A DNA stretch of 33,749 nt from IMG/VR virus record IMGVR_UViG_3300031857_000737, positions 1-33,749 of that record; one strand, 5' to 3'. Made by a program: the position numbers and the translations under genes. The notes below the pieces were generated by a model. The model searched no databases and was not told where the DNA came from. It was given only the letters and a program-made list of their open reading frames with translations. Of this stretch, positions 1-33,749 are shown piece after piece (positions within the stretch are counted from its first letter, which is position 1; each line of letters begins with the position of its first letter). The DNA comes from a virus.

Positions 1-263
1 ACCACCAGCGTGAAGTCGCTATCGTCAAGGTCTTGAGCCGTAACTTGAGTGCCACGGGCATAGTTCTTGACAGCGATTTCAGGTTCCTTGATGATCTTCA
101 CCGAATCGCCCACATTGGCGATTTCGCCAAAGTAGTCGTTGTTCGTGATAGCTTCAACAACGGAAGACTTACGGAAAGCAAGCTGAACTTGCTTGGAATA
201 GATAACCGGCGACCAGTTACCGTTAGGAAGATTGCCCCAACCCGGAGCAGCAGCAAATGCCAT
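1..263 (-). CDS. Major capsid protein, N-terminal part (runs off window)
   Basis: The reverse strand reads 87 codons from an ATG at 261-263 to the window edge with no stop. The product begins MAFAAAPGWGNLPNGNWSP and continues with a basic segment and GDSVKIIKEPEI, the pattern of N-terminal arms of phage major coat proteins. An AGGAGA ribosome site (about 272-277) lies eight bases upstream. It follows a scaffold gene, the usual order in phage head modules, which supports the call. A terminator separates the two, so this gene may be expressed separately or by read-through. The C-terminal shell-forming domain is outside the window, so the fold (HK97 or P22-like) is assumed, not seen. Confidence 0.75.
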   Translation of the reverse strand, partial: MAFAAAPGWGNLPNGNWSPVIYSKQVQLAFRKSSVVEAITNNDYFGEIANVGDSVKIIKEPEIAVKNYARGTQVTAQDLDDSDFTLV

Positions 264-406
264 TTTGGTTTCTCCTATGTTAGCATTTAATACTGTCTTA
301 GGTTTTTATCGGGCCTTGCGAGAAATAGGTGGTCAATATTGTTTGCTCTAGATTCAAATAATATATGACGGCTATCTGCTAGGGTTGTCGATACAACACT
401 TGACAG

Positions 407-439
407 AAACAAAAAGACGTTGCCATTTCTAGCAACGTC
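407..439 (-). terminator. Intrinsic terminator between scaffold and capsid genes
   Basis: A perfect 8-bp stem GACGTTGC/GCAACGTC (416-423 and 432-439) with an 8-base loop is followed on the minus strand by a T-rich run (CTTTTTGTTT, 407-415). It lies about 35 bases after the scaffold stop codon and before the capsid gene. The remaining gap, 264-406, holds no ORF and no clear sigma70 promoter by eye. Partial termination here could set the capsid to upstream-gene ratio, or a distant or unusual promoter may drive the capsid gene. Confidence 0.85.
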
Positions 440-474
440 CCCGTTAGAACAGAAAAATCTTAGCTTGTCAAGCT

Positions 475-1332
475 TTAGCGAGCATTTCCGCTAATATCGT
501 AAACAAATTTGCCAGAACGCATAGCCTTTACGATGTTTTCTTGATTTTGCTCATATTCAGCAATCGACATCTTCTGCACTTGGCTTTCGTAGAAGACGCC
601 TTCTTGATCGGCTGTAGCGCTTGGTGTAGCCCGTCCGCGAGTGTTGACAGCTTCAGCAGCACCCTTCGTTTCAGGAGCGCGTGTACGCTTGTTGATATTG
701 CGATCAGCCTTGTACAGATCGATGACACGTGCCGCAGAGCGGAAGTCATCATCGTTCTCGTACAGCGCATCCTGCACCCACTTAGGCTGCTCTTCAGCCC
801 AATCATGGAAGTCTTCGCTGTCTTCAATCTTGTCGAAGTCGGGATGTAGCTTCAACAATTCGACACGTGCTTTTTCACGCGAAGTATTGCGTTCACTCTC
901 ATCAACCTTACGCATACGCTCTTCAAGCGTCTTCGTTGTTTCCTTTGCCTTCTTCATCGCAATGCTTTCAACAATGCGATAGACATCAGGATATTGCTTT
1001 GCCCAAGAGTCGATGTCGTCTTCGTTTGCAGGCAGCTTCATTTGCTTTTCTGTTGCTGTCTGTACCAAAGCCTTCAACTCTTCGACTTCTTTGCGAAGAT
1101 CGTTTTCAACCTTCTGCGAATGCCGACGAAGATCGCTGTAACGCTTTTTGAAAGTCGCTTCTTCCGCAGACAGATTTTCCTCAGCAGCTTCTTCCTTAGC
1201 TGGTGCAGATTGATTTTGTTTGAGGATTTCAAGTTCTTCCTCGCCTTTCTTAATGCGCTCTTCCGATGCGTTTCGACGCATGGAGAATGGTGCAACCTTA
1301 GTTTGCACAGGGACAGCAATAGCAGCAGTCAT
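475..1332 (-). CDS. Capsid assembly scaffolding protein
   Basis: 285 residues, strongly charged and predicted mostly helical. Residues about 25-130 are a Glu/Lys/Ala-rich coiled coil, and the C-terminal 40 residues are mixed (QVQKMSIAEYEQNQ). Scaffolding proteins of tailed phages have this composition: they line the inside of the procapsid and leave before or during DNA packaging. Its position directly before the capsid gene and after portal-associated genes fits. The start is the ATG at 1332, because AAAGG lies six bases upstream; the in-frame TTG just before it has no better site. The family call rests on composition and gene order rather than a sequence motif. Confidence 0.75.
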   Translation of the reverse strand: MTAAIAVPVQTKVAPFSMRRNASEERIKKGEEELEILKQNQSAPAKEEAAEENLSAEEATFKKRYSDLRRHSQKVENDLRKEVEELKALVQTATEKQMKLPANEDDIDSWAKQYPDVYRIVESIAMKKAKETTKTLEERMRKVDESERNTSREKARVELLKLHPDFDKIEDSEDFHDWAEEQPKWVQDALYENDDDFRSAARVIDLYKADRNINKRTRAPETKGAAEAVNTRGRATPSATADQEGVFYESQVQKMSIAEYEQNQENIVKAMRSGKFVYDISGNAR

Positions 1333-1335
1333 CAA

Positions 1336-2985
1336 TTACCTTTCTTTAGTCGCTCGTTCTTTGAAGAAGCTAGGATCAATTTTAGGACTAGACATCCCCA
1401 TGTATGATCCAAAACCTAAACCTTCTTCGTCTTCTTCATCTGAGGATTTTTCCTCTTCATCCATTGTACCCCAGAAATCTCCAAACAAGGCATCGTCTGA
1501 TGTGAATTCAAATGGGTCAGACACTTCTACAGTGGGTGTTGTACCGAACAAAGAATTGGCAATTTCTACTCTAGTCAAATCAGCACCACCAAATGCTAAT
1601 TGATTTTGATAAATTGCATCAACAGCAGCATTCTTGGCGTCGTTAATAGCAGTGTTAATGTCAGTACCTCTAACAACTGCATCTGCCGCACGTTGTGCGA
1701 AAGAGCCAATTTGATCGTCAGAAAGACCAGTGTTTCTTAGAGCATCTGAAACGGCATTGCTTGCATTGGCAGCAATGCCGCCTGTACCAATAGCACCGGA
1801 AGTTGCTGCAGGAGCCTGTGCTCTTACGTCATCTTTATATATTACTTGATCAATCTGTGAAGCAGCAGAGGCTATACCTTCTGGTGTTGATGTGTCAACA
1901 CCGCTTGCTCTACCCATCGTTTCTCTATTTACCTCACCAAGATATGCATTAACTTTATCGGCTCCAAATTTATTAACAGCAAGACGAAATGGCAAAGTTA
2001 AAATGCCGGGAACACCCATTGTTGATGCAATTGCGCTTAATACAGTGGTTCCAAGTTTAACATTGGCATTGCTAATGCTTGAGTTCCATAAGTCTTCACC
2101 CATAACTTCACCAGCAGGCCCGCTACCACCCGGATTATAAATCATGTCGGCCCTACCGAAGTCAGCGAGATTTTTTCCGGTATAGGTACCATAAACGTCT
2201 TGTGTGCCCCATGTTTCACCGACAGTTTTTGATGTTGTTGTAGCTGTGTCTGTTTTATTAGTGAGGCCACCAGTGATTCCACCACCAACAACGCTAAAAC
2301 CACCAGCGCCACCAGTAGCACCACCTTCCTTTTCATCATCGTCGGTAGTAGTAGTAGTGCCTGTAGGCATGCCGATAGGTGTAGCACCATTAGGCATAGG
2401 CTTCATAGGCTTGCCATTGATAAACGGCATATAGAAGTCTTTTCCTGCGCTGTCTTTGAAGTAACGAATGTCTAGTGCGGGATTCTTTGGAGCCTTTGTC
2501 AAATCGTAATAGCTCTGATTTACGAAGCCACCAGTGTTAAAAGCCATCTCTGTTTGACGACCAGTTTCTTCCTTATCAACTTCCTTCATTATCTCATCAA
2601 TATCACTTTTAAACTTGTCATCATCTTCTTCACCTTCTTCGTAAGTGTCATCGGCTTTTTCACCAGCTTCTTCGGCATTGCCCATCTGACCAATGTCGTT
2701 CATACGCATCAAGCCCTTCTTAGCTTGATCACGCATCTGCATCAGGCGCTCAAGACCAATGAAGCGAACAACGTCAGCAGGAAAGACGAATTCGCCCGGT
2801 GACAACTTAGCGTCAACGTCATCTCTCACTTCTTCAGCGAGACTGCCCATAGGCACATCGTTGCCACTGACGGGATCGACGTCTTTGCCATCGTCCATCA
2901 TGCCACCTTCGGCAAACAACTTCTTTTTGTTGGTAGTAATGGCTCCGACGCCAACTTTATTACTACGTTTCTTTCCGAAGCCCAT
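1336..2985 (-). CDS. Glycine/acid-rich virion-associated protein
   Basis: 549 residues, no enzyme motif recognised. The N-terminus is basic and carries LFAEGGMM (residues 23-30), a motif shared with other proteins of this arm. Next comes a conserved-looking segment around LSPGEFVFPADVVRFIGLE, then a very acidic stretch (about 110-150), AFNTGGFV, a Thr/Gly-rich linker (about 215-260) and an Ala-rich region. It ends in acidic and Ser-rich sequence. This layout and its place between portal and scaffold suggest an internal virion or head-assembly protein. ATG 2985 is chosen over ATG 2994 because the GAAGGA site is eight bases before the former and directly abuts the latter. It overlaps the upstream small gene by 23 bases. 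Confidence 0.7.
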   Translation of the reverse strand: MGFGKKRSNKVGVGAITTNKKKLFAEGGMMDDGKDVDPVSGNDVPMGSLAEEVRDDVDAKLSPGEFVFPADVVRFIGLERLMQMRDQAKKGLMRMNDIGQMGNAEEAGEKADDTYEEGEEDDDKFKSDIDEIMKEVDKEETGRQTEMAFNTGGFVNQSYYDLTKAPKNPALDIRYFKDSAGKDFYMPFINGKPMKPMPNGATPIGMPTGTTTTTDDDEKEGGATGGAGGFSVVGGGITGGLTNKTDTATTTSKTVGETWGTQDVYGTYTGKNLADFGRADMIYNPGGSGPAGEVMGEDLWNSSISNANVKLGTTVLSAIASTMGVPGILTLPFRLAVNKFGADKVNAYLGEVNRETMGRASGVDTSTPEGIASAASQIDQVIYKDDVRAQAPAATSGAIGTGGIAANASNAVSDALRNTGLSDDQIGSFAQRAADAVVRGTDINTAINDAKNAAVDAIYQNQLAFGGADLTRVEIANSLFGTTPTVEVSDPFEFTSDDALFGDFWGTMDEEEKSSDEEDEEGLGFGSYMGMSSPKIDPSFFKERATKER

Positions 2986-3184
2986 TGATTTCATCCTTCA
3001 GTTTTGTGAGCGCTCGTAGCGCCATTATTGCGCCTTGCGCTCTATACACCTCTGACATATCTGTTGTCTGCTCAAGCTTACGTCGATTGTTGTCAATGTA
3101 AAACTCAAGCATTTCCATATACGCTTCCCACGTATGATGGTGTATCAGCGCAGATAGCTTTGGTAAATAACGCTTCTCTATCAT
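2963..3184 (-). CDS. Small helical protein downstream of portal
   Basis: 73 residues, predicted almost fully helical (WEAYMEMLEFYIDNNRRKLEQ), with no membrane segment. Its ATG overlaps the portal stop codon as ATGA, and its end overlaps the next gene by 23 bases, so it is translated as part of the head operon. Small helical genes next to the portal are common in podovirus-like genomes, but the product is not characterised. It could be a portal or scaffold accessory factor; no function is assigned. Confidence 0.7.
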   Translation of the reverse strand: MIEKRYLPKLSALIHHHTWEAYMEMLEFYIDNNRRKLEQTTDMSEVYRAQGAIMALRALTKLKDEINGLRKET

Positions 3185-5253
3185 TGCATCGGAGGCTGTT
3201 GAGGAGCAGCGCTAAAGCCTTGTTCGCCCGGAGTAGGAGCAGTGCCAACACCAATGTTGCCACCACCACCACCGCTAGTATCAGACACCGGCATTGGCTG
3301 TTCTCCCATTTCGGGAGCAGCGCCAGCAGGCGCGGCAGGAGGCTGCATCTTCTGCAGCAACAACGCTTGCTTTGCAGCTTCTTCCATGTCGTTAGAAACC
3401 AGCTCTGGGTCCAAGTCCATCGACTTAGCAATCTCTCGGACAATGTAGGGCAACTTAGCAAACGGAGCCAATGTCGGGTTCTGCACCACTTGCAGAAATT
3501 GCAACAGACGTTGACTACGCACTTCGTTAGCCATCAACGACTCTGTACCACGTGCGTTCACTTCCAAGTCACCAACAATATCAGGATCAGGATCAAACTG
3601 CATATTAAAGCTAAAGAAAGCTTCACCAATAGGACGAAGCAAATAGTCGTCCATGTTCTTAATGACAGTTTTGATATTGATGGAGGCAGCATTCATCAGC
3701 ATGGAGATGCCAGATGATGTGCGACCAACACCGCTAACGCCTGTTTGCCCGTGAGCAAACGACGGCATGCCTGTAGACTCATCGGCAAGCACTCGCGCCT
3801 TGTCGAATAGCTGAAGGTTGGTTTGAGCTACGTTAGGAAACGATGTTCCAAACAACGCCTGACCGGGTGCGCCACCTTGACGACGGAACACCTTGCCGGG
3901 AAAGACAGTGAGATCTTGTCCGGGAACAAGATTGGTTTCATCAACTTCGAAGACGAGATTGCCAGAGAGAACAGCGTTGTCTACAGCAAGACGCATGAAT
4001 CCATTCATCAACGTCTGTGTATCATCCATGTTCTCAGACACACCAACACCGTACATTGAGTACGGATTTAGCTCATACGGCACCACGTAATAGGGGATAC
4101 GAGCAGGCTTAAAAGGATTGAGGACAAGACGTATGACTTTGCCACCGCTGAACCAGATGTTTGCCTGCAATTCAACGCTGTCCCCAAACTCTTCTGGGAT
4201 GTCAATGTCGTTGTCACGTAGCAAATCGACATCAACAGCACCCCAATATTCCAATACTTCCCAACGCTCAACGCCCATGTTGGGTTGATAGTCGCTCAAG
4301 TCGTCTTCCCAATATTCTTTGATGTAGTTGGGACCATCAACAACAAGAGCATCAATAACGCTACCACGGAACATAGGTCGACGCTTTAGCTCAAGCATCT
4401 GCGTCTTACTAAGCTTATGTCGCTCAATGAAATAAGAAGACTCTGCAATGTTGCTAGCATCAGGATCAACATAGCTGTTCCAAACGCTAACATGCGACGA
4501 TTTCGGCATCGTCTTCATAATAGGCTTGTATTTGCCATTTTCCCAACGCGGATATTCCTTGTCTACAGCGAATGGGCCTTTCATAATGCCTGTGCCAAAC
4601 AATGCACATTCAAACGCTGTAGAACGAAGATGAGTGGCAGCACCGCTTTCGTCTAGCTGATCCCGTATCTTCTTATCCATCTTCTTCGCAGCAACTTGTG
4701 CAGGAGAAAACGTAATTTGTGTTGGAAGCTTGCCAGCGCCTTCTTTGACATTGAGTCCTTTGAAGGCATTCTTCATCGATCCGAGCAAGTCTCCAATCTT
4801 TGTGCCGGGAGGCAAAGGCTTGCTGATGTCAATGGCAGGCGCTGCAGGCTGTCCAGCAGCCTTCTTCTGCTCTTCTGCCATGTCGATGTGGACATGCTCT
4901 GCAACACCAATGGGCTGCGGTGTAGGATCAACAGAAAGAGGAAACTTGTTGCCGGAAAACAAGACATCTACGATTTGTCCATACGCAGCCAACACCTTTG
5001 TCTTCGTCACCTTGATGAATACGCGAGACTTCTCAGCCTCTGTAAACTTCATGTCGGGTCCATAGATGCCGCGATAGTTGCGATAGGCACGAAGCCAGCG
5101 TTCTTCGTCATATCGACGGGATTGCTTAGAACGGCTATATCGTTCTTTGACAAAGCTGACAAGAGAGCCACCAGAGAAGGTGGTTTCACCACTATCATCT
5201 GGTAAAGCTACAGACTTGTCATCCATAAAAGGTTTATCGTTACGAATAGCCAT
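3181..5253 (-). CDS. Portal protein (head-tail connector)
   Basis: 690 residues, the size of portal proteins in podovirus-like phages. The dodecameric portal forms the DNA entry and exit vertex and docks the terminase. The N-terminal third includes SRRYDEERWLRAYRNYRGIYG, and the middle carries GTGIMKGPF and YELNPYSMYGVGVSENMDD. Further on are an MPSFAHGQTG segment before SSGISMLMNAASINIK, and a long C-terminal helix with a Gln/Pro/Gly-rich tail. It sits between terminase and scaffold genes. The ATG at 5253 is chosen because AAGGAAAA lies six bases upstream; an in-frame TTG 33 bases earlier lacks such a site. Assignment by length, helical barrel pattern and synteny. Confidence 0.88.
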   Translation of the reverse strand: MAIRNDKPFMDDKSVALPDDSGETTFSGGSLVSFVKERYSRSKQSRRYDEERWLRAYRNYRGIYGPDMKFTEAEKSRVFIKVTKTKVLAAYGQIVDVLFSGNKFPLSVDPTPQPIGVAEHVHIDMAEEQKKAAGQPAAPAIDISKPLPPGTKIGDLLGSMKNAFKGLNVKEGAGKLPTQITFSPAQVAAKKMDKKIRDQLDESGAATHLRSTAFECALFGTGIMKGPFAVDKEYPRWENGKYKPIMKTMPKSSHVSVWNSYVDPDASNIAESSYFIERHKLSKTQMLELKRRPMFRGSVIDALVVDGPNYIKEYWEDDLSDYQPNMGVERWEVLEYWGAVDVDLLRDNDIDIPEEFGDSVELQANIWFSGGKVIRLVLNPFKPARIPYYVVPYELNPYSMYGVGVSENMDDTQTLMNGFMRLAVDNAVLSGNLVFEVDETNLVPGQDLTVFPGKVFRRQGGAPGQALFGTSFPNVAQTNLQLFDKARVLADESTGMPSFAHGQTGVSGVGRTSSGISMLMNAASINIKTVIKNMDDYLLRPIGEAFFSFNMQFDPDPDIVGDLEVNARGTESLMANEVRSQRLLQFLQVVQNPTLAPFAKLPYIVREIAKSMDLDPELVSNDMEEAAKQALLLQKMQPPAAPAGAAPEMGEQPMPVSDTSGGGGGNIGVGTAPTPGEQGFSAAPQQPPMQ

Positions 5254-5289
5254 AAGTTTTCCTTGGTGTTCTGCGTTATATCTCAATTC

Positions 5290-5799
5290 TTACCGAATTG
5301 GGAAGTAGGGCTTGCAGTGTCGATTTCCCTTCGATAAGTTCCATTTCGCAGGAACAACTTGTATGTTGTAGGGATTGTGAAGACCTGATACTTGTTTAGA
5401 GCAAAGTGGATAAATGTGATCAAGATGCCAATCTGTTCCTAAATTTTTCTTACGGAGATCACATAGACGATATGCTTCTTCAAAAACAAACTCAAAAAAC
5501 TCAACGTCCCACTCAACAATTCTTTGTTTTCTTTTTGCGCGATTTATAGACTTTAATGAGTTTCTATACGCTTTATTTTTAATATCAAACTGACGATCAT
5601 ACTCTGCCTTTTTATCTTTACGTGAATCTCTATACTCTTGAGTTTTTTTACGATAAGCATCAGTTTTTGTAAAGTGTGACATGCACATTACACATGTTCC
5701 TGTAGATGTATATCTTAACGAATCGTGATTCTGAGGACACTTTTTATCACTACGATAAAAAAGTTCACTATTTTGTTTTGCAAGTTTACGATAGTTCAT
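5290..5799 (-). CDS. HNH homing-type endonuclease
   Basis: 169 residues. The N-terminal half holds cysteine pairs (CPQNHDSLRY...CVMC) resembling a zinc-binding recognition module, followed by a long basic helix. The C-terminal half has the HNH core: WHLDHIYPLCSKQVSGLHNP, then YNIQVVPAKWNLSKGNR. It lies exactly between the large terminase and portal genes, one base after the terminase stop and 36 bases before the portal start. It is clearly more AT-rich than either neighbour, as expected for a mobile free-standing homing endonuclease. A function in cos cleavage with the terminase, known for some HNH proteins beside terminases, is the alternative. The start is ATG 5799. Confidence 0.88.
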   Translation of the reverse strand: MNYRKLAKQNSELFYRSDKKCPQNHDSLRYTSTGTCVMCMSHFTKTDAYRKKTQEYRDSRKDKKAEYDRQFDIKNKAYRNSLKSINRAKRKQRIVEWDVEFFEFVFEEAYRLCDLRKKNLGTDWHLDHIYPLCSKQVSGLHNPYNIQVVPAKWNLSKGNRHCKPYFPIR

Positions 5800-5800
5800 A

Positions 5801-7390
5801 TCAATATCCAAAAGTTTTATCAAATGGATTATTGTATCGATCTTTATGGTTTGAATTGTAGTCAAAAATATTTGCACTACGCGGACGAGTCATTATTCCA
5901 TAACGTAGAGCGTCGATTGTATGGTCATTTTTTACCTTAGTATCGACATCCTCTGGATTATTTTTGTCTAGAGGAATTGAAGGAAGATCGGCAATCAATT
6001 GTGTGCAGTTTTGGAAGATGGTCATGCGAGGATGACCTGTGTAGGTGTCAATTTGCAGCCTACGATGTATCTCATTCTTACCAGCAATGCGACTACCAGC
6101 ACTTCTGTCAGAAGGTCGCCACTTACATCCCTTCAATATCATTCGTTCGGCAATAGATGGCCCAGTATCTCCACGTTTTGCCCAACAAGAGCTATCCAAC
6201 ACACCATATCTGATGCGTTCACCAGCTTCAAGCGTCAATATTTTCTCTGCCAAGTCTTCGGCAAGCACTTTTGTAACGTATAGCTCACGATACACCACCA
6301 AACTATCATCAGGAGCAACAGCAATCCATAGCACAGCACTAAAACTGCCATAGCCATAGTCGCAAGCACGAAAACGAGTCCAATCGGAAGGGATAGAATA
6401 AGGCTCGACCACATGAATTGATCGTTTGAACTCAGGAAATGCAGCACCTTCCGCAACATCCCAATCTCCTTCTAGTAGTTGACGTCTTTGATGCTCTGGC
6501 AAAGACAAAAGCATTGTCTCATAGTCACCAGACTTAGTCAAAAACGGATTATCAGAGAGCTTTGCAGGAATAAATCGACGCTTAAATAGCGGCTGTCCCT
6601 GTTTGCTGTGCCCTTCTGGGTAGGTCATCACATCGCCAGTGTCGATGTCAGTAGCCCAGAACGCTTCACCGGGTGGTGAAGGGTCAATGAACATCTTCTT
6701 AACCCATGCATGCCCTCTGTTGCCGGGGTTTGTAGACGCTCTCATATACACAGGCAAGTCAGACGCCGATGTACGAAGACGAGAACGCATGTAGTTCCAC
6801 GCAAACGGTGTTGCCCACTGTGTCAATTCGTCAAAACCAATCCAGCTAAACGACAAACCTTGATAGCGAAGCACATCTTCGTCTCTATCAAGGTAGGACA
6901 TCCACAGCCTGCCACCACCCGGCACTTCCCATTGAAACTTACGCTCACTCCATTTGATGCCGGGAATGATTTTGGGATAGAGTTCTTGAGACTTCCACAC
7001 CAGTTCTCGTAGTTCTTCTGTGGTGTGACGAAGAAGCAGCCCAGAAAACTGCGGATGCGTGATGTAGCGCAGAGGGTCTGCAAGCATCGCATAGCTCTTG
7101 CCACCGCCTGCAGCACCCCCATACAGCACCTCACGCTCAGAAGACGCTAGAAAGGCTGTCTGAGGCCCTGCATTGGGCTTGAAGATGACGTTCTGCAGCG
7201 CAGCATCATTCAATTCGCTCTGGGATTGGGTGTCGCTCGTAGAGACTGAGATATGGCTCTTGATCGAAGAAGGCTGTTTTGTCTTTTTTGCCGAGGGTGG
7301 TTTCGAAGGCTTTTGCCTTTTCGAGCGCGTCTTTGTATCTGCTGGCAAGGGCAACATAGAAATTGTATTTATGCTTTCGCCGTCTTTCAT
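5801..7390 (-). CDS. terL: Terminase large subunit (packaging ATPase-nuclease)
   Basis: Up to 529 residues. Walker A is GGAAGGGKS at 91-99 and Walker B IGFDE at 184-188, followed by a coupling-type STNPGNRG segment. The RNase H-like nuclease domain starts at FRACDYGYG (Asp344) and ends with KNDHTIDALRYG (Asp489, Asp493). The enzyme translocates genome DNA into the prohead and cuts it. The first 60 residues are Lys/Ser/Pro-rich and are read in a different frame over the end of the upstream 153-residue gene. A TTG at 7213 that overlaps that gene's stop region would give a conventional 470-residue protein; the ATG at 7390 is kept as the longest frame. Either start is possible. Confidence 0.93.
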   Translation of the reverse strand: MKDGESINTISMLPLPADTKTRSKRQKPSKPPSAKKTKQPSSIKSHISVSTSDTQSQSELNDAALQNVIFKPNAGPQTAFLASSEREVLYGGAAGGGKSYAMLADPLRYITHPQFSGLLLRHTTEELRELVWKSQELYPKIIPGIKWSERKFQWEVPGGGRLWMSYLDRDEDVLRYQGLSFSWIGFDELTQWATPFAWNYMRSRLRTSASDLPVYMRASTNPGNRGHAWVKKMFIDPSPPGEAFWATDIDTGDVMTYPEGHSKQGQPLFKRRFIPAKLSDNPFLTKSGDYETMLLSLPEHQRRQLLEGDWDVAEGAAFPEFKRSIHVVEPYSIPSDWTRFRACDYGYGSFSAVLWIAVAPDDSLVVYRELYVTKVLAEDLAEKILTLEAGERIRYGVLDSSCWAKRGDTGPSIAERMILKGCKWRPSDRSAGSRIAGKNEIHRRLQIDTYTGHPRMTIFQNCTQLIADLPSIPLDKNNPEDVDTKVKNDHTIDALRYGIMTRPRSANIFDYNSNHKDRYNNPFDKTFGY

Positions 7391-7667
7391 CTCTAAGTCG
7401 TTTCCTTAACCCGTCGCCAGATATTGAGCGTCCTGTTTGCTTTGTAAGCCAGTTTGCAACCTGCTGAAATGTATATCGTTTGCAATATTGTTCAGCAATC
7501 TTTAGAGCATCAAGCTCTTTTGGTATTGGGACATACCAATTTGGATCGGATGGCTCAACATAATATCCAAAGGGAATGAGCATCCCTTTTCTAAGTCGTG
7601 GTATCTTGACGTATTCGGTGCGCTCTACAGGTTGCGGAAGAAGCCAGTGTCCTAAATCTCTAGTCAT
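7206..7667 (-). CDS. Conserved protein between terminase subunits (HTH-like)
   Basis: 153 residues. A tract FQQVANWLTKQTGRSISGDGLRKRLRDERRR (about 68-98) looks like a helix-turn-helix, with a Lys-rich helix after it. This suggests DNA binding, perhaps in genome recognition or packaging, but the family is not recognised with certainty. It overlaps the small-terminase gene by 8 bases (ATGACTAG). Its 3' end lies within the N-terminal coding region of the large terminase for up to 185 bases in another frame, unless the terminase starts at its internal TTG. Confidence 0.72.
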   Translation of the reverse strand: MTRDLGHWLLPQPVERTEYVKIPRLRKGMLIPFGYYVEPSDPNWYVPIPKELDALKIAEQYCKRYTFQQVANWLTKQTGRSISGDGLRKRLRDERRRKHKYNFYVALASRYKDALEKAKAFETTLGKKDKTAFFDQEPYLSLYERHPIPERIE

Positions 7668-8022
7668 TGTCCTTCGGAGGCAAAATCATAATACCACCAC
7701 TCGACTGCACCTCTAGCTTCTCTGTCTTAACAACACCAGACCTGTCAAGCAAGTCTTTGGCAGCAGCCAGCTTTTCCTTGATGCCAAGCTCTGTAGGGTC
7801 GTCAATGCCGCTGATGACAGCCATAGCCGCTTTAGGCGCATGCATAGCAATGTATAGCTGCGTTGCTTCGATGATGTGCTCTTTCAGAGCAAACATCAAC
7901 TCCTTTGTAGGATAGTTTTTGCTGTAGCCTGCAAGCTCTTTAGCGCGAACAGGACTACCATTGGCATCACCAAGCAATGCATCAATGAATTTCTTCTGTT
8001 GTTCGTTGAGAGGTGTTTTCAT
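7660..8022 (-). CDS. terS: Terminase small subunit-like protein
   Basis: 120 residues, helical. It opens LNEQQKKFIDALLGDANGSP followed by AKELAGYSKNYPT, the typical N-terminal helix-turn-helix layout of small terminases, in which a first helix is followed by a residue run like A-x-x-AGYS. A second half of Ala-rich helices (IKEKLAAAKDLLDRSGVVK) resembles the oligomerisation region. It would recognise the packaging site and present DNA to TerL. Position two genes upstream of terL supports the call. No ribosome site is evident before ATG 8022. Confidence 0.8.
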   Translation of the reverse strand: MKTPLNEQQKKFIDALLGDANGSPVRAKELAGYSKNYPTKELMFALKEHIIEATQLYIAMHAPKAAMAVISGIDDPTELGIKEKLAAAKDLLDRSGVVKTEKLEVQSSGGIMILPPKDND

Positions 8023-8024
8023 AA

Positions 8025-8360
8025 TTAGAGTTTGGTAGCGTAATATTCTTCTGTCTTGATAGAAACAGTGATGGCGCTGCTGCCAACATTGGCAAAGCCA
8101 GTTATTTTATCGTTCTTGTCTAGATAGAGAGGCGCAGTGATTTGAAGAATACTACGAGGCTTCATTCTCACAGCATCCATAATGTCATATGACACAGCAT
8201 CAACAGCACTATACCACTGTATCGTTACATTAATCGTTACATCACTTCCATTAGAAACAAAGATGCTGCTAACGTCAGCTTTGAATGCTGAGGGGACAAC
8301 GTAGATGTCTTGTGGACTTGTTGTCAGCGCCAACGCCACTGTTCGTTTCTTATTACTCAT
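8025..8360 (-). CDS. Small beta-rich virion protein
   Basis: 111 residues from ATG 8360, chosen because GTAGGTG lies just upstream and the longer frame begins within the preceding gene. The sequence alternates hydrophobic and polar residues (SIFVSNGSDVTINVTIQWYSAV, SILQITAPLYLDKNDKITGFA) and reads as a small beta sandwich, like head decoration or tail-completion proteins. It follows the 419-residue virion protein with one base between. No family is recognised; the structural role is inferred from context. Confidence 0.65.
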   Translation of the reverse strand: MSNKKRTVALALTTSPQDIYVVPSAFKADVSSIFVSNGSDVTINVTIQWYSAVDAVSYDIMDAVRMKPRSILQITAPLYLDKNDKITGFANVGSSAITVSIKTEEYYATKL

Positions 8361-8361
8361 A

Positions 8362-9621
8362 TCACCTACTGATTTCTTCCCAATCCAATGACGCCAACAC
8401 CTGATCACCGTTAGTTGCAGAGGTGCATATAAGCGTTAGTTCATATGGAGTGGGTGTAAACGAATTGCGTTCAAGCTGAAACTTAAACAAAGCTTCCTTC
8501 AAGATGTCAATTGTTGACGATCCCTGATTTGAGCCTTGGAAGAAACCAGAAGCAAGCGCTCTACCAGTGCCTATAGAAAATGATGTTCCGGTAGTGTTAT
8601 ATTCAACGGAGGAATCAGCACCAGCACTTGTCCAAGTGCCACCAGTTGTTGTTCCAGAAGCAACCAGTTGCCATTTATAGTTGGCATTGTTAGTGATACC
8701 AAGTATTGAGATGGCTGTAAGAATGACAATGCCATCAAGCCTAGTAGACTTCAGACGAATAGAAACAATGGGATAAATGGTGCCGGCTGTAGTGAGCGTC
8801 TTAGGGCTTGTTACATCAGTGCCGATAGTTTGCTGCACTCCACGAAGCTCATAGCCGCCTTCAGAAATAACAGACGAACACACTTGCTTCAATGTGCTAG
8901 AGGATGCCGTCGTTGATGTGTTGGTCATCTCGTAACGAAGCGGCAATGACGCAGTGGTGATGTACGTTGTAGTGATGAGGTTTGCGTGATGGAAACTATG
9001 TGCAGGAACAAAGACACCATCGATGACAAAACCCATCCGCACAGTGCCAAGACCAAGCCATTCAACATCCATGTACAAAATCTGTGCTTTGGATGCGTCA
9101 AGAGTGATGCCGGACTCACCTGTACCATCAAGCTTGTCTTGATTCCAACTCGCCTGAGCTACACGTGTATTGGCTGTAGAGCCGCTAACACCGCTACGCT
9201 CAACAAAATATAGGGCTGTGCCGTCTCGTTCGAAATAGAGCCCGTTGCTGGCTCCAAAATATCCACATCGCTGACGCAAATTTGCTTTTGCTTCTCCGAA
9301 CACAAACGTAGACATTACAAGCAAACTCTTACCGGGCTGATAAGAAAACACCTTCGTTGTTTCACGAATAATTTCATCACCGCTGGCTGTACCAACAGAA
9401 AGATTGATGAGCCCTTCGTTAGCGCTGAAGGTGGCAGAAGCAGTGCCTGTAATTTTGTCTGCCCACAAGTCATTGTCACTGAATCGATGTGACGAATCAA
9501 ACAATGTCATTGGGCTGCTAACACGCACTCGCCCAAAGGCATCGACGGAAGTGCCGCCAATAGTGACGGTGTTTCCGGTTTCGTCAATGCGTACCAGCGC
9601 GGGATAGCTTGTTATGCTCAC
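8362..9621 (-). CDS. Beta-rich virion structural protein (419 aa)
   Basis: 419 residues, rich in Thr, Ser, Gly and short beta strands throughout. Tracts such as TVTIGGTSVDAFGRVRVSSP near the N-terminus and AQILYMDVEWLGLGTVRMGF in the middle resemble lectin-like or jelly-roll surface proteins of podovirus-like phages found in metagenomes. No collagen repeats or peptidase motifs are present. A tail-fibre, head-fibre or decoration role is possible. Translation starts at GTG 9619-9621, which overlaps the stop of the preceding gene as GTGA. Function is inferred from composition and location only. Confidence 0.7.
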   Translation of the reverse strand: MSITSYPALVRIDETGNTVTIGGTSVDAFGRVRVSSPMTLFDSSHRFSDNDLWADKITGTASATFSANEGLINLSVGTASGDEIIRETTKVFSYQPGKSLLVMSTFVFGEAKANLRQRCGYFGASNGLYFERDGTALYFVERSGVSGSTANTRVAQASWNQDKLDGTGESGITLDASKAQILYMDVEWLGLGTVRMGFVIDGVFVPAHSFHHANLITTTYITTASLPLRYEMTNTSTTASSSTLKQVCSSVISEGGYELRGVQQTIGTDVTSPKTLTTAGTIYPIVSIRLKSTRLDGIVILTAISILGITNNANYKWQLVASGTTTGGTWTSAGADSSVEYNTTGTSFSIGTGRALASGFFQGSNQGSSTIDILKEALFKFQLERNSFTPTPYELTLICTSATNGDQVLASLDWEEISR

Positions 9622-9773
9622 TTCTTTTTCCTACGAGCTTCAGACAACGCAATAGCAACAGCCTGTTTCTGACTCTTGACAACAGGAGCCTTCTTACCAG
9701 CACCGCTATGCAGAGCGCCAGCCTTAAACTCCTTCATCACTTTGCCAACTTTGGCTTGTTGCTTAGGTGTCAT
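9618..9773 (-). CDS. DUF6496-like small basic protein
   Basis: 51 residues: MTPKQQAKVGKVMKEFKAGA, a short Gly/Ser/Lys linker, then QAVAIALSEARRKKK. The pattern of a helical start, a flexible GALHSGAGKK-type loop and a QAVAIALSEA helix matches what I recall of the DUF6496 family of small phage and bacterial proteins. Function unknown; the high lysine content suggests nucleic-acid contact. It overlaps both neighbours by about 4 bases (ATGA upstream, GTGA downstream). Confidence 0.75.
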   Translation of the reverse strand: MTPKQQAKVGKVMKEFKAGALHSGAGKKAPVVKSQKQAVAIALSEARRKKK

Positions 9774-9979
9774 CACTTCTTCTTACTCCCGCACATGCCA
9801 CCCATATTCATCTTCGTCTTGCCTTTGCCCTTAGCAGGCATAGCAATCATAATGGCTACAGCAGCACCGGGCTTCTTGCCTTTGACAGCACCACCCTTTG
9901 CCATTTTCTTCTCAGCCATCATGCACTTGCCTGCTTTCTTACAGGCAGCGGTGTTGGGACATCCTGCACATGGCTTCAT
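9773..9979 (-). CDS. Small Cys- and Lys-rich protein with AKGGAV motif
   Basis: 68 residues. Four cysteines near the N-terminus (C4, C7, C13, C19: CAGCPNTAACKKAGKC) could bind a metal. Then come MAKGGAVKGKK at 26-36, a hydrophobic AAVAIMIAMPA stretch that is short for a membrane span, and a CGSKKK tail. The AKGGAVK element recurs in the two genes upstream. Translation is coupled to both neighbours by ATGA overlaps. Not recognised as a named family. Confidence 0.65.
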   Translation of the reverse strand: MKPCAGCPNTAACKKAGKCMMAEKKMAKGGAVKGKKPGAAVAIMIAMPAKGKGKTKMNMGGMCGSKKK

Positions 9980-10356
9980 TTCTTTTTCCCCTTTGCTGCA
10001 ACAGTTTTCTTCTTAACAACACCACCCTTTGCAAAGTCTGATGGCATAGTAAATTGTTTACCTACAGCACCCCTAAGAATTTGTTCTGCACCAGCTTTGT
10101 TGCCGGTACGACGAAGATAACGCAAAGCATCTGCTGATGTATATCGACGTTGTTGTGCTGGAGCTGTTGGTGCAGCACCACCGCCCGGCATATACGGAGC
10201 AGATTGTGGAGCAGACTTAGCCATTTCAGATTGCTGTGCCATCATTTGTGGTTGTTTAGCTGCCATATCTTTCGGAGGTGCTTGCATTCCTGTATTAGGA
10301 ACGCCACCACCCATAGCATACTTCTTAGCAGGCTTCTTTGTCATCATCGTCTTCAT
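9976..10356 (-). CDS. Gly/Met/Pro-rich basic protein with two GG motifs
   Basis: 126 residues. It begins with a basic, Met-rich head carrying YAMGGGV (13-19), has a Gln/Pro/Ala low-complexity centre and a short helix (SADALRYLRRTGNKAGAEQILR), and ends FAKGGVVKKK (108-117) plus a lysine tail. The paired [YF]A-x-GG-x-V elements look like short linear binding motifs or copies of one unit. It overlaps both neighbours by four bases. Its place in the virion operon suggests an internal or head-associated protein; no enzymatic motif is visible. Confidence 0.65.
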   Translation of the reverse strand: MKTMMTKKPAKKYAMGGGVPNTGMQAPPKDMAAKQPQMMAQQSEMAKSAPQSAPYMPGGGAAPTAPAQQRRYTSADALRYLRRTGNKAGAEQILRGAVGKQFTMPSDFAKGGVVKKKTVAAKGKKK

Positions 10357-11102
10357 TTCTTCTTTCCTTTCACAGCACCGCCATACGCCAGCTTCTTAGG
10401 CGCAATGGCTTTCGTCTTCATAGAAGACGCACGTGCAAGCATGGGCTTCTTAGGGCCTTTAACGCCTGCATAGATGGTGGGGACGCTGCCACCCTTTGCC
10501 AAGCCAACAGACGCCCGCGCACGTTCGCGAGTGTCGTCAGAGATGTTCTCATGTTGTCCTTCATCTACCTTAGCAGACTTAGGCTTTGCCATCTCTGTTG
10601 TATAGCGCTTGCCCTGCCACGTAAACGTAGCCTTGTCGTCCTTACGCGCAGCAGCAAACGCTTCCTTGAACGTCATGTCAGCCTTCTTAGGCTCTTCCTT
10701 CTTAGCCTCTTCTTTACGCGGAGCAGGCTTGTCTTCATCCATTGTCCGAGGAGCAACAGAAACACGCTTAGGAGCGCTGTCTTCTTCGTCATCCATCATA
10801 GCCCTACCAGCACCATAGCCAGCGAGCCCAGCGCCTGCTACAGCGCCTGCACGGCTACCTGTACGAAGCATAGCCCTACCACCAGCCTCTTGCACACTAC
10901 GACGACGAAGTTCAGCGCCCTTCTTGATGTCTTCAGCTTCGTCAACACGTGCGCCCAAAGCCTTACGCATCTGAGCAACATCGCTCTTGGTTTCCTTGAC
11001 AACATCGTCGTCAAGATCGCCAGCAAGCCTGTTCTTGCCTTTGTTAGCAGCACCACGACGGGTAGTGCCACCAACACCCCTAGTCAACAAACGAGCTAAC
11101 AT
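10353..11102 (-). CDS. Basic multi-motif virion-region protein (249 aa)
   Basis: 249 residues. An Arg/Gly-rich head and a charged helical part (31-75) precede a glycine zipper-like AGAVAGAGLAGYGAGRAMM (85-103). An acidic, Lys/Glu-rich linker leads to a compact conserved-looking module, TFKEAFAAARKDDKATFTW followed by QGKRYTTEMA (144-172). Two GG motifs close it: LAKGGSV (201-207) and the C-terminal LAYGGAVKGKKK (238-249). The module with Phe/Trp and GKRYTTE resembles one found in other phage virion-region proteins; its role is not known. AGGAAG lies upstream of ATG 11102. Confidence 0.68.
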   Translation of the reverse strand: MLARLLTRGVGGTTRRGAANKGKNRLAGDLDDDVVKETKSDVAQMRKALGARVDEAEDIKKGAELRRRSVQEAGGRAMLRTGSRAGAVAGAGLAGYGAGRAMMDDEEDSAPKRVSVAPRTMDEDKPAPRKEEAKKEEPKKADMTFKEAFAAARKDDKATFTWQGKRYTTEMAKPKSAKVDEGQHENISDDTRERARASVGLAKGGSVPTIYAGVKGPKKPMLARASSMKTKAIAPKKLAYGGAVKGKKK

Positions 11103-11105
11103 ATT

Positions 11106-11477
11106 TCATTTCTTCCTATATTTAGCTGTCTTAGCAGCTACGCTTTCTGGTTGAGCAACAAATTGCTTACCAGCTTTACCACCAGCAGCCTTAGCAGCGT
11201 TTGTGGCTTTCTTTTCGCTATCACTCAAAGCAGACCAAGCCGCTTTAGGCAAATAACGCCGCTTTCCATCAGAGGGCTTCCCAGAAGACGTTGTCCACTC
11301 CTGCTTAGTCCATTTTGTCATAGACTTTTGAGCTTCTGTCTTTTCTCCTGTATAGCCACCACCCTTATCCTTATACATCTTACCAGCAAGCTGCATGGCT
11401 CTAGCTGAATGACCACCCATCTTAGCCTTCGCCTGAGCCTTTGCAGACTCCCACAGCCTTTCGTTAGTGCGTCCCAT
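11106..11477 (-). CDS. DUF5872-like protein
   Basis: 123 residues. The core KWTKQEWTTSSGKPS followed by GKRRYLPKAAWSALSDSEKKATNAAK fits my recollection of DUF5872, a small domain found in phages and large DNA viruses with a W-x-TxSGKPS...RYLP signature. The N-terminal part resembles a basic helical segment (NERLWESAKAQAKAKMGGHS). Function unknown. The start ATG shares a base with the stop of the preceding gene (TAATG). It lies among other small basic virion-region genes. Confidence 0.75.
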   Translation of the reverse strand: MGRTNERLWESAKAQAKAKMGGHSARAMQLAGKMYKDKGGGYTGEKTEAQKSMTKWTKQEWTTSSGKPSDGKRRYLPKAAWSALSDSEKKATNAAKAAGGKAGKQFVAQPESVAAKTAKYRKK

Positions 11478-11749
11478 TAACGTAAACTTCCGTCTTGCTT
11501 ACGCTTAACGCTTCTGTTCTTGCTGGCAGCGACAACGCGCAAATTACCACGCCCATTGCCACCACCCTTCGACAAAGGCTTTTTGTGATCGACATCACGC
11601 CCGTCTCCTTTGTAAGCCCTTCCCTCTTCCATCATCAACGCTCTAGCAGCATTACGCTTTGAACGCTCTTTGACACGTGTGGGCTTGTTGTCCTTTTCCC
11701 ACTCAAGCTCGGCAGAATAGTTTCTCTGCCCATTCTTCATAAACGGCAT
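11477..11749 (-). CDS. Small HNH-motif protein
   Basis: 90 residues, strongly basic. The C-terminal half reads DVDHKKPLSKGGGNGRGNLR followed by VVAASKNRSVKR, a compact HNH fold signature: DH, then a GG turn, then N-L and N-R. No cysteine pairs are present. Small HNH proteins of this kind occur in virion or packaging operons and may nick DNA during packaging; it could also be a decayed mobile nuclease. No strong ribosome site is visible before ATG 11749, and a second ATG follows three codons later. Confidence 0.78.
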   Translation of the reverse strand: MPFMKNGQRNYSAELEWEKDNKPTRVKERSKRNAARALMMEEGRAYKGDGRDVDHKKPLSKGGGNGRGNLRVVAASKNRSVKRKQDGSLR

Positions 11750-11754
11750 ATGTG

Positions 11755-12021
11755 TTAATGGAAAAATTTACTACCAAACTGAATAAGAGCAAACAACGTA
11801 ATGGCAAGGCTCCATACACCAATGCCTCTGTTCACCCACATCTGCACCGTCTTGTCTGTCTTGCCTACAGCAGTCTCAACAGCTACAACACGCTGCTCCA
11901 CTCTACCAATACGTTCGCCTTGATTTGCCAGCCGCTCTTCAACAAGAACAAGCTTCATAACAGCATCAGCCAACTTATCCACTTTGCCTTCAAGGCGACG
12001 AAAGTCTTCATCATTCATCAT
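11755..12021 (-). CDS. Coiled-coil protein with C-terminal membrane segment
   Basis: 88 residues. Residues 5-60 form heptad-like helices (LEGKVDKLADAVMKLVLVEE, IGRVEQRVVAVETAVGKT). Residues about 66-83 (IGVWSLAITLFALIQFGS) form one membrane-spanning helix, with a short cytoplasmic or periplasmic tail. This resembles hemolysin XhlA-like and other phage tail-anchored coiled-coil proteins that act near lysis, but no endolysin is next to it. It could be a holin accessory or a membrane adaptor. One base separates its ATG region from the gene upstream. Confidence 0.72.
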   Translation of the reverse strand: MMNDEDFRRLEGKVDKLADAVMKLVLVEERLANQGERIGRVEQRVVAVETAVGKTDKTVQMWVNRGIGVWSLAITLFALIQFGSKFFH

Positions 12022-12022
12022 G

Positions 12023-12274
12023 TTAACATGCCCAAGCTTTTAATGACAACGCCTTGCGCGTTGGCTTACCTTTATCATCCTTCATAGGCCCCGGCATAGC
12101 TCCCATGCGGGAGCAAAAGCTCTTGCGCCTGTTAGCGTCCTTCTTCGTCTTTGGATTGGGTGCTGGAGGCTTCAGATTGCCACCAGTGGCTTTGTTGTAA
12201 GAGGCTCTGCCTTTGGCATTGAGGCCGCCTTTGGCATCCTGTCCCTCTTTACGTTGCCACGCTAAAGTTTTCAT
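12023..12274 (-). CDS. DUF6321-like small basic protein
   Basis: 83 residues from ATG 12274: MKTLAWQRKEGQDAKGGLNA, then KGRASYNKATGGNLKPPAPNPK, RRKSFCSRMGAMPGPMKDD and a Lys/Ala-rich end. The order W-x-R-KEG...GGLNAKGR-x-SY...R-x-SFCxRM-x-x-MPGPM fits my recollection of the DUF6321 family of short phage-borne proteins; function unknown. A longer frame starts at a TTG 30 bases upstream but has no ribosome site, and the family-like start is MKTLAWQR. Confidence 0.75.
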   Translation of the reverse strand: MKTLAWQRKEGQDAKGGLNAKGRASYNKATGGNLKPPAPNPKTKKDANRRKSFCSRMGAMPGPMKDDKGKPTRKALSLKAWAC

Positions 12275-12319
12275 AGGAGCGCGTTGTATCACTAAAAGAA
12301 ACAACAGACAACATGTCTG

Positions 12320-12571
12320 CTATTTCTTCCTTCTATTAACAACACCCTCATACCAGCCTTCGGCACGCATCGCTTTTTCAACAAGAGGAAGGGGTATAAC
12401 AAATCCTGTATGCTTCTCTAATGCACTTCGTAAATAATAGACATCAGAATGAAACGCAACTGTCTTTACTTCTTCTCGTTGCTTAAAAACTTCCTTCATT
12501 GCTAACGAATAGTAGCTATGAGGAGGCTTATTAATTTTGTTCTTAAGTTCTTCTCGCGTTTGAAATGGCAT
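12320..12571 (-). CDS. Small hypothetical protein, first gene of leftward operon
   Basis: 83 residues from ATG 12571 (MPFQTREELKNKINKPPHSY). ATG 12595 would add eight residues, and neither has a strong ribosome site. The protein is mixed helix and strand with EKHTGFVIPLPLVEKAMRAE in the second half, which could be a short DNA-contacting helix pair. It is the first gene after the leftward promoter at 12615-12643, so it is likely the most promoter-proximal of the virion operon. No family recognised. Confidence 0.6.
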   Translation of the reverse strand: MPFQTREELKNKINKPPHSYYSLAMKEVFKQREEVKTVAFHSDVYYLRSALEKHTGFVIPLPLVEKAMRAEGWYEGVVNRRKK

Positions 12572-12614
12572 TGAAATGGCTTTCTGATGAAACATAGAGC
12601 TTCAACAAAAATAC

Positions 12615-12643
12615 ATTCTAAACAACTATGCATGTGTTGTCAA
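12615..12643 (-). promoter_or_regulatory. Leftward sigma70 promoter for virion operon
   Basis: On the minus strand TTGACA (12638-12643, perfect -35) is followed by 17 bp and TAGAAT (12615-12620, five of six). Transcription would start near 12,608, just before the first leftward gene. Directly upstream of the -35 lies a 16-bp AT palindrome that could be an operator or UP-like element. It shares TTGACAACACATG with a second leftward promoter at 13,032-13,060. Confidence 0.78.
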
Positions 12644-12659
12644 CTATATAGCTATATAG
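12644..12659. repeat. 16-bp perfect palindrome beside leftward promoter
   Basis: CTATATAGCTATATAG is its own reverse complement and abuts the -35 box of the leftward promoter. Such a site is typical for a dimeric regulator; the regulator is not identified in this window. Confidence 0.65.
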
Positions 12660-12700
12660 ATGTTATCGTTGCTATAGCGCTGATAGCGCTAATGAAATCG

Positions 12701-12734
12701 TTGATGTATCAACAAAATAAACAATGATGTATCA
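12701..12734. repeat. Paired TGATGTATCA operator-like sites
   Basis: TTGATGTATCAA (12701-12712) is a 5+5 inverted repeat with a 2-base centre. TGATGTATCA recurs at 12725-12734, 25 bases on, and a partial copy TGATGTAT lies near 12,800. Equal spacing close to helical repeats suggests a protein-binding array, as operators or origin iterons. Confidence 0.5.
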
Positions 12735-12841
12735 ATGATTCCATCAGTGCAAATTAGAAAACGTTGACAAGTGTTAAGGATATTTTTAACTGATAGCGCT
12801 GATGTATATTCATTAATTACTTCAACACTATGTTATTACTA

Positions 12842-12884
12842 TTGTGTAGACGGACTTAGCCTTCCTGCTTAGTCCTTTACACAA
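12842..12884. repeat. Large imperfect stem-loop
   Basis: TTGTGTA (842-848) pairs with TACACAA (878-884). Inside, GGACT (852-856) pairs with AGTCC (871-875), and AG with CT beyond a T-T mismatch. This is a 14-bp interrupted stem with an 8-base loop. No U-run follows on either strand, so it is not an obvious terminator; it may be a regulatory RNA or cruciform. Confidence 0.55.
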
Positions 12885-13031
12885 CATGGTTGCGACTCGG
12901 AAGCCTTTCGACATTAGGACGCTGCCTTCGCCATCCTGTTGCGCTGTTTCAATGTCTATCCCGCAGTAGCGCTTTAACGTCTTTGCAGACGCTGCCAGAT
13001 GCTGCCGTTATCCGTTCATCCGACAGCGCCA

Positions 13032-13060
13032 GTTTTACACGCGGTGACATGTGTTGTCAA
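13032..13060 (-). promoter_or_regulatory. Second leftward sigma70-like promoter
   Basis: Minus strand TTGACA (13055-13060), 17 bp, TAAAAC (13032-13037). The first 13 bases, TTGACAACACATG, are identical to those of the promoter at 12,615-12,643, so both may share a regulator that reads the -35 flank. A transcript from here would run across the palindrome region as a leader of over 400 bases. Confidence 0.55.
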
Positions 13061-13279
13061 GAGCTTTGGCAAAAATGATGTTGTTCCTAAGATCGTCAGT
13101 ATGCTGATGAAAGTGACATTGTCGTTGGAGCTGTGTTTGGATGGTGGCGTGTGGGGGAGACTATGTTAGTAGGCGCTAACATGTGTTAAAATACCTGTTC
13201 TGTGTGTCAGCGTGTATATAGTAGCGCTGCCACCCCCCAGTGGCCCACGCCCGCCCCCGTCATGCCAGCGCCTCACGCA

Positions 13280-13572
13280 CAGCGCATCAGGCATGTGCGA
13301 TCACGCATAATGCGCTGCGTCATGTGATCACGTGTGTGTGGATTTCCTATAGAAATCAACAACTTAGCTCTATGTCTATGACATAAACGAAATTGCCGTC
13401 AGACGGTGAAAATCGTTATATAAGTAGTCGCTTATATAAGCCTTCATCGAAGATGAAGAGACGATGTATGACATCAACCCCCATCACCCTACGTCACAAT
13501 GCACACCCCCTATGATGCGTGACATCATGCGCCTACACCGCATATACGCGCATGCACGGCAACGTAGTTGCC
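13280..13572. repeat. Run of perfect hairpins before first early promoter
   Basis: Perfect inverted repeats follow one another: CAGCGCAT/ATGCGCTG (13280-13317), GATTTC/GAAATC (13341-13357), TTATATAAG/CTTATATAA with a 6-base loop (13416-13439), CTTCATC/GATGAAG with loop GAA (13442-13458), ATGATG/CATCAT (13512-13528) and GGCAAC/GTTGCC (13558-13572). None is followed by a U-run. Possible roles are origin secondary structure, a structured untranslated RNA, or recombination or packaging sites. Confidence 0.6.
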
Positions 13573-13598
13573 AATGAAGGACGACAAAGACCCTACGT

Positions 13599-13628
13599 TT
13601 GACTCGGACATTAAAAGGTCGGCACAAT
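13599..13628 (+). promoter_or_regulatory. Early promoter P1
   Basis: TTGACT (13599-13604), 18 bp, CACAAT (13623-13628). Downstream are GCATCCCATCG, a small hairpin CGGC/GCCG (13646-13658) and CCTGAAAGGAAACA before ATG 13680. It is the first of seven cassettes of the same design. Confidence 0.8.
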
Positions 13629-13679
13629 GCATCCCATCGAAACAACGGCATCCCGCCGAGTCCTGAAAGGAAACATAGC

Positions 13680-13901
13680 ATGTGCAATCAAGTGGAAGTT
13701 ATCCGCATCGTCTTTCACGAAGTGAAAGGGGATGATGGCAAGTGGACGAAGACGAGCCGTGCGTTTATGAGCAATGCTGACGCAGTGCGTGAGATTGAAA
13801 CGCTGCAAGAGTTTGCAAAGCAAAGGCGCCCATTCATCCGTAAGGTGGTGCCTGAGCCTATGCTGACGGTGCTGTACCCGACACAAAACCCCTTCGCTTG
13901 A
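13680..13901 (+). CDS. Small hypothetical early protein
   Basis: 73 residues, MCNQVEVIRIVFHEVKGDDG then a helical centre (SNADAVREIETLQEFAKQ) and a short strand-rich end. The start is set by the CCTGAAAGGAAACA leader directly upstream; the longer open frame would begin within promoter P1. Its stop codon lies inside the -35 box of the next promoter. As the first early gene it may act on the host, but no motif supports a specific function. Confidence 0.72.
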   Translation: MCNQVEVIRIVFHEVKGDDGKWTKTSRAFMSNADAVREIETLQEFAKQRRPFIRKVVPEPMLTVLYPTQNPFA

Positions 13902-13927
13902 CAGGGTTTTTCGTAAGCCCCGATAAT
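13898..13927 (+). promoter_or_regulatory. Early promoter P2, -35 inside a hairpin loop
   Basis: TTGACA (13898-13903), 18 bp, GATAAT (13922-13927), then the shared GCATCCCATCG. AAAACCC (13885-13891) and GGGTTTT (13904-13910) form a 7-bp stem whose loop contains the -35 box and the upstream gene's stop codon. As RNA the hairpin plus T-run could terminate upstream transcription. Confidence 0.82.
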
Positions 13928-13975
13928 GCATCCCATCGACGGCACAGTGTCATCGTCTTCCTGAAAGGAAACATC

Positions 13976-14620
13976 ATGATCCGTATCAGCGTCACCAGCA
14001 AGCTTGATGGCAATCGCTCATGGAGCTTGCAAGCTCTCGACACTTGCCCCGGTAGCATCTCTGCCGCTGGTGTACTTGTAGATGCATGCTCTGGTTGCTA
14101 TGCAACGACGGGCAACTACCACTATCCCAACGTGAAGGAGCCACGCATTGCCAATCGTGAAGATTGGAAGCGTGATGCATGGGTTGATGACATGGTGGTT
14201 GCATTGGCGAAGGACAAGTTCTTTCGCTGGTTCGACAGTGGCGACATGTATGCTCTCGGCCTTGCCGAGAAAATCTATCAAGTGATGCAGCGTACACCAT
14301 TAACCCGCCATTGGTTGCCTACTCGCATGGCGAAGTTTGCCAAGTTTGCCGACGTCATCCGTAGGATGAAGGCGCTTGACAATGTGTCCGTTCGCTTTAG
14401 CAGCGACAGCATCGATGGTGTGTATGGTGCAGAACATGGCTCTGTCATTGTCCACGATGCTGAGTCTGCCCCTGAAGGTGTGTTTCTGTGCCGTGCTTAC
14501 GAGAACGATGGCAAGTGCAGCGGATGCCGTGCATGCTGGAACAAGGATGTGCCTGTCATTGCCTACCCTGCCCACGGTGCGAAGATGATGAAGGTGATTA
14601 GGTTGAGCGCCGTACACTGA
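13976..14620 (+). CDS. GP88-family cysteine-rich phage protein
   Basis: 214 residues. The N-terminal segment has LDTCPGSISAAGVLVDACSG then CYA (C24, C38, C41), followed by FRWFDSGDMY (83-92) and HWLPTRM (112-118). The C-terminal part has C172 and the cluster CSGCRAC (C181, C184, C187). This order of C-P-G...C-x2-CYA, a W/F-x-SGD motif and a late cysteine cluster matches, as I recall it, the phage GP88 family (named for mycobacteriophage gp88). Biochemical function is unknown; cysteine spacing suggests metal or iron-sulfur binding. It is driven by its own early promoter with leader CCTGAAAGGAAACATC before ATG 13976. Confidence 0.8.
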   Translation: MIRISVTSKLDGNRSWSLQALDTCPGSISAAGVLVDACSGCYATTGNYHYPNVKEPRIANREDWKRDAWVDDMVVALAKDKFFRWFDSGDMYALGLAEKIYQVMQRTPLTRHWLPTRMAKFAKFADVIRRMKALDNVSVRFSSDSIDGVYGAEHGSVIVHDAESAPEGVFLCRAYENDGKCSGCRACWNKDVPVIAYPAHGAKMMKVIRLSAVH

Positions 14621-14628
14621 ACGACGGA

Positions 14629-14650
14629 GGGGCTGTAAGCCCCACGTTTT
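14629..14650 (+). terminator. Probable terminator after GP88-family gene
   Basis: GGGGCT (14629-14634) and AGCCCC (14638-14643) form a perfect 6-bp stem with a 3-base loop, followed by ACGTTTTCG. The T-run is short (four), so termination may be partial. It lies nine bases after the stop codon and just before promoter P3. Confidence 0.55.
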
Positions 14651-14665
14651 CGAAAGACCCTACGT

Positions 14666-14695
14666 TTGACAGGGCTTTTCGAAAGCGTCAATAAT
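14666..14695 (+). promoter_or_regulatory. Early promoter P3 (orphan)
   Basis: TTGACA (14666-14671), 18 bp, AATAAT (14690-14695), preceded by GACCCTACG as in P1. No gene with a ribosome site follows before the next promoter, 148 bases on. Confidence 0.75.
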
Positions 14696-14843
14696 GTAAG
14701 CAATGCAGCACGATGCGAGTCGGTGAGAAGCTAGCCGGGTGATGCCGGGTTCCGACAGACACATCATGCTGAAGTGTGACGGAGCATGTAGGTTACATGT
14801 AACGTTGTGCGAAAGCTGACGGCAGAGTCGAAAGGCCCTGCAG
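14696..14843 (+). ncRNA. Possible small RNA downstream of P3
   Basis: No credible ORF is present: the longest frame is 25 codons without a ribosome site. The stretch can fold: GTCGG (near 14,720) with CCGAC (near 14,753) closing a CCGG-loop-CCGG hairpin, and CATGTA-GGT-TACATG (near 14,789-14,803). No strong terminator is visible at the end. The call rests on a promoter without a gene plus self-complementarity. Confidence 0.35.
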
Positions 14844-14873
14844 TTGACTCGGGAAATGACATCGCCCTACAAT
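14844..14873 (+). promoter_or_regulatory. Early promoter P4 (orphan)
   Basis: TTGACT (14844-14849), 18 bp, TACAAT (14868-14873). The next gene with a ribosome site starts 266 bases downstream, far longer than the leaders of the other cassettes. Confidence 0.7.
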
Positions 14874-15139
14874 GGATGCCTCGGCAAGCCTCGGTTTGCC
14901 ATCGATGCGAAAGCGTCAACGCTCTTTAACAACCCGCTGCTAGTGTCGGTGCATGTGACAGATGCACTATGGACTAGCGTGAATGATGCATACGTCAATG
15001 TGTCATGCACCATCACACATGGTGCTGAAAATGTGTGAGCTTCCCCGAGTGAGAGTGGGTGCTCTTGCGTTAGGGGGTTTTCTTCAGCGTTGCGAGTCAG
15101 CGCTGAACAAAGCAATGGCTTTTCCGAAAGGAAACAAAC
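14874..15139 (+). ncRNA. Long leader or small RNA downstream of P4
   Basis: No ORF with a ribosome site is seen. Short hairpins are possible: GGCAA/TTGCC near 14,882, AGAG-TGGGTG-CTCT near 15,052 and CAGCG/CGCTG near 15,086-15,106. It may be an untranslated leader of the 15140 gene or an independent RNA. The open frame running through 14844-15038 would start inside the -35 box, so it is not called. Confidence 0.3.
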
Positions 15140-15337
15140 ATGTGGAATAAGCAAGGCATGCAAGTGAAGGCAACGTATCACGGCAAGTATGTGTCGGGCG
15201 TTGTCACATCTAGCCGCGTCAAGTATGGCGGCACAGTGCAGCACACCATCTCCCTCAATGCACCTATCATGCTGCGTTGGCGCAGTGAGCCGGTGCATAC
15301 TGTTCTGGTTGACGACGACAACGTTGTCCTTTCCTGA
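15140..15337 (+). CDS. Small beta-rich hypothetical protein
   Basis: 65 residues: VKATYHGKYVSGVVTSSRVK then GGTVQHTISLNAPIMLRW and VHTVLVDDDNV, reading as a small five-strand SH3-like barrel. The leader CCGAAAGGAAACAAAC precedes the ATG. Similar short beta proteins are frequent among early phage genes, function unknown. It is followed 11 bases later by a micro-ORF with the same leader. Confidence 0.68.
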   Translation: MWNKQGMQVKATYHGKYVSGVVTSSRVKYGGTVQHTISLNAPIMLRWRSEPVHTVLVDDDNVVLS

Positions 15338-15348
15338 AAGGAAACATC

Positions 15349-15423
15349 ATGACATACACACTGCTTGTGCTATTCGCTCCCATCATTCTGATGGGCATCG
15401 CCATCATCATCGCTGGAGAATAA
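15349..15423 (+). CDS. 24-residue membrane microprotein
   Basis: MTYTLLVLFAPIILMGIAII plus IAGE: one hydrophobic helix covering nearly the whole product. CCTGAAAGGAAACATC stands directly before the ATG, the same leader used by neighbouring genes, which supports translation. The stop codon is followed within ten bases by promoter P5. Confidence 0.6.
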   Translation: MTYTLLVLFAPIILMGIAIIIAGE

Positions 15424-15431
15424 CCCCACGC

Positions 15432-15461
15432 TTTACTCGGCTTTGATAACGTCGATATAAT
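15432..15461 (+). promoter_or_regulatory. Early promoter P5
   Basis: TTTACT (15432-15437), 18 bp, TATAAT (15456-15461). The spacer CGGCTTT...AACGTCGA is almost the same as in P6. The leader lacks the GCATCCCATCG block and a clear hairpin, and uses CAAAGGACACACC as ribosome site. Confidence 0.83.
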
Positions 15462-15498
15462 TGTCGGCATCACTTCCTCCTCACACAAAGGACACACC

Positions 15499-15717
15499 AT
15501 GTACATGAACGCAATGGTCACAGAATGCGACGTCACTGGTGCCCGTTATGATGCACCAGTTGCGGGTTCATATGCGGTAGCACGTGGTGCTACAGGGCGT
15601 TGGTGTGTAGTGCTTGCCTTCGGCCCAGAGGCAACAAAGCAACATGCTGGTAAGCTGTTGAGCGAAGACGATGTAAGAAACATCGTCGAAGCAAAGGGGG
15701 AATGGCTCGACTATTAA
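15499..15717 (+). CDS. Small hypothetical early protein
   Basis: 72 residues: YMNAMVTECDVTGARYDAPV, GSYAVARGATGRWCVVLAFG, then a helix SEDDVRNIVEAKGEWLDY. It reads as a mixed alpha/beta small domain with no recognised family. It has its own promoter (P5) and an AAAGGA site eight bases before the ATG. Promoter P6 begins eight bases after its stop. Confidence 0.7.
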   Translation: MYMNAMVTECDVTGARYDAPVAGSYAVARGATGRWCVVLAFGPEATKQHAGKLLSEDDVRNIVEAKGEWLDY

Positions 15718-15725
15718 CCCCACGC

Positions 15726-15755
15726 TTTACTCGGCTTTCACAACGTCGATATAAT
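15726..15755 (+). promoter_or_regulatory. Early promoter P6
   Basis: TTTACT (15726-15731), 18 bp, TATAAT (15750-15755), then GCATCCCATCG and a perfect hairpin GCAGC-ACTTC-GCTGC (15767-15781) before CCTGAAAGGACACAAC and GTG 15804. Confidence 0.85.
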
Positions 15756-15803
15756 GCATCCCATCGGCAGCACTTCGCTGCTCTCTTCCTGAAAGGACAC
15801 AAC

Positions 15804-15983
15804 GTGAACGACATCATCTCCGCCATCCGCCGCACCCTGCAACGTAAGCTTGCCCGCTACGTCATCACCGTCTATTGGGAAGGCGACACGTTCAAGCACT
15901 ATACATTCAAGCGTAATGAAATCAGGGAATGGGTTGACGCCTACCCTGCCGACGTTGACACCATCGTCATTGCCCGTTACTAA
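15804..15983 (+). CDS. Small hypothetical early protein (GTG start)
   Basis: 59 residues: a basic helix (NDIISAIRRTLQRKLARYV), then strands (ITVYWEGDTFKHYTFKR) and EIREWVDAYPADVDTIVIARY. The GTG is set by the CCTGAAAGGACACAAC leader; an upstream ATG in frame lies in the previous gene and before the promoter. No family recognised. Confidence 0.68.
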   Translation: MNDIISAIRRTLQRKLARYVITVYWEGDTFKHYTFKRNEIREWVDAYPADVDTIVIARY

Positions 15984-16010
15984 CCCTCCGCTTTCCTGAA
16001 AGGAAACACC

Positions 16011-16418
16011 ATGACATTGTCCGCATCAATCGCAGGTAAAGTATTCGTCTACTTCAATCTGCATCGCAAGTGCCTCAGCATCAAGGCGCTGGAGGGTGAA
16101 TACAAGGGTAAGGTGATAGGCTATGCCGACACGGTGGCGCTGCACAATTGCAAGTTCAAGGTGTCAGAGGCAGGGCGTCAGCGTGTCATCCGTGAGAAGC
16201 GCAAGAATGTGCATGCTGGTGTTGTCGGACACCTCATAAGCCTCAATCCCTGCGGCTATTTCATCGACGCCATCAAGAACATCGGCAGCCCCGTCAAATA
16301 TAACCCATACAAATATACGTCATTCGTTCATGCTGTGAACGAGACACCTGTACATGAGGCACGACACGTTGCCATCATTGCCAGCAATGGCAAGGCTTCC
16401 ATCTTTGCGGAGACTTAA
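16011..16418 (+). CDS. Hypothetical protein (135 aa)
   Basis: 135 residues: KVFVYFNLHRKCLSIKALEG, then a middle with EAGRQRVIREKRKNVHAGVVG and a strand-rich end. The pattern of viewing codes such as VFVYFNLHRKCLSIKA...GHLISL resembles short phage proteins of unknown role. Its leader CCTGAAAGGAAACACC follows the previous stop at once, after TAACCCTCCGCTTT. That sequence looks like a promoter cassette from which the -35 to hairpin part has been deleted, so it is probably co-transcribed from P6. Confidence 0.7.
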   Translation: MTLSASIAGKVFVYFNLHRKCLSIKALEGEYKGKVIGYADTVALHNCKFKVSEAGRQRVIREKRKNVHAGVVGHLISLNPCGYFIDAIKNIGSPVKYNPYKYTSFVHAVNETPVHEARHVAIIASNGKASIFAET

Positions 16419-16420
16419 AC

Positions 16421-16639
16421 ATGCTCTCACATCGTTTCTACCTATCAGGTGGCAGCAACGGCTGGTGCATCAACGACGCAGCAATGGGCATGCCAGTGTG
16501 TGCTGACAAGCGTACACCACAGGCTGCGTTGGAGGTGGCGAAGGAGCTGAAGCTCGACATCTCCCCGCAGATGTGGTGCAGGAACACGCTGCAATGGGTT
16601 GACATCGTTGCCACGCTGTACAAAAGCCCCTCTGCTTGA
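16421..16639 (+). CDS. Small hypothetical protein
   Basis: 72 residues: FYLSGGSNGWCINDAAMGMP then a helix (TPQAALEVAKELKLDISP) and a Trp-containing end. It starts two bases after the preceding stop, so the genes are probably translated together. Its stop TGA is part of the -35 box of promoter P7. No family recognised. Confidence 0.65.
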   Translation: MLSHRFYLSGGSNGWCINDAAMGMPVCADKRTPQAALEVAKELKLDISPQMWCRNTLQWVDIVATLYKSPSA

Positions 16640-16665
16640 CTCAACAAATATCTTTCGCTTACACT
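16636..16665 (+). promoter_or_regulatory. Early promoter P7
   Basis: TTGACT (16636-16641), 18 bp, TACACT (16660-16665). The spacer differs from the other copies, but the box spacing is identical. It is followed by a duplicated hairpin and the leader TCTGAAAGAAACATC before ATG 16735. Confidence 0.7.
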
Positions 16666-16674
16666 TCAATCCGT

Positions 16675-16714
16675 CGCAGCAATGTCGCTGCAACAAACGC
16701 AGCAATGTCGCTGC
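16675..16714 (+). repeat. Tandem duplicated leader hairpin
   Basis: A 17-base unit, CGCAGCAATGTCGCTGC, occurs at 16675-16691 and again at 16698-16714. Each forms a 5-bp stem GCAGC/GCTGC with loop AATGTC. P6 has a single hairpin with the same stem but a different loop. The pair lies in the untranslated leader between P7 and the ribosome site. Confidence 0.8.
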
Positions 16715-16734
16715 CTCCTTCTGAAAGAAACATC

Positions 16735-17589
16735 ATGCGTCAATCCCTCATCTTCTCCCGTCGCACCGACAACGGCATCATGTCTGCAAACGACATCATG
16801 TCCCGTGCTCCTGCCGTGTTCTCTGACACGAAGGCATCACGACTGACCGACCGTTACCAATCTCTGCGTACTAGCGACCTGCTGCCTGTCATGGCAGACT
16901 ACGGCTACTTCCCGACACAGGCTGCACAGAAGCGTGTGACGAAGGCATCGCCGGTTGCTGCCGAGCATAAGACACACATGGTTGCGTTTGCCAAGCATGA
17001 CGACAACGGCAACGGTAATGTGAGAGGCGAGATCATTGTGTACAACAGCCACGACGGCACCTCTGCAGTGCGGTTGTTTGCTGGTGCCTATCGCTTCATC
17101 TGCAGCAACGGCATCGTTGCTGGTGAAGGCATGCAACAGCGCATCCATCACACTGTCAAGTCGCTGGCAAACTTCGAGGAGTCGCTGCGTACCACCGTCA
17201 GCAATCTGCCGATGGTGCTGGCAGCGCTTGAGGCTGCACGTAACATCACCCTCGACGGACAACAGCGCTATGAGCTGGCGAAGCAAGCGGTGATGAAGCG
17301 TTGGGGCTTGTTCGACGACACCATCGTCGACGTTGACGGACGCCCCGTGAAGGGCAGCTATGCCACGACGAAGACCATTGCTGATGCTCTCGGTGTACAG
17401 CGTAGTGAAGACGACTTGTCCGACGCCTTCACTGTGTGGAATCGCATTCAGGAGAATGTGTTGCGTGGCAACGTGATGATCAAGTCCATCACCGACAACA
17501 ACGTCGGCATGCGTAAGGCTCGACCCATCACCGCAGTGGCAGAGCATGTCCGTGTCAACACGGAGTTGTTCGACCTGCTGCCTGCATAA
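16735..17589 (+). CDS. DUF932-like phage protein
   Basis: 284 residues. The centre has VRLFAGAYRFICSNGIVAGE, the mark of DUF932 (also called DUF945 in plasmids and phages): a strand-rich N-terminal half, the R-x-x-CxNG-x segment, and a helical C-terminal half (LANFEESLRTTVSNLPMVLAAL). Members are frequent on mobile elements and are of unknown function. The start is set by the leader after P7; an in-frame ATG 99 bases earlier would put the promoter and hairpins in the coding region. It is the largest gene of the early cassette array. Confidence 0.8.
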   Translation: MRQSLIFSRRTDNGIMSANDIMSRAPAVFSDTKASRLTDRYQSLRTSDLLPVMADYGYFPTQAAQKRVTKASPVAAEHKTHMVAFAKHDDNGNGNVRGEIIVYNSHDGTSAVRLFAGAYRFICSNGIVAGEGMQQRIHHTVKSLANFEESLRTTVSNLPMVLAALEAARNITLDGQQRYELAKQAVMKRWGLFDDTIVDVDGRPVKGSYATTKTIADALGVQRSEDDLSDAFTVWNRIQENVLRGNVMIKSITDNNVGMRKARPITAVAEHVRVNTELFDLLPA

Positions 17590-17602
17590 GGGCTGACGTC
17601 TT

Positions 17603-17728
17603 GTGACGTCATGCCCTCAGCCTCCGAAGGTGTGGCCCTTCCCAACGTGGAAGGGTCTGCCTTACAAGCCTCCGAAGAAGCCTAAGCCTGAGCCGGTGTG
17701 GAAGACAACTCCCCCGGCTCCTTTTTGA
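17603..17728 (+). CDS. Possible proline-rich small protein
   Basis: From GTG 17603 an open frame of 41 residues reads VTSCPQPPKVWPFPTWKGLP then YKPPKKPKPEPVWKTTPPAPF, with Pro, Lys and Trp in a regular pattern. AAGGG lies about 11 bases upstream, which is long. The frame overlaps hairpins and a terminator-like element, and its TGA overlaps the next gene's ribosome site. The composition is unlike random sequence, but a purely structural RNA region is the alternative. Confidence 0.35.
   Translation: MTSCPQPPKVWPFPTWKGLPYKPPKKPKPEPVWKTTPPAPF
17690..17726 (+). terminator. Intrinsic terminator after DUF932-like gene
   Basis: GAGCCGG (17690-17696) and CCGGCTC (17714-17720) form a perfect 7-bp stem with a 17-base loop, followed by CTTTTTG. 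Two more hairpins precede it: GACGTC-TTGT-GACGTC near 17,596-17,611 and CCCTTCC-CAACGT-GGAAGGG (17636-17655). It ends the early cassette region. Confidence 0.62.
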
Positions 17729-17738
17729 AGGAACACAT

Positions 17739-17930
17739 ATGCAACACGTTTGGGTAGTGGAGTCTCTTGGTGACGACACACCAACATTGTTATCGGTGCA
17801 TACCGATAAAGAATCAGCCAATGCAGCCCGCGATGCTTACGTCAAGAGCTACAGATATGGCGGCATTCAATCCGATTATTGGATTCACTCTATGAAACTC
17901 AACCCGTGTTTGGTTGAGGATGATATTTGA
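17739..17930 (+). CDS. Small hypothetical protein
   Basis: 63 residues: VWVVESLGDDTPTLLSVHTD, then a helix KESANAARDAYVKSY and DYWIHSMKL. It reads as a small alpha/beta domain of a type common in phages, with strand, helix, strand. GAAGGA is placed nine bases before the ATG. No specific function is visible. Confidence 0.65.
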   Translation: MQHVWVVESLGDDTPTLLSVHTDKESANAARDAYVKSYRYGGIQSDYWIHSMKLNPCLVEDDI

Positions 17931-17947
17931 AAACGAAAGGACATCAC

Positions 17948-18214
17948 ATGAAAACCTTCACCGTCATCATCTACAGCGATCCCGGTCATGCTTGGGCTAA
18001 ATGTCGTAGAGAGGTATTGAGCAACCTCGGCATTGCTAACAAGGTGTCAGCGTATTCCTATCAGCGTGGAGACTACGTCTACCTTGAAGAGGATTGCGAC
18101 TACCCTCTGCTGGTGGATGCGTTGCGTCAGCGTAACACCCGCGTCAAATGCGTAGAGCGTAGTGCCAACAACAGCAGCCGCATCCGTGGCTATGAACGCT
18201 ACGTGAATGTCTGA
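17948..18214 (+). CDS. Small hypothetical protein
   Basis: 88 residues from ATG 17948 (MKTFTVIIYSDPGHAWAKCR), chosen for the GAAAGGA site upstream. The pattern TVIIYSDPGHAWAKC, then RGDYVYLEEDCDYPLLVDAL, resembles short phage proteins with a strand-helix-strand fold that keep SDPGHAW. Function unknown. Its end overlaps a following 24-codon frame by eight bases. Confidence 0.7.
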   Translation: MKTFTVIIYSDPGHAWAKCRREVLSNLGIANKVSAYSYQRGDYVYLEEDCDYPLLVDALRQRNTRVKCVERSANNSSRIRGYERYVNV

Positions 18215-18281
18215 CGACGACAGCATATTCTGGGCAGCAGCTATATTGGCGCTGCCCTTCTTCCTTCAATTCATTGTGTGA
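18207..18281 (+). CDS. 24-residue membrane microprotein
   Basis: MSDDDSIFWAAAILALPFFL then QFIV: an acidic start followed by one hydrophobic helix. It overlaps the previous gene's end by eight bases and lies five bases before the next start, so it fills an otherwise empty gap exactly. Evidence is context and hydrophobicity; no clear ribosome site is seen. Confidence 0.5.
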   Translation: MSDDDSIFWAAAILALPFFLQFIV

Positions 18282-18285
18282 ACAA

Positions 18286-18429
18286 ATGAACATCGAACAA
18301 ACCCTGTTGGAAATACGTAGCCGTAATGAAGAACGTCTGCGTGATGCCATCGCTAGGATGGGTACAAAATATCTTCTGCATCCTGCTAACAGGGTGAAGA
18401 AGCTTTCGAAGAAAGGAAAACGCAAGTGA
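18286..18429 (+). CDS. Small basic hypothetical protein
   Basis: 47 residues: MNIEQTLLEIRSRNEERLRD, then AIARMGTKYLLHPANRVKK and a Lys-rich end (LSKKGKRK). Helical N-terminus and basic tail suggest nucleic-acid contact. The stop overlaps the GTG of the next gene (GTGA). No family recognised. Confidence 0.6.
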   Translation: MNIEQTLLEIRSRNEERLRDAIARMGTKYLLHPANRVKKLSKKGKRK

Positions 18430-18635
18430 TAAGCGAAGTCGATCTGCGTGATTGGGAACAGCTTGATACAGTGCCGCTGTATTCTGTGCCGCGTAACACC
18501 TACATCAAATTGGGTGACGACTACTTCTTCTTCGATCACATCGATGGCATGTATTCATTCTGTCTCGACATGAATAATATGGTCTATCACATCATGGCAA
18601 CAACCCCTGTCATTCCTCTGAGGAAACCTGCATGA
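18426..18635 (+). CDS. Small hypothetical protein (GTG start)
   Basis: 69 residues beginning at GTG 18426, coupled to the previous stop. The sequence LDTVPLYSVPRNTYIKLGDD then YFFFDHIDGMYSFCLDMNN is typical of a short beta-rich phage protein of unknown function. AAAGGAAAA lies before the GTG. It overlaps the ADP-ribosylglycohydrolase start by four bases. Confidence 0.65.
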   Translation: MISEVDLRDWEQLDTVPLYSVPRNTYIKLGDDYFFFDHIDGMYSFCLDMNNMVYHIMATTPVIPLRKPA

Positions 18636-19459
18636 AACGTGAACAAGTTGTCGGTATGTTCGTCGGCGTATTCCTTGGCGATATGCTGGGTGCGCCATAC
18701 GAGTTTCAAGATGAGATGGACGTTGACGACGTTGTTCTCAAGACAGGCGGCGCTCACAAGGTGTCGTTGGGCGAATACACCGACGACGGAGCGCTGACGT
18801 TAGCTCTTGCAGAGAGCTACATTGCCCGTGGCTGCTTCGATGCACACGATGCCAGCAATCGGTTTAAGCAATGGAAGACCACTGGCAAGTATGGCACACG
18901 TGGCTATGCCTTCGACATTGGACGCACCACTGCAGCAGCCATCGACAGGATGCCTTCTGTTGTGTACGCTGCAGATGGTGGAGACATGGACAGTGGCAAC
19001 GGTAGCATGATGCGTATTGCTGCCTGCATTGCTGCCAACCACAACAACCCAATGAAGGCATTAGCAGATAGTATAGCTGCCAGCCTGATGACGCATGGCA
19101 ACAGCGACATCCTCGCCTATACCACAGCATATGTCGATGAGATATTTAATGGAGCAATGTCGCGATATAAGTCGCTGAAGTCTCATCCAAATAAATATGC
19201 CCATGCCAGAGGCACGGTGATGTATGCATACAACGCTGCTCGACATGCCCTGCATCATGGTGGCAGAGATGGTGGCGCTGTGCTGCGTCATGCCATATCA
19301 TATGGACACGACACCGACACCAACGCTGCCATTGCTGGTGCTTGGGTAGGTGCGAAGTATGGCATCGATTGCTTCCCACAGGAATATATCGATGTGCTGC
19401 AGAATAAGCAACGCATCTTCGATGTGGCAAATAAGTTGTTTGAGATGGGAGAGATGTGA
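18632..19459 (+). CDS. ADP-ribosylglycohydrolase family protein
   Basis: 275 residues, all-helical. Signature motifs are in order: GDMLGAPYEF (16-25), YTDDGALTLALAES (from 49; Asp ligands for one Mg2+), a middle GNGSMMRIA, and HDTDTNAAIAGAWVGAKYG (from 226; Asp ligands for the second Mg2+). The family (DraG/ARH) removes ADP-ribose from proteins or nucleic acids, or hydrolyses related compounds. In a phage it may reverse host ADP-ribosylation, including modification by defence systems, or act in NAD-derived metabolism. Neither target can be read from the sequence. It starts in ATGA overlap with the upstream gene, and the next gene's ATG overlaps its stop. Confidence 0.88.
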   Translation: MKREQVVGMFVGVFLGDMLGAPYEFQDEMDVDDVVLKTGGAHKVSLGEYTDDGALTLALAESYIARGCFDAHDASNRFKQWKTTGKYGTRGYAFDIGRTTAAAIDRMPSVVYAADGGDMDSGNGSMMRIAACIAANHNNPMKALADSIAASLMTHGNSDILAYTTAYVDEIFNGAMSRYKSLKSHPNKYAHARGTVMYAYNAARHALHHGGRDGGAVLRHAISYGHDTDTNAAIAGAWVGAKYGIDCFPQEYIDVLQNKQRIFDVANKLFEMGEM

Positions 19460-19824
19460 TGACCGACCTTCGCAGAATGCGTGAAGCCGACTACCATCCC
19501 GACCGCTGGATGATATTGAAGATATTTGAACGTGAGTCTGCAAAGACTCACTATCGCGTCTTTGCTACATGGGGTGGCAGCTATCTCGGTGGTCAATCAT
19601 GGCAGATGAACAGTGGCATCGTCTCAGTTGATGAGGATGATGCATATTTCTATTTCAATGGTTCTTCTGGTAGCGTCTATGCCTGCCACAAGAGTGATGG
19701 TGCATATGGTGCATTCTCCTTTGGACTATCGCAGCTTCATTACATGATGGAGCAGGCAAGAGGCATGATAGAAGTGATTGAAATGCCTGAACATACAAAC
19801 TGGAAAGGACTAAAATATGACTGA
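19459..19824 (+). CDS. Hypothetical protein (121 aa)
   Basis: 121 residues: basic head MTDLRRMREADYHPDRWMIL, then beta-rich HYRVFATWGGSYLGGQSWQM, SGIVSVDEDDAYFYFNGSSG and a helical end. The D-x-W-x-x-x-K...YRVFATWGGSYLGG-x-SW-x-MNSGI sequence resembles a phage family that I cannot name. ATG 19459 is preceded by GGGAG and shares its A with the stop of the previous gene (TGATG). Confidence 0.7.
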   Translation: MTDLRRMREADYHPDRWMILKIFERESAKTHYRVFATWGGSYLGGQSWQMNSGIVSVDEDDAYFYFNGSSGSVYACHKSDGAYGAFSFGLSQLHYMMEQARGMIEVIEMPEHTNWKGLKYD

Positions 19825-20011
19825 AACAATGGATTATTTAGCTAGCGACTTCGCACGTTGTGCCAGCAACCCGTTGCATGTTGAATGCAGCACATGCCTG
19901 CGTAACGTCAACATCAGTCCTGTCAAGCCTGACACGCGGCAGGTATGGATAGGATTTTGGGTGCTTGATACACCCTGTGCTTCACGTGTACCAATGGAGA
20001 CATCGAAATGA
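19817..20011 (+). CDS. Small cysteine-containing hypothetical protein
   Basis: 64 residues: MDYLASDFARCASNPLHVEC, then STCLRN and a Trp-rich part ending DTPCASRVPME. Cysteines C15, C24, C27 and a late Cys could form a small zinc site. AAAGGA precedes ATG 19817, and the end overlaps the next gene by four bases. No family recognised. Confidence 0.65.
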   Translation: MTETMDYLASDFARCASNPLHVECSTCLRNVNISPVKPDTRQVWIGFWVLDTPCASRVPMETSK

Positions 20012-20163
20012 AAATGTGTAACGGCACCTGTCAGCAGGGACGCAAAGAATGCAATTGCAACTACGACGAAGTCGATGAAATATATGTTGCATTCATCAAG
20101 AGGATAGTGCTTGTCACCATCATCTTCGTTTGCTTGATTGGCTATTTGATGGTGGCAGCATGA
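20008..20163 (+). CDS. Cys-rich single-span membrane protein
   Basis: 51 residues. The N-terminal 18 residues MKMCNGTCQQGRKECNCN carry four cysteines, and residues about 31-50 (RIVLVTIIFVCLIGYLMVAA) form one membrane helix. ATG overlaps with both neighbours (AAATGA upstream, ATGA downstream) support expression. A small membrane protein with a possible metal or redox head; function unknown. Confidence 0.62.
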   Translation: MKMCNGTCQQGRKECNCNYDEVDEIYVAFIKRIVLVTIIFVCLIGYLMVAA

Positions 20164-20459
20164 GCGGTGGATATTTCAACTACGATCAATATAAGATTGG
20201 ATATATCGTCCACTCCATTGAGCAGCTTGTTATTAATAATGACAGCAAAGAGCTTAATGACTGGGGAAATGCCAAAGGCAGAGGCTATTCCAAAGACACC
20301 ATCGAAGCCTTCGAAGAAGCCATCTTCTTTCTACGCACTGCACAGATATATGCACATCGCATAGATTGGTTGGTGAGTGGAGATGATGGTGAAGAAAACT
20401 TTCACATCCGTCTCAACAAAGAACTGGAAGAGGAACAGCATGATAAAGCTGAAACGTAA
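20160..20459 (+). CDS. Conserved small phage protein (SGGYFNYDQY type)
   Basis: 99 residues: MSGGYFNYDQYKIGYIVHSI then EQLVINN, a helix with YSKDTIEAFEEAIFFLRTAQ and RIDWLVSGDDGEENFHIRL. The pattern SGGYFxYxQ-x-I...A-x-IYAHRIDWLxSGDDGE-x-xF is one I recall from many unrelated phages; function unknown. ATG 20160 overlaps the previous stop as ATGA. Its stop codon follows the start of the next gene by 20 bases. Confidence 0.75.
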   Translation: MSGGYFNYDQYKIGYIVHSIEQLVINNDSKELNDWGNAKGRGYSKDTIEAFEEAIFFLRTAQIYAHRIDWLVSGDDGEENFHIRLNKELEEEQHDKAET

Positions 20460-20703
20460 CGAACGTGTCGTTGCTGTCATTCCGGAAATAATTACTGGTG
20501 CAGGCTATCGCAACAGTCCTCTGTGGGTCTACATTGTTGACAACATTGCTGGGACATACAGAGAAGAATGTTTACAGCCTGAAGACCAGAACGCTAGAAT
20601 GCGTGTGTTGTTTTCAACACTTGAAACAGCGCATGAGACGATGAAGGCTCTGGTGATGGTGAACAATGTTGTTCGTGAAGACATTCAACCACATGGGTAT
20701 TGA
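20440..20703 (+). CDS. Hypothetical protein (87 aa)
   Basis: 87 residues from ATG 20440 (MIKLKRNERVVAVIPEIITG); an earlier in-frame ATG lies within the previous gene. GAGGAA precedes it. It reads as strands at the start and a helix FSTLETAHETMKALVMVNNV at the end. No recognised family. Confidence 0.65.
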   Translation: MIKLKRNERVVAVIPEIITGAGYRNSPLWVYIVDNIAGTYREECLQPEDQNARMRVLFSTLETAHETMKALVMVNNVVREDIQPHGY

Positions 20704-20705
20704 CT

Positions 20706-20882
20706 ATGATCGATGACAAGTTTCAACAACTCTGCAATACCTTTGGCTTCGCCCCGTCACGGGCACTGCGGGAGTTGATTGATTGCGTGAGAACGCAGGA
20801 GATTGAGGCGTGTGTGCGTCTGGCCGAGGAGACGAAGGCTCCGTTTACAGCGGATGTAATTAGGGCAAGGAGTAACACATGA
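20706..20882 (+). CDS. Small helical hypothetical protein
   Basis: 58 residues: MIDDKFQQLCNTFGFAPSRA then LRELIDCVRTQEIEACVRLA. Short helical proteins with a LIDCVR-x-QEIEACVRLAEE-like segment occur beside other accessory phage genes. It begins the more GC-rich block of this region. The start at 20706 is preferred over a TTG six bases earlier; no good ribosome site is visible. Confidence 0.62.
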   Translation: MIDDKFQQLCNTFGFAPSRALRELIDCVRTQEIEACVRLAEETKAPFTADVIRARSNT

Positions 20883-21160
20883 CACAACCCGAAGCCCTGC
20901 GGCTGGCTGATGAGTGCGACGAAGGCATGGTTGATTTTCCAGATGTCGCTGCCGAACTGCGCCGCCTTCATGCTGAACTGGAGCGGTGCAAACAAGTGTG
21001 CTCTGCCACTTCTGAGAGTTGGCGGGCAGATGCTGAATCGTGGAATGCCCAGCGTGATGCGCTGCTGGAGGCGTTGAAGAACATTGAACACAGAACCAAC
21101 GATCCCGTGACTGTTGCAATGGCGCAGGTGGCTATTGCCAAAGCAGAGGAGAACACATGA
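20879..21160 (+). CDS. Accessory phage protein with ERCKQVCSAT module
   Basis: 93 residues: MTQPEALRLADECDEGMVDF, then helices AAELRRLHAELERCKQVC and SESWRADAESWNAQRDALLE. The ERCKQVCSATSESWR segment is closely repeated in the gene at 21632 (ARCKQVCAATAEAWR), showing a shared module. Such MTQPEALRLADxL-type proteins are typical accessory genes in proteobacterial phages. GC-rich codons set it apart from most of the window. The start is coupled by ATGA to the upstream gene. Confidence 0.72.
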   Translation: MTQPEALRLADECDEGMVDFPDVAAELRRLHAELERCKQVCSATSESWRADAESWNAQRDALLEALKNIEHRTNDPVTVAMAQVAIAKAEENT

Positions 21161-21252
21161 CCCGCATCCATTACTGGTGCCCGGTGTACCGGGCGTATGT
21201 CTATGCCTTGGTGCCGACCGAGGTTGCTTTCAAACTGATGGGGTGGGTATGA
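21157..21252 (+). CDS. 31-residue hypothetical protein
   Basis: MTRIHYWCPVYRAYVYALVP then TEVAFKLMGWV. It starts in ATGA overlap with the previous stop and ends in ATGA overlap with the next start, so it fills the gap exactly and is likely translated. It is aromatic-rich with no clear membrane helix. Confidence 0.52.
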   Translation: MTRIHYWCPVYRAYVYALVPTEVAFKLMGWV

Positions 21253-21635
21253 CCACCCTGCGAACCGCCGCCCAGCAGGCGCTGGAGGCGTTGGAAGAAA
21301 GCCTGTACGCAACCACAGACAAATCGCAATTCCTTGCATTTGAAGCCATCACCGCCCTCCGCGCCGCGCTGGCAGAGCCGGTGCAGGAGCCGGTGCAGGA
21401 GCCTGACCTTTCCCGCTGCCCCCAATGCGGAGGCCCTGCCGACAACGGCCACGACCGAAGCATTCCACCATCACCGTACTTCTGTACCAAGTGCATGGCA
21501 GAGCCAGTTCCCGTGGCGTGGATGCACGTACCGTACCCCGGAAACGCAATTAGCCCGATGCTCAGCCTGAGCAAGCACCGAGAGCCAAGCATATACGCAG
21601 CGTCGGTGCCGTTGTATATCAAGGAGCAGCTATGA
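21249..21635 (+). CDS. Accessory protein with zinc-ribbon and EPVAW module
   Basis: 128 residues. A helix AAQQALEALEESLYATTDKS leads to AITALRAALAEPVQEPVQEP, where EPVQ is repeated. A zinc-ribbon-like part CPQCGG...FCTKC follows, and then EPVPVAWMHVPYPGN ending in VPLYIKEQL. The AAQQALEALEE...LRAALA-EPV-x-x-EPVAWxH layout is one I associate with accessory genes of Burkholderiales phages. Start 21249 is coupled by ATGA. GC-rich and modular; function unknown. Confidence 0.72.
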   Translation: MTTLRTAAQQALEALEESLYATTDKSQFLAFEAITALRAALAEPVQEPVQEPDLSRCPQCGGPADNGHDRSIPPSPYFCTKCMAEPVPVAWMHVPYPGNAISPMLSLSKHREPSIYAASVPLYIKEQL

Positions 21636-22081
21636 AGGACTTAGCCGACGACCTTGCACTAAACGTGCGTAACGCCATTGCGTACATCAAGGAACTAGAG
21701 GCAGAGCTTGCAAGATGCAAACAAGTGTGCGCTGCTACCGCCGAGGCATGGCGCGAGGAGGCCGCGCTGGCAGAGCCGGATGTTCCCGCAACCAACTTCG
21801 GGAACATGGAGCCGGTGGCGTGGCTGTGGCAGCACAGAGAGACAGGCCGCACCCGTGTGCTTATGCCCGATGAGCGCACCGCGACTGATGTTGCAGCCGC
21901 ATGGGATGTGGTCGGCCCGTTGTATCTTGCCCCGCCCCAGCGCAAGCCCATGAATGAATTTGATGCTTTGCGCCTTGTTACGGAATCAATAGGTCGCCTG
22001 CAATCCGCAGGCCCGGTGGAAGGGTTGATAGGAATAATTCGCGCCATCGAGCGGGCGCATGGGATTGGAAAACATCGATGA
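21632..22081 (+). CDS. Accessory protein with shared modules
   Basis: 149 residues. N-terminal helix AYIKELEAELARCKQVCAAT is paralogous to the 20879 gene. The middle EPVAWLWQHRETGRTRVLMP and VVGPLYLAPPQRKP parallels the EPVAW...PLY module of the 21249 gene. The C-terminal helical part includes EFDALRLVTESIGRLQSAGP. It thus joins pieces of its two neighbours, a sign of module shuffling. ATGA couplings on both sides. Function unknown. Confidence 0.72.
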   Translation: MKDLADDLALNVRNAIAYIKELEAELARCKQVCAATAEAWREEAALAEPDVPATNFGNMEPVAWLWQHRETGRTRVLMPDERTATDVAAAWDVVGPLYLAPPQRKPMNEFDALRLVTESIGRLQSAGPVEGLIGIIRAIERAHGIGKHR

Positions 22082-22395
22082 CCTGCCGCTACCCATATTG
22101 CGATGCTGGAGAAATGGGAGCATTCTGCAAAGATGAATGCCAATCATGTCCACACGGTGTAGACGATGGCAATTGCAAAGAATGCTATGAACAAAACACT
22201 CGCGAAGTATGCAAACATTTCAATCCAGTAGACCAGCCTTGCGACAAATGCAAAGTCGAAAACGCCGCATCCAAAGAACGTCAATTCATCATCAATTTTC
22301 TGGAGAGTATGCATGAGCGCTGTCTTGGAACACACAACTACTACCTCCACGCAGCCCATTGCATCCGCAACCTGCCTTCCACTAAATCTACGTAG
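22078..22395 (+). CDS. Cysteine-rich hypothetical protein
   Basis: 105 residues with twelve cysteines. In order: MTCRYPYCDAGEMGAFCKDE, CQSCPHG, CKECYEQ, VCKHFN, CDKCK and a single later Cys, giving several C-x2-C or C-x4-C pairs for two or more zinc sites. The end is helical (ERQFIINFLESMHERCLG). The last 83 bases overlap the integrase start in another frame. No family recognised. Confidence 0.65.
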   Translation: MTCRYPYCDAGEMGAFCKDECQSCPHGVDDGNCKECYEQNTREVCKHFNPVDQPCDKCKVENAASKERQFIINFLESMHERCLGTHNYYLHAAHCIRNLPSTKST

Positions 22396-23503
22396 ACGCG
22401 CTGCCGATCTCTATTACAACCCAACACAGGGTGTCATCGACGCTGGTGTTGTGAAGAGGAAGTCATTTCCTCTGAGCAAGATTGAAGAAGCATGCAGATA
22501 TGCTGTCGAATGCAATGAGCGCATCGAAGAGTGGCGTAAAGAAACATCACACATTGCAGGCTTACAGAAGGATGGCAAAGTGAAAGACGTTGTCTTTGCC
22601 TATCTGCATAGCATCGACTTCACCCGTCTTGCTGACATTACGAAGACGCAATATAAGTCATCGATTGAAGCGTGGCGTAATGTTCGTGTCGCTGGCATGG
22701 CTCTGCAACATCACAAGCTTTCCAATTTGGAAACGCCGATGATTCAGCGCATGTATGACGAACAAGTGAGGCAGACATCCCCACACATCGCCAACTACAA
22801 CATGACGGTCTATCGCATCGTCCTCAACTACGCAATTAGATGTGGCTATACACGCCACAACCCGTTTGAGAAGGTGAGGAAGAAGGCGACAAAACATCGC
22901 AAGGTGATGTGGGAGCGTGACAACGTTCGTGCCTTCCTAAACGTAGCCTTCAGCCGCTGGCAATGGCGCAACATTGGCATTGTCTTTTACATGATTTACG
23001 AATGGGGACAACGTGTCAGCGACATCCTCAATCTCAAATGGGACAATATTAACTTCGACACCAACACTGTCACCATCACGCAGAGTAAGCGTGGCGCAAC
23101 AGTGAAGTTGCCCATCTCTGAAGGGCTTGCTACAATGCTGAAGCAGCAACAGAAAGACTTCTTCTTGTCTTCCTATGTTGCCCCGCAGATGGTACGTAGG
23201 CAGGGCAAGTGGACACCGTACAGCATTGCCACGTTGAACAATCATGTCATTGACATCATGGCTGAAGCAAGGCTCGACAAGGAATTACAGCTTCGTGATC
23301 TTCGTCGCACTGCCATCACCGAAACCATTGAAAATGGTGGCGACTTGTTGACAGTGATGCAGATGAGTGGACACCAGCATGCTGCGTCAGTGACACCGTA
23401 TTTCGTTCACACCCGGCGAGGCGCTGCCAAGGCTCAAGAGATAAGGCAGTTTCCTCAACATCTCATGCAGCAACCTACGCTGCTACAAAGGAGTGCAAGA
23501 TGA
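22313..23503 (+). CDS. int: Tyrosine recombinase / phage integrase
   Basis: 396 residues. The N-terminal part (about 90-180) resembles a core-binding SAM-like domain. The catalytic domain has WGQR (Arg234), TITQSKRGATVKLP (Lys259), LRDLRRTA (Arg331, with Arg328 where the family often has His), MSGHQ (His354) and TPYF (Tyr363, nine after the His). The enzyme would integrate the phage genome at an attachment site, or resolve multimers. AGAG precedes ATG 22313. No attP core is evident by eye nearby, and no repressor was recognised in the window, so lysogeny is possible but not shown. Confidence 0.9.
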   Translation: MSAVLEHTTTTSTQPIASATCLPLNLRRRAADLYYNPTQGVIDAGVVKRKSFPLSKIEEACRYAVECNERIEEWRKETSHIAGLQKDGKVKDVVFAYLHSIDFTRLADITKTQYKSSIEAWRNVRVAGMALQHHKLSNLETPMIQRMYDEQVRQTSPHIANYNMTVYRIVLNYAIRCGYTRHNPFEKVRKKATKHRKVMWERDNVRAFLNVAFSRWQWRNIGIVFYMIYEWGQRVSDILNLKWDNINFDTNTVTITQSKRGATVKLPISEGLATMLKQQQKDFFLSSYVAPQMVRRQGKWTPYSIATLNNHVIDIMAEARLDKELQLRDLRRTAITETIENGGDLLTVMQMSGHQHAASVTPYFVHTRRGAAKAQEIRQFPQHLMQQPTLLQRSAR

Positions 23504-23640
23504 TTGAAGAAGCATTGGAAATATTGTTATGGGCTAGTCTTGAACGACCAACCCCATTGACAGAAGATGAACTAAGTAATGCTCTCATGGGACTTATTGT
23601 CCTTGTGAAGCTCGACAAAGAACGAAAGGTGATGCTATGA
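23500..23640 (+). CDS. Small helical protein
   Basis: 46 residues: MIEEALEILLWASLERPTPL then TEDELSNALMGLIVLVKLDK. It starts in ATGA overlap with the integrase stop and ends in ATGA overlap with the next gene. An AAGGAG site precedes the ATG. Purely helical with acidic and hydrophobic faces; function unknown. Confidence 0.6.
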   Translation: MIEEALEILLWASLERPTPLTEDELSNALMGLIVLVKLDKERKVML

Positions 23641-23819
23641 CACCGAAGTTTAATACTGTCCTTGAATATGCCATCGAAACTGGCATCAAGATTGGATATG
23701 CACGTGCCCATAAGCACACGGATAAGCCTGATGAATATGTCATCTATCGCTACATCGAAGATGCTATCTGGAATGAAATACATGAATGGTTTGACTTCGA
23801 TGAGAAGGGAATAGAATGA
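23637..23819 (+). CDS. Small acidic hypothetical protein
   Basis: 60 residues: MTPKFNTVLEYAIETGIKIG, ARAHKHTDKPDEYV and a helix IEDAIWNEIHEWFDFDEKG. It resembles other short phage proteins with a final helix rich in Trp and Asp. ATGA overlaps on both sides, and GAAAGG lies upstream. No family recognised. Confidence 0.65.
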   Translation: MTPKFNTVLEYAIETGIKIGYARAHKHTDKPDEYVIYRYIEDAIWNEIHEWFDFDEKGIE

Positions 23820-23959
23820 GCGAGATAGAACGCATGTGGGCGGCATTAAACCAAAAGTTTAATACCAATCGTCAATGGCATCTGCTTGACCCTATGGAGC
23901 AGATGTCAGTAGTGCAGGCAGTGAATGCCATTCTTTCAATTATTCATCGACGACAATGA
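23816..23959 (+). CDS. Small hypothetical protein
   Basis: 47 residues: MSEIERMWAALNQKFNTNRQ, WHLLDPMEQMSVVQAVN, ILSIIHRRQ. It is coupled by ATGA to the upstream and to the following gene. A GAGAAGGGA ribosome site precedes it. Predicted helical; no function known. Confidence 0.6.
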   Translation: MSEIERMWAALNQKFNTNRQWHLLDPMEQMSVVQAVNAILSIIHRRQ

Positions 23960-24228
23960 ACGATCTACGAAACGCTGTAATAAGTGCTCTAGACTTTCTA
24001 GAGTTTGGTGGAAGACGACATGATCGTGTTCTACACATCGATGCGCTGAGAGAGGCTTTGAGATATGACACCACTTCACCAACTGGTCCGGTCGATTGCA
24101 GACAATGTCAACATCTGGATCGAAAGAAAAACTGCGCGAGTGACCGACCTTGCTCCAATGGAGACGCATTCGTTGCCACACCGCCCCTACAGCTATACGC
24201 TACGGGTGAAGGTGAAGCGCTGTCGTGA
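23956..24228 (+). CDS. Hypothetical protein with zinc-like cysteine part
   Basis: 90 residues. The N-terminal helices (NDLRNAVISALDFLEFGG...LREALRYDT) are followed by CRQCQHLDRKKNC...CSNGDAF and a short end. The order C-x2-C-x-H...C...C-x-NG is a compact zinc-binding unit seen in small accessory phage proteins. ATG 23956 overlaps the previous stop. The next gene probably begins within its last 23 bases. Confidence 0.68.
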   Translation: MNDLRNAVISALDFLEFGGRRHDRVLHIDALREALRYDTTSPTGPVDCRQCQHLDRKKNCASDRPCSNGDAFVATPPLQLYATGEGEALS

Positions 24229-24364
24229 TATCTATTGGTATGGACGATACATTGGTGATACCTTTGCTGTTGTCTATCAAGATGCAGATCGATGGTGGGT
24301 GAGAGAGCCTGATGAATTTGGCTTTCTAAATTTCATCCTAAAAGATGACGCTGAAATAATTTGA
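24206..24364 (+). CDS. Small hypothetical protein (start uncertain)
   Basis: 52 residues from GTG 24206: VKVKRCRDIYWYGRYIGDTF, AVVYQDADRWWVREPDEFG, FLNFILKDDAEII. The sequence is of an SH3-like type with WYxxxIGD-x-F-V-Y...WVREPDEF and probably real. A frame open from 24065 would overlap the previous gene by 164 bases; GTG 24206 or 24212 is near a GGGTGAAG site and gives the conserved-looking start. It ends just before the primase-helicase. Confidence 0.6.
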   Translation: MKVKRCRDIYWYGRYIGDTFAVVYQDADRWWVREPDEFGFLNFILKDDAEII

Positions 24365-24365
24365 C

Positions 24366-25985
24366 ATGGCATTTTTACGCACACATCTGTCATGTGATGA
24401 ATGCGGGAGCAGCGATGCACGTAGCGTCAACGTGGACGGCAGCAGCTATTGCTTCTCCTGCAACCACTTCACTCCACCGGATGACGATGTTGTCATCGAA
24501 TATTCCAAACCTGTAACGAAGAAAGTGAACATGAATTTCAAGAGTTATTTCGACGACTACTACTCTCCCTCCATCACTACTCGTAGGTTGACGAAGTCCA
24601 CAGCCGAGCGTTATGGGGTGACGTCAGACGGCAACAACTATTATTTCCCCTACTACGACACCAACGGCACTCTCGTTGCTGCGAAGGTGAGGAGCAAGCA
24701 AGAGAAGAAGTTTTCCACTGAAGGTGAGTGGACGAAGGCATCTCTGTTTGGACAACAACTGTTCAGCAGCGGTGGCAAGTATGTCACCATCACAGAGGGT
24801 GAATTCGACACGCTGGCAGTGTTTCAGGCGACGGGTAGCAAATGGCCCTGCGTCAGCATCAGAAACGGTGCTACAGGCGCTCTAAAAGACTGCCGCGCTG
24901 CCTATGAATGGCTCAACAGCTTTGAGAACATCGTTGTCTGCTTTGACAACGACGAGCCGGGTAAGAAGGCAGCGAAGGAAGTGGCTGAGTTGTTTGGCAG
25001 CAAGGCGAAGGTGTACAAGCATGACGTCGATATGAAGGACGCATGCGACTACGTTGCTGCAAATAAAGAAGCCATCTTCGTTCAGCGTTGGTGGAGTGCT
25101 GAGTCTTACATTCCAGATGGCATTGTTGCTGGTAATAATTTGTGGGACTTGGTGTCAACGCCACCAGCGCCAGCACAATGCATGTATCCGTGGGATGGGT
25201 TGAATGGATTGACATATGGCATCCGTCACGGAGAGCTTGTCACCATCACTGCCGGTAGCGGCTTGGGCAAGTCGCAATTGCTTCGTGAAATTGTTTGGCA
25301 TCTGCTTCAGAACACCGAAGACAACATCGGGCTGATGTTCCTTGAGGAAGGCATTCGCAAGACAGGCTTGTCTGTGATGTCGCTTGCTGCCAACAAGCCT
25401 CTGCACTTGCCCGACACGGTGGCAAGCGAAGAAGAACGTAAGGACGCTTTTGATCGTACACTTGGCACAGGCAGGCTGTTCTTGTTCGATCACTTCGGCA
25501 GCACCAGCACAGATAATATTGTCAACCGTGTTCGCTACATGGCGAAGGCTCTCAATTGCAAATACATTGTTGTCGATCACATCTCTATCATTGTGTCCGC
25601 GCAAGACAATGGTGATGAGCGCAAAGCCATTGATGAGATAATGACAAAACTTCGCATGCTTGTGCAAGAAACTAACGTTGCGTTGTTTGTTGTGTCACAT
25701 CTGAAGCGTCCGAATGGAGTTGGACACGAAGAAGGCGCTGCAACATCTCTTGCACAGCTTCGCGGCAGCGGCTCCATTGCACAACTCAGTGACATAGTGT
25801 TGGGTGCAGAGCGTAATGGACAAGACGACGATGTGACAAAGCGTAACACTACATATCTTCGCGTTTTAAAGAACAGATTCAGCGGACTCACCGGACCTGC
25901 ATGTTCGTTGCTGTACACTAAGGAGACAGGACGCATGCTAGAGTACACTCCACCACCTGACGATGAGGAAGACGATGTTCTCTGA
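24366..25985 (+). CDS. T7 gp4-like primase-helicase
   Basis: 539 residues. A zinc-binding primase head (C10, C13, C29, C32) precedes a TOPRIM domain with TEGEFDTLAVF (143-153) and VVCFDNDEPGKKAA (190-203). A hexameric RecA-like helicase follows, with AGSGLGKS at 296-303 (Walker A), VVDHISIIVS (Walker B region), LRGSGSIAQLSD and an Arg/Asn C-terminal motif. It would unwind the fork and lay RNA primers for lagging-strand synthesis. It stands beside the DNA polymerase, SSB and exonuclease genes. ATG 24366 follows the previous stop by one base and has no strong ribosome site, suggesting coupling. The end overlaps a 24-bp direct repeat. Confidence 0.92.
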   Translation: MAFLRTHLSCDECGSSDARSVNVDGSSYCFSCNHFTPPDDDVVIEYSKPVTKKVNMNFKSYFDDYYSPSITTRRLTKSTAERYGVTSDGNNYYFPYYDTNGTLVAAKVRSKQEKKFSTEGEWTKASLFGQQLFSSGGKYVTITEGEFDTLAVFQATGSKWPCVSIRNGATGALKDCRAAYEWLNSFENIVVCFDNDEPGKKAAKEVAELFGSKAKVYKHDVDMKDACDYVAANKEAIFVQRWWSAESYIPDGIVAGNNLWDLVSTPPAPAQCMYPWDGLNGLTYGIRHGELVTITAGSGLGKSQLLREIVWHLLQNTEDNIGLMFLEEGIRKTGLSVMSLAANKPLHLPDTVASEEERKDAFDRTLGTGRLFLFDHFGSTSTDNIVNRVRYMAKALNCKYIVVDHISIIVSAQDNGDERKAIDEIMTKLRMLVQETNVALFVVSHLKRPNGVGHEEGAATSLAQLRGSGSIAQLSDIVLGAERNGQDDDVTKRNTTYLRVLKNRFSGLTGPACSLLYTKETGRMLEYTPPPDDEEDDVL

Positions 25986-26044
25986 CATTTTCTATAGAAC
26001 AACAACTTTTCTTTCAGAATGACGATGTTCTCTGACATTTTCTA
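25971..26044 (+). repeat. 24-bp perfect direct repeat
   Basis: GACGATGTTCTCTGACATTT followed by TCTA occurs at 25971-25994 and at 26021-26044, 50 bases apart. The first copy contains the last codons and stop of the primase-helicase. The second forms codons 2-9 of a membrane microprotein in another frame. A recent segment duplication or slippage event is the simplest reading. Confidence 0.88.
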
Positions 26045-26093
26045 CATGTGGCTACTCATTGTCATGCTCATCCTGAAGCAGTTTGGGGTGTAG
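26019..26093 (+). CDS. 24-residue membrane microprotein
   Basis: MTMFSDIFYMWLLIVMLILK then QFGV: one hydrophobic helix with a few polar residues. It begins inside the second copy of the 24-bp repeat. TCTTTCAG upstream is not a ribosome site, so expression is uncertain. It and the next frame fill the gap between primase and polymerase. Confidence 0.4.
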   Translation: MTMFSDIFYMWLLIVMLILKQFGV

Positions 26094-26094
26094 C

Positions 26095-26160
26095 ATGGAG
26101 TTGCTTGCCAATATCATCCACTTCCTTCTAACACTTCTTGAACTCTTCAGGATATTTTGA
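26095..26160 (+). CDS. 21-residue hydrophobic microprotein
   Basis: MELLANIIHFLLTLLELFRI then F: an amphipathic or membrane helix with Glu near each end. It starts one base after the previous stop and ends in TGATG overlap with the polymerase ATG, which could couple translation. Its main role may be to pass ribosomes to the polymerase start. Confidence 0.4.
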   Translation: MELLANIIHFLLTLLELFRIF

Positions 26161-28265
26161 TGGACTACATCTATGATCTGGAAACATACGGTAACACATT
26201 TACATTCTGCGCTGTCTCGGCAGATAAGTCGGAGTCTGTGCAATTTGAATGCTCTCCTCGAAAGAATCAAATCGGAGATATATTTGCGTTCCTTGATCGG
26301 CTTCACGAACATGGAAATCGCATGGTCGGCTTCAATAATATTGGCTTTGATTATCCTATCCTCCATGACCTTCTAAGTGTTCGTGATAAAGCCACTACTG
26401 TTGGTGGCAAAGCCGTAGCTGTACGTGCCTACAAGAAGGCGATGAGCCTCATCAAGAGCGAAGAGAAGTTTGAACACATCATTCGCACCGCTGATGAATA
26501 CGTGCCGCAGATTGATCTGTACAAGATACATCACTTCGACAATAAGGCTAGAGCAACTTCTCTGAAGATGCTTCAGTTTAATATGAAGAGTGACACCATC
26601 GAGGACTTGCCCTTCGATGTTGGCAGTGACTTGACATCAGATCAGATCGACACGCTGCTCAAATATAATATGCACGATGTTGTTCGCACTCTCGACTTCT
26701 ACAACGAAAGCTTGAGCGCGATTAAGTTTCGTGAAGAGTTGACACAGAAGTATGGGCGTAACTTCCTCAATCACAACGACACCAAGATTGGGAAAGACTA
26801 CTTCATCATGCGTCTTGAAGAGGCACTGCCGGGTAGCTGCTACAAGTATGACGGTAAGAAGCGTTCCATCAATCAGACGAAGCGCAAGCACATCAACATC
26901 AAAGACTGCCTCTTCGACTATTATTACTTCCAGCGTCCAGAGTTTAAGGCTGTATTCAATTGGTTTGCGAAGCAGAAGATAACGGAAACCAAAGGCGTCT
27001 TCTCTGAGATTGATGAAGCTGCGTTGGGTGATGTAGCCCAATATGCAGCGCTGTACACAAAGCGTAAGAAGTTTGCGCGTGTGCCTTCGTTTGAAGACAT
27101 TGACGAGTTCAAGAAAGAACATCCTCTCGGTTGGGTTGAGAAGGTGGAGTTGAAGGCTAAGAAGAAAGGCGAAACTCAATACAGCCATTGGATGTGCTGG
27201 AAAGAAGCTGACAACCTGAACGTAGTTGTTGACGGCTTCCGCTTTGACTTTGGCACTGGTGGCATTCATGGCAGCGTAGAGAACACCATCGTTGAGTCTG
27301 ACGATGAATATGTCATCATCGATGCTGACGTTGCTTCGATGTATCCCAACGTAGCCATTGCCAATCGTGTCTATCCAGAACATCTCTCGGACAAGTTCTG
27401 CGACATCTACGAAGACGTCTACGAACAACGCAAGAGCTACCCCAAAGGCACCGCTGAGAACGCGATGCTGAAGCTGGCATTGAATGGTGTGTACGGAGAC
27501 AGCAACAACCAGTACAGCCCCTTCTACGACCCTCAGTACACAATGTCGATCACCATCAATGGTCAACTGAGCCTATGCAATCTGGCAGAGCAACTGCTGC
27601 AGATTCGTGGGTTGCGTCTGATACAGGTGAACACTGACGGCATCACGGTGTTGTGCCCGCGTAAGTATCGACGCTGGTATGACACCAAGTGCAAGATATG
27701 GCAAGAGAACGTAGGACTGCAGCTTGAGTTTGTTGAGTATTCGAAGATGCTGCTGCGTGACGTCAACAACTACATTGCTGTCTACACTGATGGCAAGGTG
27801 AAGCGTAAGGGTGCCTATCAGTACAAGGGATTGGGATGGCATCAGGATCAGGGTGGACTCATCATCCCCAAAGCTGCTGAAGCTCACATGCTTGACGGTG
27901 TAGACATAGAAAGCTACATTCGTCAGCATACTGACAACATCTATGACTACGTGATGCGTACTAAGGTGCCGCGTAGCAGCAAGCTGGTGTTGGTTGGTGA
28001 AGACGGTGTAGAAGTGCAGCAGCAGAACATCTGTCGCTATTACGCCAGCACCAGCGGTGGCAAGCTTGTGAAGATAATGCCGCCGATAACACCAGATGGT
28101 GAGCCTCGACGCATTGGTGTAGACACTGAGTACACGGTGAAGACCTGCAACAACATTGCCGACTTCAACAAGGACGACATTGACTACAGCTACTACGTAG
28201 CCGCTGCCAAGAAGTTGCTGATTAACAACACCGATGTTGACCAAGAAGTTGCTACCTACCTATAA
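26160..28265 (+). CDS. Family B DNA polymerase with 3'-5' exonuclease
   Basis: 701 residues. The exonuclease motifs are DLETYG (6-11), GFNNIGFDYPI (57-67) and a YNMHD at 169-173 (Exo III). A GTGGIHG at 365-371 marks the B-family link, followed by polymerase motifs A DADVASMYPN (388-397), B KLALNGVYG (438-446) and C VNTDGI (490-495). The catalytic Asp of motif C is D493; the usual first Asp of DTDS is Asn here. It copies the phage genome together with the upstream primase-helicase and downstream SSB. ATG 26160 is chosen over a TTG three bases earlier. No terminal-protein gene was seen, so protein priming is not implied. Confidence 0.9.
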   Translation: MDYIYDLETYGNTFTFCAVSADKSESVQFECSPRKNQIGDIFAFLDRLHEHGNRMVGFNNIGFDYPILHDLLSVRDKATTVGGKAVAVRAYKKAMSLIKSEEKFEHIIRTADEYVPQIDLYKIHHFDNKARATSLKMLQFNMKSDTIEDLPFDVGSDLTSDQIDTLLKYNMHDVVRTLDFYNESLSAIKFREELTQKYGRNFLNHNDTKIGKDYFIMRLEEALPGSCYKYDGKKRSINQTKRKHINIKDCLFDYYYFQRPEFKAVFNWFAKQKITETKGVFSEIDEAALGDVAQYAALYTKRKKFARVPSFEDIDEFKKEHPLGWVEKVELKAKKKGETQYSHWMCWKEADNLNVVVDGFRFDFGTGGIHGSVENTIVESDDEYVIIDADVASMYPNVAIANRVYPEHLSDKFCDIYEDVYEQRKSYPKGTAENAMLKLALNGVYGDSNNQYSPFYDPQYTMSITINGQLSLCNLAEQLLQIRGLRLIQVNTDGITVLCPRKYRRWYDTKCKIWQENVGLQLEFVEYSKMLLRDVNNYIAVYTDGKVKRKGAYQYKGLGWHQDQGGLIIPKAAEAHMLDGVDIESYIRQHTDNIYDYVMRTKVPRSSKLVLVGEDGVEVQQQNICRYYASTSGGKLVKIMPPITPDGEPRRIGVDTEYTVKTCNNIADFNKDDIDYSYYVAAAKKLLINNTDVDQEVATYL

Positions 28266-28282
28266 TGTGTAGCTAACACGAA

Positions 28283-28307
28283 GCCACACCGTGTTCAATT
28301 GTGTGGC
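28283..28307 (+). other. Hairpin between polymerase and SSB genes
   Basis: GCCACAC (28283-28289) and GTGTGGC (28301-28307) form a 7-bp stem with an 11-base loop. No U-run follows. It may be a processing or stability element that lets the SSB message accumulate over the upstream polymerase message. Confidence 0.5.
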
Positions 28308-28324
28308 ACATCAAAGGAAATGAA

Positions 28325-28729
28325 ATGGCTGAAATGCAAAGCGTGAAGATTAAGGCTGATGTCATGTGGGCACAGCTTGACAAAGCTAATGAGATGAGCG
28401 GCAAGTTTCAAATCAACTTGTGCAATCTCTCTGAAGCTGCTGTCGTTGCTCTGGAAGAGATGGGCATCACCGTTGCTGAGAAGGAAGGACAAGGCAGGTG
28501 TATTACTTGCAAGTCCAGCATGCCCATCAAGGCATTCGACGCTGACGGTGTCGAGCTATCTGGTGTCAAGATTGGCAACGGCAGCAAAGCCAAAGCCATC
28601 ATCACCGCTTACGAGTGGAAGTATAAGAACAAGAAGGGTGTGTCGCCTTCGTTGAAGAAGCTTGTCATCACCGATCTCGTTGAGTATGGTGGCGGCAGTG
28701 CAGACCTAGACGACGAAGAAGTGTTGTAA
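28325..28729 (+). CDS. Single-stranded DNA-binding protein (gp2.5-like)
   Basis: 134 residues: MAEMQSVKIKADVMWAQLDK at the start, an OB-fold-like run of strands (FQINLCNLSEAAVVALEE, YEWKYKNKKGVSPSLKKL) and an acidic C-terminal tail ending DLDDEEVL. The tail of acidic residues is a hallmark of SSB proteins that bind polymerase and helicase partners. Position between polymerase and exonuclease, as in T7-type replication modules, supports the call. AAAGGAA precedes ATG 28325. Family placement is by fold pattern and context. Confidence 0.78.
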   Translation: MAEMQSVKIKADVMWAQLDKANEMSGKFQINLCNLSEAAVVALEEMGITVAEKEGQGRCITCKSSMPIKAFDADGVELSGVKIGNGSKAKAIITAYEWKYKNKKGVSPSLKKLVITDLVEYGGGSADLDDEEVL

Positions 28730-29457
28730 TGAAAGCGCTCCTTGATGCCGATACGATGGCGTACAGGAGCGCTGCTGCTTGCAAAGACGAAAGCGTCCGT
28801 ACAATGACTCTAACATTAGATAGCATTGTAACGGACGCTTTGTTATCATGCGACACTGATGTTAGATATTATGACAAGTGGCAGCTATACCTAACGGGCA
28901 GCAACAACTTCAGAAAACAAGTATCTGCTGAATACAAAGCCAACAGGACAGCGCCAAAGCCTGAGCATCTGCCAGCAGCACGACAGCATCTCATTGAACA
29001 ATGGGGTGCTGTAGTTGCTGAAGGAGAAGAAGCTGATGATGCCATTGCCATTGAAGCTACAAAGCTCAATGGAGACTTTGTCATCGTGAGCATCGACAAA
29101 GACTTCAAGCAGATACCGGGCTACCATTACAACTTCGTCAAGCGTGAACACTTCTTCGTCACTCCAGAAGAAGGACTTCGATTTCTGTACATGCAGATAT
29201 TGATGGGCGATACAGCCGACAACGTCATTGGACTAAAAGGCATCGGTCCTAAGAAAGCTGAAGCTGCGTTGGCTGAATGCAAGACGGAACAGGAAATGGC
29301 TGATGTCTGTTACGAAATGTATACAGATGTTGACAAAGTAAGACAAAACGGAACATTGCTCTATCTTCGTAGAAAGGAAAACGAACTGTGGACACCACCT
29401 ACCCCGTCCAAGAAGGAAGAAAGTTTGACGAAGGCAAGCCCCGATACGGCTTGCTGA
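28729..29457 (+). CDS. 5'-3' exonuclease / flap endonuclease
   Basis: 242 residues. Metal-binding motifs in order: LLDADTMAY (4-12), AEYKANR in the arch region, EGEEADDAIA, IVSIDKDFKQ and LMGDTADNVIGLKGIGPKKA with the helix-hairpin-helix DNA grip. This is the FEN family, like T5 and T7 exonucleases, that removes primers and degrades host DNA. It starts at the last base of the SSB stop region and its 3' end overlaps the next gene by 70 bases in another frame. Confidence 0.9.
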   Translation: MKALLDADTMAYRSAAACKDESVRTMTLTLDSIVTDALLSCDTDVRYYDKWQLYLTGSNNFRKQVSAEYKANRTAPKPEHLPAARQHLIEQWGAVVAEGEEADDAIAIEATKLNGDFVIVSIDKDFKQIPGYHYNFVKREHFFVTPEEGLRFLYMQILMGDTADNVIGLKGIGPKKAEAALAECKTEQEMADVCYEMYTDVDKVRQNGTLLYLRRKENELWTPPTPSKKEESLTKASPDTAC

Positions 29458-29702
29458 AGCCTGAAGCTTTGGAAGAAGTGGTGAAGGTGTTGACGTATGG
29501 AGCGCAGAAGTATAGTGCCGACAATTGGAAGCATGTCGAAGGCATGCGTGAGCGTTACTTCGATGCCTCTCAGCGTCACGTATGGGCGTATAAGCGTGGA
29601 GAAATCCACGATGTGGAGTCAGGGTATCAGCATCTGGCGCATGCCATTTGCAACCTGATGTTTCTGTTGCAATCTCAAATTGATGAAAGACAACCCTTCT
29701 AA
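29388..29702 (+). CDS. dATP/dGTP diphosphohydrolase-like protein (DUF5664)
   Basis: 104 residues from GTG 29388: EGRKFDEGKPRYGLLKPEAL, LTYGAQKYSADNWKHV, RYFDASQRHVWAYKRGEIHD and SGYQHLAHAICNLMFLL. The K-x-D-x-GKPR...L-x-P-EAL...YGA-x-KY-x-x-NW...HL-x-A-x-NL order is that of the phage family named for dATP/dGTP diphosphohydrolase activity, formerly DUF5664. Acidic and His residues would bind metal and the nucleotide. It would trim dNTP pools. AAAGGA lies before the GTG. The activity is taken from the family name as I recall it, not shown here. Confidence 0.8.
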   Translation: MDTTYPVQEGRKFDEGKPRYGLLKPEALEEVVKVLTYGAQKYSADNWKHVEGMRERYFDASQRHVWAYKRGEIHDVESGYQHLAHAICNLMFLLQSQIDERQPF

Positions 29703-30081
29703 GCGTAATGGTGGTTTGTGGACGGAAGCGAAGTTTCGCAGCTTTGTCATCAGTGCGTTACGTGCTGCCTCCCGTCGCTGGCCTGTCAAATGGGCTGTGT
29801 TGAAAGATGCTTTTGCTGGCAAGTCTGTCAATAAAAAGACAGGCAAGTTTGCACAGCACTATCGATGTGCCCATTGCCGTGCCAATTTCCCTGCTGCCGA
29901 TGTGGTTGTTGATCACATCAATCCTGTCGTGGATACAATGAAGGGCTTCACTACATGGGACGAATACGTCGAACGCATGTTTGTTGAAGCTGATGGGTTG
30001 CAAGTGTTGTGTAAAGGCTGTCACAAAGAAAAGACAGCAACCGAAAGAAAGGAACGGAAAAATGTACGATCTAAAAGTTGA
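29683..30081 (+). CDS. HNH endonuclease
   Basis: 132 residues from ATG 29683. A basic N-terminal helix region (FRSFVISALRAASRRWPVKW) precedes the zinc and HNH part: CAHCRANF, then VVVDHINPVVDTMKGF, a helical WDEYVERMFVEADG and LQVLCKGCHKEKT. Cysteine pairs CxxC on both sides and DH, N and H residues of the catalytic loop are present. Such enzymes in podovirus replication modules may resolve junctions or nick DNA. It overlaps both flanking genes by about 20 bases. Confidence 0.88.
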   Translation: MKDNPSKRNGGLWTEAKFRSFVISALRAASRRWPVKWAVLKDAFAGKSVNKKTGKFAQHYRCAHCRANFPAADVVVDHINPVVDTMKGFTTWDEYVERMFVEADGLQVLCKGCHKEKTATERKERKNVRSKS

Positions 30082-30373
30082 TGATGAAGTGTTTGATAGC
30101 CTTGTTGTTAGTTACTTGAAGAGTCAAGTGGCAATGGTTCTTCAGGAAAACGAGCACATGACACATCCTGAAGACAAGGCATACAACACGCATCTGTTGC
30201 CTGCCTTGCTCACTGTCATCAAATACTTCAGCATTCCTAATGAATATGATAGATATATTCATCAGGTATTTGGTAGCAATGATGATGATGACGAGCAACT
30301 GTCGTTTAAGTTTGATGAGGATGACAATCGGCACCCCGGATTTCATTACACTGCGAAAGGAGATGACGAATGA
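30062..30373 (+). CDS. Conserved hypothetical phage protein
   Basis: 103 residues: MYDLKVDDEVFDSLVVSYLK, then a helix AYNTHLLPALLTVIKYFS and an acidic linker with a run of Asp (SNDDDDEQL) before FKFDEDDNRHPGF. GAAAGGAACGG lies just before the ATG. Similar short proteins stand beside HNH genes in many phages; no known role. Predicted helical with an acidic tail. Confidence 0.68.
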   Translation: MYDLKVDDEVFDSLVVSYLKSQVAMVLQENEHMTHPEDKAYNTHLLPALLTVIKYFSIPNEYDRYIHQVFGSNDDDDEQLSFKFDEDDNRHPGFHYTAKGDDE

Positions 30374-30570
30374 TTGTTGAGCTTGTTGAAGAACACGCAG
30401 ATGGCAGCGCCACCTACACCATCAGCGACATTACCAAAGAAGAGCATGATAGCCTCATGCGCTTTGCCATCATGGAAGCGTTGAAGAACGCGATCAAGGA
30501 AGGCGAGAAATATAAGGTTGACTCACTAGAAAGCAAAGATGAAAGTAACGACGGTTTGGAAAACACCTGA
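30370..30570 (+). CDS. Small acidic hypothetical protein
   Basis: 66 residues: MIVELVEEHADGSATYTISD, a helix EEHDSLMRFAIMEALKNAIK and an acidic C-terminus. It starts in ATGA overlap with the previous stop and overlaps the ThyX gene by 32 bases. GCGAAAGGA is placed before the ATG. This helical form is shared with small phage proteins of unknown role. Confidence 0.65.
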   Translation: MIVELVEEHADGSATYTISDITKEEHDSLMRFAIMEALKNAIKEGEKYKVDSLESKDESNDGLENT

Positions 30571-31168
30571 TGGTGAACGTCTTATCGCGTACATGGCGCG
30601 AGTGTCCAATCCTGCAAATCAAGCCAATGAGAAATATGCTGGTCTGATTAAATATCTAATCAAGCATAAGCATTGGTCACCATTTGAGATGGTGAATGTA
30701 TGCATGGAAATTGAATGCACTCGCGACATTGCACGACAAATCTTGCGACACAGAAGCTTTTCGTTTCAGGAGTTCAGTCAACGCTATGCTGTCGCTGACG
30801 GCTATGAGTTTTCTGAGCCTCGCCTGCAAGACGAAAAGAATCGACAGAACAGCATTCCTGTTGAAGACAGGGAGATGATGAGGTTCTGGGAAGAACAACA
30901 ACGAAATGTGTTGAAGGCTGCAAAGACTGCATACGAAAACGCATTGAATGCTGGTGTTGCAAAGGAAGTGGCACGTAAGGTGTTGCCTGAAGGATTGACA
31001 ACAAGTCGGATGTATATGAATGGAACGCTCCGTAGCTGGATGCATTACATTCAAATCCGAACTGGCGTCGAGACACAGAAGGAACATCGCGACATCGCTC
31101 TTGCTTGCGAGAAAGAACTGATGCTACATTTTCCTTGGGTAATGGAGGCTTTGAATGAGTTTCGATGA
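30539..31168 (+). CDS. thyX: Flavin-dependent thymidylate synthase ThyX
   Basis: 209 residues. The ThyX signature RHRSFSFQEFSQRY spans 70-83 (R-H-R-x5-Q/N-E-x-S-x-R-Y), with the second family segment GLTTSRMYMNGTLRSW and the C-terminal RTGVETQKEHRDIA. The enzyme makes dTMP from dUMP with FAD, folate and NADPH as a homotetramer. In a phage it boosts dTTP supply or serves hosts with ThyX. It overlaps the preceding gene by 32 bases and the MazG gene by 14 bases, so all three are likely co-translated. Confidence 0.94.
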   Translation: MKVTTVWKTPDGERLIAYMARVSNPANQANEKYAGLIKYLIKHKHWSPFEMVNVCMEIECTRDIARQILRHRSFSFQEFSQRYAVADGYEFSEPRLQDEKNRQNSIPVEDREMMRFWEEQQRNVLKAAKTAYENALNAGVAKEVARKVLPEGLTTSRMYMNGTLRSWMHYIQIRTGVETQKEHRDIALACEKELMLHFPWVMEALNEFR

Positions 31169-31466
31169 GTATCAAGAGAAGGCATGGGCTTGTGCAATGC
31201 CGACAGCAAAGACCACACAGTATTTGGTGCCGGGTCTAGCTGGAGAAGTTGGAGAAGTGAGCAGCTTGTTTGCTAAGTCTCAACGTGACGGCAATGCTCT
31301 TGATCATGCTTCTGTTGCCAAAGAACTTGGTGATGTGCTGTGGTTTGTGTCTACGCTAGCGTTCTATCACGGGTTATCACTTGCTGATATTGCTGAAGCT
31401 AACATCGAAAAGCTTGAAAGCCGTCAAAAGCGTGGGGTAATTGGTGGCAGCGGTGACAATCGCTAG
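31155..31466 (+). CDS. MazG-like nucleotide pyrophosphohydrolase
   Basis: 103 residues. The all-alpha dNTP pyrophosphohydrolase pattern is present: LAGEVGEVSSLFAK (metal ligands Glu of E-x-x-E) and KELGDVLWFVSTLAF (E-x-x-D). It would hydrolyse dNTPs or (p)ppGpp to the monophosphate. It stands between ThyX and the ribonucleotide reductase in a nucleotide-supply group. It overlaps the ThyX gene by 14 bases. Confidence 0.88.
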   Translation: MSFDEYQEKAWACAMPTAKTTQYLVPGLAGEVGEVSSLFAKSQRDGNALDHASVAKELGDVLWFVSTLAFYHGLSLADIAEANIEKLESRQKRGVIGGSGDNR

Positions 31467-31480
31467 AGTTTTGGTATAAC
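31453..31480 (+). promoter_or_regulatory. Possible promoter before ribonucleotide reductase
   Basis: GTGACA (31453-31458), 16 bp, TATAAC (31475-31480) with an extended -10 TGG directly upstream. It does not share the 18-bp spacer or downstream block of the early cassettes. A leader of about 50 bases with a hairpin follows. Confidence 0.42.
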
Positions 31481-31492
31481 ATCTGCCCCCAG

Positions 31493-31511
31493 CGCCGACC
31501 TCGCGTCGGCG
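31493..31511 (+). terminator. GC-rich hairpin in RNR leader, weak terminator
   Basis: CGCCGAC (31493-31499) and GTCGGCG (31505-31511) form a perfect 7-bp stem with a 5-base loop, followed by TTGTCGTCTTC, a poor U-run. It is probably an attenuator or stability element rather than a full terminator. Confidence 0.45.
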
Positions 31512-31536
31512 TTGTCGTCTTCAACAAAGGAAAAAC

Positions 31537-33450
31537 ATGGAAAATATTGCAACGCCTTGGTCAACCATCGGGCTGATTACTTACAAGCGCACTTATGCTC
31601 GACGATTGAATGAGGCAGATGTAAATAGCCCAACGGAGGAGTGGATCGACACTGTCAACCGTGTTGTTAATGCCGCCAACAACCAGCTTGGCTGCAACTT
31701 CACCGACGACGAACAACAACGTCTTCGCAACTATCTGCTGCAACTGAAGGGAACTGTAGCCGGTCGCTTCCTGTGGCAACTTGGCACAGACACCGTTGGT
31801 CGCCTCGGCTTGTCGTCGCTGCAAAACTGCGCCTTCACCGTCGTTGACAAGCCTGTAGAGCCGTTTACGTGGGCTATGGACTTGCTGATGCTGGGTAGCG
31901 GTGTAGGCTACAACATCCAGCGTGAGAACGTAGACAAGCTGCCTCCGGTCAACGAAGACTTCAAGGTACCTAAGCGTGTTGACAGCGCAGACGCTGACTT
32001 CATTGTTCCCGACAGCCGTGAAGGATGGGTAGCATTGCTTGGCAAGACGCTTAAAGCAGCCTTCCTTGCACACAAGAGCGGCAAGCAGACCTTCACCTAC
32101 TCTACACAACTCATTCGCTCTAAGGGCGCTCCTATCAAGGGCTTTGGTGGCACTGCCAGCGGTCCTGAAGATTTGGTGTGGGGCATCAACGAGATTGGTA
32201 AGGTAATTGAGAAACGCGCTGGCAAGAAGATCAGGCCCGTTGATGCTCTCGACATGATGAACATCATTGGCGCTGTCGTTGTTGCTGGCAATGTTCGTCG
32301 CTCTGCACAGATTGCCATTGGCGATCCTGATGACGTCGAATATCTGCTTGCAAAGCGCTGGGACATGGGCAACATTCCGTCATGGCGGGCGATGTCAAAC
32401 AACAGCGTTGTCTGTAATGATGTGACTGACCTTCACGAATTCTTCTGGGATGGCTATGAAGGCAAGGGTGAGCCTTACGGACTCATCAATCTGAAGCTGT
32501 CTCGCAAGATTGGATTGCTTGGTGACACTCGCTATCCCGATCCGAAGGTGCAGGGCTACAATCCGTGTGCTGAACAGAGCCTTGCTGACAAAGAAACTTG
32601 TTGCCTTGCTGAAATCTTCCTACCCAACATCTCTTCATACGAAGAATTTGTTGACGTAGCGAAGCTGCTCTATCGTGTCAACAAGCATTCGCTGGCTCTG
32701 CCGTGCCATCTGAAGACGACAGAAGAAATTGTGCATGCCAACATGCGCATGGGCATCGGCATCACTGGTGTCATGCAATGCACTGAAGAGCAGAAGGGAT
32801 GGCTGCGTAAGGCATACGAAGAGCTTCGTCAGTTTGACAAGCAATACAGCGAAGACAACAACTTCCCCATCTCGGTGAAGCTGACGACGGTGAAGCCGTC
32901 TGGTACGCTGTCTCTGTTGCCCGGTGTCACTCCCGGCTGTCATCCTGCGTATGCTCGTTACATGATCCGGCGTATCCGCATCAGCAGCAATCATCCGCTG
33001 GTGCAAGTGTGTCGTGATCACAACTATCACGTTGAGTATCAACAGAACTTCGACGGCAGCGAAGATCGCAGCACGGTGGTGGTGTCATTCCCGTTCCGTC
33101 ATCCCGATCACGCTGTGCTGGCTAAGGACATGACAGCGCTGGATCAGCTTGAAACCATCAAGTGGCTGCAGGAAAACTGGAGTGACAACAGCGTTAGCTG
33201 CACTGTCTACTACCGCAAGGAAGAGCTTCCTGAGATTCGCAAATACTTGAAGAAGTATTACAAGAATGCTCATAAGAGCTTGTCGTTCTTGCTGCATAGC
33301 GAACACGGATTTAAGCAGGCTCCGTTGGAAGAAATTACGAAGGAAGAATATGAAGCATTGGTTGCTTCGACAAAGCTGATTACGCATGTTGAAGAAGCTA
33401 ATATTGGCCTTGAGGACGATTGCGCCACCGGAGCATGCCCCGTCCGGTAA
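31537..33450 (+). CDS. Class II (B12-dependent) ribonucleotide reductase
   Basis: 637 residues in one chain. Key parts in order: LQNCAFTV (Cys98, redox Cys), the NPCAEQ active-site loop (342-347, catalytic Cys344), PSGTLSLLPGVTPG in the nucleotide-binding core and a C-terminal CATGACPVR with Cys629 and Cys634 for re-reduction. This matches the monomeric adenosylcobalamin-dependent ribonucleoside triphosphate reductase type, which makes dNTPs without oxygen or a separate small subunit. The lack of a neighbouring NrdB gene agrees. AAAGGA precedes ATG 31537. The host must supply cobalamin. No intein or intron is seen. Confidence 0.92.
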   Translation: MENIATPWSTIGLITYKRTYARRLNEADVNSPTEEWIDTVNRVVNAANNQLGCNFTDDEQQRLRNYLLQLKGTVAGRFLWQLGTDTVGRLGLSSLQNCAFTVVDKPVEPFTWAMDLLMLGSGVGYNIQRENVDKLPPVNEDFKVPKRVDSADADFIVPDSREGWVALLGKTLKAAFLAHKSGKQTFTYSTQLIRSKGAPIKGFGGTASGPEDLVWGINEIGKVIEKRAGKKIRPVDALDMMNIIGAVVVAGNVRRSAQIAIGDPDDVEYLLAKRWDMGNIPSWRAMSNNSVVCNDVTDLHEFFWDGYEGKGEPYGLINLKLSRKIGLLGDTRYPDPKVQGYNPCAEQSLADKETCCLAEIFLPNISSYEEFVDVAKLLYRVNKHSLALPCHLKTTEEIVHANMRMGIGITGVMQCTEEQKGWLRKAYEELRQFDKQYSEDNNFPISVKLTTVKPSGTLSLLPGVTPGCHPAYARYMIRRIRISSNHPLVQVCRDHNYHVEYQQNFDGSEDRSTVVVSFPFRHPDHAVLAKDMTALDQLETIKWLQENWSDNSVSCTVYYRKEELPEIRKYLKKYYKNAHKSLSFLLHSEHGFKQAPLEEITKEEYEALVASTKLITHVEEANIGLEDDCATGACPVR

Positions 33451-33467
33451 TACACTGGTGATATAAC

Positions 33468-33501
33468 AAAGCCGCTGCTGGGAAACCTTCAGCGGCTTTT
33501 T
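33468..33501 (+). terminator. Strong intrinsic terminator after RNR
   Basis: AAAGCCGCTG (33468-33477) and CAGCGGCTTT (33490-33499) form a perfect 10-bp stem with a 12-base loop, and the arm runs into a T5 tract to 33501. It ends the replication and nucleotide module. A TGATATAAC extended -10-like sequence at 33459-33467 overlaps its start and is probably chance. Confidence 0.9.
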
Positions 33502-33517
33502 CACATGAAAGGTGTTA

Positions 33518-33749
33518 ATGAAACGTGCAGCAAAGACCGTTGCAGAACGTGTTAAGAAAGAGAAGTTCATTCGTTTTGATTTTCCGATGTTGTCTGCCAG
33601 AAACGAAAAGCAGAAACAACTCATTCACTCCCTCAACCACAACACACTCGTAGCTGCAACGGGTAGTGCAGGTACAGGCAAAACCATCATTGCCTGCTGG
33701 CATGCCGCCTACAAGCTTCACATTGGTGAAGTACGTAGGGTGATACTGA
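33518..33749 (+). CDS. phoH: PhoH-like ATPase, N-terminal part (runs off window)
   Basis: 77 residues and one base to the edge: MKRAAKTVAERVKKEKFIRF, then FPMLSARNEKQKQLIHSL, TLVAATGSAGTGKTIIACW and HIGEVRRVIL. The NxKQ-x-x-L...ATGSAGTGKT Walker A followed by the start of an R-V-I-L strand fits the P-loop PhoH family, common in phages, with proposed RNA- or phosphate-starvation-related roles. GAAAGG precedes ATG 33518. It follows a terminator, so it needs read-through or its own promoter, which I could not identify. Confidence 0.82.
   Translation, partial: MKRAAKTVAERVKKEKFIRFDFPMLSARNEKQKQLIHSLNHNTLVAATGSAGTGKTIIACWHAAYKLHIGEVRRVIL

Follow-up and report, generated by a model that had tools for sequence, protein, structure and literature searches.

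Early promoter cassettes with covarying RNA hairpins in freshwater phages distantly related to HMO-2011

One group of freshwater phages of the HMO-2011 type carries, before most of its early genes, a repeated cassette that joins a promoter to RNA hairpins. Here, we describe these cassettes in a window of 33,749 nucleotides of phage DNA (the whole stretch that was analysed) and in related freshwater contigs. We consider it probable that the cassettes are early promoters read by host sigma70 polymerase, that they equip transcripts with a protective 5′ hairpin and with a hairpin holding the Shine-Dalgarno (SD) sequence, that they allow genes to be swapped, and that two copies drive structured RNAs (P3 and P4). 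The window phage has a T7-type portal and is closest to HMO-2011 and the Roseobacter CRP phages; the group as a whole is distantly HMO-2011-like (portal 62% identical). All features described below are on the + strand.

Seven promoters with a common architecture

The window contains seven sigma70-type promoters, identified by a promoter pattern scan, with −35 boxes reading TTGACT, TTGACA or TTTACT and every spacer exactly 18 bp long. They are P1 (TTGACT/CACAAT, 13599–13628), P2 (TTGACA/GATAAT, 13898–13927), P3 (TTGACA/AATAAT, 14666–14695), P4 (TTGACT/TACAAT, 14844–14873), P5 (TTTACT/TATAAT, 15432–15461), P6 (TTTACT/TATAAT, 15726–15755), and P7 (TTGACT/TACACT, 16636–16665). In dinucleotide shuffles of the 3.3-kb region, the same rule found a mean of 0.022 sites and a maximum of 2; in the real sequence, it found no further site with an 18-bp spacer on either strand of the 33.7-kb window. 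The seven promoters are real, and their boxes lie exactly at the −35 starts of the original prediction. That prediction also took the 18-bp spacer to be invariant, which holds within the window and is not a rule of the family: among 75 scan hits in the window and its relatives (including 4 that were subsequently discarded as false), 59 have an 18-bp spacer and 16 a 17-bp spacer.

Each full cassette would begin with a strong promoter that abuts the end of the upstream gene or extends into it. The −35 box contains the TGA stop codon of early gene 1 in P2, and that of the upstream gene in P7. Most leaders have CC followed by A at positions 6–8 after the −10 box. Transcription likely starts at an A located 8 nt downstream of the −10 box, 3–4 nt before a short hairpin, and early mRNAs would thus open with a 5′-terminal stem-loop. 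Scanning proteins from the window and from its 60-kb near-twin turned up no phage RNA polymerase; four large proteins encoded on the late strand matched no family, and a PF00940 profile search for such a polymerase gave zero matches, with its controls silent too.

Variation in cassette layout

Of the predicted seven near-identical cassettes, the promoters bear out the description and the whole cassettes do not. The full layout (promoter, 5′ hairpin, SD hairpin) is found in three of seven, P1, P2, and P6. P7 is a variant of it, P5 is a promoter with a different SD sequence and no 5′ hairpin, and P3 and P4 are followed by conserved structured RNAs, with no start codon and SD motif behind them. 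Within P1, P2, and P6, the details predicted from the sequence are present: all three contain AATGCATCCCATCG, the changing stems CGGC/GCCG, GACG/CGTC, and GCAGC/GCTGC all occur, and so does the CCTGAAAGGAAACA motif, which reads CCTGAAAGGACACA in P6.

In P1, covariation supports a CGGC/GCCG 5′ hairpin (13646–13658) and an SD hairpin (13660–13672; together 13646–13672) upstream of early gene 1, which encodes a 73-aa protein of no family (13680–13901). P2 has its 5′ hairpin at 13938–13957 and its SD hairpin at 13958–13970, a covariance model match of 61 bits over 13938–13970, followed by early gene 2, a GP88 family gene of 214 aa by family search (13976–14620). In P6, covariation and the covariance model place a GCAGC/GCTGC 5′ hairpin at 15767–15781 and an SD hairpin at 15786–15798 (15767–15798 overall). 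P7 carries tandem duplicate 5′ hairpins of the form GCAGC-AATGTC-GCTGC (16676–16714); hairpins of this type are present as one copy in L012, the closest relative of the window, and as two in another relative, L013. The gene after P7 belongs to the DUF932 family by family search (16735–17589), and all nine DUF932 members found behind cassettes, the window's included, have a promoter at the P7 position.

The second hairpin, TTCCT-GAA-AGGAA, would hold the SD sequence just before the start codon. SD hairpins lie ~5 nt before start codons, either with a promoter (P1, P2, P6) or without one (at 15331 and 15993). The covariance model identifies one of the latter upstream of a short ORF at 15349 (15331–15351), and a weak match (15108–15142) before a gene at 15140–15337 that has no promoter of its own. 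The SD hairpin at 15993 belongs to a cassette footprint before the gene at 16011, seen in ortholog comparison: CCCTCCGCTT is joined directly to TCCTGAAAGGAAACA (15984–16008). That only the outer parts of a cassette are present here had been predicted, together with loss of the promoter by deletion. The deletion is plausible because orthologs in L013 and L065 have a complete cassette at that place. In most other relatives, the site has the SD hairpin and no promoter, and gain of a cassette in L013 and L065 would be an alternative history.

Hairpin covariation and recurrence in relatives

The window and related freshwater contigs together yield 71 non-redundant cassettes in the early region. In their alignment, the two hairpins comprise 11 pairs, with 91.6% of cells paired. 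Cells in which both partners have changed number 33, compared to 5.2 (sd 3.8) in shuffled alignments and no more than 6 in slid controls, although the cassettes are related to one another and the shuffle counts overstate the number of independent events. Selection for structure in both the 5′ and the SD hairpin is supported because the hairpins covary far beyond shuffles and slid controls, and the earlier suggestion that the changing stems reflect such selection is borne out. The SD hairpin is weak, with a C-A closing pair in six sequences; its covariation shows as CG replaced by AU in the middle pair (L073 and L085), UA replaced by CG in the closing pair, and UA replaced by AU in the outer pair. 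The 5′ hairpin has more G-U than A-C cells (19 vs 6), and this excess points to an RNA helix read on this strand rather than to DNA.

A covariance model built from the cassettes and searched against relatives, the check that had been proposed, matched 95 sites, every one in this phage group; nine unrelated phage loci in the same search gave no match. In records of up to 60 kb, all matches are within the early region. At the DNA level, neither the cassettes nor P4 matched the isolate phage collection. The 5′ hairpin is not required, judging from the promoters that have no clear one: P5 and four in relatives (L014:1647, L019:4696, L020:4039, and L020:5342).

Gene exchange at cassettes

In five contig pairs, the same promoter sequence precedes genes for unrelated proteins, and homologous genes have dissimilar promoters. 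The 42-bp promoter/start region of P1 is identical in L012 and L065, and precedes an unrelated gene in the latter. P2 resembles one L012 cassette in its left part and the following one in its right part (cassettes 1 and 2), and one 63-aa gene is absent between the two joined parts; P2 looks like a recombinant of the two. Gene shuffling at cassettes is supported because of the five contig pairs and the hybrid P2, in agreement with the predicted mobility of the elements. Because cassettes share sequence, the single genes behind them could be exchanged, gained, or lost by homologous recombination. It is most likely that the 5′ stem shields short early mRNAs from 5′-end-dependent decay and gives every swapped-in gene equal expression.

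Alternative explanations for the cassettes

Covariation names no function, and an RNA-binding protein of phage or host would leave the same trace. The hairpins could be sites at which such a protein regulates the translation of all early genes jointly, by repression or activation, as T4 RegA does or as at a coat-protein operator. The SD sequence lies inside the second hairpin, whose GAA loop is nearly invariant, and the upper part of the 5′ hairpin (a C-G closing pair and A as the first loop base) is conserved above a variable lower stem. However, the 5′ loop has no fixed length or sequence (AUCCC, AAUGUC, ACUUC), the hairpin is missing from several early genes, and no candidate protein was identified; we consider this explanation unlikely, and prefer mRNA protection by the 5′ hairpin. 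Alternatively, the inverted repeats of the spacer, and those that follow the −10 box, could be DNA operators for a phage repressor, as suggested for the ESAS elements of mycobacteriophages discussed below. The 17–18 bp spacer does often contain its own inverted repeat (GGGG..CCCC, CGGGA..TCCCG), and its arms show some covariation (positions 4–6 vs 13–15 and 14–16), with none of 5,000 shuffles scoring as high. An operator should be conserved, whereas the arm sequences differ between cassettes, and DNA inverted repeats do not predict more G-U than A-C pairs in the 5′ hairpin. This is the least probable of the alternatives, and we would be surprised to see it upheld.

A stronger competitor, though still a doubtful one, is that the cassettes are mainly insulators, i.e., composite terminator-promoters in which the −35 box forms the loop of the upstream gene's intrinsic terminator, as in the "composite promoter-terminator" type of the T4 PeSL elements discussed below. 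The P2 −35 box lies in the loop of an inverted repeat (AAAACCC..GGGTTTTT), and in P3 the stem around the box is terminator-like (−13.1 kcal/mol, z −3.4), with the box in its loop. CGAAAGCCCCtacagTTGACAGGGGTTTTCG-type stems with energies down to −17.5 kcal/mol occur in several cassettes, CCC before and GG after the −35 box are conserved, and z falls below −2 in 13 of 67 promoter regions. The mean z, however, is only −0.68; a stable stem is missing there from most cassettes (P1, P5, P6, and P7 among them), U tracts are short, and the upstream CCC does not covary with the spacer GGG. A generic terminator scan of the region found 5 terminators vs 4.1 expected, i.e., no excess. We retain the reading of the cassettes as early promoters with hairpin leaders, in which the SD hairpin may also control translation.

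Structured RNAs downstream of P3 and P4

P3 would drive a structured non-coding RNA, predicted from conservation and structure at 14696–14843; no tRNA was found in this region. The P4 leader contains a boxB-like hairpin, GATGC-GAAA-GCGTC (14904–14917), which precedes boxA in most relatives and is absent in L018. The boxA itself, GCTCTTTAACAA (14921–14932), is the only exact match in the window to the consensus GYTCTTTAANA (PMC5725501), with 0 expected, and is kept at the same position in all relatives that have P4. It is followed by AGTGTCGG, which resembles the AGTGTGGG of betaproteobacterial rRNA leaders. Covariation and predicted folding then indicate a structure at 14940–15037 that comprises a stem S1 (14940–14943/14974–14977), a hairpin HP1 with a GUGACAG loop (14950–14966), an H-type pseudoknot (14977–15006), and a hairpin HP3 (15014–15037). 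A conserved terminator-like hairpin (CCCC..GGGGG-TTTTCTT, 15043–15084) comes after the leader.

No Rfam family matched the P3 or P4 RNA at E ≤ 1 (window stretch 14600–15160, and L087), and the P4 boxA RNA was not found in the parts of HMO-2011 and CRP-1 that were examined. A genome scan gave one bacterial match, in a Roseburia MAG (L096), which has neither a full boxA nor the flanking structure and was rejected as chance. The P4 leader is an undescribed RNA that probably acts as an antitermination element, making polymerase resistant to terminators so that it reads through the cassettes that follow. More tentatively, it may define a new class of phage antitermination RNA: a mimic of the rRNA leader (hairpin, boxA, boxC-like element) joined to an H-type pseudoknot and a covarying hairpin, which would recruit the machinery that the host uses for rRNA antitermination, with no need for a phage N protein, and carry polymerase past the promoter/terminator cassettes of the early operon, themselves docks for gene swapping.

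Alternatively, the P4 RNA could act in trans as a decoy, an abundant early boxA transcript that titrates NusB-S10 and lowers host rRNA synthesis. The perfect boxA and the resemblance of AGTGTCGG to the AGTGTGGG of a host-type leader would suit a decoy, as would the terminator-like hairpin that closes the leader in one sub-group. However, the leader is immediately followed by early genes on the same strand, and in L073, L087, L091, and L092 it leads directly into an SD hairpin and an ORF, making a decoy quite improbable. Taken as an antitermination element, the boxA-pseudoknot leader is a candidate for how long early operons are expressed in phages with no recognised antitermination protein.

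Comparison with known systems

Like rRNA leaders, with their boxB-boxA-boxC, and suhB leaders, with their BoxA (PMC5725501), the P4 leader has an exact boxA; the hairpin ahead of it and the AGTGTCGG after it are putative counterparts of boxB and boxC. It differs in adding a covarying hairpin, a pseudoknot, and a third hairpin, unseen in the two rRNA leaders compared, and in being followed by phage genes. The genome of phage HK022 likewise encodes two structured leader RNAs, the put RNAs (PMC9378689), each close behind an early promoter. They prevent termination, as the P3 and P4 RNAs would be expected to when the systems are compared by description. The put RNA is a two-stem RNA that binds the β′ zinc-binding domain and needs no dedicated protein factors, whereas P4 has a boxA and a pseudoknot. 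Stabilising 5′-terminal stem-loops are described for ompA and papA (references in PMC3997798); here, such stem-loops are repeated before many unrelated phage genes, and their protective role is putative.

The cassettes had been likened to the promoter early stem-loop (PeSL) elements of T4-type phages (Arbiol 2010; Comeau 2014), which combine an early promoter with a stem-loop according to the portions of PMC4503421 and PMC5931544 that describe them. As described there, both systems have repeats of early host-type promoters with a stem-loop between small genes of a variable region, and recombination shuffles the modules. By the same descriptions, the cassettes differ in belonging to a podophage of the HMO-2011 type, in having their main stem-loop in the 5′ leader with covariation, and in possessing a fixed SD hairpin and two copies that drive non-coding RNAs. 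A reading of the promoter hexamers as a feature of a T4-like phage was rejected, since the phage is of the HMO-2011 type. The terminator half of a PeSL is clear in a minority of cassettes (the 13 of 67 with z below −2). The likeness to PeSLs in an unrelated phage holds for the promoter repeats and mobility; PeSLs are a good analogy, and membership of the cassettes in that family is not supported. In the haloarchaeal virus HGTV-1, a promoter-like box and inverted repeat precede most genes of one genome arm, a motif that its authors likened to PeSLs (PMC3950731). The HGTV-1 promoter is of the archaeal TATA type; the likeness is one of description, and no sequence relation is expected.

The SAS and ESAS of cluster K phages (PMC3203893) also offer a close parallel. 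SAS is a short repeat at the ribosome-binding sites of many non-structural genes, about half of which have an extra upstream inverted repeat, while others have the start element alone. The SAS-type repeat lies 3–7 bp before the start codon; here, the SD hairpin similarly lies ~5 nt before start codons, with or without a promoter upstream. The 13-bp SAS consensus, GGGATAGGAGCCC, has no match in the window with up to 2 mismatches allowed. Moreover, in the account of its authors, RNA pairing finds no support in the ESAS arms, whereas the cassettes show RNA covariation and evident promoter hexamers. After T4 PeSLs and SAS/ESAS, the cassettes are a further, apparently independent case of a repeated kit that docks exchangeable early genes. 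What is conserved in them is interpretable as RNA structure, so that the role of start-associated repeats, long open, becomes directly testable. They also mark accessory early genes, likely candidates for host takeover or counter-defence, in otherwise unannotated freshwater phages.

Promoters and cassette composition

All seven early promoters predicted for the window (P1–P7; −35 boxes starting at 13599, 13898, 14666, 14844, 15432, 15726, and 16636) are present, each with an 18-bp spacer. Scanned under this rule, neither strand of the window yields a further 18-bp site, and the shuffle expectation is 0.022 per region. The original prediction described seven near-identical cassettes. A complete cassette consists of promoter, 5′ hairpin, and Shine-Dalgarno (SD) hairpin before an early gene. 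The promoters are indeed shared, but the complete cassettes differ from each other. All three parts are complete in P1, P2, and P6; in P7 the 5′ hairpin occurs twice in tandem and the SD element is shortened; P5 is a promoter alone; and P3 and P4 lead into non-coding structured RNAs. At P2 (13898–13901) and P7 (16636–16639), the −35 box, TTGAC, includes the TGA stop codon that ends the upstream gene, and in many relatives TAA lies immediately 5′ of the cassette's CCCC.

Relatives were collected from metagenome viral contigs by protein searches (DUF932, GP88, and L5-gp82-like genes) and DNA patterns. A relaxed-rule scan gave 75 non-redundant matches; removal of four false ones left 71 cassettes, including the window's seven. 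The spacer is 18 bp in 59 of the 75 matches and 17 bp in the other 16; therefore, the 18-bp spacer, although invariant in the window, is a strong tendency rather than a rule. Spacers frequently hold an inverted repeat (GGGG..CCCC, CGGGAATTATTTATCCCG) with covarying arms.

Several cassettes have a stem, such as CGAAAGACCC..GGGCTTTTCG, whose loop is the −35 box, with energies down to −17.5 kcal/mol. The z values of 67 distinct promoter regions average −0.68 and are below −2 in 13 of them, so a predicted terminator belongs to some cassettes (clearly to P3, weakly to P2) and not to all.

Covariation of the two hairpins

The proposed selection for structure is borne out, with both hairpins covarying beyond shuffled and slid controls. 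RNAalifold recovered the cores of both unaided from an alignment of 39 leaders (A1). With both hairpins specified, 91.6% of cells are paired (84.9% in shuffles), seven pairs have changed on both sides (3.0 in shuffles; 1 of 500 as high), and 33 cells are double-changed (5.2 in shuffles; 0 of 500 as high), although these counts are not independent events, the sequences being related and partly paralogous. Slid versions of the hairpins all fall far below the true placement. The SD hairpin, TTCCT-GAA-AGGAA, has the compensated variants TTACC-GAA-GGTAA, TTCCC-GAA-GGGAA, and ATCCT-GAA-AGGAT. The 5′ hairpin has 19 G-U cells against 6 A-C cells, an excess expected for RNA read on this strand and arguing against a DNA operator.

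A covariance model (R1) searched against related phages and nine unrelated phage loci gave 95 sites at E<0.1; every one lies in this phage group, and the nine loci gave none. Matches are confined to the early region in seven whole records, and include SD hairpins without a promoter (15301–15351 and 15956–16013).

Gene shuffling at cassettes

Cassette-linked proteins were clustered by BLASTP. In five contig pairs, identical 42-bp promoter/start regions precede proteins of different families (e.g., window P1 and L065:4911; L014:4025 and L021:5273), and for proteins of the same family promoter identity falls as low as 36–50%. P2 matches cassette 1 of the closest relative, L012, unbroken as far as the end of CGTAAGCCCCGATAATGCATCCCATCG; from CGTCTTCC on, it matches L012 cassette 2. 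L012 has an additional 63-aa gene between these cassettes. Recombination at cassettes that gained or lost one gene would leave such a trace.

Before the gene at 16011, CCCTCCGCTT adjoins TCCTGAAAGG in the window, a footprint found as CCCCTTCGCTTTCCTG in L012. The site before the ortholog holds a whole cassette in L013 and L065, and an SD hairpin alone in most other relatives. The promoter deletion originally suggested here is plausible; a gain in L013 and L065 may explain the pattern instead.

Phage and host

The window is an entire IMG/VR record (33,749 bp), linear and probably a fragment. Portal and terminase genes of the T7 type lie on its left arm (− strand), and the right arm (+ strand) has genes for DUF932, integrase, primase-helicase, DNA polymerase, exonuclease, ThyX, MazG, and ribonucleotide reductase. 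The portal is 62–64% identical to those of Puniceispirillum phage HMO-2011 and Roseobacter phage CRP-1, with similar gene order. The 60-kb record L011/G001 is a near-twin of the window, because its model matches lie at the window's coordinates and the query proteins are identical. No RNA polymerase occurs among the scanned proteins of either record, making the host RNA polymerase the natural reader of the promoters. A match to Betaproteobacteria-1 RNA (Rfam RF02932; 12895–13026, − strand; E 1.9e-10), in the divergent region separating the late and early arms, suggests a betaproteobacterial host. This RNA is also present in L016, L019, and L020. The early genes include an ADP-ribosylglycohydrolase gene (PF03747; 18632–19459), with a possible counter-defence or NAD/ADP-ribose function.

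Structured RNAs downstream of P3 and P4

The P3 RNA (14696–14843, + strand) is a conserved, structured non-coding transcript with a nearly invariant core, GAGTCGGTGAGAAGCTAGCCGGGTGATGCCGGGTT. It is kept in eight sequences, with a predicted consensus fold of −35.6 kcal/mol and nine pairs in which both sides have changed, and is perhaps put-like. Neither the P3 nor the P4 RNA has an Rfam match.

The P4 leader (14868–15085, + strand), kept in at least 14 related contigs, comprises a hairpin, an exact boxA (14921–14932, + strand), a stem (S1), a hairpin (HP1) with the invariant loop GUGACAG, an H-type pseudoknot, another hairpin (HP3), and a terminator-like end. Permuting the 3′ arms across distinct arm pairs gave p values of ~0.0003 or less (S1), 0.0005 (HP1), 0.004–0.018 (second pseudoknot stem), and <0.0001 (HP3). 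All are optimistic, the arms having been picked by eye; the first pseudoknot stem is too invariable for this test. L022 (51% identity), which lay outside the arm choice, keeps S1 as CTAG/CTAG, HP3, and, in entirely different bases (CCC/GGG and CCTGTACA/TGTACAGG), the pseudoknot; its HP1 differs. In L087, L091, L092, and L073, the leader is longer, with a second conserved block (ATCGGGGTCGGTGC..GTGGCTTTCATAAGC) ahead of the first gene; L090 has a diverged version of this block.

Among 2.9 million viral contigs, a pattern scan for the P4 RNA returned 17 stretches, every inspected one from this phage group. This HMO-2011-type phage encodes a tyrosine integrase (22313–23503), yet the P4 RNA pattern has no true match in 84,980 bacterial and archaeal genomes, the sole match being judged chance. 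In two betaproteobacterial rRNA leaders boxA is followed by AGTGTGGG; in the P4 leader it is followed by AGTGTCGG. The most likely role of the P4 leader is that of an rRNA-type antitermination element working in cis, and of all the parts described, this boxA-pseudoknot leader has the best chance of being truly new.

Possible roles of the hairpins

Position 8 after the −10 box is A in 36 of 57 leaders, with CC before it in most. Transcription starting at this A would begin 3–4 nt ahead of the 5′ stem, a geometry that hinders 5′-end-dependent decay in E. coli. By analogy, the likeliest role of the 5′ hairpin would be that of a protective 5′ cap; the main rival reading makes it a site for an RNA-binding protein. 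For the hindrance of such decay by 5′ stems in E. coli, a passage of PMC3997798 cites Emory, Bouvet, and Belasco. The SD hairpin probably equalises or gates translation.

Comparison with known systems

The resemblance to the promoter-early stem-loops (PeSLs) of T4-type phages, part of the original prediction, extends to the promoter with its stem-loop and to gene shuffling. SAS/ESAS, the start-associated repeats of cluster K mycobacteriophages, are similar in being start-site repeats with an optional upstream inverted repeat, and the split between SAS and ESAS is paralleled here by promoterless SD hairpins (15301–15351 and 15956–16013) beside full cassettes. Because some defining features of each system were looked for and are absent here, the cassettes are assigned to neither, and are PeSL- and SAS/ESAS-like in their working.
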